This document shows, one piece after another, positions 1-64,000 of a stretch of DNA of 64,000 nucleotides. The position numbers were made by a program, and so were the translations under genes. This DNA comes from Sorex araneus. Taxonomy: Eukaryota > Chordata > Mammalia > Eulipotyphla > Soricidae. Within the stretch, counting starts at the first letter, position 1. The number at the start of each line of letters is the position of its first letter. Where the stretch lies: NCBI RefSeq assembly GCF_027595985.1, contig NC_073306.1, forward strand, positions 98,897,426 through 98,961,425. The letters are read 5' to 3'. The notes below the pieces were generated by a model, which worked only from the letters and a program-made list of their open reading frames with translations, had not been told where the DNA came from and searched no databases.

Positions 1-10
1 AAAGAAAAAT

Positions 11-97
11 GAGGGGTTGGGGATATGTCTTTGTGGTAGAACACTTAACTTACACATGTAATCTCTTGGGTTCAACCCAGGCACTGCAAAAAAAAAG
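11..97 (+). repeat. Short tRNA-like SINE with A tail
   Basis: About 75 bp resembling a tRNA-Ala-type short SINE: a GGGGTTGGGGATAT start, a GTGGTAGAACACTT block (A-box side), a GGGTTCAACCC B-box-like motif and an A-run. It differs from the main shrew SINE in its head and in lacking the CCAGGAGTAA body. A similar copy is at 43205-43297 on the other strand. Which tRNA it derives from is inference. Confidence 0.5.
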
Positions 98-802
98 TGA
101 AACAATAAAACAAAAGTCCTTATCATAACTAGTATGTGGCTACTTATTGCAGAATCATTCAAAACTGGGAATGGTATGAATCTGTTATCTCATTAAGCTG
201 GATCTTTACGTTGGGGGATGTATGTACAATGAAAATACTTTGTTCCTCACAGGCTGGGAAACTGAAGCCAGGAAACAACCCAAACAAACCCAAACAGACT
301 TTGCCTAAGACCCCTATGGGCACACACAGAGCAGCACTGGTGCTGGTCTTCAAGAAAAGTTGTTTCTATTGTGAAAGTGAAAAGAGGAAGAATTTCCCAA
401 AGAGAAAACTAAAGAACTGGGGAAGGTTACCAAACAGATACCATTCATATCACATAGGGGGCCTGCAGGTCACTACTCAGAGTCACTAACAAAGCATCTT
501 CCACTATAGGAAAAAAGCAAAATCCAATGACCTGTTCATCACCCTTGCTCCTGGCCACACCCCCAGTCTGAGAGGCGTCCATAGCTTCAGGCTAAGGGCG
601 GTCCTCCTCCTTGGGCCTCACCTCCCATCCCTATTCTCCTCTCCACTTCTACTCTTTCCTCTAATAACTCCTTCCCATATGGCCCTTTTGTTCTAGGCCT
701 TCAGAACGACCTTCCTGTTCCACTGTCAAAGATTCGAATTCCCCAGGAGTCTGGCCTCGCTCTCTTCTCCATTTTATCTCTTCCTAAGCAATTCTCTCAC
801 AC
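98..802. other. Unique intergenic DNA, no gene recognised
   Basis: No repeat or exon recognised. An open frame at 136-489 has no recognisable domain and no splice support. A pyrimidine-rich stretch lies at about 600-800. Confidence 0.4.
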
Positions 803-812
803 ACCCTCATAG

Positions 813-1042
813 GTTTTTTGTTTTGTTTTGGTTTGGTTTTGTGTGGGGGTGGGGGGGAGAGGGGGTGTTTTAGTTCGGGGGCCACACCTGGCAGTACTCA
901 GCACTTACTCCTGGCTTGACTCTGTCCTCAGGGACCACTCCTGGAGGGCTCAGGGATCCATCTGGGGCATTGGGGATCGAACTCAGGTTGGCTGCTTGCA
1001 AGGCAAGTGCCCTACCAACTGTATTTTCTCTCTGGCCCCACA
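813..1042 (-). mobile_element. Shrew tRNA-headed SINE, poly(A) type, old
   Basis: Reads in reverse: T-rich tail on the left, GGCCACACCTGG, CTCCTGG body and a reversed B box (GGGGATCGAACTCAGG). Flanked by a direct repeat ACCCTCATAG at 803-812 and 1043-1052, which is a target-site duplication and sets the ends. Confidence 0.85.
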
Positions 1043-1052
1043 ACCCTCATAG

Positions 1053-1998
1053 ATTTACCCTCTTCCTGGAGGAAACCCTCTGAAAGAGTTATTCCTCTCT
1101 CTCAATGCTACTTCTGAGCCTTGTATTATTTTTAATTGTGGCAATACTATATAGTTTATAATAATTTCATAAATATAAACTTTTATACTGGTCATGATTT
1201 TCTTGGTTACAAGTGATATTAGACTAAACTGAAGTAGTCTAATGAAAACAGTGAGAGAGAGAGAGAGAGAGCAAGTTTAGCAGCTTCCGTGAACCATAGA
1301 AAGTACAGCAGCACAGCAGTTAAGAGGACTAAGCAGCAACTAGATTTGGGAACCACTTTCTTACTACACATTTCCTTCATTCTCTCAGGACTAAAGATTC
1401 TCACAACTCTGGGTTCATTTAATTGCACAAAGACAACTCTCCATAAATTCCAAGACATATTTCACTGTCCCTGAAATCAGCATGCCTCTGCTAGTGTCCA
1501 TTGACTGGTCAATGTCTGAAAGTGTGCAAACTGAATCAGTTAAAGGAGAAGCTGACCAAGGAGTATAGTGATTTGGTTTTCTTTTCAGGTGGCCTAATAA
1601 CTTCAGTCTAGTAATGTGTCCGTCTAGAAAGCAAGCTAGGACAATTAAAGAAGAAAGAAGAATCCTGGATGCTTTATCAATACCTTCTGCCAATACCTTT
1701 AGTTAAGATCGAGCAAGAGTAAACCTGAGAAAGGCTCAATGGTGGAGTGCCTGCATGGCAGGAAGAAGCCTAAGCTTATCCCCAGCACCACCCATATACC
1801 AATCCAATGCTAGTGGCACTACTACTTGTGATGCTTGGCACCACAGTTAAGTATGCAGTATCACAACTAAAGTATGTGACCTTCAGTGAGCACCACAAGC
1901 AAAAACAGGGTGTGAGTACTGAAATATGTGAGAACTGCAACCAAATGGCCCAGTCATTTCAACAAGAAACAGAAGTAGAAGCCCATGTTCTTTCTTGA

Positions 1999-2052
<54 letters not shown>

Positions 2053-2159
2053 TTTTTCACTCTGAAGAAGCCAGTGTTCTCTCTAGAACATGTATTCCTC
2101 TCTTTCTCTGCCCTTACATCTTTTTAAGTAATTCTGTTCAATAAAAGCTTTTTTTTTGC
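1053..2159. other. Unique DNA with two simple repeats
   Basis: No gene recognised. Contains (GA)n at 1252-1271 and (CT)n at 2001-2049. A fragment at about 1732-1800 (CTCAATGGTGGAGTGCCTGC ... CCCCAGCACC) looks like a worn tRNA-derived SINE but is too degraded to name. Confidence 0.5.
2001..2049. repeat. (CT)n microsatellite
   Basis: An uninterrupted CT dinucleotide run of about 49 bp. Confidence 0.97.
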
Positions 2160-2340
2160 TGGATCTGGAGAGATAGTTCAGCAAGTAGGGTGCTACTTTG
2201 CAGGCAGTAAACCAGGGGTTCAATTCCTGGTGTCCAATGTGGTCCTCTGAGCACTGCAAGGAGTGATTCCTGAATGCAGAAGCAGGAGTAATCCCTGAGC
2301 ATTGTCTGGTAAGACCCAAAAATAAACCCAGAAAAAAAAT
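2160..2340 (+). mobile_element. Shrew tRNA-headed SINE, poly(A) type, diverged
   Basis: Head GGATCTGGAGAGATAGTTCA, B box GGTTCAATTCC, body AGGAGTGATTCCTGAATGCA and a short A tail are all visible but diverged from the youngest copies. Confidence 0.85.
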
Positions 2341-2394
2341 CACAAAACCTCTCTTGCTTCAGGAAAAGGGGAAAAGGCCAGGGAAAAATCAGCA

Positions 2395-2560
2395 ATTTTT
2401 TTAAAATTGAGATTATGAGCACATAATTTACAGTGCTATTAATAAAGGTTTTTCATGCACACAATTCCACCACACCCATCACCAGTGTAGACCCTCTTTC
2501 TCCCAACCCTCCCCCACCCCCGCCCCCACCCCTCACAGGTCAATCGTGATGATCAGGTCT
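2395..2560 (-). mobile_element. Old L1 3' end fragment
   Basis: Contains the reversed L1 3' UTR signature CACCCATCACCAGTGT followed by a C-rich tract (CCCTCCCCCACCCCCGCCCC), matching the order in clearer L1 3' ends in this window such as 45690-45850. Diverged, so ends are approximate. Confidence 0.55.
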
Positions 2561-2925
2561 CCCCTTATGTTACCTTTGGAACTGTGACTACCAACACAGA
2601 AGAAAAAGCTGAGATAATCAGAGGAACACCTTTAGAGTCTAAACATTACTAGCTTCCTGGAAGGCACAGGGGATTTTATCTGTGAATATCATGAGCTAAA
2701 TAAGCCAGAGTTAAGCTGATATTAATGAGAATCTCTAAATGGAAGGATGATTCAGAAAGTTTTCAGAAAAGCAATTTGTTTCACTTATAGTTTCCTTTTT
2801 CTATAGAAACAAGTATGGTACTTAATATAAATTGATTTCTAAAGTCTAAAAGATACTTTAACAAATTTAAAATTAAAGTTGTATGTAATAAAAGGCATTA
2901 TGTCAGTTAAATTGACTTTTATCTT

Positions 2926-3040
2926 TTATTTTTTGGCCATTCCTGTAAAAATGGGGGACCATGCAGTAGTAGAGATGAAACCTGGACCTTCCACATTTAA
3001 AGCATAGTTCCAGCCCTCTGAGTCATTTCCCTAACCCTAT
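2926..3040 (-). mobile_element. Degenerate tRNA-type SINE
   Basis: TTTTTTGGCCATTCC, then GGGGGACCATGCAGTAGT and GATGAAACCTGGACC resemble a reversed SINE body and B box. Strongly diverged. Confidence 0.4.
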
Positions 3041-3817
3041 ATTTTTCTCTTAGTGTTTTTGTAGTTGGTGGCATTGATTTCGGGGAGCTGTGTTATTTGA
3101 GAACTTGCCCTGCACAGGAAATATACAGTAGACAAAACCAGGACCGAGCTTCCACAGAGCTCACCCACCCCTGTAACTCAAAAGCAAAAGGAGCTCTCTC
3201 TCTACAAGCTCCATTTGAAATAACCCAAAGGAAAATGATTAGCTTCTTTGAATGACTCGATTTACCTTGGAAAACTCCTTGTGAACAGAAAGTATGAAGT
3301 TATATGATTGTCTTAATCTGGATCATGGCCAATCCCTATGTCCATGCTGAAATCAACTCCCAAAAGAAGGAAGCAAGGAACATTAAACATACCAAAACTG
3401 CAGTCCTCAGTCCAGGAGGCAGCACAAGCCAGGGGACCACATGCCACCCAAGCATGTCTGGGAAGGGCCTTGGAGGTTCCGAGCATTCCCAGGGTGACCC
3501 TGATGGTTTCCAGTCCTGCAGGGTCCCAGCAGCCCAGTATCCTCCAGCTCTAAGCATCAAAACTGCCAGTCTAGTAGGCTGACTATCACCAGGAGCTCCC
3601 CGAGCACTGCCTGGGGGTCTCCCCAAAGGAAAAAATTCCCAGTTCACTTGGACCAGAGATGTAGCCTTGCATGTGTGAAGTTCTGGGCTCAATTCTTAGT
3701 ATTAAAAAAATTACAGTATGCTTACTGTTTAACCTGTAAGGTTGTGGGGATGCAGGAGTAAGACTTTTGTCTTCATCGGGCAGGGTCCAATCAGGTAAAA
3801 AAAAAATTCAGAAGTTA
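3041..3817. other. Unique DNA, no gene recognised
   Basis: Open frames at 3304-3582 (+) and 3336-3692 (-) overlap each other and show no known domain. A possible tRNA-like SINE remnant lies near 3645-3710 (GATGTAGCCTTGCATGTG ... A-run). Confidence 0.35.
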
Positions 3818-4394
<577 letters not shown>

Positions 4395-5136
4395 ACTCAG
4401 AAGTAGTTCAATGGAAGGCATTTAATTTGGTAACTAGTTACAAGTTTGGCAAAGAACTGAAAATTTCAATTGAATGGTGAGCCGATCCAGAGGAAAGCAG
4501 TGGGATGTGCCTCTGCATGGTTAAGGCTGGAAAGAAAGAGAAAGGAGGTGCCATCAGGGCTCCAAAGACAGTGACACCAGCTGGAGCTAAAACTACACCC
4601 AAGATAGTCCAAAGGAGAAAAAGGAGCAATCCCTGGCTTGTTCCCTCTGCGCCTTTCATCAGTGTCTTCCACAGTCACCCTCGGCCAACAATGGAGATGA
4701 GAAAATAAAGTTTTCAGGAATCAGCTTCCTTTGATATATAGAAGAGCAAGAGCCTGAAGGCCAAGAGGTCCTGACCCCAGTGCAACATCCACTTAATGTC
4801 TTTATCTCCAGTACTAACTAGTACTTGTCCCCACTAGTAGAAAAAACAAGTAAGTATTGAGAAAGCAGCATTACAACTGAAATGCAAGAGCAAAGATATG
4901 AGGAGAGCATTACCAGATTAGAAAAGAGAATAACTTGCTCCACACAGCTAAACAAGAAAGGATTCACAAGGGATGAGAATAATGAAAAATTATAGAGCTA
5001 AAGATCAATGATATCCTTCTATAAGTTTTCACTCACAGTTTATAGTCCTTCTATAAAAAGTTTTATATAAAACTTTTTCTAAAAAGGCTTCTACTCATAT
5101 ACAGATTCCATGAAACCATGGACACTTTTGAGCATT
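4395..5136. other. Unique DNA, no gene recognised
   Basis: AT-rich from about 4800. Small open frames at 4438-4708 on both strands show no domain. Confidence 0.4.
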
Positions 5137-5149
5137 AAAAAAATGTCAT

Positions 5150-5864
5150 CACTGTATCACTGTCATCCCATTGTTCATTGATTTACTCGAGCAGGCACCA
5201 GTAACGTCTCTATTCCTCTCAGCCCTGAGATTTTAGCAGCCTCTCCTGACTCATCTTTCCCAACGATTGGAGGCTCTCTCAGGGTCAGGGGAATGAGATC
5301 TATCGTTACTGTTTTTGGCATATCGAATGTGCCATGGGTTCTGCCTGTGTGGGCGAGATACTCTCAGTAGCTTGACGGGCTCTCCAAGAGGTATGTATAT
5401 ATCTGTTACTGTATTTGGGATATGAATACACCACAGGGAGCTTGCCAGGCTCTCCCGTGCGGGCAATAAACTCTCGGTAGCTTGCCAGGTTCTCCAAGAA
5501 CCTGGAGAACTAGGAGAGTTCTAGGAGAACTAGGCTATCAGCATGTGGCCATGCGCTTCTGGGAGCTTGGTTTTACTGGAAAATGGGGAATCTGGGTGGA
5601 AGAGGTCCAGTCCTGATCCAAGCAGCCTTGGAGATCTCAGCCCCGCGTCCCACACACCTGGGTTCCTCTGCCAGTTCCTTCATGCGTGAGGCTCATCTGA
5701 ACGTGTGGAGAGTGGCCTTGAGCATGGCTGTGGCTGGGTTCCAGAGGTCTTCAACGGCCAAGGATCTGCTCAGGGCAGGGAGGGAAACTCAACCCACCCC
5801 TCCGAGGGGTCCCAATGAAGATAGCCAGGCAAGGGGGCAAGAGACTCTGTGTCGCTCTCCTCCA
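5150..5864 (-). mobile_element. 715-bp non-autonomous element with RTE-type 3' tail and no tRNA head
   Basis: Flanked by a 13-bp direct repeat AAAAAAATGTCAT at 5137-5149 and 5865-5877, which defines a single insertion. Read on the minus strand, the first 350 bp or so are unlike any other repeat here. Then follow two related modules (GAGAGCCTGGCAAGCT and GAGAGCCCGTCAAGCT, each with an ACCGAGAGT/ACTGAGAGT piece), a GCCAAAAACAGTAACGAT block, and a final segment (GACGTTACTGGTGCCTGCTC to ACAGTGATACAGTGAT) shared with the RTE-tailed SINEs and homologous to the 3' end of the RTE at 13009-16085. No long reading frame spans it. Inference: it was copied by RTE machinery recognising the tail. Confidence 0.8.
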
Positions 5865-5877
5865 AAAAAAATGTCAT

Positions 5878-8252
5878 AAAAGTCATAAAATATAGTAATC
5901 ACGACTTTGCTGTCAATGCCAAATGTACTTCACTCCATAATCAATTTCATTTAATATTTTTGTGAATGTTATCATCATGCTTCTTTGTTTTCAAGATATT
6001 ACTATGTGTACAAGCAGTGCTGGGCATAATTCATATGACTACACAGACCTTGAGGACAGAAAATGAGTGAGACCAGTCAAGTTGGAGAGATCACCCCTGA
6101 CTAAAGGACCCAGACCCTAGTACTCCCTTACTCTAGCCAAAAGTGAGCTAATTCAGGTTCCTAATACCTTGACTATTAAATGTTGTCAATCAACTCATCA
6201 AAAGATAAAACCAAACAAGTTGACAGAAAAATACAGGGCTGTATCCTGTACTCTAGAAGGCATTTTGATTATTTCAGTCATATAATTAAGGATTTCCATT
6301 AGACAAAGACACCAACAATGAAGTTAACAGACATGTATATTGGGAAAAAATTATTTGCATTGCCAAAAAATCAACAAGTGATAAATATCTGAAATATTCT
6401 AGAAGAAATAAAAAAGAAATATGAAGAAAGGGCATGGAATAATTAATTTATCTTAATGGAAAAATTTAAAACTAGCATCTATATGTAAATGTAAGATTGA
6501 GATGATATGAGATAAGACTGAAATAGAGATTGAGGTAATATGGGATTACTGAAAATTAGAAATTTGAAAAATGCCAAGTATTTGAAAAGTTCATGGTCTT
6601 TGGAACATAGGTTGGAGCAGTAACTTTGGAAAACAAGCTGGCAGTGCTCGGCTCTTCCAAGCAGAGGCACAGGTGGTGCCAGAAAATCTGGATCCTTCTT
6701 CTAAACCTCCTAGAGATTCGCATATAACCTATGTGAGGATTTGTAGGAGAGTTTCATTCAGCATTGTTTGTGGTATCCGGGTGTATTTTTCGGTTTGTGT
6801 GTCCAGAAGAGCAGATAGAAAGAGAATTGTGGATACCACAAATCAACAAAATGAGTGATAAAAATGTGTTGAGTAGGAATAACACTACGAAACAGCTGAA
6901 AGCTAAAATGTGATACCGTTTATTCAAATTTAAGATATATGCACAAAACCAGAACATGTTTTAAGTATTCAAACATCGAAGCATAAAAGATACATTAGAT
7001 CAGCCATAGGGGGAAGAGAATGAGAATTGTGTACACAGAATAGAAAGACATGAAAAAAAAAACGGAGTAAATGAACTAATGGATGCATGAACAAACACAA
7101 TGAGAGGAGCATGTACGGACCACTGATGTTAAGGTGCTGAGAATGAGAACAGGATCAATCTGACTCCCCATCCTTGAGATCTCAAAAGATGGGGAGAGAG
7201 AGGAAACACGTCTACAATGGGATACAGCCCATGATTAGACAGAAAATATAGTTTGACAATCTTCACCCACATGCAGGTCCAATGACCACAAGTCTTTCAA
7301 ACTAAGACATTTAATTATACCATCTGCTTGGAAAGACAGATGACCCAAGAAGTTAATGTCAGCTTGGCGCTTTACTTCACCATTCTCAGAGGAGAACATA
7401 ATTTCTGACTTTCTTGTAGCTGTTCTTTTGGAAAGCATCCCTGGCCCCCCAAATTTAAGCATTCTTCCCTACTAGTTATGACATAGAGCACATGACTAAA
7501 TATGATTTGTTGTTCAATCTTCAATGGTATCATAATTTTTTTGAGCGATTAAGACACAAAATTGAAGCATCAAATGCATCCCTGCAAGAAAAGTAAGTGA
7601 TAAATCCCCATAAGTAAAATGAGGGGACCACAGATTAGCACAGACTGAGGCAGCAGAATGGGTCTGTAAAATAGCACAGACTAAGCTGCAGGTCGCTTAG
7701 CTGATGATGAGATACTTGTCATGTCGTGCCAAAAACAGGAGAAAACAATATTTTAGTGCTGGGTGGTTGCCCCAAACTTTACCACTGATATCCCTTCAAG
7801 GCTGTTTGGAACACATATATTTATTTGGGCTTTCAAAATTTGGAAACTGTTCTTCAACCTAAGTTTGCATTTGGGGCAGAGAGACTCCCAAATGGAGCTC
7901 AGGAGGTGCAAGGGCCCCACTGGCAATTCTATGCTCACTGGGTTGAGGGTTCAGTGCAAGGGCCAGATGATTCTGGGGGCCTTAGGCCATACCCAGTAGT
8001 ATTCAAGGGCCTCCAGAAATGAACCTGGAAATGCTTTGGGGGACCATGTTTCGCCAAGACCACCCTAGGAAAATCCTAAAATTTTAGTGCTCAGAGAAAA
8101 AAGAAAAAACTTGTATTACTTCAGAGAAAAGAAACAGGTTTATTACTCAAAAGTGGACATTAGATTACATAGCCTTCTCATCTTCTCATACCAGCATATA
8201 ATTGGCAATCATCTTCAAAATTCAGAAAAATTTGCCTTCACTTATTCAGTTT
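5878..8252. other. 2.4-kb AT-rich stretch, no gene recognised
   Basis: I see no coding exon and no clearly named repeat. Parts (for example 7940-8060, with GGGGACCATGTTTCGCC) hint at very old SINE sequence. Short open frames such as 7763-7999 are unsupported. Confidence 0.4.
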
Positions 8253-8402
8253 GAAGGCCACACCCAGTGGCACTCAGGATTGTACCTGACTCAGTGCTCA
8301 GGATGGCTCCTGGAGGTGCTCAGGAACGGTGAGTTCCAGGGATGAAACCCAGGTCTCTCAGGCAAAGCATGCTTGCTAGTCTTCGGGCTGTCTCCCTGGG
8401 CT
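8253..8402 (-). mobile_element. Old tRNA-headed SINE fragment
   Basis: Reversed order GGCCACACCCAGTGGCACTC, GGCTCCTGGAGG, a B-box-like GGGATGAAACCCAGG and a head-like GGGCTGTCTCCCTGGGCTC. No tail run is left. Confidence 0.65.
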
Positions 8403-8439
8403 CTAAATCCAGAGATTTTTAAAAAAACTTATAGCCTTA

Positions 8440-8618
8440 GAGCTGAAGTGATAGCACAATGGGTAGGGCGTTTGTCTTGCACGTGGCCGACCCGGGTTCG
8501 ATTCCCAGCATCCCCTATGGTCCCCTGAGCACCGCCAGGGGTAATTCCTGAGTGCAGAGCCAGGAATGATCCTTGTGCATCGCCGGGTGTGACCCAAAAA
8601 GCAAAAAAAAAAAAAGAC
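8440..8618 (+). mobile_element. Shrew tRNA-headed SINE, young
   Basis: Near-consensus: GAAGTGATAGCACAATGGGT, GGGTTCGATTCCCAGCATCC, GAGTGCAGAGCCAGGAATGA, GGGTGTGACCCAAAAAGC and a 13-A tail. A 12-bp target-site duplication CTTATAGCCTTA lies at 8428-8439 and 8619-8630. Confidence 0.95.
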
Positions 8619-8740
8619 CTTATAGCCTTATACATCATTACTACTCACGTGGAAAAGCAAAATTTAAAAAATATGGTTTAGAACATGAAAGAATACGAAA
8701 AGTTTACCACCTACAGAATCACTGAGAAACAGTAACAGCA

Positions 8741-8917
8741 AGGGGCCAGAAATGTAAGTACATCGGGTAATGCACTTGCCTTGCACATGGCCAATCCATG
8801 GTGATTCCCCAACATTCTATATGGGCTTCCAAGCATTGCCAGGAGTGATCCCTGAATGCAAAGCCAGGAATAACCCCTGCGCATCACTGGGTGTGCCCCT
8901 GCGAAAAGCCCCAAACC
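8741..8917 (+). mobile_element. Shrew tRNA-headed SINE, diverged
   Basis: GGGGCCAGAAATGTAAGTAC head, CTTGCCTTGCACATGGCC, AGGAGTGATCCCTGAATGCA and TCACTGGGTGTG are in the standard order. The poly(A) is lost. Confidence 0.8.
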
Positions 8918-9239
8918 AATAATATCAATAATTCAAGCAAAACAAATAACAAATCAAAAATGAAAACTAGAGAGATGAGAATTGATGTTCAAATAATGAG
9001 TAAAGTTTTAAATTTGTCTTGATAGTTGTTTATGTTGTATAATGTATGAAAAGCACCAAAATTTCATTTGGTCTTAGTATGTAACAGAATTAAAATCATG
9101 GTAAAGCTGTTTCTTGCTTTACAGATGTTTATACATGCAGGTTAAATTTAAGCATCAATAGTTAAAAGGTAGCAATGTGTAATTACCTAAAGGTACAAAA
9201 GGAAATTAGTTTCATCTTAAAACCACAGCGTGAAACCCA

Positions 9240-9880
9240 CCAGAAGGATTAAGATGGAAAAGACAGAAATTATCAAGATTTGGCAAGAACTCTGCAAACA
9301 CATATGCTTCTCGGGTACATAAATTAGTGCAACCATTGCTGAAAGTGTGAAGAATTATATACTAAAACTGAGCATATGTGATCCTATGGCCAAGCAATTT
9401 CACTCCTAGCTTTATAGTCAGAAATTCAGGCATTTGTTGACTATGTGTCAAAAGACACATAGTAGAACCTTCACAATAGCAGTACACACAACAGTTGCAA
9501 ACTGCCAACCACCCCAATGTACATCTACACTGTGGATATATACAAATTGAAATATATACAGCAATGAGACTGAACACAACTACACTCTATATGTACAAAT
9601 ATCACAACCGCATTGTTCACAGGAAGCTGTTAAATACCAAAGTCTACATAAGGTATGAGTCTATTGATGCTAAGTACAAAAACAAGTGAAACATTTTTAC
9701 TGTGTAAGGAATCAGGATGGTGGTCTTGGTGGTGAGCTGAAAAGGGGTAGATTATAGAGTGTTGGAAAGGTTTTATTCTGGTTCTGAGCGTTGGTTCTAT
9801 GTGCTTCTGTTTACCAAAATTTACTGATCTATGTACTTCAGATGTATGTAACTTTACACTTTATATTGTGCCTTGATAAA
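9240..9880 (+). mobile_element. Old L1 ORF2 3' fragment
   Basis: Matches the order of L1 ORF2 C-terminal coding DNA: AGTGCAACCATTGCTGAAAG, GTGATCCTATGGCCAAGCAA (the 'DPA-IPLLG' area), TTCACAATAGCAGTACACAC and ACCACCCCAATGTACATCTA. Many indels; no usable frame. Right end approximate. Confidence 0.55.
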
Positions 9881-9969
9881 AAAAAGTTTCTCACCCCAGT
9901 TGCAAGGTACCTATCCCCAATAATATTTTGAATGACATCTAGAAATTCTCTATCTTAAGAGATATAAGA

Positions 9970-10135
9970 CAGGGGCTAGAGAGATAACACAGGAGTTAAG
10001 GCACTTGCCATACATATGAACATCCCAAATTTGATCCCTGGTACCCTATATATGGTACCCCCAGCACTGCCAGAAGTGAATTCTGAGGACAAAGCCAGGA
10101 GTAAATTCTGAGCACCACTCCCCCAAGTTTTGTTT
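9970..10135 (+). mobile_element. Shrew tRNA-headed SINE, diverged
   Basis: ACAGGGGCTAGAGAGATAAC head, CACTTGCCATACATATG, GATCCCTGGTACCC, AGCCAGGAGTAAATTC and a TTTTG-rich tail. It abuts the L1 copy that follows. Confidence 0.8.
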
Positions 10136-10154
10136 TGTTTTGTTCTTTAAAAAG

Positions 10155-11867
10155 ATACTATATCTAGAGAAGCCTAAAACCTCTACTAAGAAACTCTTAG
10201 AAACAATAGACTTATACAGTAAAGTTGCAGGCTACAAAATCAATACCCAAAAATCCATGGCCTTCATATATGCAAACAATGAGGCAGAGGAAAGGGACAT
10301 GAAAAGAGCAATCCCATTCACAATCGTGCCCCAGAAAATCAAGTACCTCGGAATCAGCTTAACCAAGGAAGTAAAAGACCTTTACAAAGAAAACTACAAA
10401 ACGCTACTCCATGAAATCAAAGAGGACATGAGGAAATGGAAACATATACCCTGCTCGTGGATAGGGAGAATCAATGTTGTCAAAATGGCAATACTCCCTA
10501 AAGCATTATACAGATTCAATGCGATCCCTATAAGTATACCCATGACATTCTTCAAAGAAATGGATCAAGCAATCCTAAAATTCATATGGAATAACAAACG
10601 TCCAAGGATAGCTAAAACAATTCTTGGGAAAAAGATGATGGGAGGCATCACCCTCCCCAACCTCAAACTTTACTACAAAGCAGTAACAATTAAAACAGCA
10701 TGGTACTGGAACAAAGGCAGAGCCGTAGACCAATGGAACAGGGTGGAATATCCCTACACACAACCCCAAATGTATGATCATCTAATCTTTGATAAGGGAG
10801 CAAGAGATGTGAAGTGGAGCAAGGAAAGCCTCTTTAACAAATGCTGCTGGCACAACTGGACAACCACATGCAAAAAAATGGGTTTAGACCTTGACCTGAC
10901 ACCATGCACAAAAGTCAGATCAAAATGGATTAAAGACCTCAACATTAGACCACAAACCATAAGGTACATTGAAGACAAGGTCGGCAAAACCCTCCACGAT
11001 ATTGAAGATAAAGGTATCTTCAAAGGTGACACGGAACTAAGCAATCTAGTAAAAACAGAGATCAACAAATGGGACTACATTAAACTAAAAAGCTTCTGCA
11101 CCGCAAAAGATACAGTGACCAGAATACAAAGACTATCCACAGAATGGGAAAGGATATTTACACAATACCCATCAGATTAGGGGTTGATATCAATGGTATA
11201 TAAAGCACTGGTTGAACTCTACAAGAAGAAAACATCCAACCCCATCAAAAAATGGGGCGAAGAAATGAACAGAAACTTTACCAAGGAAGAAATACGAATG
11301 GCCAAAAGGCACATGAAAAAGTGCTCTACATCACTAATCATCAGAGAGATGCAGATCAAAACAACCACAAGATACCACCTCACACCACAGAGACTAGTAC
11401 ACATCCAAAAGAACAAAAGCAACCGCTGTTGGAGAGGATGTGGGGAGAAAGGGACCCTTCTTCACTGCTGGTGGGAATGCTGACTGGTTCAGCCCTTCTG
11501 GAAAACAATTTGGACGATTCTCAAAAAATTAGATATTGAATTCCCATTTGACCCAGCAATACCACTGCTGGGAATATATCCCAGAGAGGCAAAAAAGTAC
11601 AATCGAAACAACATCTGCACATGTATGTTCATCGCAGCACTGTTTACAATAGCCAGAATCTGGGAAAAACCCGAATGCCCCAGAACGGATGACTGGTTGA
11701 GGAAACTTTGGTACATCTATACAATGGAATACTATGCAGCTGTTAGAAAAAAGGAGGTCAAGAATTTTGTAGTTAAGTGGATGGGCATGAAAAGTTTCAT
11801 GCTGAGTGAAATGAGTCAGAAAGAGAGAGACAGACATAGAAAGATTGCACTCATCTATGGTATATAG
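10155..11867 (+). pseudogene. L1 ORF2, 5'-truncated (RT thumb to C-terminus), two in-frame stops
   Basis: Encodes the C-terminal 570 or so residues of L1 ORF2p, the LINE-1 endonuclease/reverse-transcriptase protein. The endonuclease and the RT catalytic motifs are missing because of 5' truncation. The frame holds hallmarks in the right order: [108 protein letters not shown], the cysteine/histidine cluster [18 protein letters not shown], and IYTMEYYAAVRKKE near the end. A single frame runs the whole length with only two stops (TAG at 11178 and TGA at about 11481), so the copy is fairly young. The terminal TAG is at 11865-11867. It is not a host gene. Confidence 0.95.
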
Positions 11868-12345
11868 AATAACAGAGTGGGAGACTAACACCCAAGAACT
11901 GTAGAAATAAGTACCAGGAGGTTGACTCCATGGCTTCGAGGCTGGCCTCACGTTCCGGGGAAAGGGCAACTCAGAGAAGCGATCACCAACTACATTGTAG
12001 TCGAAGGCCATGTGGGGGAAGGGAGTTGCGGGCTGAATGAGGGCTAGAGACTGAGCACAGCGGCCACTCAACACCTTTATTGCAAACCACAACAGCTAAT
12101 TAGAGAGAGAGAACAGAAGGGAATGCCCTGCCACAGTGGCAGGGTGGGGTGGGGGGAGATGGGATTGGGGAGGATGGGAGGGAGGCTGGGTTTACTGGTG
12201 GTGGAGAATGGGCACTGGTGAAGGGATGGGTTCCCGAACTTTGTATGAGGGAAGTATAAGCACAAAAGTGTATAAATCTGTAACTGTACCCTCACGGTGA
12301 TTCTCTAATTAAATATAAATAAATGAAAAAAATGAAAAAAAAAGA
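11868..12345 (+). mobile_element. L1 3' UTR with G-rich tract
   Basis: Follows the ORF2 stop: GTACCAGGAGGTTGACTCCA, a polypurine GC-rich tract (GGCAGGGTGGGGTGGGGGGA and following G-runs, about 12140-12190), GGTGGTGGAGAATGGGCACT, CACGGTGATTCTCTAATTAA and an A-rich end. The same 3' UTR recurs at 40510-40925, 52646-53105 and 54325-54785. Confidence 0.92.
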
Positions 12346-12353
12346 TGGATAAG

Positions 12354-12530
12354 GGGCTGGAGCAATAGCATAACTGGTAGGGCGTTTGCCTTGCATGCAG
12401 CCGACCCAAGTTCGATTCCCAGCATCCCATATGGTCCCCCAAGCACCGCCAGGAGTGATCTCAGAGTTCATGGGCCAAAAGTAACCCCTGTGCAACGCCA
12501 GGTGTGACCCCCCCACAAAAAAGCCAAAAA
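12354..12530 (+). mobile_element. Shrew tRNA-headed SINE
   Basis: GGGGCTGGAGCAATAGCATA, AGGGCGTTTGCCTTGCATGC, AAGTTCGATTCCCAGCATCC, CCGCCAGGAGTGATCTCAGA and GGTGTGACCCCCCCAC. It lies directly after the L1 3' end. Confidence 0.92.
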
Positions 12531-12639
12531 ATGGATAAAATAAAATAAAAAACTGTCCATCCCACCAAAAGGTGGAGTCTGGCAGGAAATAAGCATAAGA
12601 AATAGAGAACATAAAATGAGATGGCATTTACAAGTTCCC

Positions 12640-12990
12640 AAATATCCATAATCAAAATAAATATAAATAGGGTAAGGATGTCTATTGAAAGAAAAAATTT
12701 CCCATCCATTAGAATGACTACATTCTCAAACAGATAATAAGAAGTGTTGGGAAGGATGCAACAAAACTGGAAGCACACACCATTGGCCTAAATGGAATAG
12801 TTCACAGCCACTGCATAAAACAGCATGAGAGTTCCTCAAAAAAGTAAAAATAAATCATATGATTTAGCAGATCCACTTCTAGAACAAAAAGCACTAAAAG
12901 CACCAAAAGATCTTGTAAAAGATCCCTATACACCATAGCATTACTCACAATAGCTACACTGCAGAAAAAATAATAAAATTTGAATTTCAA
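12640..12990 (+). mobile_element. Old L1 ORF2 fragment
   Basis: Carries the L1 ORF2 C-terminal block seen in old mammalian L1: AGTTCCTCAAAAAAGTAAAA, TGATTTAGCAGATCCACTTC and CATTACTCACAATAGCTACA. No open frame. The RTE at 13009 sits immediately to its right. Confidence 0.6.
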
Positions 12991-13008
12991 ATGTAGAATT
13001 TTTCCTTT

Positions 13009-14220
13009 GCTACACTATATCACTTGTATCACTTGTAGTCCCGTTGATCTTCTATTTGCTTGAGTGGGCGCCAGTAACATCGCCATTTGTCTCTGTCGCG
13101 AGCCAGTGTAGCCCAATGATACTTGCTCGCTCCAGAAACAGAAAGAGCCTCAAATCATTCAATCAGAGATTTGACGAAGAAATCTGACCATCTAGTTGGT
13201 GGGCGGCCACGAGGTCTTCTGACGTCCCGTGGAATCCAGTCGGTAACAGCTCTAGTCTAACGGTCATTTGTGAATCGCATTACATGACCGGCCCATCTGA
13301 TATTTGATGCCTTGGCAAACAAGACAGCATCCCTGATTTTTGACCATCGACGGAAGTCAGAACTCCGGATTCCTTCTCTCACTTAAGTGAGACATGATAT
13401 TCCCAGCATAGCTCTTTCGATTCCTCTTTGGGATACCCTAATAGCATTCTCATCCTGCTTGCATAGGGCCCAGGTCTCTGAGGCATATGTTACTGCAGGA
13501 AGAATGGTGGAATCGAAAAGATGTGCCCGGAGTCGGAGGTTCTTCATTCTCTTAACCACCTCTTCGACACTCTTGAAGGCATTCCACGCTGCTCTCTTCC
13601 TCCTGCACAGTTCTGGCACCAAGTCATTCCTCATGTTGATTTCTAGACCCAGGTACACATAGCTGCTGCATTCGGAGATGTTCATTCCATTGAGAGCAAA
13701 TGGAGCTTCAGGGACCAGTTTGTTTTTCATGAACATCGTCTTGTTGAGATTCAGCTGCAATCCGACCTTTCCACACTCGTGTTCGAAGTTGGTCAGCATT
13801 TGTGCCACTTGGCTAATGTTTGGTGTTATGAGAACGATGTCATCAGCGAAGCCGAGATGGTGTAATTGCCAACTGTCTATCTTTACTCCCATTCCTTCCC
13901 ATTCCAGTTGTCGCATGATGTTCTCAAGGGCAGCACTGAAGAGTTTCGGTGAAATGGTATCATCCTGCCGCACCCCTCTCTTCACATCAATGATCACTTC
14001 CTTGTAGAATGGTGAGATCCTGGTGGTGAATCCACAATACAGCTCGCGGAGGATTTTGATATACTGAGTTTGAACGCCCTGTTTGACCAAGGCTTCGATG
14101 ACCACCTCAGTCTCAACAGAATCGAAGGCCTTCTTTAAGTTGATGAATGTCAGACAAAGCAGCATCTTGAACTCTCACGAAACTTCAATGAGTTTGGTCA
14201 CTGTGTGGATATGGTCTATC
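13009..14220 (-). pseudogene. RTE ORF, 3' half: reverse transcriptase palm to C-terminus
   Basis: Encodes the C-terminal half of the RTE polyprotein. Recognisable in order: an IDHIHT-type start, RT motif A as LTFINLKKAFDSVE (the catalytic Asp expected after FI is Asn here), KRGVRQDDTISPKLFSAAL, the catalytic YADD-type box as HLGFADDIVLI, LGLEINMRNDLVPELCRRK, CKQDENAIRVSQRGIERAML, and a C-terminal WRCYWRPLKQIEDQRDYK. Stops interrupt it near 13383, 13254 and 13161. Each is explained by one C-to-T or G-to-A transition (Q, W and R codons). The reverse transcriptase would be dead because of motif A and the stops. Confidence 0.88.
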
Positions 14221-14221
14221 T

Positions 14222-16085
14222 AAGATGATTGTCTGTACTTTCAATGCATGGTCACTGGCATCAGAAGCATCCATCAAGGACCTGATGGTGCAAGAGCAGA
14301 AGATCAAGTACGACATCTTTGGTCTGACCGAAACGAGGAGACATCAATCACATCACACCATTTTCGACACTGGAGAAGAATTTTTCCTCGGAACATGTGA
14401 CAACAGAGATGTTGGTGGCCTTGGTGTCCTTGTCAACACAAACTTGGCCATGAGCATCAATTCATTTGAAGGCCTAACAATCCGAATTGGACGATTACGC
14501 TTGAATAGATGTGGCTCACTGCCTGCAGTTTCTATCTTCATCGTCTACGCACCAACTTCCAACTACGACGAAGAAGAAATTGAAAGGTTCTACATGGAAC
14601 TGGAGAAGTTCTATGAAGAAGACCACACCTTCTACAAGATTATTGTTGGTGATTTTAATGTCAAGATAGGTCCGAGAAGGTCGCCTGAAGACCACATTGG
14701 GACACATGGCCTAGAATGGAATGATCAGGGTGAGAGACTATCTAAATTCATCATGTCAACCAAGACCATCCATGGTAATTCACAGTTCCAGAAGGCAGAA
14801 TCTAAACGCTGGACATGGGAGTCTCCCGGTGGACAGTTCCACAATGAAATTGACCACATCATATTCAATCGAAGGTTTTGCCTGACCGATGTCGCTGTTG
14901 TCCCAAAATTCCAAACAGGATTGGACCACCGTCTCCTTCGTGCGAAATTCTACTTCACAGACCGGGGAGAAAAGTCTGCAAAATTTAAGTCTAAGAAGAC
15001 AACTCCCAGAGGGGCTGGAGCGATAGCACAGCGGGTAGGGCATTTGCCTTGCACGCGGCCGACCCGGGTTTGAATCCCAGCATCCCATATGGTCCCCTGA
15101 ACACCGCCAGAAGTAATTCCTGAGTGTAGAACCAGGAGTAACCCCTGTGCATCGCCGGGTGTGGCCCAAAAAGAAAAAAAAAAAGAAGAAGACAACTCCC
15201 AGAATGACCACCAACTGGGAGCTCTTTGGCACTATTGCAGCAACGTGGGAAGATGCTGTCCTTGACAACATCGACGAGGAATACGATCGACTGGTTCAGC
15301 ACCTCCATGTCTGTGAGAAGAATGCCAAGAGTGAGAAAGACACAAACAGACGTCTGTCTTCGGAAACTCTCAAGCTCATTCGTCAACGTGGTTTGGTGCG
15401 AGCCTCAGGCAACCACAAGCTAACGTCTGAGCTCACAAAGCTGTGCAGAGATGCGATAAAGGAAGACCTTAAAGAGAGAAGAGCAGCAGTGTTGGCCAGT
15501 GCAGCAGAAGCCGGGAAAAGTATTCGCAATGCTCGCCTGTCCTTCGCCAACTACAAGACCAAGATGACTGCCCTCCGACATTCCGATGGATCTATCACAT
15601 CCTCGAGAAAGGCAATGGAGAAAATTATTCACGACTTCTACTCGAATCTCTTTGACAGCCATGTCCACCTGCCCACATACCAAATTCCGCAGCATGGATA
15701 TGTCGTTCCCACCATTCTGCCTTCTGAAATCCGACACGCCATTTCGCTGGTAAAGACACAAACAGCACCTGGTCCGGACAAGGTCAGACCCCAACACCTG
15801 AAGAATCTACCACCAGTACTCATCAATACACTGGCCCGACTCTTCACACGCTACTTGTCTGAATGCAAGGTTCCGTCCCAGTGGAAAACCAGTAGGACCG
15901 TTCTGTTGAACAAGAAGGGAGACATCCACAACATCAGCAACTATGGCCTAATCTGTCTGTTGTCTGTCGTCTACAAGCTGTTCACTCGTGTCATCCTGAA
16001 TAGAATAGGCAGAACACTAGACGAAGGACAACCATGCGAGCAAGCCGCGTTCCGAAGAGGATTCAGCATGATAGACCATATCCAC
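14222..16085 (+). pseudogene. RTE ORF, 5' half: AP-type endonuclease and RT N-terminal part
   Basis: Encodes the endonuclease domain and the start of the reverse transcriptase. Endonuclease motifs in order: VCTFNAWSL (Asn), FGLTETRRHQ (catalytic Glu), FIVYAPTSNYDEEE (Tyr), IVGDFNVKIG (Asp, Asn), THGLEWNDQGERL, TIHGNSQF, EIDHIIFN and GLDHRLLRAKF (Asp-His). After 15203 the frame resumes with TNWELFGTIAATWEDAV, then RT N-terminal motifs TAPGPDKVRPQHLKNL, SQWKTSRTVLLNKKGD and QAAFRRGFSMIDHIH. The frame is open on both sides of the SINE at 15011-15185 and rejoins in frame if the SINE and one duplication are ignored. The first few codons of the ORF seem to be missing at the inner junction. Confidence 0.9.
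15011..15185 (+). mobile_element. Shrew SINE nested inside the RTE
   Basis: Near-consensus copy (GGGGCTGGAGCGATAGCACA to GTGGCCCAAAAAG). An 18-bp target-site duplication AAGAAGACAACTCCCAGA lies at 14993-15010 and 15186-15203. The insertion is younger than the RTE and shows that the RTE is resident in the shrew genome. Confidence 0.97.
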
Positions 16086-16633
16086 TAATATACAAAATGA
16101 AAATACTTTCTGTTTTAAATATCAATAAATTGATTTTCTGTTAAGCCAAAAGAAATGAATCCATTCTTTGACTCAACCCCTCACATGGACCCCAAAGAAA
16201 AAATCTGGTGAATACAGATTTCAAGAATGTAGACATTTTCAGATATTGTAAAAGCAGAAAACTTACAGTCATTAAATAGCTTCTAAATAATATCCTCTTG
16301 GGAGAAACGAAATTATTTAAAAAGAGTATCTAAATTCCAAGGCATAGAGAGTGAAAAAACTGGCAAACAAGTGGATAAATCTAATAAATATCAACCTAGA
16401 GGGCAATAATAATAGCAATAATGTCTAGCTTGAAAACTTTAAGTAAAAATAGATAGTAGGACACCAGCGTGAAAGAATTAGAAGTTCAGACAACACAGTA
16501 CTGGCTTGTAACATAAATGATCGAAGCTTTTGACTCAAAAATCCCAATGAATAAGGTAGAGGCTTAGACCCTAGCAGCTTAAATCTTGGATCCCAGCCCG
16601 CTGTGGGATTGTGTCATTTAAAAGTTGTTATTT
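16086..16633. other. AT-rich DNA, no gene recognised
   Basis: No open frame of note and no recognised repeat. It starts at the outer end of the inverted RTE segment. Confidence 0.4.
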
Positions 16634-16759
16634 CAGGGGCTGGAGTGATAGCACAGCGGGTAGGGCATTTGCCTTGCACATGGCTGACCCGGGCTCGATT
16701 CCCAGCATTCCATATGCTCCCCTGAGCATCGCCAGGACTAATTCCTGAGTGCAGAGCCC
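16634..16759 (+). mobile_element. Shrew SINE, 3'-truncated
   Basis: Good head and body (GGGGCTGGAGTGATAGCACA, GGGCTCGATTCCCAGCATTC, TTCCTGAGTGCAGAGCC) that stops abruptly at 16759 and is joined to CTCTCAGTCACAGGACTGCA. The normal GGAGTAACCCCTGTGCAT end is missing. Confidence 0.88.
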
Positions 16760-16811
16760 TCTCAGTCACAGGACTGCAAGCCACGGAGCCTAAAAGGGAA
16801 AAAAGAAAAGT

Positions 16812-16945
16812 GTCTGCCATAGACATGTGCTGGATGGCAGGAAGAAACTGGGGACACTGGTGAAGGGACAGGTGCTCAATGTACTACTAAAACCCAATCA
16901 TAAACAACTTATCTCATGGGGATTCAATAAATGTTTCTTAAAAAT
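16812..16945 (+). mobile_element. Old L1-type 3' end
   Basis: GGGGACACTGGTGAAGGGAC, AAAACCCAATCATAAACAAC and ATCTCATGGGGATTCAATAA are the last 130 bp or so of an L1-type 3' UTR. No poly(A) remains. Confidence 0.6.
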
Positions 16946-16989
16946 TAAGAATTTTAATTTTAAATTAAAAAGTTCTGCCAACCTGGGGA

Positions 16990-17136
16990 GGGAGCTATTC
17001 TGGTGATGCTCAGGGTTCCACCTGGCTCTGCGTTCAGGAATCACTCCTGGCAGTGCTGGGGAGAATAAGGGATGCCAGGGATCAAACCCGGGTAGGCCAC
17101 ATGCCTTACCTGCTCTACTATACTGCTCGGCCCTCC
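16990..17136 (-). mobile_element. Old tRNA-headed SINE
   Basis: Reversed body (GGAATCACTCCTGGCAGTGC), reversed B box (GATCAAACCCGGGTAGGCC) and reversed head (CTGCTCGGCCC). Confidence 0.8.
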
Positions 17137-17172
17137 AAAAGTTTAAAAAAAAAATTTTTAACGAGGATACCA

Positions 17173-17346
17173 TGGGCTGGAGCGATAGCACAGAAGGTAG
17201 GGCATTTGCCTTGCACGTAGCCAACCTGGGTTTGATTCCCAGCATCCCATAAGGTCTGTCGAGCACCACCAGGAGTAATTCCTGAGTGCATGAACCAGGA
17301 GTAACCCCTGAGCATTGCCAGGTGTGACCTAAAAAGCAAAGAAAAA
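17173..17346 (+). mobile_element. Shrew tRNA-headed SINE
   Basis: GGGCTGGAGCGATAGCACAG, TTTGATTCCCAGCATCCC, CACCAGGAGTAATTCCTGAG and GGTGTGACCTAAAAAGC, with an A tail that passes into (GA)n at about 17350-17365. Confidence 0.92.
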
Positions 17347-17365
17347 AAGGAGAGAGAGAGAGAGA

Positions 17366-17732
17366 CCAGATCCTCAGCAAGCAGCATAACTAAGATGTTT
17401 GTGCACCCGATCCAGGAAGTGCAATCCCTGGTAAGGACATCTGTGAGCACCAGTCACCCCTAATAAATCTTGAACTATAATTGTGCACCTCAACTAAACA
17501 TGCTCAACTGGGTAAACATATGTGCAAGCACCACAACTAAATGAATGCAACTCTCAGCAGCACAGTGATTGCGCAAGCACCGCCATCAGGCCTAAGAGCC
17601 CCTGAGCAGCACAACTGCATAACACCATCACCATGGCCAGCGAGGCCAATCCCAATTTATCAACAGAGCAACAGGAGGGGGCAACGAAAAATTAACTAAT
17701 AAGGTGTTTGGGGTTTTGTTTTTCCGTCTTTA
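17366..17732 (+). repeat. SINE-like stretch of reiterated AGCACC / CACAACTAAA motifs
   Basis: A loose series of units such as GTGAGCACCAGTCACCCC, GTGCAAGCACCACAACTAAA and GCAAGCACCGCCATCAGG. Comparable stretches occur at 25780-25925, 27150-27300 and, reversed, 22690-22890 and 48960-49080. I read it as the internally repeated 3' part of an older tRNA-derived SINE variant. No gene seen. Confidence 0.4.
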
Positions 17733-17885
17733 GAGGATGATCCACACCCAGCAGTGCTCAGGGCTTACTCCAGGGTTTGCTCTCAGGGATCACGCCTGGA
17801 GGGCTCAGGGGACTGGATGGGGTGCTGGGATAGAACCAGGTCAGCCATGTGAAAGGCACTGTGTTGTCATTGTCCCTTTGGCCCA
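17733..17885 (-). mobile_element. Old tRNA-headed SINE
   Basis: CACACCCAGCAGTGCTCAGG, GGGATCACGCCTGGAGGGCT, GGATAGAACCAGGTCAGCC and CCCTTTGGCCC give the reversed order tail, body, B box, head. Confidence 0.8.
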
Positions 17886-17957
17886 ATAAATACGTTTTTA
17901 AAGGCTAGAAATAAATAGAAAAAGAGAAAAAGATTAAGAATAAAACCTAATGACAGG

Positions 17958-18180
17958 AGGACTGGAGCGATAGCACAGCAAGTAGGGCATTTGCCATGCA
18001 CTCGGCCTACCCGGGTTCAATTCCCAGCATCCCATATGGTCCCCTGAGCACCACCAGGAGTAATTCTTGAGTGCATGATCCAGGAGTAACCCTGTGCATT
18101 GCCAGGCGTAATTCCTGAGTGCATGAGCCAGGAGTAACCCTTGTGCATCGCTGGGTGTGACCCAAAAACAAACAAAAAAT
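17958..18180 (+). mobile_element. Shrew SINE with internal tandem duplication
   Basis: Target-site duplication TAATGACAGG at 17948-17957 and 18181-18190. The body block (GTAATTC.TGAGTGCATGA.CCAGGAGTAACCC) occurs twice, at about 18060-18093 and 18108-18142, making the copy some 48 bp longer than normal. Confidence 0.93.
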
Positions 18181-18469
18181 TAATGACAGGAAAATAAACT
18201 AAATATATTAAATCCAAATGCTGGCTCTTTGGTTTTTTGGATTTTTTTTATAATGTAGAAGTACTGCTACTTGTTGAGCCATTGATGACACTGGATCTTT
18301 GAAAGAGCTAGTAGTATGAACTACTAGAATTAAGCAAGTCCACCAACTAAATGAGAAAAAGCAGTATGCACAAAGAAAAAAACATTACAGGTATGGAAAA
18401 CTCTTTCCTTAGAATAAAATCCTATATACACTATGCTAACTTGTGTTACACTTCAAAAATGTGAACTGT

Positions 18470-18812
18470 GATGTGGGCTGAAAGTAGAATATAGACCGAA
18501 CATGATGGCCACTTAATACCTCTACTGCAAACCACAACACCCAAAAGGAAAGAGAGAGCAAAAGGGAATGCCCTGCCACAGAGGTGTGTGTGTTTGGGGG
18601 GGGTGGGGGGAAACGGGATGGGAGTGGTAGGAGGGAAGCTGGGACCATTGGTGGTGGAAAATGAGCACTGGCAGAGGGATGAGCACTCGACCATTGTATG
18701 ACTGAAATGCAAGCATGAAAGTTTGTAAGTCTGTAACTGTGATTCACTAATAAAATAACTGTGATTCACTTAAAAATTCACGGTGATTAACTAATAAAAA
18801 TTTTTTAAATGT
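18470..18812 (+). mobile_element. L1 3' UTR, 5'-truncated
   Basis: GATGTGGGCTGAAAGTAGAA, ATGGCCACTTAATACC, a GT/G-rich tract near 18580-18620, GGTGGTGGAAAATGAGCACT, and a final GATTCACTAATAAAA that is locally repeated three times before the A/T-rich end. Confidence 0.85.
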
Positions 18813-18948
18813 AAGCTGTTAGAAAAAATATATTTAGTGTGAAATTGACCTTCAAGAAATAAAAAACCTGGGGAAAATAAATGGTCCTGTAAACATTGAA
18901 AAAGTAGTTAAATAATAATTTCATCTTCTTTTAAAAAAAAACAAACCA

Positions 18949-19095
18949 GGGCAGGAGCAATAGTACGGTAGGGAGCTTGCCATCTCCACAGCCAGAGCAG
19001 GCTCAGTGCCTGGAGAATATATGGTTCCCCAAGCCTGCCAGGAATAATCCTTGAGCACTGCTAGGTGTGGCCCAAAAGACAAAAATAAAAACATT
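18949..19095 (+). mobile_element. Old tRNA-headed SINE
   Basis: GGGCAGGAGCAATAGTACGG, CTGCCAGGAATAATCCTTGA and CTAGGTGTGGCCCAAAAGAC. The tRNA part is shortened. Confidence 0.75.
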
Positions 19096-19213
19096 TTTAA
19101 AAAATTTAACAGCTCCTACAATAAAGTCTACAGTCAAGTTCTTCCAACCTTCAAGGAACAGATAGTTCTAGAATAAGGAAAATAAGAGATTAAATTTAAT
19201 CAGTGAGGAGAGC

Positions 19214-19216
<3 letters not shown>

Positions 19217-19245
<29 letters not shown>
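19217..19245. repeat. (AC)n microsatellite
   Basis: Pure AC run of about 29 bp. Confidence 0.97.
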
Positions 19246-19246
<1 letters not shown>

Positions 19247-19480
19247 CCCTCAAACATGAGGGACGGAGTTAAACCATCTCAATTACAGAGATGCCGACCC
19301 CCCCTGAACATTATCTAACGGACCTCAATACAACATTACCTAACAATACGAAGGCACCTTTAAGTTCTCCGAGGATTTCAAAGACTGAAAATCTAGCAAT
19401 AGAATTGCCTTTTCAACAATCTGAACGACACATGTTATACTAAAGCATTTGGGGAGAAAAATCAATACCTACACCTGACT

Positions 19481-19657
19481 TTTTTTTTTTTTTTTGCTTT
19501 TTGGGTCACACCCAGCGATGCTCAGGGGTTACTCCTGGCTTTGCACTCAGGAATTACTCCTGGCGGTTCTTGGGGGACCATATGGGATGCGGGAATTGAA
19601 CCTGGGTCGGCCTAGTGCAAGGCAAACGCCCTACCCGCTGTGCTATCGCTCCGGCCC
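19481..19657 (-). mobile_element. Shrew tRNA-headed SINE, young
   Basis: Poly(T), GCTTTTTGGGTCACACCCAG, CTCAGGAATTACTCCTGGCG, GGAATTGAACCTGGGTCGGC and GTGCTATCGCTCCGGCCCC. Target-site duplication CTACACCTG[A/G]CTTTTT at about 19469 and 19658. Confidence 0.95.
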
Positions 19658-20028
19658 CTACACCTGGCTTTTTAAGCTCCTTATAACTAGGCACAACGGA
19701 CGCTGGCTTACAATGGAGAGAAAGGTCTGGAGAAGGTTCTTGGGAGCACTGCCCAATCCCCCAACCGAGCTACTCCTGACCTTCGTGGACGAGAGGGGCG
19801 AGCTGGTCAGTGGACGCAGAGGATCAAATGCAAACACCAGGGAGGGTGCTGTCCCTAGATAGTCCGTTTGCCAGCCTGGGGTACTCAGACAAGCCAGGCG
19901 AGACCCCGGCAGCGGCAGCGGCCCCCGCCTCGGGGATCCGGGCGCGGGCGCGGGCGCGAGGGGGGGGCGGCGGGAGGAGAGCGCTGCCCCCACCTTCCCC
20001 CATCTAACGGAAACAAGAGCTCCGTGTT
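19658..20028. other. Left shoulder of the first CpG island
   Basis: Becomes CpG-rich after 19900 (GGGCGCGGGCGCGGGCGCGA, about 19940-19960). Overlapping open frames on both strands reflect GC content. No exon recognised. Confidence 0.4.
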
Positions 20029-20208
20029 GGGGCCAGAGCGATGGCACAGCGGGGAGGGCGTTTGCCTTGCACGCAGCTGACCGGGGTTCCATCCCCGGCA
20101 TCCCATAGCAACCCAAGCAGGGCCAGGAGTAATTCCTGAGTGCAGAGCCAGGAGTAACCCCCGTGCAACCCCGGGTGTGACCCCTCCCGCCCCCACCCCC
20201 CCAAAAAA
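20029..20208 (+). mobile_element. Shrew tRNA-headed SINE in the CpG island
   Basis: GGGGCCAGAGCGATGGCACA, GGGCGTTTGCCTTGCACGC, GGCCAGGAGTAATTCCTGAG and GGGTGTGACCCCTCCCGCCC with a short A run. It splits the island into two parts. Confidence 0.92.
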
Positions 20209-20378
20209 GAACACCATGTTGGAAGCTGGGTGACAGAAATTGTTCTGAGTGCAAAGCCGGTTCTCCACTGGGCGCAGACACCTTATCTCCCGCCCCAGCT
20301 CGGGCGCTGACGGATAAGGTGCCCGCCCGCCCGGCCCTCGGCAGGGGCACCGCGGAAGAGCCGCACGCCGGCTGCTCG

Positions 20379-20507
20379 TTACGTAAACTTACAGGCGGGC
20401 AGCTGAGCTCCCCCAGCAAAAATAAGACATCCACGGCCAAACTCCGTAAAATAAACAACAACCATGATGAGGATGAGGACGAGGATGGCCACGCAGAGTG
20501 AACTCAT
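20379..20507 (-). CDS. Candidate first coding exon or microprotein with an N-terminal transmembrane segment
   Basis: On the minus strand an ATG at 20507-20505 opens a frame beginning MSSLCVAILVLILIMVVVYF, an almost ideal transmembrane helix (residues 4-20), followed by TEFGRGCLIFAGGAQLPA. The frame then meets GCCT/GTAAGT, a strong splice donor (exon end 20393, intron from 20392). Without splicing it ends at TAA 20379-20381 after 42 residues. An upstream in-frame ATG at 20570 would add 21 residues (MGAKGTGAAEPAVQQERAQEK). I prefer the internal ATG because its context (GAGAAGATGA) has the purine at -3. I do not recognise the protein. Two readings fit: an exon 1 of a longer minus-strand gene, or a small single-pass membrane protein. 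From remembered human gene order SPECC1 is the divergent neighbour of AKAP10, but the SPECC1 N-terminus I recall does not look like this. Confidence 0.4.
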   Translation of the reverse strand: MSSLCVAILVLILIMVVVYFTEFGRGCLIFAGGAQLPACKFT

Positions 20508-20991
20508 CTTCTCTTGAGCACGTTCCTGTTGCACTGCAGGTTCCGCGGCCCCGGTGCCCTTCGCGCCCACCCAGTGGACGCCGAGGCCGCCCCACGGTCA
20601 CCGGGCCCCCGCGATCCGTGGAAGGATGCGCGAGGCCCCGGGGAGCCCCGGTCCAGCGGTCACCAGCCACCTGCGGCACTGACCGCTCAGCTCCCAGGCT
20701 GGCCAGGCCAGGCAGGGCAGGACATCTGTCCCGGACAGCGGACTGATGGACAGCGACCGCTCGCCTCTGCCCGCGGAGAAGCAGTCCTGCGCCCCCGCGC
20801 CCGGACCCCGACCCCCAGGCCCTGCGCTCAGCCGCCGGAGCCCGAGAGCACACAGCCGAGGCCCACGGCCAGCGGACACCGTGTCCACTCACCAGCCCAG
20901 CCGTTCCCGCCGCTTGCCGCAGCCCGCAGCCCGCAGCCGCCTCTGCTCCCCGCGCGCCCTAACAAGCCCCAGCCCACGCTCCCCGAGATGG

Positions 20992-21006
20992 CCTCTAGGG
21001 GGCGAG
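20992..21006 (+). promoter_or_regulatory. CTCF-like core motif
   Basis: CCTCTAGGGGGCGAG fits the CTCF core CCASYAGRKGGCRS at 12 of 14 positions by my reading. It lies at the edge of the CpG island. Confidence 0.35.
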
Positions 21007-21027
21007 CGCGAGTGACGCCGGTGCTCC

Positions 21028-21041
21028 CTGGGAGATGTAGT
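21028..21041 (-). promoter_or_regulatory. ZNF143/SBS-type promoter motif
   Basis: The minus strand reads ACTACATCTCCCAG, close to the ZNF143 (Staf) consensus ACTACAAYTCCCAGMATGC. These sites are typically within a short distance of CpG-island start sites. It lies about 520 bp upstream of the minus-strand ATG at 20507. Confidence 0.5.
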
Positions 21042-21092
21042 CCCAGGGACGCCACTACCTCATCCTGGGCTCTTCTAACAGCCGCCTTTCTT

Positions 21093-21348
21093 TTTCTTTT
21101 TCTTTTCCTTTTTCTTTTTCTTCTGTTTTTTCTTTCTCTTTTTCCTAAAATTTTATTGAATCACCTTGAGATAGTTAAAAGCTTTCATGTTTGGGTTACA
21201 ATCACACAATAATCAAAGACCCATCCCTCCACCAGTGCATATTCCCCACCACCAATGTCCCCGGTGTACCCCCCTACTCCACCCTCCCCCTGCCTCCATG
21301 GCAGACAATATTCCCCATACTCTCTCTCTACTTTTGGGCATTATTAAA
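21093..21348 (-). mobile_element. L1 3' end, short
   Basis: T/C-rich (poly-A side) then ATTTTATTGAATCACCTTGA, TTTCATGTTTGGGTTACAAT, CATCCCTCCACCAGTGCATA, a C-rich tract and CTCTCTCTACTTTTGGGC. Target-site duplication AGC[C/T]GCCTTTCTT at 21080-21092 and 21349-21361. Only the last 250 bp or so of L1 were inserted. Confidence 0.88.
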
Positions 21349-21361
21349 AGCTGCCTTTCTT

Positions 21362-22640
21362 AGTGCTCCCTCTGTCTCCCTCAAGGACTCATTTTCATTT
21401 CGGGTTGACCATGATGGAGGTTCTTTTGGTGCTCTGGACCCCCTCGCTGGTTCTTAAAGAGAGGTACATGGACCAGTAGATTCAAAATTGTCCAAGAGCT
21501 TGGTGGGAAGGCAATTTCTCCATTCCTATGGATATTCAGCTTCTGCTGTACCAAAAATCAAGGGAATGGAGCATTTTCACGGGATTTTTTAAGTAATCTC
21601 AAGTTTAAGTTGCTTTGGGTACCCACCCCATATGTATGGCTTTAGTTTCATGCATGCGTACACACATACACATAGTTGCTTAGCCCAGGCTTGCCCTCTC
21701 TCTGCAGCCTTCGTTGTCCCCATGTCCTCTCAACATTCCTCCAGGAGCCACCTGTAACTCCTCAGGGAACAGGTCAGTCCGGGATTCCCCTTCTCTGCTT
21801 CTCCTCCACTGCGCCTTCCGTGCACCACGTTTACCAGCGTGGAAATCACTTGAGACCTTAGTGTAAGCTAGAGGTGCAATGACAGAGCCCTGAGTCCTTC
21901 TGGAGGGAAATCAGAAGAGAAGAGGAGTGGAGGCAGGGACAAAAAGCAGCTTTGGCAGAATGACGGGAGGGAAGGCTCTAGTGGCTGGAGGTGTAAGTTT
22001 GTAGGGAGGATTCTTTTCCCCAAGAGAAAAAACAGCTTGTTTGAAGATTTTGAAAAATACCAACTTGAGAAGTTGGTAACTATACATTACAGAAAACGAT
22101 ATTACAAAATGCACTATTTCTGGAATGATTTGTGTATTTGGGAAATAAGGGGAGGCAGAATCTCAGGCACAAGAGAAGAATAAGATCAGATCAGGGGTCC
22201 TTTCACCCCCATTCCTCCCAGGGGACATAGGTATCATGTCTGGCGACTTTTGGGTTAGCAGGACTGAGGATGCTACTGCCACCTAGTGGGTAGAGACCAG
22301 AATGGGGCTGTGCAAGGCAGGACAGCTCTCAGTGGCATAAATAAATGTATTTAGTGTTAAGATATGGCTTTAACTACAGATACTACTTTAGATTCAGCCT
22401 ATCATTTCTTATGTGTCGTTTTTATACTGTTATTGTTTTATAGATTCCCAATTTGGGGGTTTTGACTTATCTTTAAGGATCTTCTTTTGAAGAGAGTGCT
22501 AAGTTTTAAAACTTCCAGAGTTTTTACTTTTGTTTTTGATTTTGTCCTTAACATTTAATTGTTATTAAATGTTATCATATTGTGGCTTATTGTGATCATA
22601 AATTAGTTGTTGTGTTACTGTGTATTTTTTTTTTTGCCCT
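21362..22640. other. Unique DNA left of the composite repeat
   Basis: No exon recognised. Contains a perfect CTCF consensus at 22276-22289. Small open frames (21676-21861 and 21911-22114) have no domain. Confidence 0.4.
22276..22289 (-). promoter_or_regulatory. CTCF consensus motif
   Basis: The minus strand reads CCACTAGGTGGCAG, matching CCASYAGRKGGCRS at all 14 positions. Sequence match only; occupancy is unknown. Confidence 0.5.
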
Positions 22641-22929
22641 TGTCTTCCCTTTGCCATGGTTGGATGTGGAGTTCATAGGCAATTGCATGTCTGGTTCTTT
22701 TGCACACACTCAGCGCCAGAGCTCACCAGAGCTTCACACGTTAATTGTGGTGCTTGTGCACATGTTGGTCAGGGCCAGACTCCTTTGGCTGTGGTGCTCT
22801 GACACATTCTGATGGTAGTGCTCATCAGGGCCACTTTGGTGCTCACACACGTGTTCCCCACACACGAGCTCTAGGGGCTGGAGCTTGGAACCACTTTTTT
22901 ACTGTGTTTTTTAAAAATTTCTTCTTATT

Positions 22930-23621
22930 AACGCGGCGTGGCGTTAACCATAGTATGATGTCCATTAAGCTGACACAGACCTGGTGGCGTGGGAATGGGA
23001 TACAAGGGAATAAATTATTATGTACTTGGAACAGTGGGACGCTGGTGGAATCTCGAGCCGGGGCCGATACCAGCGTATTACTTTTGGTTCCAGAAACTGC
23101 TTGCAGACATTCTACCAGACTATCAACTAAGCCAGAGCCCCACGCCGGCTGATGACGAGAAATAACCATCTTTTTTGGTTTGTTTTCCCTTTGTCAGGCA
23201 GCGTGGTGATTACTAAACAGGCGTGATCTTGGTGGCGCGGGACGAGGGGGGAAAAAATAGAAAAGTTATGTAACAAACAGTGGGACTTAATATCTCTACA
23301 TTCTCAGCAATGGAGAGCCATCAAATGCTTCCTTGACAGTGGGACTGTCTTTTCTTTTTTGGGGGGAAACCCTAGCAACAATAGTGAGTTATGTGTTGAA
23401 ACATGGACTATAACCAAGATAAAGCGTAAACGAAGTGAAACTTATCACTTACAAGGGCGGGGACTGGGGGGGCGGGAGGGGGCGGGAGGTATAATGGGGT
23501 GGTTGGTGATGGAATATGGGCATGGGTGAAGGGAAGGGTGTTTGAGTATTGTATAACTGACATAATCCTGAGAACTATGTAACCCTCCACATGGTGATTC
23601 AATAAAATTTAAATTTAAAAA
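22930..23621 (+). mobile_element. ORF-less composite (monomer/L1-tail) element, 5'-truncated
   Basis: Flanked by AAAAATTTCTTCTTATT at 22913-22929 and 23622-23638. It contains two diverged internal modules, each with a GGCGTGG...ACCATA/ATTACT piece, CTGGTGGCGTGGGA or TTGGTGGCGCGGGA, and a TTATGTA...AACAGTGGGAC block. It ends in an L1-type 3' end (ATGGTGATTCAATAAAATTT). The same order is found in the nested copy at 36442-37781, so both belong to one subfamily. No coding capacity. Confidence 0.85.
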
Positions 23622-23638
23622 AAAAATTTCTTCTTATT

Positions 23639-24837
23639 TCTCTGGAATCCAGCTTTATGAATAATGGTGTTATGTTACTTAAGCACAAATGTCCTTTTAA
23701 CAGTTGTGTAGATTGTCCTTTTTCACTATAAAATGAGCTTATCTCATTTTGCACATTTGACCTTTGTCCTGAATTTAACCTTATCTTATTTTATAGGTGT
23801 ACTGAATTTTGTTTGTTTTAACCCAATACACCTTTGCCCTTTTATTATCATCTTCTGGGAAGATTTTGTTATAGTTAAATTTCTTTATTGCTCCAAGTTT
23901 TGCTCTGTGATTCTATCTCTAAGTCTTTTTTCTTAAACTAGATGAGTTTAACCCTATCTATGTGGAAGTTCCTTAATTCATGCTTTGTTTTATAGTCTTT
24001 CTAGTACTTATTTTTTTTTATTATGCCCCTTCTGTCAATTTTGCTGTGTTTCAGGTGTATTTCTTCTGATCATTTGGAAGGCATGCATTTTCATTCAGGT
24101 AGTCACCAAAACCTCATATAATACTTCCAGTTCTCTATTTCTTTAGAATGTTTCTGTTGACTCCCTATTCTGAACAATACATCTACTTTGCCTCACTTTT
24201 TAAAAATCACTTCTCCAAAAGCATTGTAAAATGATTTAATATTCTCTTAGTGTTTGCATTTTTGCTAATTATATTTGCACATCCCTCTCTTATTTGATTG
24301 GGAGTAGGGCTCTGAGCGGTGCTCAGGGGGCCTTGGGACCACTCCCTGACAATACTCAGCCCAGTCTTGCCAACAACTCGCTAACAACTTTACAACCTAA
24401 AGTTGTACTTTGACCTGCAGCGTTGCTCTGCTTGGGGGTGCTGGACCACCAGACCACTCTTGGCAGGACTTAGGAGACCATGCAGTAGCAGGGATTATTC
24501 TTGGGGGCTTCCACCAGCAAGACATGAGCTCTAACCCTTTGACTCATGCTGGGAGAGTTTAAGGGGAGACCTCCCAAGCAGTGTTTAGGACAGCTGGGAA
24601 ACTCCCTGCAATTCTTGGCCAAGCAGGCTGTTGGTTCAATGTGAGGGTCTAAAGATGTGGTGCTACCAGGACTTGCAGGGCCAGGAATTACCTGGACACC
24701 CCAGAGATTCTTAGGGATCTTTAGGGCTGCACTGACTGATGCCCAAGTAGGACATGTGGTGCCAGAAATTAAACCATGGTCAGCAACATGCAAGGCATAC
24801 ACCTAAACCTTCATACTGTCTCTCCAACTCCATGATT
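23639..24837. other. T-rich DNA with worn SINE pieces
   Basis: 23640-24290 is T-rich with nothing recognised. 24300-24380 (GGTGCTCAGGGGGCCTTGGG) and 24430-24540 (TTAGGAGACCATGCAGTAGC) look like very old minus-strand SINEs. Confidence 0.4.
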
Positions 24838-24990
24838 TTTGTCCTTTGTTTTGGGGTCACACCTAGCGGTGCTCAAAGCTTAGTCCTGGCTCTGCGCTCA
24901 GTAATCAGTCCTAGTGGGGACTGGGTCCATGTGGAATGCTAGGGATCAAACCTAGGTCGGTGGCTACTGCTATATGTATCTCGGGCTCCT
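24838..24990 (-). mobile_element. Old tRNA-headed SINE
   Basis: GGGGTCACACCTAGCGGTGC, CCTGGCTCTGCGCTCAGTAA and GGGATCAAACCTAGGTCGG, with a worn head TCTCGGGCTCCT. Confidence 0.8.
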
Positions 24991-25375
24991 AAACCACATT
25001 ATTTTTTAAATAGTCTTCCTTTTATATAGATTTGAAGTGTTTAATGTATTTTTATTGAAGTTTATCAACTTCAAATGATTAGTGTCAATGAGAAAATTTG
25101 TATGCTTAAATACTTCTTCCTCTTCCTTCCCATCTTTCCCCAATTATTAATTATAGTGTTTCTATATTACTCAGTGTGTCATAAAGTTGCTCTGTAGCCA
25201 TACTTCCTTCATTGCTCTTCCTCCTAGCACTACAGTTAAATAAGTTCAGAATTCCTGCTTCTTATTTTGCCATAGTGTCATTCCCCACTCCCAGACACAC
25301 ACACACACACTCACTTTTATTTTTATCATATCATGAAATTTTATCTTGGGAATATTCTGCTTTAGACAAATCTAT
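24991..25375. other. AT-rich DNA, no gene recognised
   Basis: Short (AC)n at about 25295-25312; otherwise nothing recognised. Confidence 0.4.
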
Positions 25376-25508
25376 GGGGCCAGGGGGATAACAACCATAG
25401 GCAGAGTATTGGCTTCATATACCACCAATCCAGTTTTTGTCCCTGGGACCATATGTGGTCCCAAGTCCTGCCTGGAGTGACCACTGCTGAGTGTGGTACA
25501 AAAGCAAA
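25376..25508 (+). mobile_element. Old tRNA-headed SINE
   Basis: GGGGCCAGGGGGATAACAAC, ACCATATGTGGTCCCAAGTC, GCCTGGAGTGACC and GAGTGTGGTACAAAAGC. Shortened body. Confidence 0.7.
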
Positions 25509-25649
25509 TATTAATTTATAGAAATGACAATCTCTGAGTTGAGATGATGATTTGTGTGGCTATTTATGGTATCAAGACTCAAACATAAGGCCTAATAGAT
25601 GCAAGGCACTATAGCTGAACTACATTCCATATCCTCTTAGTCTCTCATG

Positions 25650-25930
25650 TTAGGGAGGGACCTAAGAGATGGATTGACGATAAAAGCTCCTGCCTTGCAA
25701 TCATGAGGCCATTTGACCCCCATTCTCCCATATGTGTCTACAGTCCTGATTCTGCTGTCTGGGACCTGGTACAAGAGAGTGTATGATCTCAGGTGCACAG
25801 CCAGGTGTGTGGAAGCAAGATGTGCATCCCAGCAAGCTTGTGAGTGAGCACCACAGTGATGCTGGCAAACAAGCAATCAGAATGTGCAAGAGCACTACAA
25901 CAAAAGTAGTGTGATCCCAAATCTCTCAGA
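25650..25930 (+). repeat. Degenerate SINE with reiterated AGCACCACA tail
   Basis: GAGATGGATTGACGATAAAA and CTCCTGCCTTGCAATCATGA look like a worn SINE head. After about 25790 come TGAGTGAGCACCACAGTGAT and GTGCAAGAGCACTACAACAA, the same reiterated tail as at 17366-17690. Confidence 0.4.
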
Positions 25931-25974
25931 AGAGAGCAACATAGAATGAAGCGCCATAGAAATGCTGCCAGACC

Positions 25975-26508
25975 CTGCGCCAAGTTGTCTCATACAGGGC
26001 AGCCCAGAGGGGTGCGGGTGAGTTCCCCTCCCCGCCCCAGCAGAGCCCCAGCAGCCAAAAACGTCCTGAACTTAATCGCCACCATGCTCACGGCCACTCT
26101 TCACAGACTTGGACAAGCCTCACCCATGAGTGATTCTGCTATGTAATCATATTTAAAATGTTAGAATTCCTGGAGTGACACCTTATACTCTACACCACTG
26201 ATGTACCAAGAGTAGCACACCGCATTTGATGGGCTTTAAAGTAGAAGGCAACCAATCTCGGGTGGCTCCAGGGTGAAATACAACAATCTTCACACACTTT
26301 CCTCTAAGGAAACTTTTTGGGATCATTTTTGCAGATGATTCATAACAAGAAATACAAAATTAATTATTTCAGTTCTGCTTCAGGGGCAGGATTTGGGTTT
26401 CAGGGTAGAAACATTTGAAATATGGTGGTGGGGAAGTGTAATGGTGGTAGGATTGGTGTTCAAATATTAAACTATTGTGAACAACTTTATAAAAATAAAA
26501 TTAAATTC
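25975..26508 (+). mobile_element. Old ORF-less L1-tailed repeat, second family
   Basis: Left part is moderately GC-rich (AGTTCCCCTCCCCGCCCCAG). Then GAAATACAACAATCTTCACA, CTTTCCTCTAAGGAAACTTT and GATCATTTTTGCAGATGATT, with a G-rich L1-like 3' end (AATATGGTGGTGGGGAAGTG ... GAACAACTTTATAAAAATAA). The middle to right part matches 45160-45465 (GATACAACAATCTTCACTAA, TTCTTCTAAGAGAACATTTT), so this is a repeat family. No frame. Confidence 0.6.
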
Positions 26509-26511
26509 CCC

Positions 26512-27089
26512 GGGGGCTGTACGTGTGCGGCCTCACTGTGTTGCATGAGCATGATTCCAGAGGGCAGCTAAACTACTTTTGATACTGGCAGCTCCTTGCA
26601 AAATGTCTCCAGACTGAGAACTAAGCCGTGGCCCCATGCCTGCCCAGGAGGGGAAAGGTTTTTCTCTCGCACCTTTTCCTTGCTGGGGCGTGGCAACCGC
26701 CATATTATGAGGACCACAATTGAGAGTTACAAGTTTGCAATGATCCAATTTCTGGAAGAAATTTCCCTGGACTTAGTTGCTAAAATACAGAAATCCAAAA
26801 CTTTCATTTCTCTTCACAGCAGGTCTGACTCTAGTGGGGAACTCCTAACAATAATAGTGAGTTTTTTGTTGAAATATTGAATGTAACCAAAGTAAAGAGA
26901 AAGTAAAGTGAAATTTATCAGTTACACAGGTGGGGGGCGGGGGGCGGTGAGGAGGGATGGGAGGTATACTGGGTTTGTTTTTGGTGGTGGAATATGTGCA
27001 CTGGTGAAGGGATGGTTGTTTCAGCATTGTATAACTGAGACTTAAGCCTGAAAGCATTGTTATTTTCCACATGGTGATTCAATAAAAAA

Positions 27090-27120
<31 letters not shown>

Positions 27121-27130
27121 AAAGAAAAAA
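26512..27130 (+). mobile_element. ORF-less composite element, short copy
   Basis: Starts like the copy at 57570 (TTGCATGAGCATGATTCCAG, TCTCCAGACTGAGAACTAAG), has the ATCCAATTTCTGGAAGAAATTTCCCTGG module, one AACAATAATAGTGAGTTTTT module, a G-rich tract and an L1 3' end (CACATGGTGATTCAATAAAA). The tail is expanded into (AAAT)n at about 27085-27124. It has a single monomer only. Confidence 0.8.
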
Positions 27131-27139
27131 TTAAAAAGT

Positions 27140-27300
27140 AGTACAATCCCAAAAGGACAACCACTGCAAGTAAACTGTGCAGTCCCTGGCAAGCGCTATG
27201 TCTAGGAGTGTGAACATTATGACCAGATATGAGACCCCAGTGAGCACCAGGCCCAGCATGCAAGCATCACAACCTGGCATGTGGTGTCCCTAAGCATCAC
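27140..27300 (+). repeat. Reiterated AGCACC-type SINE tail
   Basis: AGTACAATCCCAAAAGGACA, GTGCAGTCCCTGGCAAGCGC, CAGTGAGCACCAGGCCCAGC and CAAGCATCACAACC echo the tail stretch at 17366-17690. Confidence 0.35.
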
Positions 27301-27315
27301 AGGACCCGCGGCAAA

Positions 27316-27375
27316 GGGAGGGGCAATTATTTTGTTCCAATTTGGGGGAGGGGCAATTATTTTGTTCCAATTTTT
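27316..27375. repeat. 30-bp tandem duplication
   Basis: GGGGCAATTATTTTGTTCCA occurs twice with a period of 30 bp. This is a local duplication, not a known element. Neighbouring 27400-27485 looks like a worn minus-strand SINE. Confidence 0.85.
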
Positions 27376-27562
27376 TGTTCATTGGACCACTCACGGAGGG
27401 GGTTAGAGCACCATATGGTTCTACGAATTGAAGCCCAGATTTTCCAAAATGCAAAGCATGTGCTCCAGTCTTTTGAGTGATCTCCCTAAACAAATTTTTC
27501 TAGAATTAATTTTGTGTGTGGAACAAAGCCAGTTCTGACACATGAAAGAGATGCATTTTCAG

Positions 27563-27727
27563 GGCTGAAGAAATAGTACAACAATTAGGGCACTTGCCAT
27601 GCATGCGGCTGACCTGGGTTCAGTCCTCAACATCCCAATTGGTCCCCCACATACCACCAGAAATAATTCCTAAATGCAAAGCCTAGAGTAAGCCCTGAAT
27701 ACCACTAGGTGTGGCTCCAAAACAAAA
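27563..27727 (+). mobile_element. Shrew tRNA-headed SINE, diverged
   Basis: GGGCTGAAGAAATAGTACAA, GCACTTGCCATGCATGCGGC, GGGTTCAGTCCTCAACATCC and CTAGGTGTGGCTCCAAAAC. Confidence 0.85.
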
Positions 27728-27808
27728 ACAAACAAAAATACATGTCCTTTACCACTAAGACAAAAATTTTTAATTTGATACTTATATCATGAAAAACAGT
27801 TTGTCTAT

Positions 27809-28016
27809 GGGCCACAGCGAAGGTACAGTCAGTAGGGCATTTGCCTTGCGCAAGGCCTACCTGGGTTCGATCCCACCAACTGGTATGGTTATGGTCCCCT
27901 GAGTACTTCCAGGAGTAATTTCTGGTGCAGAGCCAGTAATTCCTGGTGCAGAGCTGAGCACCTTTGGGTGTGGCCCAAGAAACACACACACACAAACACA
28001 CACACACACACACAAA
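27809..28016 (+). mobile_element. Diverged SINE ending in (CA)n
   Basis: GGGCCACAGCGAAGGTACAG, AGGGCATTTGCCTTGCGC and GGGTTCGATCCCACC. A body segment is duplicated (AGTAATT.CTGGTGCAGAG twice near 27915-27945). The tail is a CA microsatellite (27982-28016). Confidence 0.85.
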
Positions 28017-28244
28017 CCAACTCAAAAAAATAATTTTTAAAAGCCAGTTTAAGTATAAAATTCTTTAGTGCTACTTTTTGTTGAGGAATGTATAGATACT
28101 TTGCTTCATTATCTTCTAACATTGAATGGTGTTGAAATACTCTGAAACCAGTCTCATTTTTTTTTTCTTTCAAGAAGTTTAATTGCTTTTCTACTCCAAG
28201 AATACTCTCCTTGTCCATAAATTACATAAGCCATTGCACATTGT

Positions 28245-28372
28245 ATTTTTGCTCTGGGGCTACTCTTGGCTTTGTGTTCAGGATTCACTCCTAGTCACGC
28301 TTAGGAGAACTTACGTGTGCCAGGGACCAAACTGGGTCAATCATGCAGGGCCTTGACCACTGTACTGTTTTT
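28245..28372 (-). mobile_element. Old tRNA-headed SINE fragment
   Basis: CTCTGGGGCTACTCTTGGCT, GGATTCACTCCTAGTCACGC and GGGACCAAACTGGGTCAATC. Reversed order, worn. Confidence 0.65.
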
Positions 28373-28489
28373 CCTTTTATTACACATTTTGAAATTGTAA
28401 GTCTGGGCCATATTTTTCTGGAATATAATGTATTGACTCTATGGATTCAACTTCTCTTTTTAATTGGCAAGTTTTCTCAAATCTTTAAA

Positions 28490-28850
28490 TGCTGTTATCT
28501 ACCCCAGGACACAAAAACATTCATTCAAAAGCACAAAAACCACATTATGTGTTGTAGCACTTAGTACAATCCTAGGATATGGAATCACTCTAGGTGTCCA
28601 GTGGCAGATGAGTGGATAAAGACAGTATGGTACACATATACAATAGAATACTTTGCAGCTGCAAGGAATGCTGAAATCATGCAATTTGCTGCAACGTGGA
28701 TGGAACAGGAGAATATCATCTTAAGTAAAATAAGTCTGAATACTGATCTCACTTATCTATTTATCACCTATATATCATTATATGCTGTGGTACTCATGGC
28801 AAGGGAATGCAAGATATGAAAGTGGAGCAAACTCTTAGCCCCAGATTACA
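28490..28850 (+). mobile_element. Old L1 ORF2 3' fragment
   Basis: Encodes remnants of the ORF2 C-terminus. The short open frame at 28601 gives WYTYTIEYFAA and ATWMEQENIILSKIS, equivalent to IYTMEYYAA and the W-x-E-x-I-x-LSE block in the better copies. Upstream TCTACCCCAGGACACAAAAA also fits L1. Confidence 0.7.
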
Positions 28851-29236
28851 GTAATGAAAATGCAAAGGAAGAGACAAATGGAAGGGAGAAACATGAAGAG
28901 ACTGACATGAGGCTAAGGGGGTAAGGGTCAGGGACCTTGGGCACACTGCAGGTATATAGGTATGGTGTGTTTGTGTGTCTAACTGCCTTCACTGTTTCTT
29001 CCTCATCCTTCTGACCTTCTGAACTGGGAGTGTTTCAGAGCATAACCCTAGGCCATTTCCCCATCTACACTCACTGTCTTTATGACCTCATTCTCTCTAT
29101 GGCTTTAAAAGATATCTAGTGTCTCCTCTATATTTATATCTCATGCTGGGAATTTGCCTTTTAACTCCATACTCATAAATCTGACAGCAATAACATATCT
29201 CCATTGCAATATACCCAAAAATAGATTCCTCAAATT
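28851..29236. other. Unique DNA, no gene recognised
   Basis: Nothing recognised apart from the worn edge of the L1 fragment to its left. Confidence 0.35.
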
Positions 29237-29239
29237 TTC

Positions 29240-29400
29240 TTTTTTGTTTTTTGGCTTATCCAGCAATGCTAAGGGGTTACTCCTGGCTCCATACTCAGGA
29301 ATTGCTCCTGACAATGCTCGAGGGACCATAAGGGATGCCGGGGATTGAACCCTGGTCGACCACCTGCAAGGCACCCCCTGTACTATCTCTCTGACTCCTC
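29240..29400 (-). mobile_element. Shrew tRNA-headed SINE, diverged
   Basis: TTTTTTGGCTTATCCAGCAA, GGGGTTACTCCTGGCTCCAT, GGGGATTGAACCCTGGTCGA and CTATCTCTCTGACTCC. Confidence 0.88.
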
Positions 29401-29448
29401 AGGTCTTTTCTAAAATGCCACTTCCTGTCAATCATATTGAAAATCACC

Positions 29449-29577
29449 CGGGATATTGGTGGTGGGGAATGTGCACTGGTGGAGGGATGGGTGTTTCATC
29501 GTTGCGAGATTGTAACCCAAACATGAAAGCTTATAACTAACTCACGGTGATTCAATAAAATTAAGGAAAAAAAAAAA
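29449..29577 (+). mobile_element. Very short L1 3' end insertion
   Basis: Only 129 bp: GGTGGTGGGGAATGTGCACT, GGGATGGGTGTTTCATCG, CACGGTGATTCAATAAAATT and poly(A). Target-site duplication GAAAATCAC[C/T] at 29439-29448 and 29578-29587. Confidence 0.88.
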
Positions 29578-29773
29578 GAAAATCACTCACACTTCACCAC
29601 CACTTTCCTCCTCTTTCTATCCCTTTCCAGGTTTTATCTAGATTTTATTTCTCCCCAGAGTACTATCACACAGACATATTACATTTTAAATATAACTTAA
29701 AATATATTTTACATGTTATATATTTATATTATTGCATATTACATTATATATTTAATATATTATTTAATATACA

Positions 29774-29905
29774 GAGCCTAGCAAGCTACCCCTGGCATAT
29801 TCGATATGCCAAAAACAGTAACAAGTCGTCTCATAATAGAGATGTTACCGGTGCCCGCTCAAGCAAATCGATGAGCAACGGGATGACAGTGATGACAGTG
29901 ATTAT
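29774..29905 (+). mobile_element. RTE-tailed SINE, 5'-truncated
   Basis: Retains only the tail side: AGCCTAGCAAGCTACCCC, CGATATGCCAAAAACAGTAA, GTTACCGGTGCCCGCTCAAG, GAGCAACGGGATGACAGTG and a GTGATGACAGTGAT end. It lies within a strongly AT-rich stretch (29680-29970). Confidence 0.85.
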
Positions 29906-30140
29906 ATTTTAAATTAAATATAAATATATGTTTAATATATTATTTATTATTATTAGTTATAATTGTTTATACATGGACATCATCCATTTGTTACAGTGCT
30001 GGGGTCACACCTTTGGCTTTACTGCCCAAATACTTTGGTGAAAGATTCTGGACTTCTGCCTTTGTCGTGGCACTGGGATTGTACTCAGAGATGTGGGAAG
30101 TGCTGGAGATAAATCTCATGAATTCAGATAATCTTGTTTT

Positions 30141-30180
<40 letters not shown>

Positions 30181-30254
30181 ACTTAACCCAGGGCAGATGT
30201 GAAGCCCGTGTACTTCGACTGAGCCCACCTCCCACCAACCCCGTCCTTTTATGG
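29906..30254. other. AT-rich DNA and (GT)n microsatellite
   Basis: A (GT)n run at about 30144-30178. 30000-30120 may be a worn minus-strand SINE (GGGGTCACACCTTTGGCTTT). Confidence 0.6.
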
Positions 30255-30412
30255 AATTGCCTGTCCCCCTCGAGCCAGAATGTATACTCTTTGAGAAGTA
30301 CCTGATTTTATTTCTGTTTTGTTCTCTCCTGTCCTATCTGTTTATCCCCAGGACCAAAAGAAACATTTGTACATAGTAAGCACTCAATAAATATTTGTGG
30401 AATGAATCATTA
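30255..30412 (+). mobile_element. L2 LINE 3' end
   Basis: GAATGTATACTCTTTGAGAA, TATCCCCAGGACC and CATAGTAAGCACTCAATAAA followed by TATTTGTGGAATGAAT match the classic L2 3' end (AATGTAAGCTCCTTGAG ... ATAGTAGGTGCTCAATAAAT). An ancient element shared by mammals. Confidence 0.8.
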
Positions 30413-30677
30413 AGTGACTGTCCTTGATACAAGACTGGTTCAACACTAGAAAATCTTAGTGATAATCTTAGTGTCTTAGGTAATTAAGGGTAGAAAACTT
30501 TGTACCAAAGATTTTTTTATGTATAAAATAAAATACCTACTTCTGTTTTCAAAACTCTCATTGAGTTGAGAATACAAGGAAAATTTCTAAACCAAACAGA
30601 TAATCTAAAATATCCTTAGTACCCACAATTGCTGTAGTGAAATATTAGAAAGCTTCCTATTAAAAGTCTGTGGTCCT
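30413..30677. other. AT-rich DNA, nothing recognised
   Basis: No repeat or exon seen. Confidence 0.35.
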
Positions 30678-30805
30678 GGGCTGGCAAGAGAGTGCAGCAG
30701 GTAAGATTTACCTTGCACATGGCAAACACCAGCTCAGTCCCCAGCATCACATATGGTCTCTCAAGCTCTACCAGAAGTGATTCCTAAGCCAGAGAGCTGT
30801 GGCCA
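30678..30805 (+). mobile_element. Old tRNA-headed SINE
   Basis: GGGCTGGCAAGAGAGTGCAG, CCTTGCACATGGC, CCCCAGCATCACATATGGTC and CCAGAAGTGATTCCTAAGCC. Confidence 0.78.
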
Positions 30806-31205
30806 AATATAAATAAATTATCTTCAAAGAAATGAATGATATCAAAAATATCATAGCACATCTGGTGGAAAGGTGGGACTGCCTAGGGGCCTGGAGGACT
30901 GGTGAGCTGTACAGCTGCTGAGTTGGGGGCTTCCACCTCCTTCAAGTCAGCTGCCCTGGGACAATGTTTTCTCTTACCCTTTGACGGCCAGGCTCTGAAT
31001 GTAATTCAGTCTCTGGCAGATGATCCATCCCACCCCAAAGTCTAGAACACAAAGTCTAGAACACAAAATTTGAATCCTTTTTCCTGATTTTCCAATTCTG
31101 TGATCTATTCCCATTTTATCCCAAATAATAAAGTCCTTTCCTACTTTAAAACAGTGAGAACTGATTACTACTGCTTGCAACCAAGAATCTGAATTGGTAC
31201 ATAGT
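30806..31205. other. Unique DNA, no gene recognised
   Basis: An open frame at 30974-31240 (minus) has no domain. A 13-bp tandem repeat AGTCTAGAACACA lies near 31040-31065. Confidence 0.35.
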
Positions 31206-31388
31206 TGGGTTTTTTGTTGTGGTTTGGTTTTTTGGAGCACATGGGCTGTGCTCAGGGCTTGCTCCTGACTCTGCTCTCAGGGATTACTCCTGGCAACCTC
31301 TGGGGACCATATGAGGTTCTTGGGATCAACCCCAGGTCAGCCACATGCAAGGCAGGAACATTATCCCCTGTGCTATCTCTCCAGCCCC
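31206..31388 (-). mobile_element. Shrew tRNA-headed SINE, diverged
   Basis: GGTTTTTTGGAGCACATGGG, CAGGGATTACTCCTGGCAAC, GGGATCAACCCCAGGTCAGC and GCTATCTCTCCAGCCCC. Confidence 0.9.
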
Positions 31389-31437
31389 ATTTGCATTTTT
31401 TCCTTAATTTTTTTAGCTATAGAGAAAATATTTTTCT

Positions 31438-32538
31438 TTTTTTTCCATGATCGGGGGGGTGTTTTTATTTTTTTTTAATTTTTAAAATTTTATTGAATCA
31501 CTGTGAGATAGTTACAAGCTTTCATGTTTGGGTTACAATCTCACAATGATCAAATACCCATCCCTCCACCAGTGCACATTCCCCACAACCAATATCCCCG
31601 GTATACCCCCCCTTTCCCACCCTCCCGCTGCCTCTAAGGCAGAAAATATTCCCCATACTCTCTCTCTACTTTTGGGCATTATAGCCCGCAACACAGACAC
31701 TGAGAGGTCATCATGTTTGGTCCATTATCTACTTTCGGCATGCATCTCCCATCCCAACTGGTTCCTCTAGCCATCATTTTCTTATTGATCCCTTCTCTAT
31801 TCCATCTGCCTTCTCCCCTCTGCTCATGAAGCAGTCTTCCAGCTATGGGGCAATCCCCCTGGCCGTTGTATCTATGGTCCTTGGTTGTCAGTCTCATGTG
31901 ATGCTACCCTACACTCCACAAATGAGTTCAGTCCCTCTCTTTCTGACTCATTTCACTTAGCATAATACTCTCCATGTTTATCCATTTATAAGCAAATTTC
32001 ATGACTTCATCTCTCCTGATAGCTGCATAGTATTCCATTGTGTAGATGTACCAAAGTTTCTTTAACATGTCATCTGTTTTAGGGCACTTGGGTGGTTTCC
32101 ATATTTTGGCTATTGTGAACAGTGCTGCAACTAACATACAGGTACAGATGTCATTTCTACTGTGCTCCTTTGAATCCTCAGGATATACTCCCAGAAGTGG
32201 TATTGCAGGGTCATATGGAAGCTCAATTTCTAGTTTTTGCATATTGTTTTCCAGAAAGGCTGGACCAGTCAGCATTCCCACAAACAGTGAAGGAGTGTCC
32301 CTTTTTCTCCACATCCACGCCAGCACTGGTTGCTTTTGTTCTTTTGAATGTGTGCCAGTCTCTGTGGTGTGAGATGAGATATCTCATCGTTGTTTTGATA
32401 TGCATCTCCCTGATGACCAATGATGTGGAGCACTTTTTCATGTGCCTTTTGGCGATTTGTATTTCTTTTTTGAGGAAACTTCTGTTCATTTCTTTTCCCC
32501 ATTTTTTGATGAGGTTGGAGGGCTTTTTTTTATACAAT
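31438..32538 (-). mobile_element. L1, 5'-truncated (ORF2 C-terminus and 3' UTR), with short 3' extension
   Basis: Target-site duplication GAGA[A/G]AATATTTTTCT at 31422-31437 and 32539-32554. The minus-strand ORF2 remnant contains [63 protein letters not shown] and LSEMSQKERD in two frames, so it is broken. The 3' UTR (minus strand) runs to about 31490. Beyond its A-rich end is a further segment with CCCCCCCGATCATGG and a second A run, reaching the duplication at 31437. Confidence 0.92.
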
Positions 32539-32554
32539 GAGAGAATATTTTTCT

Positions 32555-33020
32555 GTTGTTGAATCACCATGAGAACAGTTACAAAGCTTTCCAGTTTAAG
32601 TTTCGGTCATACAATGATCAAACACCATCCCTTCACCAGTGCACATTTTCCACCACCAAGAACCCCAGTATACACCCCTCCCACCCCTCCCCCTGTCTAT
32701 CTGTCAGATGGTTTCCACTGTATTCTCTCTCCACTTTGATCACATTCAGTATTTTAACAAAAGAATCACCATTATTATTTGGAATTTTCCCCAATAATCA
32801 GAGCTGCCAAAAAGGCATCATTAGATAATTTTTTTCTATTGCTGATTAGGAAGAGCATATGATGATTTTGGCTTTCTGATATTTTAGTAATAAGTCTGGA
32901 GGGATTTCTGCCAAAAGCCGCAGGGTTCCGAGATTGGTTTGTGTGCCTCTGGGATCATGGCCATTCAGGAGCCAGAGGAGCAGTTCGTGGGTGGCTACTT
33001 GGGGCCTTATCAGGGTGGGG
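32555..33020 (-). mobile_element. Older ORF-less composite element copy
   Basis: Left end is the reversed L1-type 3' end (GAATCACCATGAGAACAGTT, CACCATCCCTTCACCAGTGC), then the reversed GGTTTCCACTGTATTCTCTC area. At 32890-32910 GTCTGGAGGGATTTCTGCCA matches the reversed module seen at 26745 and 57765 (CTGGCAGAATTTTCCCTGG). Right end uncertain. Confidence 0.6.
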
Positions 33021-33312
33021 AGAGGCATAGAGAGAACTTATTAGAACTTTCAGAGGCATGGGATACAGTGCCACAAAAAATAGCTTGATTTTACAACATA
33101 AATCATGGTCCAAATTGTCAATATGCTGTTGTGTGCAAATATGGGATATGGGAGTTTCACAGTTTTTAAAGACTTGAACATCTAGGCTTACTCTCAAAAC
33201 AAAATACAAACAGGAGGGAGAAGCAGAAACCAACCTGATTGGCACTTAGCATCAGAAATCTAAAGTAGCAGAACTATAACTAAGAAAACTATTAGAAAGA
33301 TAGATTAAATGA
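33021..33312. other. Unique DNA, nothing recognised
   Basis: No repeat or exon seen. Confidence 0.35.
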
Positions 33313-33480
33313 GGGGCCTGAGTGATAGTACAGTGGCTAGGGTGTTTTTCTTGCACATGGAGGACTGGGGTTTGCTTCCCAGCATCCCAGATGGTCCCCT
33401 GATCACCACGGGAGTAATTCCTGAGTGCAAAGCCAGGAGTAAGTCCTGAGCACCACCAGGTGTGGCCACAAAATTTTTTA
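33313..33480 (+). mobile_element. Shrew tRNA-headed SINE
   Basis: GGGGCCTGAGTGATAGTACA, TTGCTTCCCAGCATCCCAGA, GAGTAATTCCTGAGTGCAAA and CCACCAGGTGTGGCCAC. Confidence 0.9.
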
Positions 33481-34862
33481 AAAAATTAAATCAAACTAGC
33501 AAAAAATATTATACAACTTACATAATTACGAACCACTCTTTTAATAATGGCTCCAAGTTCAGTAGGAGAAATGGTGACTTCCAGCAACCTCAGCTATTCC
33601 GGTCTGATCAGAATCCCACCCTCAGGGACCAACCCTCTTGAGCTCAGACCGGTTGACTCTGAAAGGCACACACCTCTCCCTGGCCTCGAAGAACATTCTA
33701 GAACACTCAGCTTGACCTGAACACCCCTTCAAAACGTTGTCTGTGGTAGATGTCAGCCAAACCACCGGCTCTGTGCTAACGTGGGATCCAACCTCGCCAG
33801 GTGGGTCTTCCCAGCAGGAGGCATATCCTGGAAGTGCAGAAGGGAACACAGGGCCGGGGGACAGCCTGTTGGAGGGAGCACCACTTACCTGAGCATCTCC
33901 TGTGGACAGTGCTTTCACTCCTTCCTCTCGGCTCAAAAACCAGCCAGGCTGAGGAGGTGTGAGCAGGTGGAATGAGGTGTGTAGAGCCTGGCCCCCAGAC
34001 TCCCTGCACCCCTTTCTCCTAGGTGAGGCCCTAAGACTCGCTGTTGCTTCATGAGCACAGGAGTCCTTCCTTAGGAGTGTTCCTTCCTGGGAACAGACAT
34101 GAAACTCCTAAAGGGGTGTCCCTAGAAATATGGAACCCCTGACTATGTGGGAAACACCGCCCGCTGTGAAATAGAACCCTGTTCTTGCCCAGGTGAGGAC
34201 AAGAGATGCACGACTCTGGGGCACCTTGTGTGGGTGTGTGTCTAGTGTGTGCATGTGTGTGCATATATGTACATGTGTTCATATGTGTGCACGTGTGTGT
34301 ATGTGTGTGAAATCATGAGCTGGAAGAACAGAGGTCATTGTTCTAAACCCCAGGACAGGGCTGGAATGAAGAATAGAAGGGGGAACGAGCAAGCTCAGGG
34401 AAAGGGCTGGATGGAAGCAGGTCAGCAGGGGGTCTGCCCGTCCATGACTCTGCCAGGCATCTCTTGTCAGTGGAGCTGTTGCACTCACCCTGTCCAGCAC
34501 CCCTCTTGCCCGCCTCTGCAAGCCATCATGCCAGGTACAACACAAAAGCTGCTGTTGGTTGAAAACTGTGAGCAGTCTGCGGGCTGCTGCCTTGCAGGGA
34601 GATGCAGTCGCAGAGAGTCAGACAGAATCACAGCTTCCTCCTAGTCTTTTCTGCAGGTTGTTTACCCATGGGGGGGGGGGAACAGACCAATAATATTGAG
34701 CAAAGAAAGAGCTAACAGGCAACCAAAGCCACCCCCAAACAAATCCAATATTTTGTTGAACTGTTTTCCAGCACCACGCTGGAATTCTTTGGAAATTCTT
34801 TGGAATTCTTTGGGAATTCGAGCTTTAGATTTTGATGACCTCCCTCTGAAAGACCCACCAAC
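33481..34862. other. 1.4-kb unique region, no gene recognised
   Basis: The largest stretch here that is not obviously repetitive, of moderate GC. Open frames on both strands (for example 33622-33936 minus and 34249-34644 plus) show no domain, and I see no convincing exon with splice sites. A (GT)n-like tract spans about 34225-34310. A G11 run lies at 34670-34681. Confidence 0.45.
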
Positions 34863-35400
34863 TTTTTTTTTGCTTTTTATTTTTTTTATAATTTATTGAT
34901 TTTTTAATTAGTGAGTCACAGTGAGGGTACAGTTACAGATTCACACATTTTCGTGCTTGTTTTACCCTCATGCAATGTTCGAGAGCCCATCCCTCCACCA
35001 GTGTCCATTCTCCACCACTTATAAACCCAGTATCCTTCCCACCCCCCTATCCCCTCCCCCCCCACTTCACTCCACCTCTGTGGCAGAGCATTCCAATTTG
35101 TTCTTGCTCTCTCCTTTTGGGTGTCGTGGTTTGTACATGTGTGGCCATCATGTACAGTCTCTAGTCTACTTTCAGCATGCATCTCCTTCCCCACTCAGGA
35201 TTTCCAATCACATTTTACTTGGTGCTCCCTTCTCTATCTGGGATGACTTTCCCCCAGTGTGTGAGGCTAGCTTCCAAGCCATGAAGACAACCTCCTGGTA
35301 TTATAAACTACTACTCTTGGGTATTTTTTTTCTTTCTTTCTTTCTTTTTTTTTTTACTCTTGGGTATTAAGGACCCACAAATTCTATTAAGAAGGAAGCT
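34863..35400 (-). mobile_element. L1 3' UTR interrupted by a 30-bp pyrimidine insertion
   Basis: Poly(T) side, GTGAGTCACAGTGAGGGTAC, CATCCCTCCACCAGTGTCCA, a C-rich tract, GCATGCATCTCCTTCCCCAC and CTTCCAAGCCATGAAGACAA are the L1 3' UTR reversed. At 35326-35355 a T/C-only insert separates two copies of ACTCTTGGGTATT (35313-35325 and 35356-35368). Confidence 0.85.
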
Positions 35401-36359
35401 TCCAGCAAGGTGATCAGACTGTAGGGAAGGTGGGAACCTGACTGCTGGTCCTCCTGCCCACTAAAGGCTGACCAGCAGCTTCCTGGCGGGCCCTGAACCT
35501 GGCATATCTCCGCAAGAGCTCTTTGAGATAGGGAGACAAGTGCTGTCAGGGTTTTAAGCCTTTTCCCGCCCTCACTGTATCCAAGGCATTGGGATAGAAA
35601 AGCAGCCCAGGGTTCTCTGGGGCATCCACATGCACCCCTCCAACTTCTTGCGCCCGAGTTTCACTCTCCCGGAGGCTGGCACACTGGACTGTTCTCTCCT
35701 TCCTTCTCCCAGGGCTGCGGGCTAACACCAAGCCTCCAGCTCCACAACAAGAACATATCACAAGTGGTTGGAAGCAGCAGGGGACCTAAGCATCGTCACC
35801 CTGGCCCCAGGGGTCCAGGCACCCTGAGGGGGCTGTGTGGTGGGGAATGGGCCAGAGGAAACATGGTTCTGAGAGATGTGGGTGGCCTGAAAAGACAGAG
35901 CCCTGTTCCAGTGCCATAGGCTGCAAGAGCTGGGGGCCGGGAGGGAACAAACATGGGTGCAGGGAGGAAAGGAGGCATGAGCAATGGAGCCAGCCACCTG
36001 GGCCCCATCTCTGCTCCTCAGGAAGAGGTCTTTGAGAACACTTGCCCTGGCCATGGGCCAAGCCTGCCTGGGGAGGGCAGTGGGATGGGAGCCAGTCCAA
36101 ATTTGGGTTTTCAGGTAGAGGCCATTTAGGGCCTTCTTCTAAGCCAGTAAATGCCTAATTCTCTTATTTATTATGGCCATCCACTAGCTCATCAGCTCCG
36201 GTAACTGAAAATACAAACATGTTAAAGATATTAGTAAACTTCTTTTTCAGTTGGGGAAAACCTGCATTATATGTGCCTTTACTAAAGTCAACCCAGCGGT
36301 CAAAATACAGAGCCACTAAGCACTAATTGTGCTTAGCTTATGCTGAGTTGAACCTTTTT
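35401..36359. other. Unique region, no gene recognised
   Basis: GC-moderate. Several overlapping open frames near 35758-36100 on both strands lack domains or splice support. Confidence 0.4.
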
Positions 36360-37325
36360 AAAAGGGACTGGTGGGCACCCTCTGTGCCTAAAGACTTTGA
36401 TTCCAGAGACCTAACACTTTCGGGCATCCAGCACAGCTTTTTTTTTTTTTTTTTTTTTTTTTTATTGAATCACCATGTGGAGGGTTACATAGTTCTCAGG
36501 ATTATGTCGGTTATACAATTCTCAAACACCCTTCCCTTCACCAGTGCCCATCCTCCATCACCAACCCCCCCAGTATACCTGCCGCCCCCTCCCACCTCCC
36601 CAGTCCCCACCCTTGTACTTGATAAGTTTCACTTCGTTTATGCCTTATCTCGATTACATTCCATGTTTCAACACACAACTCACTACCGTTGTTGGGGTTT
36701 CCCCCAAAAAAGAAAAGCAGTCCTATTGCCAAGGAGGCATTTGATAGTTCTCCACTGCTAAGAATATAGAGATATTAAGTCCCGCTGTTTGTTACATAAC
36801 TTTTCTTTTTCCCCCTTGCCCCGCGCCACCGAGTTCACGCCTGTTTAGTAATCGCCACGCTGCCTGACAAGGGAAAAAAAAAAAAAAACGAAAAGGATGG
36901 TTATTTCCCGTCATCAGCAGACGTGGGGCTCTGGCTTAGTTGATAGACTAGTAGAGTGTCTGGAAGCAGTTTCTGGAACCGAAGGTCTTGCGCTGGTATC
37001 GGCTCCGGCTCGAGATTCCACCAGCGTCCCACTGTTCCATGTACATAATTTTTCCCCTTATATCCCATTCCCACGCCACCAGGTCTGTTTGCTTAATGGA
37101 CATCACACTGTAGTTGACGATACGTCGCGTTTCTTCCCGAGAAAGAAGAAAATTTCTTCTCAGCTGGCGTGGGGATATAGCCTAGTTTAGTCTAGAGAGA
37201 TGGCTACCGTTTTGATTGCCTTCAATATTTCAGCAACAGACTTACTATTCTTGTTAGGATCTCCCACAAAAGTCCGACCCATTAAAAGCGAACCATTACA
37301 TATTGCTGATGCTAAGATGACATTA

Positions 37326-37434
37326 GGTCGCCGCCCCCGCCCCCTGGGGTCTCCCGCAAGCGCGCGAAAGCGTCCTGTTTCAGCTGGATCGCCGGCTCCA
37401 TTTTGCGCTCAGGAAAACCGCGGATCCTGCGCTG
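37326..37434. repeat. 109-bp CpG-rich direct repeat, copy 1
   Basis: Identical by eye to 37672-37780. Starts GGTCGCCGCCCCCGCCCC and ends GCGGATCCTGCGCTG. CpG density is far above the surroundings. Confidence 0.95.
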
Positions 37435-37671
37435 TGCTCAGGAGGGAGGAGTTGAGAGAGAGAGACAGGTTAAAAGAATTGGGGGATGCCCGGGTCCCAC
37501 TGTTTCAGCGCACCGCGGGGTCTCTGGTCCCATGCCGGAATTAGTTCAGTGGGCTGCCTGGAGTCCAAGGGCGCTCCCTTGGGCTCTTCCATCATGCTCG
37601 CTCCGCAGCCGGATCCAAAGGGAAGCACACGTGGGGGAGGTGGGTTTAAATATCTATCTGCTGTGGGCGGG

Positions 37672-37780
37672 GGTCGCCGCCCCCGCCCCCTGGGGTCTCC
37701 CGCAAGCGCGCGAAAGCGTCCTGTTTCAGCTGGATCGCCGGCTCCATTTTGCGCTCAGGAAAACCGCGGATCCTGCGCTG
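37672..37780. repeat. 109-bp CpG-rich direct repeat, copy 2
   Basis: Exact repeat of 37326-37434. It ends one base before the nested element's 5' boundary (37781), so it is a truncated outer monomer. Confidence 0.95.
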
Positions 37781-38869
37781 ACAGCACAGCTTTTAATAAC
37801 AATGCACTGGGACTGCGAACTGGGCTTCAACTCTGTGCTGCCGGGGGAGGATTTTTTCCTCCCCACCCTGTCTTCCTGCACGGAAAACAGCGGCAGCGGC
37901 AACCGCATGGCAGGTGCCATCTTTAAGAATCCTAACCCAGAGGTACTCGATTTTTACACTTGGAGCTCCCAGGGACTCATGGGAAGGGGGTGTAACCGGC
38001 ACACCCTGGCCCAGATAAATTCGGAGCTGCTGGCATGAAGCGGACCCTCTGCGCCTAAAGACTTTGATTCCAGAGACCTAACACTTTCAGGCATCCAGCA
38101 CAGCTTCTAATAACAATGCACTGGGACTGCGAACTGGGCTATGCAATTTCTGGTAGAATTTTCCCTGGACTTTATACAGAAATCCAAAACCGCGCGGACG
38201 CTACCGCGTCTGCGCGACTTAACATCTATAATTGTCAGCTATGTGAAACGGTTCCTTTTGAACAGGTCTGACTTGGGGGGGGGAACTCCAAATAATAACA
38301 GTAAGTTTTTGTTGAAATATTGAAGGTTATTAATGTAGCAGCCACCTCTCTGGACTGTGAACTAAGCAACAGCCCCACGCCGGCCGATGTGGCGTGGTGT
38401 ACACCATACTATGAGGCGTGGGAAGGGGGATGAGGGGAAAAAAAAAAGGGAAAAGGAAAAAAAAAGAAGAGTTATGTACTTGTAGCAGTGGGGCTACATA
38501 TCTCTTCATTCTCAGCAATGGAAAACTAATTATCAAATGCTTCCTTGGTAGTAGGTCTGTCTCTCTTGGGTGGAAACTCCAACAACTATAGTGAGTTGTG
38601 TGTTGAAATATGGAACGTAATCAAGGTAAAGAGAAAATGAAGTGAAATTCATTCGTTATACAGTAGGGGGTAGGGGGTGGGGACGGGGGTATATTGGGGT
38701 TTTTGGTGGTGGAATATGGGCACTGGTGAAGGGATGGGTGTTTGAATATTGTATAACTGAGACATAAACCTGAGAACTTTGTAACTTTCCACATGGTGAT
38801 TTAATTAAAAGTTTAAAAAAATAAAAATAAATAAATAAAATAAAATGAAAAAAAAAAGGGACTGGTGGG

Positions 38870-39289
38870 GGGACAGTGCAGCCAGCAGGTCAACCTGTAC
38901 CTGCAGGGCAAGTGTATCAGCAGCCTGATACTGCCTTCAGGCTTCCTATACCCCCAAATTGCCATTGTGCCTCTGGCTGGACCCCAACAATTAGGGACCA
39001 AGTTTCCTGAGAAATTAAACAGCCATAAGTCAGGTATGTGGGAGCCAGACCCACAGACCACCTCCAGCTCAGCTATATGAGCTCATTTATCAGCACCATA
39101 AATAAATCTCGAAAGAGATCAAAAGCCACAGTTAATCTTGTACCTGCTCATGGCTGAACAGACCGTAAATCAGAGGGGGGTGGGTCAGCCTGGCGCCCAT
39201 GCAAAGCAGAGCCCCCAGAAGCTGCTTGCTCCCACAATCCAAAATCACCACCATACCCCTGACCAGACTCCACCATCTCAGGATGGACC
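38870..39289. other. Unique DNA, no gene recognised
   Basis: No repeat or exon identified. Confidence 0.4.
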
Positions 39290-39302
39290 TCACCAAGATA
39301 TA

Positions 39303-39545
39303 CTGTCACTTTCACTGTCATCCCATAGCTCGATTTGCTGGATTTGCTCGAGCGGGCACCAGTAACGTCTCCATTGTGAGACTTATTGTTACTGTTTTTG
39401 GAATATCGAATTTACCACGGGGAGCTTGCCAGGCTCTGTTGTGCGAGTGAGATACTCTCGGCAGCTTGCTGGGCTCTCCGAGATGAGTGGAGGAATTGAA
39501 CCCGAGTCCGCCGTGTGCAAGGCGAACACCCTACCCGCTGCGCTA
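39303..39545 (-). mobile_element. SINE with tRNA head and RTE tail
   Basis: Target-site duplication TCACCAAGATATA at 39290-39302 and 39546-39558. The minus strand reads a head identical in type to the poly(A) SINE (GATAGCGCAGCGGGTAGGGT, GGGTTCAATTCCTCC), then CTCGGAGAGCCCAGCAAGCT, CAAAAACAGTAACAAT and the RTE-derived end GACGTTACTGGTGCCCGCTC ... GGGATGACAGTGAAAGTGA. There is no poly(A) tail. Confidence 0.93.
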
Positions 39546-39744
39546 TCACCAAGATATAATCTGATGAAAATTCGGATATGCAGGTTTTGTGACTGAAATC
39601 TCCAGGCTTTCTCGAGGTCAGGGTGAGCTCGCCCCTGTTTTTTCCAGAAGCCTTGGCAGTCATGTCCACATCCCAAGCTGACACCCAGTTAAAAAACTAC
39701 TCCAACCTCACCTTTCCAATAAAAATACTGAATGCCCTGAACAA

Positions 39745-40022
39745 ACGTACTGACCTCTTAATACCTGTACTGCAAACTATAGTGCACAAAAGGAGAGAGA
39801 TAAAGAAGAAAACTGCCTGCCATAGAGGCAGACCGGGGCGGGGGGGAAAGGGGGTGTTGGAGGATGGTGGGAGGGAAATGGTGAACACTGTGCTGGGAAA
39901 TGTACACTAGTGGAGGGATGGCTGTTGGATCATTGTATGACTGAAACCCGATTGTGAACAGCTTTGTGATGATCTATCTCATGGATATTCAGTTAGAAAA
40001 TTTTAAAAATCAAATAAAATAA
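39745..40022 (+). mobile_element. L1-type 3' end, diverged
   Basis: CTGACCTCTTAATACCTGTA, AAAAGGAGAGAGATAAAGAA, a G-rich tract (GGCGGGGGGGAAAGGGGG), AATGTACACTAGTGGAGGGA, ATCTATCTCATGGATATTCA and an A-rich tail. Confidence 0.75.
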
Positions 40023-40029
40023 TATAAGA

Positions 40030-40200
40030 GGGACTGCTAGTACAGCAGCACATCTACCTTGCACGCTGCTGAACAGAGTTGAATCCCCAGCACCACATAT
40101 GGTCCTCCAAGCCCAACAGTGATCCCTGAGCACAGAGCCAGGAGTAAGCCCTGAGCACACTGGGTGTGACCCCAGCCCCCAAAAATACTTAAAAAAAAAA
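40030..40200 (+). mobile_element. Shrew tRNA-headed SINE, diverged
   Basis: GGGACTGCTAGTACAGCAGC, ACCTTGCACGCTGCTGAACA, GAATCCCCAGCACCACATAT and CACTGGGTGTGACCCCAGCC. A short (GT)n lies downstream at about 40237-40250. Confidence 0.82.
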
Positions 40201-40400
40201 CTAAAAAAAATCTCAGAGTGAGTAAAATCTTTGTCAGTGTGTGTGTGTATATCTCCACTTAGAAAATGTAAAAAAACAAAAACAAAAAACCGGTTTATTT
40301 GAGGGGTAATGCCACCTTGAGGACTGTTCTATTACTGCACAGTAGCACAGTAAGCAACAATTTCAGGACTCACCAGGGCTGCTTTTAACAGATTGCAGCA

Positions 40401-41487
40401 TTTGTTAAAGAGGCTTTCCTTGCTCCACTTCACATCTCTTGCTCCCTTATCAAAGATTAGATGGTCATACATTTGGGGTTGTGTGTAGGGGTATTCCACC
40501 CTGTTCCATTGGTTGACTCCATGGCTTCGAGGCTGGCCTCACGTTCCGGGGAAAGGTCAACTCAGAGAAGCGATCACCAACTACATTGTAGTCGAAGGCC
40601 ATGTGGGGGAAGGGAGTTGCGGGCTGAATGAGGGCTAGAGACTGAGCACAGCGGCCACTCAACACCTTTATTGCAAACCACAACAGCTAATTAGAGAGAG
40701 AGAACAGAAGGGAATGCCTTGCCACAGTGGCAGGGTGGGGTGGGGGGGAGATGGGATTGGGGAGGGTGGGAGGGACGCTGGGTTTACGGGTGGTGGAGAA
40801 TGGGCACTGGTGAAGGGATGGGTTCCCGAACTTTGTATGAGGGAAGTATAAACACAAAAGTGTATAAATCTGTAACTGTACCCTCACGGTGATTCTCTAA
40901 TTAAAAATAAATAAAATTAAAAAAAAATGCCAGTGCCAAAATTTAGTATACTCTCATAAATAAAATTCTAGTAACTGAGACCTCAAAGCACACTTTAACA
41001 TTTGTAGCAAATGATAAAGGCAATTATTTGTAAGTTAACAACAGGGCAAGTATTCCAAACAAGGACCTATGTGCTTGAAAGTGTTCTGCCACAGTGTGCC
41101 AATGCATTTTTTAAAAGAAAAAAAAAGAATATGTAGATATTGGTAGAATGAGGCAAATTTTTATTATTTATAGATACCTTATGTGCCTGGAAGCTGAAGA
41201 AAATAATAAAAAATAATAAGACAACCAATAGTCAGTTAAACCATTAATCTTTAAAAATTGATAGTTGTTATCAGTTATCCAGGTTCCATGCAGGGTGGAG
41301 GGCTGGGAAGGCGGGGTGGGGGGGTGGGGAGGTTGGGGGGTGGGAGGGAGGTATACTGTGATTCCTGGTGGTGGAATATGTGCACGGTGAAGGGATGGGT
41401 GTTTGAGCATTGTATAACTGGGACTTAAACCTGAAAGCTTTGTAACTTTCCACATGGTGATTCAATAAAAGAATAAACTAAAAAAAA
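40401..41487 (+). mobile_element. L1 insertion with 5' inversion and apparent 3' transduction
   Basis: One target-site duplication, AACAGATTGCAGCA, at 40387-40400 and 41488-41501, encloses four parts. 40401-40509 is L1 ORF2 sequence inverted relative to the rest; its reverse complement matches 10731-10850. 40510-40925 is the L1 3' UTR on the plus strand, almost the same as 11920-12340. 40926-41285 is non-L1 DNA. 41286-41487 is another L1-type 3' end with GGTGATTCAATAAAAG and a final A run. The inversion junction shows TGCTGC microhomology between L1 and the target. The simplest reading is one twin-primed L1 whose transcript read through its own poly(A) signal into source-locus flank. Confidence 0.82.
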
Positions 41488-41595
41488 AACAGATTGCAGC
41501 AGAATTATTCAGCGTTCTAAAAAAGAATTTCTAATTGTTTTAGACAGACATTAATAATATTTGTGTCATGAACCTATTTTAACAATCAATTAAAC

Positions 41596-41758
41596 GGGGG
41601 GCCAGAGCGGCTAGGGCATTTGTCTTGCACACAGCTAACCTAAGTTCAGTCCTAGGCATCCCATCTGGTCCTCCAAGCTCCATCAGGAGTAATTCCTGAG
41701 TGCAGGGCAAGGAGTAAACCCTGAGCATCACTGGGTGTGACCCCTGCCCCTGAAAAAT
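41596..41758 (+). mobile_element. Shrew tRNA-headed SINE
   Basis: GGGGGGCCAGAGCGGCTAGG (head shortened), GGCATTTGTCTTGCACACAG, CATCAGGAGTAATTCCTGAG and TCACTGGGTGTGACCCC. Confidence 0.87.
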
Positions 41759-41889
41759 TGTTGCTTATGGGTGATTTGCCTTGCCTTGTCTTGCTGCATG
41801 TTGTCCCAAGTATCACATTTGCTGTCTCACTCTCCTGTCAGGGCCAAGTGGTGGGGTTTTAAATCAGAAAAATGGTCTGTTTTTTTTTT

Positions 41890-43115
41890 TTTGCCATGCA
41901 GAAACTCTAACTTTATGCAGTTCAATTTATTTTTGATTTTGTTGTCTTTGCCAATGGTATCAGATCACTGAAGCCATCTTTAAGGTTCGAATCTTGAAGT
42001 GCTTGTTCTGCCTATATTTTCCTCAATGTACTTTAAGGAAATGTACAATGAGATCTCAAGGTCTTTGATCCACTTTGAATTGACTTTTGTATGAAGTGTA
42101 AGATATGAATTCAGTTTTACTTTCTTAAATGTAGTTATTCAATTTTTCTTAGCACCATTTGTTGAAGAGGCTATCTTTACTCCATTTCATGTTCTCAGCT
42201 CCCTTATCAAAAATTAACTGCCCACATATATAGGATTTTGTCATAGGGTATTTGATTCTGACCCATTGATCAGAGTATCTATCTTTATTCCAGTGCCAGG
42301 CAGTTTTTATCACTACAGCTTTATAACACAACTCCAAATTAAGCAGTGGAATACCTCCCAGTTTCTGATTTTTCGGATGGTTCTGGTTGTTCACAGTCTT
42401 TTCTGATTCCACCCCAACATATTGTTTTTTTTAATCCTGGAAGTTGTCTTCTAAATTTGTGTGGAAATTGCTTTTAATCTACATAATAGTTTAGGTAGGA
42501 TAGTTGTTTTAATAATATTTATTCTTCTAATTCATAAGCGTGGAAATTTATTCACTTCCTAAGGTCTTCCTCTAAATTTTTCTTAAGTAATTTAAAGTTA
42601 TCATGGTATAAGCTCTCCCACGTCTTTTGTTAAGTTAACTCTTAGATGCTTGATTTTTCGGATACTATTTTAAATGGAATAGACTCCTTAATTGCTTTCT
42701 CCTCTGCTTCATTCTTTGTATATAAGAATGTGACTGATTTTTGTGTATTGACTTTGTACCTGAACACTTTTCTATATTGGTTTATTGTTTCTAGGAGCTT
42801 TTTTGTGTATTCTTTAGGGTCTTCTATGAATATGCATATTATCATGTCATCTGCAAATAGTGATAGTTTGAGTTCTTCTTTTCCAGTTTGGATTTCTTGT
42901 GGCTGTAGGTTTGTCATAGGTGGTCATAATTATCGTGAGGAAGGTTCCTTACACCCTTATTTTGTTGAGGAATTTTTATCATGAATGGATGTTGGACCTT
43001 GTGAAAAACTTTCTCTGCGGCAATTGATATGATCAAATTATTTTTATCTTTCCTTTTATTAGTGTGGTGTATTATATTAATTGATTTGCATATGTTGAAC
43101 CATCCTTGCATTTCT
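41890..43115 (-). mobile_element. Old L1 ORF2 fragment
   Basis: Minus-strand remnants of ORF2 in several frames: LSLFADDMIICIFIEDPKEY (the FADD catalytic box of L1 RT), LLETINQYRKVFRYKVNTQK, KLGGIPLLNLELCYKAVVIK and SYICGQLIFDKGAENMKWSK. The last two correspond to [14 protein letters not shown] and LIFDKG in the copy at 10155. Indels and stops throughout; much older than the other L1 copies. Confidence 0.85.
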
Positions 43116-43204
43116 GGGATTCAGAAGAAGAAAGACAAACATACGAAGATCTCACTTACCTGTTGAATACAGACTACTGAGTAAGGAAATGTGTTGAAGT
43201 ATTT

Positions 43205-43297
43205 AGGGGTCAAATGATACCAGGGACTGAACTCAGGGCCTTGCACATATTAGTCACGTGCTCTACCATGGAGCTATCTTCCTCCCCACCCCAGATA
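43205..43297 (-). repeat. Short tRNA-like SINE
   Basis: The minus strand gives TAGCTCCATGGTAGAGCACG and GAGTTCAGTCCCTGGTATCA, i.e. a tRNA A box and B box as in an ID-like tRNA-Ala SINE. No body of the main SINE. Confidence 0.6.
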
Positions 43298-43365
43298 TTA
43301 ATAATCCAGTTGTTATATTTTTTCTAACTCTCACCTATGTCAATACAATACAGACATGAGCAAAG

Positions 43366-43532
43366 GCTCAGAGAGATAGTACACCAGGTAAGGTACTTGC
43401 CTTGTACATTCGTGACTCTGGTTTGATTCCCAGAGCCACATATAGTCCTTCTGAACACTACCAGGAGAGATCTTGGTCCAAAGAGCCAGGACTAAGCCTT
43501 GAGCAATGCCGGATGTGGCCCCAAATCAAAAC
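43366..43532 (+). mobile_element. Shrew tRNA-headed SINE, diverged
   Basis: GGCTCAGAGAGATAGTACAC, GGTTTGATTCCCAGAGCCAC, CTACCAGGAGAGATCTTGG and GCCGGATGTGGCCCCAAATC. Confidence 0.85.
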
Positions 43533-44319
43533 CAAATACTTATAAGCGCACACTCCTGGGTCCTTCCTGACCTCTCTAAATTTGTTTGTCTAGAGTACAG
43601 GTGGATCCAGGATGTTTGTCCACTGTTCCCAAAGTATTGTCTTGGACCAATTCAGAGACTTCTGGGCTTTAGTTCCATCTCTACCTGGGTTCCATAGAGG
43701 GGCATTCTAATAGTCCCTCACCTCCTCTTCCTTACCAGGCTTCTCTCCTATGCTTGAGGCTTTCAGATGGACAAAGTGCAGTCTGGGTTCATCCTCCTAT
43801 GTGGGTGAATTGTTGATCAATAGATATGGAACCTGATGGGTGCTATTTAGACAGGTTCTTGGAATACCGTCCTACAGTGCAGTCTATCCACTCAGTAACA
43901 GCCTCACACTGCCTCTCTCCCTTTCCTGCTGCAATTCACTTGTCCTTCATGCTATGCTCCTTAACACAGCCCTGAGAGGAGTCCTCTGACTCAGGCTCAC
44001 TTCCTAGAGATGCCTGTTAGGCCTAATAGGCTGCTTGAAATTTAGGATCAGATATTCACAGGTATGACAGCAATTTAGTGGTGAATGGCAACTCAAATAT
44101 CAAGGTTCATTACTGCAATGCCTTCAACTCTTACCTATGCTAAATTGAGATGAAGTCTGGGTGTAGGTTATAGTTGTATGGAGGCACTTAAACTTTATGG
44201 AGTCAATGATACCTTTAAAGATGTGGAGTAACCTGATTTCTGGCTGAAAGGAGAAAACAGGCTCAAGGTACCCAATTGCTAAGTCTAGTCATAGTGTGAA
44301 AGCCACAGGGCCCTTTCAA
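43533..44319. other. Unique DNA, no gene recognised
   Basis: No exon with splice support and no named repeat recognised. Confidence 0.4.
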
Positions 44320-44480
44320 GTTTTGTTTTGGTCCATACCTGGCGTTGTTCGGGATTTATTCCTGGCTCTGTGTTCAAGAATTGAGGAACTATATAGGGTA
44401 GTTGGGTATATCCCTGGGTCAGGTACATGCAAGACGGCACCCTACCTGCTCTACTGTTGCTTCTGCTCCTCTTTTGTCAA
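44320..44480 (-). mobile_element. Old tRNA-headed SINE
   Basis: GTTTTGGTCCATACCTGGCG, TTATTCCTGGCTCTGTGTTC, TCCCTGGGTCAGGTACATGC and CTACCTGCTCTACTGTTGC. Confidence 0.7.
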
Positions 44481-45159
44481 CTTTTAAGGACCAGTTGCAG
44501 ACCTTGTTTGAAGAAGGTCCAAGGAGTTACAGCTGAAATAAAGAAAGGAAAGCACCCTACCTGCTGTACTATTTCTCTGGCTCCAAGACAGCATAGTTTT
44601 GACCAGTGTCATATTTAAAGCCAGAGTTCAATGCATGAGGCAGAATCCAAGACATGAAATAGGAACATTTGAGTGTTTAAGTCTAAGAAATCTGCCTGTC
44701 ACACTCTGAAAACTTTCTTTTTGCCAGAAGAGTCTGAAAATGATCTCGGGGGAAGCAGGAGTCCAGCAAGATGCTTCTGGTTTTTCTGGAAATCAATCCC
44801 ATCCACTCTTGATGCTTTCCACCAGTCAGATTTCTGTGCAACCAAGGCGAGGGTGTCAGTCCCTGCTTTGGGTAAAAGTAGAATACAGATCAAAGCCCTT
44901 CTGGGCTCTGACTATTATATCTGGGAAGAACCCAGGGATTGTGTAGAAGAAATAATTTTGAACTGATTGGGCTGGGGCAGGGAGGAATATAGGTCCAGGT
45001 AAAGGGAATATTTTCCTACTTGGAGTTATTTAGCCACAAGTCAAGATTCAAGAATATTGCAATATCAGAATAGGTCAGGAGTATCAGAATCAGAATGGGA
45101 TGAAATGTACAAGGCAACCAACTTGGTTAACAAAATATAAGCACAGAAGGCTTAACCTT
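44481..45159. other. Unique DNA, no gene recognised
   Basis: The open frame 44673-44966 (plus; 97 residues) overlaps others on both strands and has no recognisable domain. I do not call it a gene. Confidence 0.4.
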
Positions 45160-45465
45160 ACATTTTAGTAATCTCTTATGTAAGGACTTAATGGCTCCAT
45201 GTTGAGATACAACAATCTTCACTAACTTTCTTCTAAGAGAACATTTTTGATCATTCTGTTAGCAAATTATTGATAACAAGTAATATTAAATAAGTTATTG
45301 TGGACCTGCTATCAGAACAGGCCTAAGCGGTGGTTGGGGAAATTAGAGACAATGGTGGAGTAAAAGCATAGTGGTGGTGGGTTTGGTGTTGGAATATTGA
45401 ATACCTGTAGCAAATCATCAGGAACAACTTTGTAAGCTACAGAGTTTACATAAAGTATAAGGGAA
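45160..45465 (+). mobile_element. Old ORF-less L1-tailed repeat, second family
   Basis: GAGATACAACAATCTTCACT, CTTTCTTCTAAGAGAACATT, ACAAGTAATATTAAATAAGT, TAGTGGTGGTGGGTTTGGTG and GGAACAACTTTGTAAGC follow the same order as 26265-26500. Confidence 0.6.
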
Positions 45466-45632
45466 AAAATAGAAAACATTAATTAATTAAAAGAAAACCA
45501 GAACTTACCGTAACAAACCATTTGGATGGAATTTTGTCTACACAAATAAACAGAATATCACTAGAATTTCCTCAACATATTATTGAGGAAGAGGTCAGAA
45601 GGATTAAGGAAATAGGAGAGTTGGAACTGATT

Positions 45633-47004
45633 GGAACTAGTATTTTCTTGGGGGGGACAAATATTATTATTTTTAGTTAAATTTTTTTTAATTTTATTGA
45701 ATCACCGTGAGATAGTTACAAGCTTTCATGTTTGGGTTACAATCACACAATGATCAAACACCCATCCCTCCACCAGTGCACATTCCCCACCACCAATATC
45801 CCAGGTATACCCCCCTATCCCACCCTCCCCTTGCCTCTATGGCAGACAATATTTCCCATACTCTCTCTCTCCTTTTGGGCATTATGGTTTGCAACACAGT
45901 CACTGAGAGGTCATCATGTTTGGTCCATTATCTACTTTTGGTACACATCTCCCAACCCGACTGATTCCTCCAGCTATCATTTTCTTAGTGATCCCTTCTC
46001 TATTCCATCTGCCTTCTCCCCTCCACTCATGAAGCAGTCTTCCATCTATGGAGCAATCCCCCTGGCCCTTCTATTTACTGTCCTTGGGTGTCAGCCTCAT
46101 GTGATGTTATTCTATACTCCACAAATGAGTGCAGTCCTTCTATGTCTGTCCCTCTCTTTCTGACTTATTTCACTTAGCATGACACTCTCCATGTCTATCC
46201 ATTTATAAGCAAATTTCATGACTTCATCTCTCCTAAAGTATTCCATTGTGTAGATGTACCAAAGTACATCTACCAAAGTACATCTACACAATGGTAGATA
46301 TTATAATATCTACCATAGCTACATAGTATCCCATTGTGTAGATGTACCAAAGTTTTTTTAACATGTCATCTGTTTTAGGGCACTCCCGTTGTTTCCATAT
46401 TTTGGCTATTGTGAACCGTGCTGCAATGAATATATAGGTACAGATGTCATTTCTACTGTGCTTTTTTGCATCCTCCATATATATTCCCAGAAGTGGTGTT
46501 GCAAGGTCATATGGAAGCTCAATTTCTAGTTTTTGAAGGACTGTCCATATTGTTTTACAGAAAGGCTGGACCAGTCGACATTTCCACCAACAGTGGAGGA
46601 GTGTCCCTTTTCCCCCACATCCACGCCAGCATTGGTTGCTTTTGTTCTTTTGAATATGTGCCAGTCTCTGTGGTGTGAGATGATATCTCATTGTTGTTTT
46701 GATTTGCATCTCCTTGATGACTAGCGATGTGGAGCATTTTTTCATGTGCCTTTTGGCCATTTGTATTTCTTTGTTGAAGAAACTTCTGTTCATTTCTTCT
46801 CCCCATTTTTTGATGGGGTTGGAGGTTTTTTTCTTATACAATTCTACTAGTGTCTTGTATATCCTGGATCTTAATCCCTTACAGATGGGTATTAGGTAAA
46901 TATTCTTTCCCATTCTGTGGGCTCTTTCTGTATTTTGGTCACTGTTTCTTTTGAAGTGCAGAAGCTTCTTAGTTTAATGTAGTCCCATTTGTTTATGTTT
47001 GCTT
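45633..47004 (-). mobile_element. L1, 5'-truncated (ORF2 C-terminus and 3' UTR), with local inverted duplication
   Basis: Target-site duplication GAGTTGGAACTGATT at 45618-45632 and 47005-47019. The minus-strand frame carries [67 protein letters not shown] and, broken by the rearrangement near 46250-46350, the ORF2 end. The 3' UTR spans about 45690-46130. Between the A-rich end and the duplication lies an extra segment of about 45 bp containing a C7 run (minus strand) and no second poly(A). Confidence 0.92.
46243..46352. repeat. Inverted duplication with a perfect 26-bp palindrome
   Basis: CCATTGTGTAGATGTAC (46243-46259) is followed by its exact reverse complement at 46278-46294. 46291-46316 is a perfect palindrome centred in ATTATAAT. 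A third direct copy of the arm is at 46332-46348. Other L1 copies (for example 32034-32060) have one simple copy here, so this arose within this copy. Confidence 0.93.
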
Positions 47005-47019
47005 GAGTTGGAACTGATT

Positions 47020-47979
47020 TAGAGCCTGTCACAAGCCAGTGGCACCTTTGAGTAATTTCATGATGGTGGGCCTCAGGCAGCCACTGTACACATGTGAGGT
47101 GTCACTGTCAATAGAATGATGGGATTCTTGGATTACTGAGCTTGGTGATTCCATTTCAGTATCAAAAATAGATAAATGTGGTTACTAAGTTGAGAAGAAA
47201 GGCCGGAATAGCCATATAGGTTTCATAACACACTGGGATCTAGAGATATGGCTACTGGATTCTGGAGCTCCTAGTGAAGAAAAAATTGAATAGCTGATGA
47301 GATATGCTAATTTAATTTTTTTTAAGTCTCAAGCTCGTAGAAGGCTGATATTTGTTGTCATGATGAAGAATCACTTTCCCTTCCAGATTCCAGATTTGAA
47401 TCAGTTCACAATCTCAGTGCCCACTCTTTAAAAGGAAGCCAGGTCTCCTTAAGTAAGAAACTTATACCACAACCATAAATACATATACTAAACATTTTCC
47501 CAATCATTCCTGAGAGAAACTTGACTAACTATTCATTGGTGAAAGAAGAACACACAAGATTCTTAATAAATCAAGAACTAAATAATATGGAATCTGAGAT
47601 AAGACCAAATGAAACCAGAAGGCCATCACATGCTCCTGCTCTGAGAATCAGTACTCATGGAGTCCAGATGAAAACAGATTCCTAGTGGCTGGAGTGATAG
47701 TATAGAAAATAAGGTGCTTTCCTTGGAATCCGGGTAAGCAGCCATTATTGGCACCTGGTTCACTACCTCTCCCCTCTCACTTACTATTCCTGTGCACTGT
47801 GACCTGTCAACTTCCTATAAAAACACCAGTGACTTTTTTAACAGGTATACTGAATATCCTAGAGAGCTAATAATTCCAGTCTAGGGTTGAGAACATCAGA
47901 GTGGGCCATGTCAGGTCAGAGATCTATTGGTTGACTATATTTCCTGGGATGACCCACAAGGTACTCCTTTCTCTAAAAT
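47020..47979. other. Unique DNA with a SINE remnant
   Basis: 47686-47760 (GTGGCTGGAGTGATAGTATA, AAGGTGCTTTCCTTGGAATC) is a truncated plus-strand SINE head. Nothing else recognised. Confidence 0.4.
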
Positions 47980-48215
47980 AATTTTTTAAAATTTTTTATT
48001 AGAGAATCACTGTGATGTACAGTTACAAACTTATGAACTCTTTTGTTTGCATTTCACTCATACAGTGATCGTTTACCAATCCCTCCACCAGTCCCCATTC
48101 ACCTCCAACAGTGATTCCAGTATCCCTCTCACCATCCCCACCCTATCCCCCACCACCCCACCCTGCCTCTGCAGCAGGGCATTCCCTTTTGTTCTCTCTC
48201 CTTTTGGTGTCTAAA
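47980..48215 (-). mobile_element. L1 3' UTR end
   Basis: TTTTTTATTAGAGAATCACT, TGTACAGTTACAAACTTATG, CAATCCCTCCACCAGTCCCC, a C-rich tract and TTGTTCTCTCTCCTTTTGG are the L1-A type 3' UTR reversed. Confidence 0.85.
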
Positions 48216-48389
48216 CAATTTTTTTAAAAATGAATTGGTGAGAAGGCCGTTAAATCACTGAGAACTTAAATTGTGACCTACAATTTAAGGAAGGAAATGC
48301 TTCTGTGAATCTGAGTCCTCTAACCTGTCAGATAAATTATGGGTATAATTCCCATGAATGTCTGAAAGGTACCAATAGTGCATTATTTG

Positions 48390-48565
48390 CAGTCAGAGAA
48401 AGAAGAAGAGTACAGAAGGGGTAAGGTGCTTGCCTTGCACACGATTAACTAGGGTTCAATCTCTGGCAACACAGATGGTCCTCTGAACATTACTGGCAGT
48501 GATCCCTGAATACAGAGTCAGGAGTAAGCTCTGGGTACAGCCAGGTGTGACCCAGCCTTTCCCTA
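48390..48565 (+). mobile_element. Old tRNA-headed SINE
   Basis: AGGTGCTTGCCTTGCACACG, GGGTTCAATCTCTGGCAACA, GGCAGTGATCCCTGAATACA and GCCAGGTGTGACCC. Confidence 0.8.
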
Positions 48566-48605
48566 ATAAAGCGTGCTTTATTTCTTGTTTATTTTTCACT
48601 TTCAG

Positions 48606-48853
48606 ACTGGAGCGATAGCACAGCAGGTAGGGCGTTTGCCTTGCGCGCAGCCGACCTGGGTTTGATTCCTCCATCCCTCTCGGAGAGCCCAGCAAGCTAC
48701 TGAGAGTATCCCATCCACACAGCAGAGCCTAGCAAGCTACCCATGGTGTATTCAATATGCAAAAAACAGTAACAACAAGTCTCACAATGGAGACGTTACT
48801 GGTGCCCGCTCGAGCACATTGATGAACAACAGGATAACAGTGCTACAGTGCTT
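48606..48853 (+). mobile_element. SINE with tRNA head and RTE tail
   Basis: GACTGGAGCGATAGCACAGC, GGCGTTTGCCTTGCGCGCAG and GGTTTGATTCCTCCATCCCT, then CTCGGAGAGCCCAGCAAGCT, GAGCCTAGCAAGCTACCC, AAAAAACAGTAACAACAAGT, GACGTTACTGGTGCCCGCTC and a GATAACAGTGCTACAGTGCT end. A clear full-length example of the head-tail fusion. Confidence 0.94.
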
Positions 48854-49353
48854 TCATTTTCACTCCTCCCCGCCCCCCCCATTTTCTCTACATTGTCATT
48901 AAGACTGTTTTTATGTTGATGTGGAGTGAGAGGTAATGGTAGTTGCTGTGGTGTTTCCACATCTATTTAGTTGTGTTTATCAGGTGTCACACATCACATT
49001 GCAGTACTCACATTCATGGTGCTCACTGAGGTTTGCATTCCTTTCATTGTGGTGCTTGCACACATATTTATCATGTAATATGTAAGGGTTAGGGTTAGGT
49101 TTCAGTTCTTGCTCTGTTTACTGCATTGTGAAGTAACTAAGTACAGGTGATTGAATGGGGTCCTGTTCCGAGTCTAGCCAATCATGGACCAGTGATCTGT
49201 AGACTCACTCTGTGGTCATTTCCCCATGATCATAAAATCCATAATCCACATCTAATTATAGGGTATAAACAAGATGGATTTTCCTAGCATTTTGTCAAAT
49301 ACCTCAGTGACCTCCTGACCTGTGAGTAAGGGTCATTAAATTTATTTTGTTTG
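48854..49353. other. Unique DNA with a possible old SINE tail
   Basis: 48960-49080 has reversed AGCACC-type units (GTGGTGCTTGCACACATATT, CATGGTGCTCACTGAGG). A telomere-like GGGTTAGGGTTAGG occurs at about 49086-49099 but only as two units. No gene. Confidence 0.4.
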
Positions 49354-49528
49354 GGGGCTGGAGTGATAGCACAGCAGGTAGGGCGTTTGCCTTGCACCCG
49401 GCCGACCCGGGTTCTAATCCCAGCATCCCATATGGTCCCCTGAGCACCGCCAGGGGTAATTCCTGAGTGAAGAGCCAGGAGTAACCCCTGTGCATCGCCG
49501 GGTGTGACCCAAAAACCAAAAAAAAAAT
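49354..49528 (+). mobile_element. Shrew tRNA-headed SINE, young
   Basis: GGGGGCTGGAGTGATAGCAC, GGGCGTTTGCCTTGCACC, GCATCGCCGGGTGTGACCCA and an A tail. Direct repeat ATTTTGTTTG before and after the element. Confidence 0.95.
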
Positions 49529-49659
49529 TAATTTTGTTTGGTGGGGGAAGAGGGTTCCTAAGAGATGCTCAAGAAATTCCCTCATCTCCCACCTGTCTCT
49601 AGCAATTCCCAGCAAATAGGGCTAGTGGTTCAATGCAAGAGTATGAAGATGCTCTATTG

Positions 49660-49830
49660 CACAGCCCCTGTGGTGCTGGGGATACCTGGGACCACTGACA
49701 ACCTCAGTGCTCAGGGGCTTCCAAAACTGCATCCAGGAATGCTGGGAAACCATGTTGTGATGGTAACTGAACCTGGGTTGGGTGCATGTGAGACACATGT
49801 TCCAACTGCTGTACCATTTCCTCACCCAAA
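49660..49830 (-). mobile_element. Very old SINE
   Basis: CAGTGCTCAGGGGCTTCCAA, GGAATGCTGGGAAACCATGT and AACTGAACCTGGGTTGGGTG in reversed order; heavily diverged. Confidence 0.5.
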
Positions 49831-49879
49831 CCATTATTGTTTAAAAAAGGAAAAACACATCAGACAAAAGTGTGACTGA

Positions 49880-50944
49880 CAAAAATATCCAAGATATATA
49901 AAACACTTGCCAAACTTAACATAAAACACCCCATAAAAAGGGGGATGATTGCTAAACAGATATTTCTTGAAAGAAGGCATACAGATAGTCAATGGTAGAT
50001 GAAAAAATATTTCTTCATAACGTATCAGGAAATTCAAACCAAAACAAAAAAATAACATACCATTTAGATTGGCACGCATCAAATAGAGTAGAAATGTATT
50101 GGGAATGTGCTGGAAATAGTTACCCTACCAGTGGGAATGTCATCTGATTAGTCAATACTCAAAAAATTAGAAATTGACCTTCCATATAATTCAACAATTT
50201 TGCTTGTTGGCACCTACCCTCAGAAGCCTCAAGACAGTATTTTGATAAGATATATGCACTCCTGTATTCATTGTAGTTCTATTCACAATAGTCAATGTCT
50301 GGAAACAAGTGCCCAAGAATAGATGAGCTAATAAACTGTGATACCATCAAATATATTTTATCCCAGAGACGCAAGGATGGTTCAATAAACTCAAATCAAG
50401 AGTTTCTGCATGACAAACGAAACACAGGCTAAAACTAAAAGACAACTAACTGACAACTAACTGAGAAAAATATTTTTGCTCAAAACATCAGATAAATAAT
50501 GACATTCATCAAATATTCAACATCAGATATTCAGGACACACTAAGTACTCACAGAGACTAACATCAACAACACAAAAACTAAAAATATCCTATTAAAGCG
50601 AGGAGAGAAAATAAGCAGAGAGTTCTCAGAGTAAGAGTGGCAATGCCAGTAGGCACAGGGAGCAATGCACATCCTCCCTTATCATTGGGTAAATGCAAAT
50701 CAAAGGACAAGGAGATGTCATTTCATACTGGTGAGGATGGCATATATCAAAAACACTGGAACAATCTACAAGGGCAGAATATGTTGAAAAAGGAATTCTA
50801 ATACACTATTGGATAGAAAGTTGTCTGGGTCAACCCCTGTGGAACACAGTATGGAAATTTCTCAGTGAAGTAAAAATTGAGTGGCCATATGACCCAGCAA
50901 TTTCATTTCTGAGTATCTACCCCAGGAAACAAAAACATTAATTC
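49880..50944 (+). mobile_element. Mosaic of old L1 ORF2 fragments
   Basis: About 49880-50360 reads as ORF2 C-terminal DNA (AATTCAAACCAAAACAAAAA, CACAATAGTCAATGTCTGGA). 50361-50640 starts with ATCCCAGAGACGCAAGGATG, matching the RT-domain 'GMQGWFN' area. 50660-50944 returns to the C-terminal area (TGGCCATATGACCCAGCAAT). The order implies rearrangement or more than one insertion. The last piece is the target of the L1 at 50960. Confidence 0.7.
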
Positions 50945-50959
50945 AAAAGTACAGGTCAT

Positions 50960-52644
50960 CTAGTAAGAAACTCTTAGAAACAATTGACCTGTACAGTAAA
51001 GTCGCAGGCTATAAAATCAATACCCAAAAATCCATGGCCTTCCTATATGCAAACAATGAGACAGAGGAAAGGGACATGAAAAAAGCAATCCCGTTCACAA
51101 TCGTGCCCCAGAAAATAAAATAAATTGGAATCAGCTTAACTAAAGAAGTAAAGGACCTCTACAAAGAAAACTATAAAACGCTACTCCATGAAATAAAAGA
51201 GGACACGAGGAAATGGAAACATATCCCCTGCTCATAGATAGGGAGAATAAACATTGTCAAAATGGCAACACTCCCCAAAGCATTATACAGATTTAACGCG
51301 ATCCCTATAAGGATACCCATGACATTCTTCAAAGAAACGGATCAAGCAATCCTGAAATTTGTATGGAACAATAAACACCCACGGATAGCTAAAACAATTC
51401 TTGGGAAAAAGATGATGGGAGGCATCACCCTCCCCAACCTTAAACTCTACTACAAAGCAGTAACAATTAAAACAGCATGGTACTGAAACAAAGGCAGAGC
51501 TGAAGAACAATGGAACAGGGTGGAATATCCTCACACACAACCTCAAATGTATGATCATCTAATCTTTGATAAGGGAGCAAGAGATGTGAAGTGGAGCAAG
51601 GAAAGCCTCTTTAACAAATGGTGCTGGCACAACTGGACAACCACATGCAAAAGAATGGGCTTAGACCTTGACCTGACACCATGCACAAAAATCAGATCAA
51701 AATGGATTAAAGACCTCAACATCAGACCACAAACCATAAGGTACATTGAAGACAAGGTCGGCAAAACCCTCCACGATATTGAAGATAAAGGTATCTTCAA
51801 AGATGACATGTAACTGGCCAACCAAGTGGAAACAGAGATCAACAAATGGAACTACATTAAACAAAAAAGCTTCTGCACCGCAAAAGATACAGTGACCAAA
51901 ATACAAAGACTATCTACAGAATAGGAAAGGATATTTACACAATACCCATCAGATAATGAGTTGATATCAATGGTATATAAAGCACTGGTTGAACTCTACA
52001 AGAAGAAAACATCCAACCCCATCAAAAAATGGGGCGAAGAAATGAACAGAAACTTTCCAAAGGAAGAAATACGAATGGCCAAAAGGCACATAAAAAAGTG
52101 CTCTACATCACTAATCATCAGAGAGATGCAGATCAAAACAACCATGAGATACCACCTCACACCACAGAGACTAACACACATCCAAAAGAACAAGAGCAAA
52201 CACTGTTGGAGAGGATGTGGGGAGAAAGGGACCCTTCTACACTGCTAATGGGAATGCCGACTAGTTCAGCCCTTTTGGAAAACAATGTGGACTATTCTCA
52301 AAAAACTAGAGGTTGAGCTCCCATTTGACCCAGCAATACCACTGCTGGGAATATATCCCAGAGGAGCAAAAAAGTATAGTCAAAATGACATCTGCACTTA
52401 TATGTTCATCACAGCACTGTTTACAATAGCCAGAATCTGGAAAAAACCCGAGTGCCCTAGAACAGATGACTGGTTGAAGAAACTTTGGTACATCTACACA
52501 ATGGAATACTATGCAGCTGTTAGAAAAAATGAGGTCATGAAGTTTGCATATAAGTGGATTAGCATGGAAAGTATCATGCTAAGTGAAATGAGTCAGAAAG
52601 AGAGAGACAGACATAGAAAGATTGCACTCATCTGTGGAATATAG
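50960..52644 (+). pseudogene. L1 ORF2, 5'-truncated, several stops
   Basis: Same C-terminal segment of ORF2p as 10155-11867, co-linear over its whole length: [13 protein letters not shown]-type block, [20 protein letters not shown]-type block, [68 protein letters not shown] and LSEMSQKERDRHRKIALI. Nonsense changes include TAA near 51121, TAG near 51237 and TGA at about 51484 (a Trp codon). The copy is 5'-truncated at the point set by the target-site duplication (50945-50959). The stop is at 52642-52644. Confidence 0.95.
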
Positions 52645-53149
52645 AATAATAGACTAGGAGACTAACACCCAAGAATAGTAGAAATAAGTACCAGGAGGTT
52701 GACTCCATGGCTTGGAGGCTGGTCTCTCATTCTGGGCAACTCAGAGAAGGGAACACCAAGTAAAATGTGGTCAGAGGTCATGCGGGGGGAAAGGTGATGT
52801 GTGCCGAATGTAGACTAGAGACTGAACACAATGGCCACTCAACACCTTTATTGCAAACCACAACACCTAATCAGAGAGAGAGAACAAAAGGGAATACCCT
52901 GCCATAGTGGCAGTGTGGGGTGGGGGGAGATGGGACTGGGGAGGGTGGGAGGGATGCTGGGTTTACTGGTGGTGGAGAATGGGCACTGGTGAAGTGATGG
53001 GTTCTTGAACTTTGTATGGGGGAAACATGAGCACAAAAATGTATAAATCTGTAACTGTACCCTCAAGTGATTCACTAATTAAAAATAAAAACAAATAAAA
53101 ATAAAAAAAGAAGCTTCAGTTATTCCCAGTTGCTAGGAGGCCAGAAAAA
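52645..53149 (+). mobile_element. L1 3' UTR plus short 3' transduced segment
   Basis: The 3' UTR parallels 11868-12345 to an A-rich end at about 53109. It is followed by 35 bp (AAGCTTCAGTTATTCCCAGT and TGCTAGGAGGCCAG), a second A run, then the downstream copy of AAAAGTACAGGTCAT (53150-53164). The upstream copy is at 50945-50959, so the 35 bp came in with the L1. Confidence 0.88.
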
Positions 53150-53164
53150 AAAAGTACAGGTCAT

Positions 53165-53497
53165 ACCATAATTCATTGCATTACTCAGCACAATAGCTAA
53201 GATATGGAATCTATCTAGGTGTCTAATGAACTCTAGTGGATTATGAAGGTGCGGTGCATATATCACTGTCACTGTATCACTGTCATCCCATTGCTCATCG
53301 ATTTGCTCAAGTGGGCACCAGTAATGTCTCCATTGTGATACTTGTTACTGTTTTTGGCATATCAAATATATCATGGGTAGCTTGCCAGGCTCTGCCGTGC
53401 ATGGGTATATATGTACACAATGGAATACCATGAAGCTGCAAGGAAAAATGGCGTGCAATTTGAAGCAACTTGGGTGGAACTGGAGGATATCACAATC
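53165..53497 (+). mobile_element. Continuation of the old L1 target, interrupted by an RTE-tailed SINE
   Basis: 53165-53260 (CATTGCATTACTCAGCACAA, GATATGGAATCTATCTAGGT) continues the ORF2 sequence cut at 50944. 53406-53497 (ATGTACACAATGGAATACCA, TGGGTGGAACTGGAGGATAT) continues it further, encoding an 'MEYHEAARKNGVQFEATWVELEDI'-like remnant across 20-residue-scale pieces. Confidence 0.72.
53261..53405 (-). mobile_element. RTE-tailed SINE, truncated
   Basis: The plus strand shows the reversed tail ATCACTGTCACTGTATCACT, GCTCATCGATTTGCTCAAGT, GGGCACCAGTAATGTCTCC, TGTTACTGTTTTTGGCATAT and GTAGCTTGCCAGGCTCTGCC. The tRNA head is missing. Confidence 0.9.
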
Positions 53498-53698
53498 TTT
53501 TGTTTATGTTTTGTTTTGTTTTGTTTTGTTTGTTGTTGGGTCACAAATGGTTGTGTTCAGTGATTACTCTGGTTCTATACACAGGCATCACTCCTGGCAG
53601 TTTCAGGGGACCTCTGAGAGTGCTGGGAACCGAACCCAGGTTGGACATGTGCAAGTGCCCTATAGTGCCCTCCCCACCGTACAATCTCTCCAGCCCCT
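53498..53698 (-). mobile_element. Shrew tRNA-headed SINE, diverged
   Basis: A (TTTTG)n tail, TTGGGTCACAAATGGTTGTG, GGCATCACTCCTGGCAGTTT, AACCGAACCCAGGTTGGAC and CAATCTCTCCAGCCCC. Confidence 0.9.
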
Positions 53699-53989
53699 GA
53701 AGGATATGGAATTATGTGAAGGAAGTCAGAAGACACAAGGCATGAGCACTCATAAAATATATATAGGAGAACAGGAAAGGAGAGAAACTGAGCAAGAGAA
53801 GTAAGAATAAGAAGACAGGACGTTAACTGGGAGCAGGTGTCAAGGATCTCAGGAACTCAGTGGTGTAAAAGAGTGGTATTAATCTGTATGTCCAAACTAC
53901 AGAGTCAACGACACTGAGAGCAAGAGACCCAAACTATACAACTAAACTTTAAAATGTGTCAGTTCCAGGAAAACAGGGGCCAAGAGGAC
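53699..53989. other. Possible old L1 3' flank
   Basis: Nothing certain. ACACAAGGCATGAGCACTCA and AACTGGGAGCAGGTG may be the worn end of the old L1. Confidence 0.3.
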
Positions 53990-54225
53990 TGGTCCTCTTG
54001 TTGGAAGTTTGTCAGCTTGCCACAAGTGTGTGGGGGGAGATGGGGGGAGGCAAAGAGACCAGTATGACAACAATGCAATAATAGAAATGATTACTCTGGA
54101 AAAGAATTTAGTGTTGAGGGTAGGTAAAGGGGTGTTGGAACATTGTATGACTGAAACCCAATCATAAAACTTTGTAACTGAGTATCTCACTGTGATTTGA
54201 TTTTTTAAAAAATTGATAAATAAAA
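53990..54225 (+). mobile_element. L1-type 3' end, diverged
   Basis: G-rich tract (GTGTGGGGGGAGATGGGGGG), TTGGAACATTGTATGACTGA, AACCCAATCATAAAACTTTG and CTCACTGTGATTTGATTTTT. Confidence 0.72.
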
Positions 54226-54324
54226 AATTTAAATACAATAAGTGAAAAATAGTAGCCAGGAAAAATGAATCCCTCATCTGAATTCTCTGACACAATTTCA
54301 AATAAAACTCCAACTCCAAATTTT

Positions 54325-54785
54325 AAAAAAATAGTAACTTAATATCCAAGAATAGTAGAAATAAGTACCAGTAGGTTGGCTCCATGGCTTGGAAGCTGGT
54401 CTCACTTGCTGGGGAAAAAGGCAGCTCAGATAGAGAAGGAAACACCAAGTAAAATGTGGTTGGAGATCCCGCTTGGGAAGGGAGATGTGTGCTGAAAGTA
54501 GACTAGAGACTGAACACAATGGCCACTCAATACCCCTATTGCAAACCACAACACCCAATTGGAGAGTGAGAGAGATCAAAAGGGAATACCCTGCCACAGA
54601 GGCAGGGTGGGGTGGGGGGAGATAGGATTGGGGAGGAGGGATACTGGGTTTATTGGTGGTGGAGAATGGGCACTGGTGGAGGGATGTGTTTGTGAACATT
54701 GTATGAGGGAAAAACAAGTTCTAAAATGTGTGAATCTGTATCTGTACCCACATGGTGATTCACTAATAAAAAAATAGTAACCAAA
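54325..54785 (+). mobile_element. L1 3' UTR, complete
   Basis: AAATAGTAACTTAATATCCA, GTACCAGTAGGTTGGCTCCA, AGACTAGAGACTGAACACAA, a G-rich tract at about 54595-54640, GGTGGTGGAGAATGGGCACT and GTGATTCACTAATAAAAAAA. A second mini 3' end (CACAGTGATTCATTAATAAA) follows at 54785-54845. Confidence 0.88.
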
Positions 54786-54889
54786 TGCAAACATGAAAGT
54801 TCATAAGTTTGTAACTGTACCTCACAGTGATTCATTAATAAAAAAATAAGAGAAAAAAATAGATGCCTGTTAAGGAGGTTGGCTGCAGG

Positions 54890-55035
54890 GTATGGAGGGA
54901 ACCTGGGGACAGTGATGGAAAGTAACTGACCCTGGCGGTGGGACTGGTGCTAGAATATTGTGTGTCTGAAACTCAACTATAAATAACTTTGTAAATCATG
55001 ATGCCCTCATTAAAATCTTTAATTATATATATTTA
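54890..55035 (+). mobile_element. Old L1-type 3' end
   Basis: GAACCTGGGGACAGTGATGG, GGTGGGACTGGTGCTAGAAT, CTGAAACTCAACTATAAATA and GCCCTCATTAAAATC. Confidence 0.6.
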
Positions 55036-55125
55036 AAAACTGTGGTATATATATACAAAAGAATCTGACCCTGACATAAGAAAAGACGAAACGGTGCCAT
55101 TCAATGCTATGTGAATGGAAGTAGA

Positions 55126-55255
55126 ATTTTTTGTTTGTTTTTAGTTTCTGGGTCACAATGGGGGATGTTCACATCTCGCTACTGGTGGTTCAGGGTACCA
55201 TGGGGTGCTGGGGATGAAAGCCAGGTTGGGCGCATTCTAGGCACGTAATATTCCA
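55126..55255 (-). mobile_element. Old tRNA-headed SINE fragment
   Basis: TTTCTGGGTCACAATGGGGG and GGTGCTGGGGATGAAAGCCAG. The head is lost. Confidence 0.6.
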
Positions 55256-55304
55256 TCCAGGGACAAATGACAGAGTAGTGCTTTCTACAAAGTTTAAAGA
55301 ATGG

Positions 55305-55490
55305 GGATGCTGGACCAATAGTATAAGGTAAAGTACTTGCCTTTCATGTGGCCAACCTGGGTTCAATCCCTCATATCCCCTATGTTCCCCCGACTCTGCC
55401 AGGAGTGACCCCTGAGTGTCCATCCAGTAGTAAGCCCCGAGCACCACCAAGAAATGTGACCCTAAAACCAATCCCCCCACCAAAAAAAGA
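55305..55490 (+). mobile_element. Shrew tRNA-headed SINE, diverged
   Basis: GGGATGCTGGACCAATAGTA, GTACTTGCCTTTCATGTGGC, GGGTTCAATCCCTCATATCC and GCCAGGAGTGACCCCTGAGT. Confidence 0.85.
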
Positions 55491-55509
55491 TTAAAAAATA
55501 AATGATGAG

Positions 55510-55675
55510 GAAGCTGGGTAGTGGGGGGTGATGGGAGGGAAACTAGGGATACAGGTGCTTGGAAGTGTACACTGGTGGAGAGAGGGGTGTTGTAACACTG
55601 TATGACAACTGAACCTAAATTATGAAGTTTTGTATAAATCTATCTCACAGTGATTCAATAATAAAACCTTTTAAA
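55510..55675 (+). mobile_element. L1-type 3' end
   Basis: GAAGCTGGGTAGTGGGGGGT, GAAGTGTACACTGGTGGAGA, CACTGTATGACAACTGAACC and CTCACAGTGATTCAATAATA. Confidence 0.7.
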
Positions 55676-56324
55676 GAAAGAATGAATGGTGATTTACTTT
55701 CTATTTTCCATTTTGTTCACTAGAATATAATCACTGCAATACTCAGATAATGGTAGATGTTAGTGGACTACCAGGAACATAATCATGATGTAACCTTAAT
55801 TTTAGCTGCCATTTCAGATGAACATAGCCTCTGACAATTTATACTGAGTATTGATTTAGAAAAGTCATCATTTTCAAACTACTATGAAGGATTTAAAATA
55901 GTTTGTGTTCACCTGTGATGAAGAACATATGAAGATAAATTTATTCTTGTCTAAATCATGTTAATTGCTATTCTCAGTAACAGAATTCTCCAGAAAAACA
56001 GAACAAAGGTCAGGAAGATAATTGGGGGAGAGACTGATTTGGTATTAGGGATTGACTCATATGATTATGGAAGATTATGAGAGGTATGGCCCAACTTAGC
56101 TTTCTGTAAATCAGAGACCCAGGAAAGTGAATTACAGTATAATTGGATGGAATGTGAAGGTCTGGGACCTGGGGAACTGATTCAAATTCCAGTGTGATGG
56201 CAGGAAATGAGATGAGGTGTCCCAGCTCAAGCTATACAGCAGTGAAAAAGAGAAAAAAATCTTCCTTTCCTGCCTTATGTTCTATTCAGGTACTTGATGA
56301 ATTGTACATCATCCATGCTGGAGT
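55676..56324. other. Unique DNA, no gene recognised
   Basis: AT-rich. No repeat or exon recognised. Confidence 0.4.
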
Positions 56325-56817
56325 GTGAAATGGGATACTATGCAGCTGTTAGGAGAGATGAAGTCATGAAATTTGCTTATAAATGGATAAACATGGGGAG
56401 TATCATGCTAAGTGAAATGAGTCAGAGAGGGACAGACATAGGACTGCACTCATTTGTGGAGTATAGAATAACATCACATGAGGCTGACATCCAAGGACAG
56501 TAAATAGAAGGGCCAGGGGGGTTCTCCATAGATGGAAGATTGCTTCATGAGTGGAGGGGAGAAGGCAGATGGAATAGAGAAGGGATCACTAAGAAAATGA
56601 TGGCTGGAGGAATCAGTCGGGTTGGGAGATGTGTACCAAAAGTAGATAATGGACCAAACATGATGAGCTCTCAGTGACTGTGTTGCAAGCCATAATGCCC
56701 AAAAGGAGAGAGAGAGTATGGGAAATATTGTCTGCCATGGAGACAGGGGAAGGGTGGGAAAGAGGGGGGTATACCTGGGATATTTGTGGTGGGGAATGTG
56801 CACTGGTGGAGGGATTA
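56325..56817 (+). mobile_element. L1 3' end (last ORF2 codons and 3' UTR)
   Basis: Starts within ORF2 (MGYYAAVRRDEVMKFAY, MLSEMSQ) and runs through ACATGAGGCTGACATCCAAG, AGTAGATAATGGACCAAACA, a G-rich tract and GGGGAATGTGCACTGGTGGA. It breaks off at GGGATT without an A tail, just before two copies of ATTATACAATTGGTA (about 56815 and 56837). Confidence 0.88.
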
Positions 56818-57552
56818 TACAATTGGTATATTGAATTATTATACAATTGGTAATAAGGAGTATGAGGATTTCCTTAAAATTAGTAACATACAGGAACTCC
56901 TTCTAAAAATGTATTTTGCTTACTTATAAATTTATAGTAACTATAGTAACAGAAATGCAATAGAGTATCAATTTGCCACAAGTGGGTATTCAGGTTAATA
57001 GAATACTCATGCATATATTTGTGTTATCTCAGTTTAATTCAGATGTACATCATCAACTATCAAAAGCTTAAGATAATAATTTTAAAGCTTCCATAAGCAT
57101 ATAAACACTTTAATGAGTGATGATTCAGAAAGCATCTGTTCTGAAATGATCACTCATGCCCTTTATGCTTGCCCAATAAATAGGCATTTCATGCAGAATA
57201 TCAGATAAATAGGTATTCCTGGAGATGGAGGGAAAGAAAGGAGTGATGTAAATAAAGGGTTTTAGAGTCCCATGACAGTGACTGAAACTGTCTCTGCCTT
57301 GTGATCCTGGGTAAGTAACCCAGTCATTACCTGTACACTGTGGGCAGTAAAAGTAGGTGACCGTCTCACAGACAGTGCCCGTGTAGGGCAGTGTAGGTGG
57401 CTGTCTCACAGGCCATGGAGGGGGGACTAAGGATTTAGGTGGAATTCTAATTATAAGCACCTATATTGAAAGCTTCATGAATAGCAACAGCTATCATTAG
57501 CTGGTTGGGATGTATGCAGCGGTCTAGAAATCTCTGCTGGGAGGGGAGCAAG
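56818..57552. other. Unique DNA with a possible MIR
   Basis: 57262-57370 (TCTCTGCCTTGTGATCCTGG, GTAAGTAACCCAGTCATTAC) recalls the MIR core (GTGACCTTGGGCAAGTTAC). A partial duplication (ACCGTCTCACAGACAGTGCC / GGCTGTCTCACAGGCC) lies near 57360-57415. No gene. Confidence 0.4.
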
Positions 57553-57569
57553 AGGAGCAATCACTTTAG

Positions 57570-58807
57570 GCTCTCCGCTGCTGCATGAGCACGACCCCGG
57601 AGGCCAACTGAACTACTTTAGACATGAGCAGCTCGCAAAAATGCCTCCAGACTGTGAACTGAGTCACTGCCTCATGCAGCGCCAGTGGGCAATGGTTTCT
57701 CTCTCCAGGCTTTTCCATCTTATGAGCACCACAAAAGGGAAGTAAAAGCTTGCAGTGATGCAATTTCTGGCAGAATTTTCCCTGGACTTTTTACTGAAAT
57801 CCAAAATCCAAAAGAGCTAATATATCTTAAATGTCAGCAACGTGCAACGGTTCCTTTTTAGCAGGTCTGACTTTGGGGGGAAACTCCAAACAATAATAGT
57901 GAGTTTTTTGTTGAAATATTGAAGGTAATCAAAGTAGCAGCCATTTCTCTAGAATGTGAACTAAGCTATAGCCCCATGCCAGCTGAGCAGAGGAAATATC
58001 CTTCTTTCTCGGTTCTTCTCCCTTTTCAGGGAGAAACGCGGTGTGGCATCCACCATACTATGAGGTCTATTAAACAGGAACAAACTTGGTGGCGCGGGAA
58101 AGGGAAAAAAAAGTATGTACTTGGAACAGCGGGACGCTTGGGCAGTCTCGGGCCGAAGCTGATACCAGCACATGCTCCGCCAAGATTCGACCCGGGTGGC
58201 CACACTTTTGTGCGGCCACTTTGCTGCTGATCAACTAGAATCCAGAGGCCAACTAGACTACTTTTGGTTCCAGAAACTGCTTGCAGCCATGTCTCTAGAC
58301 TGTGAACTAAGCCAAAGCCCCACGCCAGCCTTGGATGAGAAATATTGTTCTTTCTCGATTTTTTTCCCCCCTTGTCGGGCGGCGTGGTGTCAGCCATATT
58401 ATGAGGACTATTAAGCAGGCACGAACTTGGTGGCGCAGGAAGGAGGAAAAAAAAAGAGTTATGTTCTTGGAACAGCGGGGCTTCATATCTCTTCATTCTC
58501 AGCAATGGAAAACTAATTATCAAATGCTTCCTTGGCAGTAGGGCTGTTTTTTTTGGGGGGAAACTCCAACAGCAATAGTGAGTTTTGTGTTGAAATATGG
58601 AATGCAATCAAGGTAAAGAGAAAATGAAGTGAAATTTATCAGTTACGCAGGCGGGGTGGGGGGCGGGGGGTGGGAGGTATACTGGGGTTTTTGGTGGTGG
58701 AATATGGGCACTGGAGAAGGGATGGGTGTTTGAGTATTGTATAACTGAGACATAAGCCTGAGAATTTTGTAACTTTCCACATGGTGATTCAATAAAAAAA
58801 AAAAAAA
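57570..58807 (+). mobile_element. ORF-less composite element with three diverged monomers
   Basis: Flanked by AGGAGCAATCACTTTAG at 57553-57569 and 58808-58824; 1,238 bp. Three related units begin near 57640 (TGCCTCCAGACTGTGAACTG), 57945 (TTTCTCTAGAATGTGAACTA) and 58290 (TGTCTCTAGACTGTGAACTA), each followed by a CCATGCCAGC/CACGCCAGCC piece. The second and third have GGCGTGGTGT/CGGTGTGGCA...CCATA.TATGAGG and ACTTGGTGGCGC. It ends in a G-rich tract and an L1-type 3' end with AATAAA and a 15-A tail. No reading frame spans the units. Confidence 0.88.
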
Positions 58808-58824
58808 AGGAGCAATCACTTTAG

Positions 58825-59139
58825 AAGCGTTAAGTCATGCTTTTATACTGATTCTATGCTTAGTTGAGAAATCTGGGAAAGGCTTAAAACTTAGAGGAAG
58901 CTGATGGCTCCCTTTGCCCCATGTTCTCCTTCCCTGGAGATAAGCAGGGATGTTTTGCCTTGCCCTTTCCAATCCAAACCACCAACCAGCGAGTCTGGGA
59001 CTGCAGGGAGACAGAGCTCCAGGAAGGAGAGGCAGTGCTCGCCAAGCTCAAGCTCCTGAACACCAGCGCAGCTTCTCCACTCCGGCGAATTTCCCTTTTC
59101 CTGGGATGAGGAGGGCAGGTTCTGAGGGTTTATTTATTT
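58825..59139. other. Unique DNA upstream of AKAP10
   Basis: Short open frames only (58921-59141). No exon recognised. Confidence 0.4.
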
Positions 59140-59312
59140 GAGGGGGGAAAGAGGGGTTCCCCCGGCCTCCCCCCCCCCCACGGCGGTGCTCAGAGCTTAA
59201 TCCTGGCTCTACTCAGGGATCACTGGTAGACGTCGGGGACCACATGTGGTGCCAGGGAACGAACCCGGGTCACCCGAGTGCAAGGCGAGCGCCCTACCCG
59301 CAGTCCCAGCGC
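59140..59312 (-). mobile_element. Old tRNA-headed SINE
   Basis: A C-rich worn tail, GCGGTGCTCAGAGCTTAATC, CTCAGGGATCACTGG, GGGAACGAACCCGGGTCACC and GCGCCCTACCCGCAGTCCC. Confidence 0.78.
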
Positions 59313-59499
59313 AATTTCCCCCTCAAGCTTTATTCCCCAAACCTCATCAGCGGAGCCCCGCCTGTCTGCCCGCAACCTCAGCACCAGCTGGGGCCCAGTC
59401 GGTCGCAGGACGCAGAGGCGGCCTCCTGTCCCTGCGCTGTCCGGACCTCGGAGGGCGCTGCCTCTCCGGTGGCGGTGTAGACGCTACATCTGGCTCACC

Positions 59500-59516
59500 A
59501 CCTGGGCCAGGTGAGT
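59500..59516 (+). other. Candidate splice donor of an unassigned upstream exon
   Basis: GGGCCAG/GTGAGT at about 59510 is a near-perfect donor at the end of a GC-rich stretch (59380-59512). It could end an alternative 5' exon of AKAP10 or a non-coding RNA. There is no protein match. Confidence 0.3.
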
Positions 59517-60308
59517 TTTCTCTCCGCTAAAACCGACTCGAAGGAATGTTGTTCCTCTGAGGGGCTTTAGCACAATGCCGACGACAGTCAACTTTTACCA
59601 TCAGCTGACTTGAAACGCTATCAACAAAATGGGCAAATCTGTTTACTTGCTACCAATACTGATGTATTTCAGTAATGGTGAAAAAACCCCGAATCGTCTC
59701 AGCCAAAATGCCTCCTCTCAGGGCTTGTTTTCCACATTCGGCACAGGAAGGGCTCCGTTGTATTAAAACAAAGAAGCAAATAAAACAAACAAGCCCCAGT
59801 GAACATTTAAGACCATGCTCCTTCCCAGCAGGATCAGTTACAACCAGAACCCATTCGCGGTGCAAGGTACTGAAGACGCTCCGGCTTAGAGCAGAAGATG
59901 CACCACAGACACGAAAGAGCAGGCAGCAGGAATCGCGGGAGGGGTGATCTCGCTGTTGCACTCTCTTCAAACTATGAGCATCTGCAGGGATCGCACTGCA
60001 AGCACGAGATCTTCGCTGGCGCTGGAACGGAGGGAGCCTGCTACGAAGGCCGTTTCCCGTCCCCACGGGGAAGCCAGGCACTGGCAGCGCGCGCGCCGCG
60101 GGGCTCGTTCTCCGGGTAAGCGGGGGGTGGCGACGCAAGGGGAAGCGCATTTGCCGGCCAGGGCCGTTGAGTCGACGGCAAGGCCCTCTGAGCAGGCGCT
60201 GTTGGCACAGAGCGCAGCCGGTCCCGGGGAGGCTGCTTCGGGGAAGCTCACACGCCTGGGCTCTTCCCAAGGCAGCGGCTGCAGAGCCCATGGCGGGCGC
60301 GGGCGCGG

Positions 60309-60336
60309 GTCACGTGGCGGGTGCGAGTCACGTGGC
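60309..60336 (+). promoter_or_regulatory. Tandem GTCACGTGGC E-boxes
   Basis: GTCACGTGGC at 60309-60318 and 60327-60336, 18 bp apart, in a near-perfect 18-bp repeat (GCGGGTCACGTGGCGGGT, then GCGAGTCACGTGGCGGGC). CACGTG binds USF and MiT/TFE-type factors; which one acts here is not known. Confidence 0.6.
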
Positions 60337-60452
60337 GGGCGCGCCCCGCCCCCTCGCCGGAGGAGGCGGGAGGGGCGGGGCCGCGGCGCGGCCTCCCGTG
60401 AAGCCTCGCGCGGGGAAGGACCGGAACTCCGGCCCGGCGGCTTGTTGAGAAT

Positions 60453-60530
60453 ATGGCGGCAGGCGCTGCTGGGGCGTCGGGACGCTGCCGCGGGGCTCTC
60501 AGCCGGAGGAAGGGGCGCTCTCCGGGCTAG
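60453..60530 (+). other. Possible upstream ORF in the AKAP10 5' leader
   Basis: ATG at 60453 opens a 25-codon frame (MAAGAAGASGRCRGALSRRK and GRSPG) ending at TAG 60528-60530, 43 bp before the AKAP10 ATG and in another frame. It is relevant only if transcription starts upstream of 60453. The same ATG is the core of the YY1-type motif, so it may instead mark the start-site region. Confidence 0.4.
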
Positions 60531-60573
60531 TGCGGAGGCCGCTGTGCTCCCGGGAGTCCGGGCCGGTTGCTGG

Positions 60574-60661
60574 ATGAGGGGAGCCGGGCCCTCCCCGCGC
60601 CAGTCCCCCCGCGCCCTCCGGCCCGACCCGGGCCCCGCCATGTCCTTCTTCCGGCGGAAAG
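60574..60661 (+). CDS. AKAP10: A-kinase anchoring protein 10 (D-AKAP2), first coding exon
   Basis: AKAP10 tethers cAMP-dependent protein kinase through its regulatory subunits. The full protein has two RGS-type domains and a C-terminal PKA-binding helix, none of which lie in this window. The exon encodes 29 residues, MRGAGPSPRQSPR, then ALRPDPGPAMSFFRRK, plus the first base of the next codon. As I remember the human protein, it differs by one residue (A for T at position 14). The Arg-rich, acid-poor N-terminus suits the mitochondrial targeting proposed for this protein. The exon ends AAAG/GTAGCG; a phase-1 junction fits the Val codon that follows in human. A second in-frame ATG at 60640 (GCCATGT) begins MSFFRRK and is a possible alternative start. 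It lies in a CpG island with E-boxes just upstream. Confidence 0.92.
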
Positions 60662-61952
60662 GTAGCGGGCGGCGGGCGCGGGCGGGCGGCGGGCGCTGGG
60701 GGACCGGCGCGGGGCGGGCGGGCGCCTCCGGCGTGCACACACCCGAGGCTGGAGCCGCCTCCCGGCGGTGGCGCTGCGTCCGGACACTGCCGCGCCGGGA
60801 GGGAGGGCTCCGTAGTTCCCGGGCACTGGAGCGCCTGGCTTCCTCGGGCCGGGAGGGGCCGGAGCGGCGTGGGAGCGTGGTTTCCCTCTGTCGTGTGCCG
60901 CCCCGTCTCCGCCGGCGGCTGGAGGGGGCTGTCCACGGGGACGCCACTTGCCGCCCGAGTCCGGCAGGCTCCTGCCCCCGGCCCCGGCCGTCCGGCGAGG
61001 GGCTTACGGAGGGGCTGGCGTTCCGTTGGAAACGCGGATGCACAGCGAGCAAGTATGGGTCTTTGAGTGATGGTGGGTCTTGTATCAGAGCTTGTTGCTT
61101 CGGAGAAGACGTGCCAGACAGAGACGTTTTGCTGGGTAAAAGTCGGGCTGGGGCTCGCCCGACGGCGCCGCGAGACGGAAAAGTGTCGATTCACTTCGCT
61201 GCTTTCCCGTCGGCGACCCGGGATTCCTGAGCCTCCCAGTCTACTAAGAAGCATATTTTAAAGTGCATAGACATTTAGAAACTGATGCTTTGTGATAAAT
61301 ATATTATGAATTTATACACCTAAACAGTGCTAAAAGAACGCAATGGAATGTTAAGATAGGGCGAGAATAAGCATTTAAAGTACCCGGATAGTTAATGATT
61401 GCCTAATTTGTTTGACCTGCTTCAAGTTTTGTCGTTTCCCCTTTTGAAAGGGGAAAACTATTCAATGTGTAATGAAGGAAATTGGGTGTTGCGCAACAAA
61501 CTATTGTCTCTATTCACCAAGTACTTTGAATATCTTCTGTGCTGGGCTGTCAGCTTCGACCAAGGTGTGCTGGCATAGACAGGCAATAAATAAATAAATC
61601 TCTTTTTTTCTATTTTGCTTGTTTGCTTTTCATTCATTCTTTCTGTTTACAAATTAAAGTGTTATGAAAGAGATCTGAGGAAGGAAATGTTTTGGTTGGA
61701 TATAAGAGAAAGGCCTTTGCCAGAAGATATTGAAATTTAGAGCTGAAGAGTCAGTAGGAAGTAACTTAGAGATCAGGAAAGAGCATTTTCGAAGAAGATG
61801 AGGCCAGGGGTTAGTGTCCTTCAAGAAAGGAAAGGCCACTGTGAGTTAGGCAGAGGAGGAGATAAGGATGATAAGGATGATTCACAACTATAGTCCAAAA
61901 TTAGATTTCATTCCAGGAGCAGAGACAATGTTAATTTAAAAATTTAAAGTGG

Positions 61953-62083
61953 AGGGGCCAGGGCAGGTACGGTGCTTGCCTTGCATGTGGCCAACCTGGA
62001 TTCCATTCCCTGCATCCCATATGGTCCCCTGAGCCCTCTACCAATGATTACTGAGTGCTGCTGTGTGTGACCCCAAAACAAAG
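61953..62083 (+). mobile_element. Old tRNA-headed SINE
   Basis: GAGGGGCCAGGGCAGGTACG, GCTTGCCTTGCATGTGGCC, CATCCCATATGGTCCCCTGA and GTGTGTGACCCCAAAAC. The head is shortened. Confidence 0.8.
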
Positions 62084-62085
62084 CA

Positions 62086-62330
62086 CGGTAGCACTGTCTG
62101 TGGCACTGTCATCCCATTTTTCATTGATTTGCTCGGGTGGCCACCAGTAACGTCTCCATTGTGAGACTTGGTACTGTTTTTGGCATATCGAATATGCCAC
62201 GGGTAGCTTGCCAGGCTCTGCAGGTACAGTCAGGTACCTTGCCAGGCTCTCCAAGAGGGACCCAAGAATCAAACCCGGGTTGGCCTCGTGCAAGGCAAAT
62301 GCCCTACCCACTGTGCTATCACTCCAGTCC
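62086..62330 (-). mobile_element. SINE with tRNA head and RTE tail
   Basis: Plus strand, reversed: TAGCACTGTCTGTGGCACTG, GGCCACCAGTAACGTCTCC, GGTACTGTTTTTGGCATATC, GTAGCTTGCCAGGCTCTG, AATCAAACCCGGGTTGGCC and GTGCTATCACTCCAGTCC. Flanking CCAAAACAAA at about 62073 and 62328. Confidence 0.93.
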
Positions 62331-62395
62331 AAAACAAAAAAACCCTAAAATTTAAAGTGGATTTAAAAATATGTATTATATATAGTAATATTTTT

Positions 62396-62430
62396 GTGTG
62401 TATATATATGTGTGTGTGTGTGTGTGTGTG
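62396..62430. repeat. (TG)n microsatellite with TA interruption
   Basis: TGTGTGTATATATATGTGTG and further GT units. Confidence 0.95.
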
Positions 62431-62437
62431 CATAATT

Positions 62438-62590
62438 CTAGAGGCCAGAGAGCTAGTATAGAGGTAAGATACAGAGGTAAGACACTAGCCTCGTACCGTG
62501 TTTTATCCTCCGTACCGCGTGGTTCCCAGAGCACAGAGCTGGGAGTAGCCCCTTGTTATCACAGGTGTGACTCCTCACCCCACCCACTAA
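62438..62590 (+). mobile_element. Very old SINE
   Basis: GAGGCCAGAGAGCTAGTATA, CAGAGCTGGGAGTAGCC and CACAGGTGTGACTCC are in SINE order. An internal GGTAAGATACA / GGTAAGACACT duplication is present. Confidence 0.6.
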
Positions 62591-63624
62591 AAGTAATTCT
62601 ATATGCAGTTTGGCAACTGAATATGGCAGAAATAGTAGTTGGATATGGTCCTATTTAGAAATTCATCCGACCTTTAAATACCATTTAAAATTTCTACCTA
62701 TATACCAATGATAGCCAAATTGGTATCTACAGTTTGGATTCTCTTTCCTGAATCCGGATTGGTATCAACCTGCCAGTCTTTATCTCTAGCTAACATATTT
62801 AATGGAAAAATTGCAAATAGATTTATATGTTAGCAGATAAAATGGATTAATCTTTAGCTTTATCAAAAATATGAGCTGCATTAAAGTTTAACTCCACATT
62901 TAATCCTCCAAAAAATGGTACATCTGTATTTCTCATCTCGATTTTATTTCTGGTCTTTTAATCTCTTAGACTTAAGCTTTAGTGCATACTTGAAGTTCTT
63001 AAATCTATTTTATTTTATATTTGACTAGTCAGCAAGTCTCTTCTATTTACCCTACAATATCCAAAATCCAACCTCTGACCATGAATATTGTGCTCTAAAA
63101 AGTCATCTCTCCTTCAGGTTCAGGACATCCTCTGGAAGGTTTTCCTTCCCTATCTTGGCTTAAATGTCCAGAAGCTGGTGTTTTGAAAAATGAAGAAGTC
63201 ATTGTTTTGCCATGATTTTCAGTTTGGTTTCCCTCCTGTCCTTGGCATATATTTACCAACTACCTTATGACACACCTGTATTCATATTCCTCCTGTGGCT
63301 TCCTGGACGTGGCCCTCCATAATCAAGGTCCCATTTTATCTCCCTTTACTGCTCATTCCTCTGTATACCCCCACCCCCACCCCATCACTCCTTACATTCC
63401 CACCTCTGGAGGACCCTTGCACTTGGTCTTTTGCTCCTATTCTTTGATCATTTGGTATCTTGGTAAAACTTTCTCTGACTGCCCTATTTAGGATTGCCAT
63501 TCCCTGATCCCTGAACTTCAATCCCCTTATCCTACTTCAGATGTTTTTTTTTCTCTACAGTGATTCTGTTGCTCCATATAGTGTATTAGAATGGCAGCTG
63601 ATTTGAATGAGAGGGTGGAGGATT
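62591..63624. other. AKAP10: Intronic AT-rich DNA with a possible L2 fragment
   Basis: 63110-63160 and 63330-63510 (CTCTGGAAGGTTTTCCTTCC, TTTCTCTGACTGCCCTATTT) recall L2 3' sequence (CTCCAGGAAGCCTTCCCTGACTGCCC-type), but divergence is high. No exon. Confidence 0.35.
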
Positions 63625-63735
63625 TCTGGCCATACCCAGCAGTGCTCGTGGATTATTCCAGGCTCATGTTTGACCTTAGTCCGTGTGTAATCAGACCCAG
63701 GCCTCCTGCATGGATTTTTGTGCGTAGCTGTCCTC
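63625..63735 (-). mobile_element. Old SINE fragment
   Basis: GGCCATACCCAGCAGTGCTC, GATTATTCCAGGCTCATG and AATCAGACCCAGGCCTCCTG. Confidence 0.6.
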
Positions 63736-63796
63736 ATATCTGGATCAGTGCCTAAAATGTTTTTGAATAAATTAAAGATAAGGAAAATACAATAAA

Positions 63797-64000
63797 AAGC
63801 ACTGTAGCACTGTCATCCCATTGTTCATCAAGTTGCTCGAGTGGGCACCAGTAACGTCTCCATTGTGAGACTTGTTACTGTTTTGGGCATATCAAATACG
63901 CCACGGGTAGCTTGCCAGGCTCTGCCATGCGGGCGGGATACTCGGTAACTTGCCGGGCTCACCGAGAGGGACGGAGGAATCGAACCCAGGTCAGCCACAT
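63797..64000 (-). mobile_element. SINE with RTE tail, cut by the window edge
   Basis: Reversed tail AGCACTGTAGCACTGTCATC, GGGCACCAGTAACGTCTCC, GTTACTGTTTTGGGCATATC, CGGTAACTTGCCGGGCTCAC and GGAATCGAACCCAGGTCAGC. The tRNA head continues beyond 64000. Confidence 0.93.

Follow-up and report, generated by a model that had tools for sequence, protein, structure and literature searches.

An ORF-less, LINE-1-type retroposon family with tandem 5′ units in the shrew Sorex araneus

Judged from their sequence, related copies in a 64,000-nucleotide stretch of Sorex araneus DNA (NC_073306.1, positions 98,897,426 to 98,961,425; hereafter the window) form a single LINE-1-type retroposon family that lacks ORFs and carries tandem 5′ units. 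The copies carry target-site duplications (TSDs), A-rich tails and clustered 5′ ends; their 3′ parts are related to an L1 lineage, L1-II, their long forms have a doubled layout, and the two halves of their units have diverged unequally. We propose, with a probability of roughly 0.8 for the model as a whole, a single non-autonomous family that would have arisen as a fusion in a short form (type D), was then doubled, carries units acting as polymerase II promoters, and is copied in trans by L1.

Copies in the window and across the genome

Two full copies are nested at 36360–38869, and further copies, parts and relatives lie elsewhere in the window:

22930..23624, + strand: 5′-truncated relative of type A, 86.6% to the inner element, TSD AATTTCTTCTTATT; groups with type A in the tree
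26506..27126, + strand: type D short form (the 26512 copy), a promoter-like unit as leader joined to a single L1-II-type 3′ UTR
32555..32862, − strand: fragment of an L1-II-type 3′ end, by sequence match a candidate family member
36360..36375, + strand: left TSD of the outer element, AAAAGGGACTGGTGGG, read directly
36376..38853, + strand: outer element, type C, split by the inner element and bounded by its TSDs
36429..36441, + strand: left copy of the inner element's 13-bp TSD
36442..37781, − strand: inner element, type A, poly(A) at the low end; TSD in 8/8 fetched type A loci
37326..37781, − strand: type A tandem units, about 1.3 × 346 bp (37326–37671 and a partial unit, 37672–37780)
37611..37622, − strand: type A start register CCCTTTGGATCC, where, or one unit upstream, 6/8 type A insertions start
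37645..37650, − strand: TATA-like TTTAAA, some 28 bp before the register of type A; the offset was measured in L002
37782..37794, + strand: right copy of the inner element's 13-bp TSD
38015..38020, + strand: TATA-like ATAAAT preceding the register of type C (in L062, at offset −28)
38042..38055, + strand: type C start register GGACCCTCTGCGCC, the outer element's second, from the start clustering of type C rows
38173..38337, + strand: first L1-II 3′ UTR copy of the outer element, 66.8% to the L076 3′ UTR
38497..38853, + strand: second L1-II 3′ UTR copy (38497–38647), terminal part and poly(A) of the outer element, 76–77% to the L076 3′ UTR
38854..38869, + strand: right TSD of the outer element, AAAAGGGACTGGTGGG
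41315..41489, + strand: 5′-truncated 3′ end of the L1-II/element clade
57570..58807, + strand: type B element, TSD AGGAGCAATCACTTTAG
57739..57936, + strand: first L1-II 3′ UTR copy of the type B element, 64% over 253 columns to L076
57937..58482, + strand: putative fossil promoter units, flanked by the two 3′ UTR copies and seen as an internal repeat in the 57570 copy
58483..58807, + strand: second L1-II 3′ UTR copy and tail of the type B element, 77.7% to L076 and 79% to L088

The outer element is flanked by perfect 16-bp TSDs, and the inner element entered it 66 bases from its start; this nesting of type A inside type C agrees with A being the younger. In the inner element's units, a 109-bp repeat recurs 346 bp apart at 100% identity. 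The TSDs of the 22930 and 57570 copies are likewise perfect, with lengths of at least 14 bp and of 17 bp. The perfect TSDs that the first-pass annotation had reported at 22930, 36376, 36442 and 57570 were thus read at all four. It had also listed the copies at 26512 and 32555 as matching without clear duplications. At 26512 the sole candidate is 9 bp long and A-rich (AAAATTAAA, at 26497 and 27127). No TSD of at least 8 bp was found at 32555; the match there is an L1-II-type 3′ fragment, and the comparisons made showed no promoter unit in it. The repeated 5′ units of about 300–350 bp that it described correspond to units of 344–346 bp (inner type), 297–303 bp (57570 type) and 314–335 bp (outer type); the copies differ, however, in their 5′ part, several unit types being carried on related bodies.

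The 2.4 Gb genome was searched with DNA queries taken from parts of the window copies, and 40 candidates were scored per search, the first-look candidates numbering 2242 (A), 3679 (B), 4183 (C) and 4366 (D). All 40 scored places for the outer-element piece 37800–38250 were 89–100% identical to it. Allowing up to 2 mismatches, the start-register patterns described below match 866 (A), 816 (B) and 5071 (C) times, numbers that count registers and not copies; reversed-pattern controls returned 0 each time for A, B and C. The description of a successful family, given earlier from six copies, agrees with register counts in the hundreds to thousands. Pairwise identity averages 0.972 for A (n = 8), 0.934 for C (n = 14, excluding the interrupted window copy), 0.920 for D (n = 9) and 0.909 for B (n = 15). 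Since the sampled loci are the best matches to one copy, and hence a non-random set, these identities do not firmly date the types; D is no more diverged than B, so that placing D before B rests on layout.

The copies are non-coding, as the first-pass annotation had stated. We searched five of them (the outer copy in two pieces, the inner copy, 22930, 57570 and 26512, with 32555 set aside) by tblastn with the open ORF1 and ORF2 of L040, in which Pfam RVT_1, endonuclease and Transposase_22 were found, and obtained no match below E 0.31. L1 ORF remnants in the middle of the element, which that annotation had named as evidence against its reading, are thereby ruled out for these five copies, as is the ORF1 and ORF2 homology that marks an autonomous L1. 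The longest ATG-initiated ORF per copy, on either strand, spans 61–221 aa in 38 copies. Ordinary L1 copies, 5′-truncated or rearranged and similar to one another by chance, would also share L1-type 3′ ends, in a window that is rich in them. Such copies would hardly have the defined 5′ ends and uniform lengths seen here, nor lack an ORF match in all five cases, and chance similarity is ruled out by the register counts (866, 816 and 5071, against 0 in the reversed control); we give this explanation practically no weight.

Automatic detection found exact TSDs of at least 10 bp in 35 of 46 loci (A 8/8, B 10/15, C 11/15, D 6/8). The 11 loci in which none of that length was detected automatically include L057, the window's outer copy, whose TSD was seen directly, and several of the TSDs are A-rich and weak (L055, L060, L071, L080). 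Among 28 insertion sites, a pyrimidine precedes the TSD in 23, and the TSD begins with AA in 18 and with TA in 6. Such site preferences are expected of the L1 endonuclease. The features of an L1-dependent retroposon, namely TSDs, an A-rich tail and an L1-type target site, are thus present, and from them we infer that the element RNAs are copied in trans by proteins of an L1 partner.

Other repeats were seen in or beside these loci. L040:3536–8359 is an L1-I copy with a long open ORF1 (320 aa) and ORF2 (1284 aa), and an L1-I 3′ half at window 10155–12332 is 97% identical to the last 570 aa of its ORF2 and 97% to its 3′ UTR. Window 15555–16085 is reverse-transcriptase-like and distant from L1 (21% to L1 ORF2). 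The host DNA of the L074 element (after 1700) reads like an RTE-type LINE; horizontal transfer of an RTE retrotransposon between nematodes and the common shrew is the subject of PMC6542046. A SINE-like short repeat with an A-rich tail recurs in the loci (L080, about 400–570; L076:7532–7700), and in L080 a type D element is inserted directly behind its tail.

Start registers and change of the tandem units

Each type has one register at which the 5′ ends of its insertions cluster. In type A, 6/8 insertions start at (G)CCCTTTGGATCC: two use the last register and four the one a unit further upstream. The other two, including the window's inner copy, start at or near GCGCAGGATCC. Fifteen type B insertions start within about 15 bases of the register CTCTCCRCTGCTGC, eight at the last register and seven one unit up; the type B query had the register as its first position, so that copies reaching it were favoured, and in L045, L050, L052 and L054, which have no TSD, the start is merely the alignment edge. 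In type C, 27 of 38 extra (partial-unit) rows start at query positions 240–245. Type D starts, which lie about 30 bp upstream of the type B register, cluster less tightly: among six copies with a TSD, three start at GCTCTC just before the core, two within about 10 bases and one further on.

A TATA-like hexamer, as a motif match in one unit per type, precedes the next register by 28 (A), 30/29 (B/B′) or 28 (C) bases. Likewise in one unit each, CACGTG stands at −11/−13 in A and B, and AAAATGG occurs further up in A, B, B′ and C. Three of the six type A copies that start at the register carry an extra 5′ G (L005 and L008, where the unit has T, and L002, where it has C), which fits a cap-derived base. 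Taken together, the clustered starts, the TATA-like boxes and the extra G suggest that each unit directs polymerase II starts, and the tandem 5′ units would accordingly be polymerase II promoters, possibly transcribed today. An element that is non-coding, ends in an A-rich tail and has a short form of about 600 bp might instead be a SINE, that is, a polymerase III transcript with an L1-derived tail. The region 36300–38900 has no Rfam match up to E 1, however, TATA-like boxes lie upstream of the starts, and the long forms reach 1.1–1.6 kb; we rate a SINE as very improbable.

If the start lies one unit downstream of the box, each jump would shed one unit, and a copy beginning at the last register would be left without its promoter. 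The first 100 exact type A register places (exact matches on contig C1 and part of C2) comprise 52 single registers, 24 pairs and no triples. Upkeep of the family must, on this arrangement, depend on rare long arrays, on insertions that begin within a unit, as the inner copy does, or on unit amplification.

The core sequences, taken from one unit each, are GAGATGTGATCC (D), GAGATTCAACCC (U), GAGATTTAAGTGC (B′), CAATATTTAAGCAC (B) and AGATATTTAAACCC (A), a series that can be read as a stepwise gain of the TATA box with a downstream shift of the start. In a tree of the bodies (40 rows, midpoint root), A and C each form one clade (100/99), and the B rows surround them in no resolved order.

The units were also compared half by half. 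L1 control pairs reach z 3.1, so values under about 4 were not read as homology. The C leader half matches that of D (z 9.3; 0/200 shuffles as high), whereas the C promoter half gives z −0.4 against D and 3.3–3.8 against A, B and B′. Conversely, the A promoter half matches that of B (z 17.6), and the A leader reaches z 1.3 against C, 2.7 against B, 3.3 against D (a T/C-rich run) and 7.7 against B′. The C–D leader match and the A–B promoter-half match rule out A and C as unrelated promoters or fully replaced 5′ units. Type C thus appears to keep the old leader with a different promoter half, and type A the old promoter half with a mostly different leader; units seem to change by halves and not wholesale.

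Origin of the 3′ part and of the units

A further young L1 lineage beside L1-I, termed L1-II (members L033, L076–L079 and L088), was found via the divergent ORF1 of L033, which is 77% identical to that of L1-I. All 39 other scored places are 97–98% identical to L033, and two distinct L1 lineages therefore look recently active side by side. Young L1-I also carries tandem 5′ units, GC-rich and 143 bp long (L039:3022–3242, L041:3011–3227), and these are unlike those of the element.

Similarity of the element body to L1-II begins about 10 bases behind the L1-II ORF2 stop, and the L1-II 3′ UTR is matched at two places in each of types B, C and A. The complete 3′ end of L088, the one such L1-II copy sampled, is 81% identical to the 26512 copy over 297 columns, 77% to another D copy over 295 and 79% to B over 342. 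L1-I, the other of the two lineages sampled, was rejected as the source: its longest matches are 68–73% over 139–197 columns, against 77–81% over 295–342 for L1-II, percentages that come from different scoring, and the tree of 3′ ends agrees with L1-II. In that tree of 32 ends, the elements, L1-II and two window fragments stand apart from 16 other L1 ends (97/95), and the grouping of the elements by themselves, next to L1-II, is weak (84/71). By these comparisons, the 3′ part descends from the L1-II 3′ UTR and not from that of L1-I, which gives the L1-type 3′ end recognised earlier a specific lineage.

Type D, the type of the 26512 copy, combines one leader with one 3′ UTR; 7/8 fetched copies measure 564–616 bp, and the eighth, with two units, 897 bp. 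The long forms carry further units between their two 3′ UTR copies. In L074, a relative of the 57570 copy on which this alignment was made, two such units (U1 and U2) align to B units (69–85% over 39–100 columns) and also to the leader of the 26512 copy (68–71%). The long form consequently reads units, 3′ UTR, units, 3′ UTR, and looks like a head-to-tail doubling of the type D short form, with old units fossilised in the middle. What lies in the middle is no leftover L1 sequence: unit and 3′ UTR recur there. At the D junction, 9 bases (TGAGAGGTA) are common to the unit (L083) and the L1-II 3′ UTR, which would fit a template switch.

We suggest the following order of events, with the short form preceding the doubling and the later types: (I) a short form (type D, about 600 bp) would have joined a tandem promoter unit to the L1-II 3′ UTR about 10 bp behind the ORF2 stop; (II) head-to-tail doubling would have given unit(s), 3′ UTR copy 1, fossil U1 and U2, 3′ UTR copy 2 and poly(A); (III) in A, B and C, the start would be set at the beginning of a unit by a TATA-like box near the end of the preceding one; and (IV) the poly(A) RNA with its L1 3′ UTR would be copied in trans by L1 ORF2p, probably that of L1-II, through target-primed reverse transcription.

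Where the units came from bears on the earlier proposal of an internally deleted L1. In the form considered here, an old L1-II whose own 5′ UTR consisted of these units would have lost its two ORFs, ORF1 and ORF2, with promoter and 3′ UTR retained. The L1-type insertion, the missing ORFs, the L1-II 3′ UTR and the promoter-like 5′ units all agree with that proposal; L1-I (143 bp) and L1-II (about 146 bp, L078) have tandem 5′ units too, and replacement of L1 5′ UTRs is known (PMC9022269). The units themselves, however, have no clear match to L1 5′ UTRs. Nothing rises above shuffles in 33 L1 upstream regions, four of which match body pieces, as 3′-end fragments, and direct comparison with the 5′ UTRs of L1-I and L1-II gave no clear match either, a faint type B signal excepted. 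The type B unit is colinear with L1-II 5′ UTRs along a partly T/C-rich stretch (z 2.6–4.0 in 4/4, with at most 4/200 shuffles as high), and scores below 0 against L1-I 5′ UTRs in 2/2. Against the L1-II 5′ UTRs, B′ reaches z 2.7, and one B′ unit has a 25-base match (24.0 bits, against 21.1 for the best of 20 shuffles); z does not exceed 2.0 for A, C, D or the fossil units. The shared 9 bases at the D junction suit template switching as well as deletion. In view of the faint type B signal, the units may derive from an old L1-II 5′ UTR, and we rate an internal deletion, a variant of the model that differs in where the promoter came from, at somewhat below even odds.

Under the model of fusion and doubling, a broader reading can be put forward tentatively, and we would not quite bet on it: a protein-less mammalian retroposon may have run its own promoter turnover, starting from a unit (perhaps an old L1-II 5′ UTR) joined to the L1-II 3′ UTR, followed by doubling, stepwise gain of a TATA box, and then, in separate lineages, a change of the promoter half (C) or of most of the leader half (A).

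Comparison with known systems

HAL1 (half-L1) is a non-autonomous L1 relative that keeps ORF1, in contrast to the shrew family, whose five tested copies have no ORF1 match. RIME/SIDER of trypanosomatids is an ORF-less LINE derivative that keeps promoter and 3′ end; it resembles the shrew family in this respect and differs in its LINE clade and its host, and it is not known to have tandem promoter units. SVA and LAVA are marked by Alu-like and VNTR modules, and Alu is known from primates only.

L1-II itself shares a 3′ UTR homologous at 77–81%, and its 5′ UTR is faintly resembled by B units, but it has ORF1 and ORF2 and a GC-rich 5′ UTR without a clear match to the units. Mouse L1 monomers are similar in their tandem 5′ units, clustered 5′ termini and 5′ UTR replacement (PMC9022269), whereas the shrew family has no ORFs, units of 297–346 bp and a TATA-like box before the start; for the mouse monomers a YY1 motif is named, and the word TATA is absent from the main text of that paper.

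The repeated replacement of mammalian L1 promoters has been ascribed to avoiding competition for host factors and to escaping repression (PMC9022269). An ORF-less element with the same promoter turnover would separate promoter evolution from protein evolution. Its many copies with mapped starts would permit a direct test against the history of host repressors (KRAB zinc fingers), and the exactness of the fusion just after the ORF2 stop is relevant to the question of which RNA features L1 proteins require.

Among the titles listed in a literature search, none names a shrew family of this kind; the main text of PMC13174262 contains neither "shrew" nor "Sorex", and PMC11544316 gives repeat totals. 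Close counterparts are non-coding composites with tandem repeats, SVA, LAVA, PVA and FVA, of which SVA and LAVA are described as hominoid-specific and mobilised by L1 in trans (PMC4432496, PMC7353768), a route that would apply to the shrew family as well. Judged against these published descriptions, the shrew family appears to follow an SVA/LAVA-like logic, and is set apart from SVA and LAVA by tandem units at the 5′ end where insertions begin, an L1 3′ UTR as its tail, and a host outside the hominoids.
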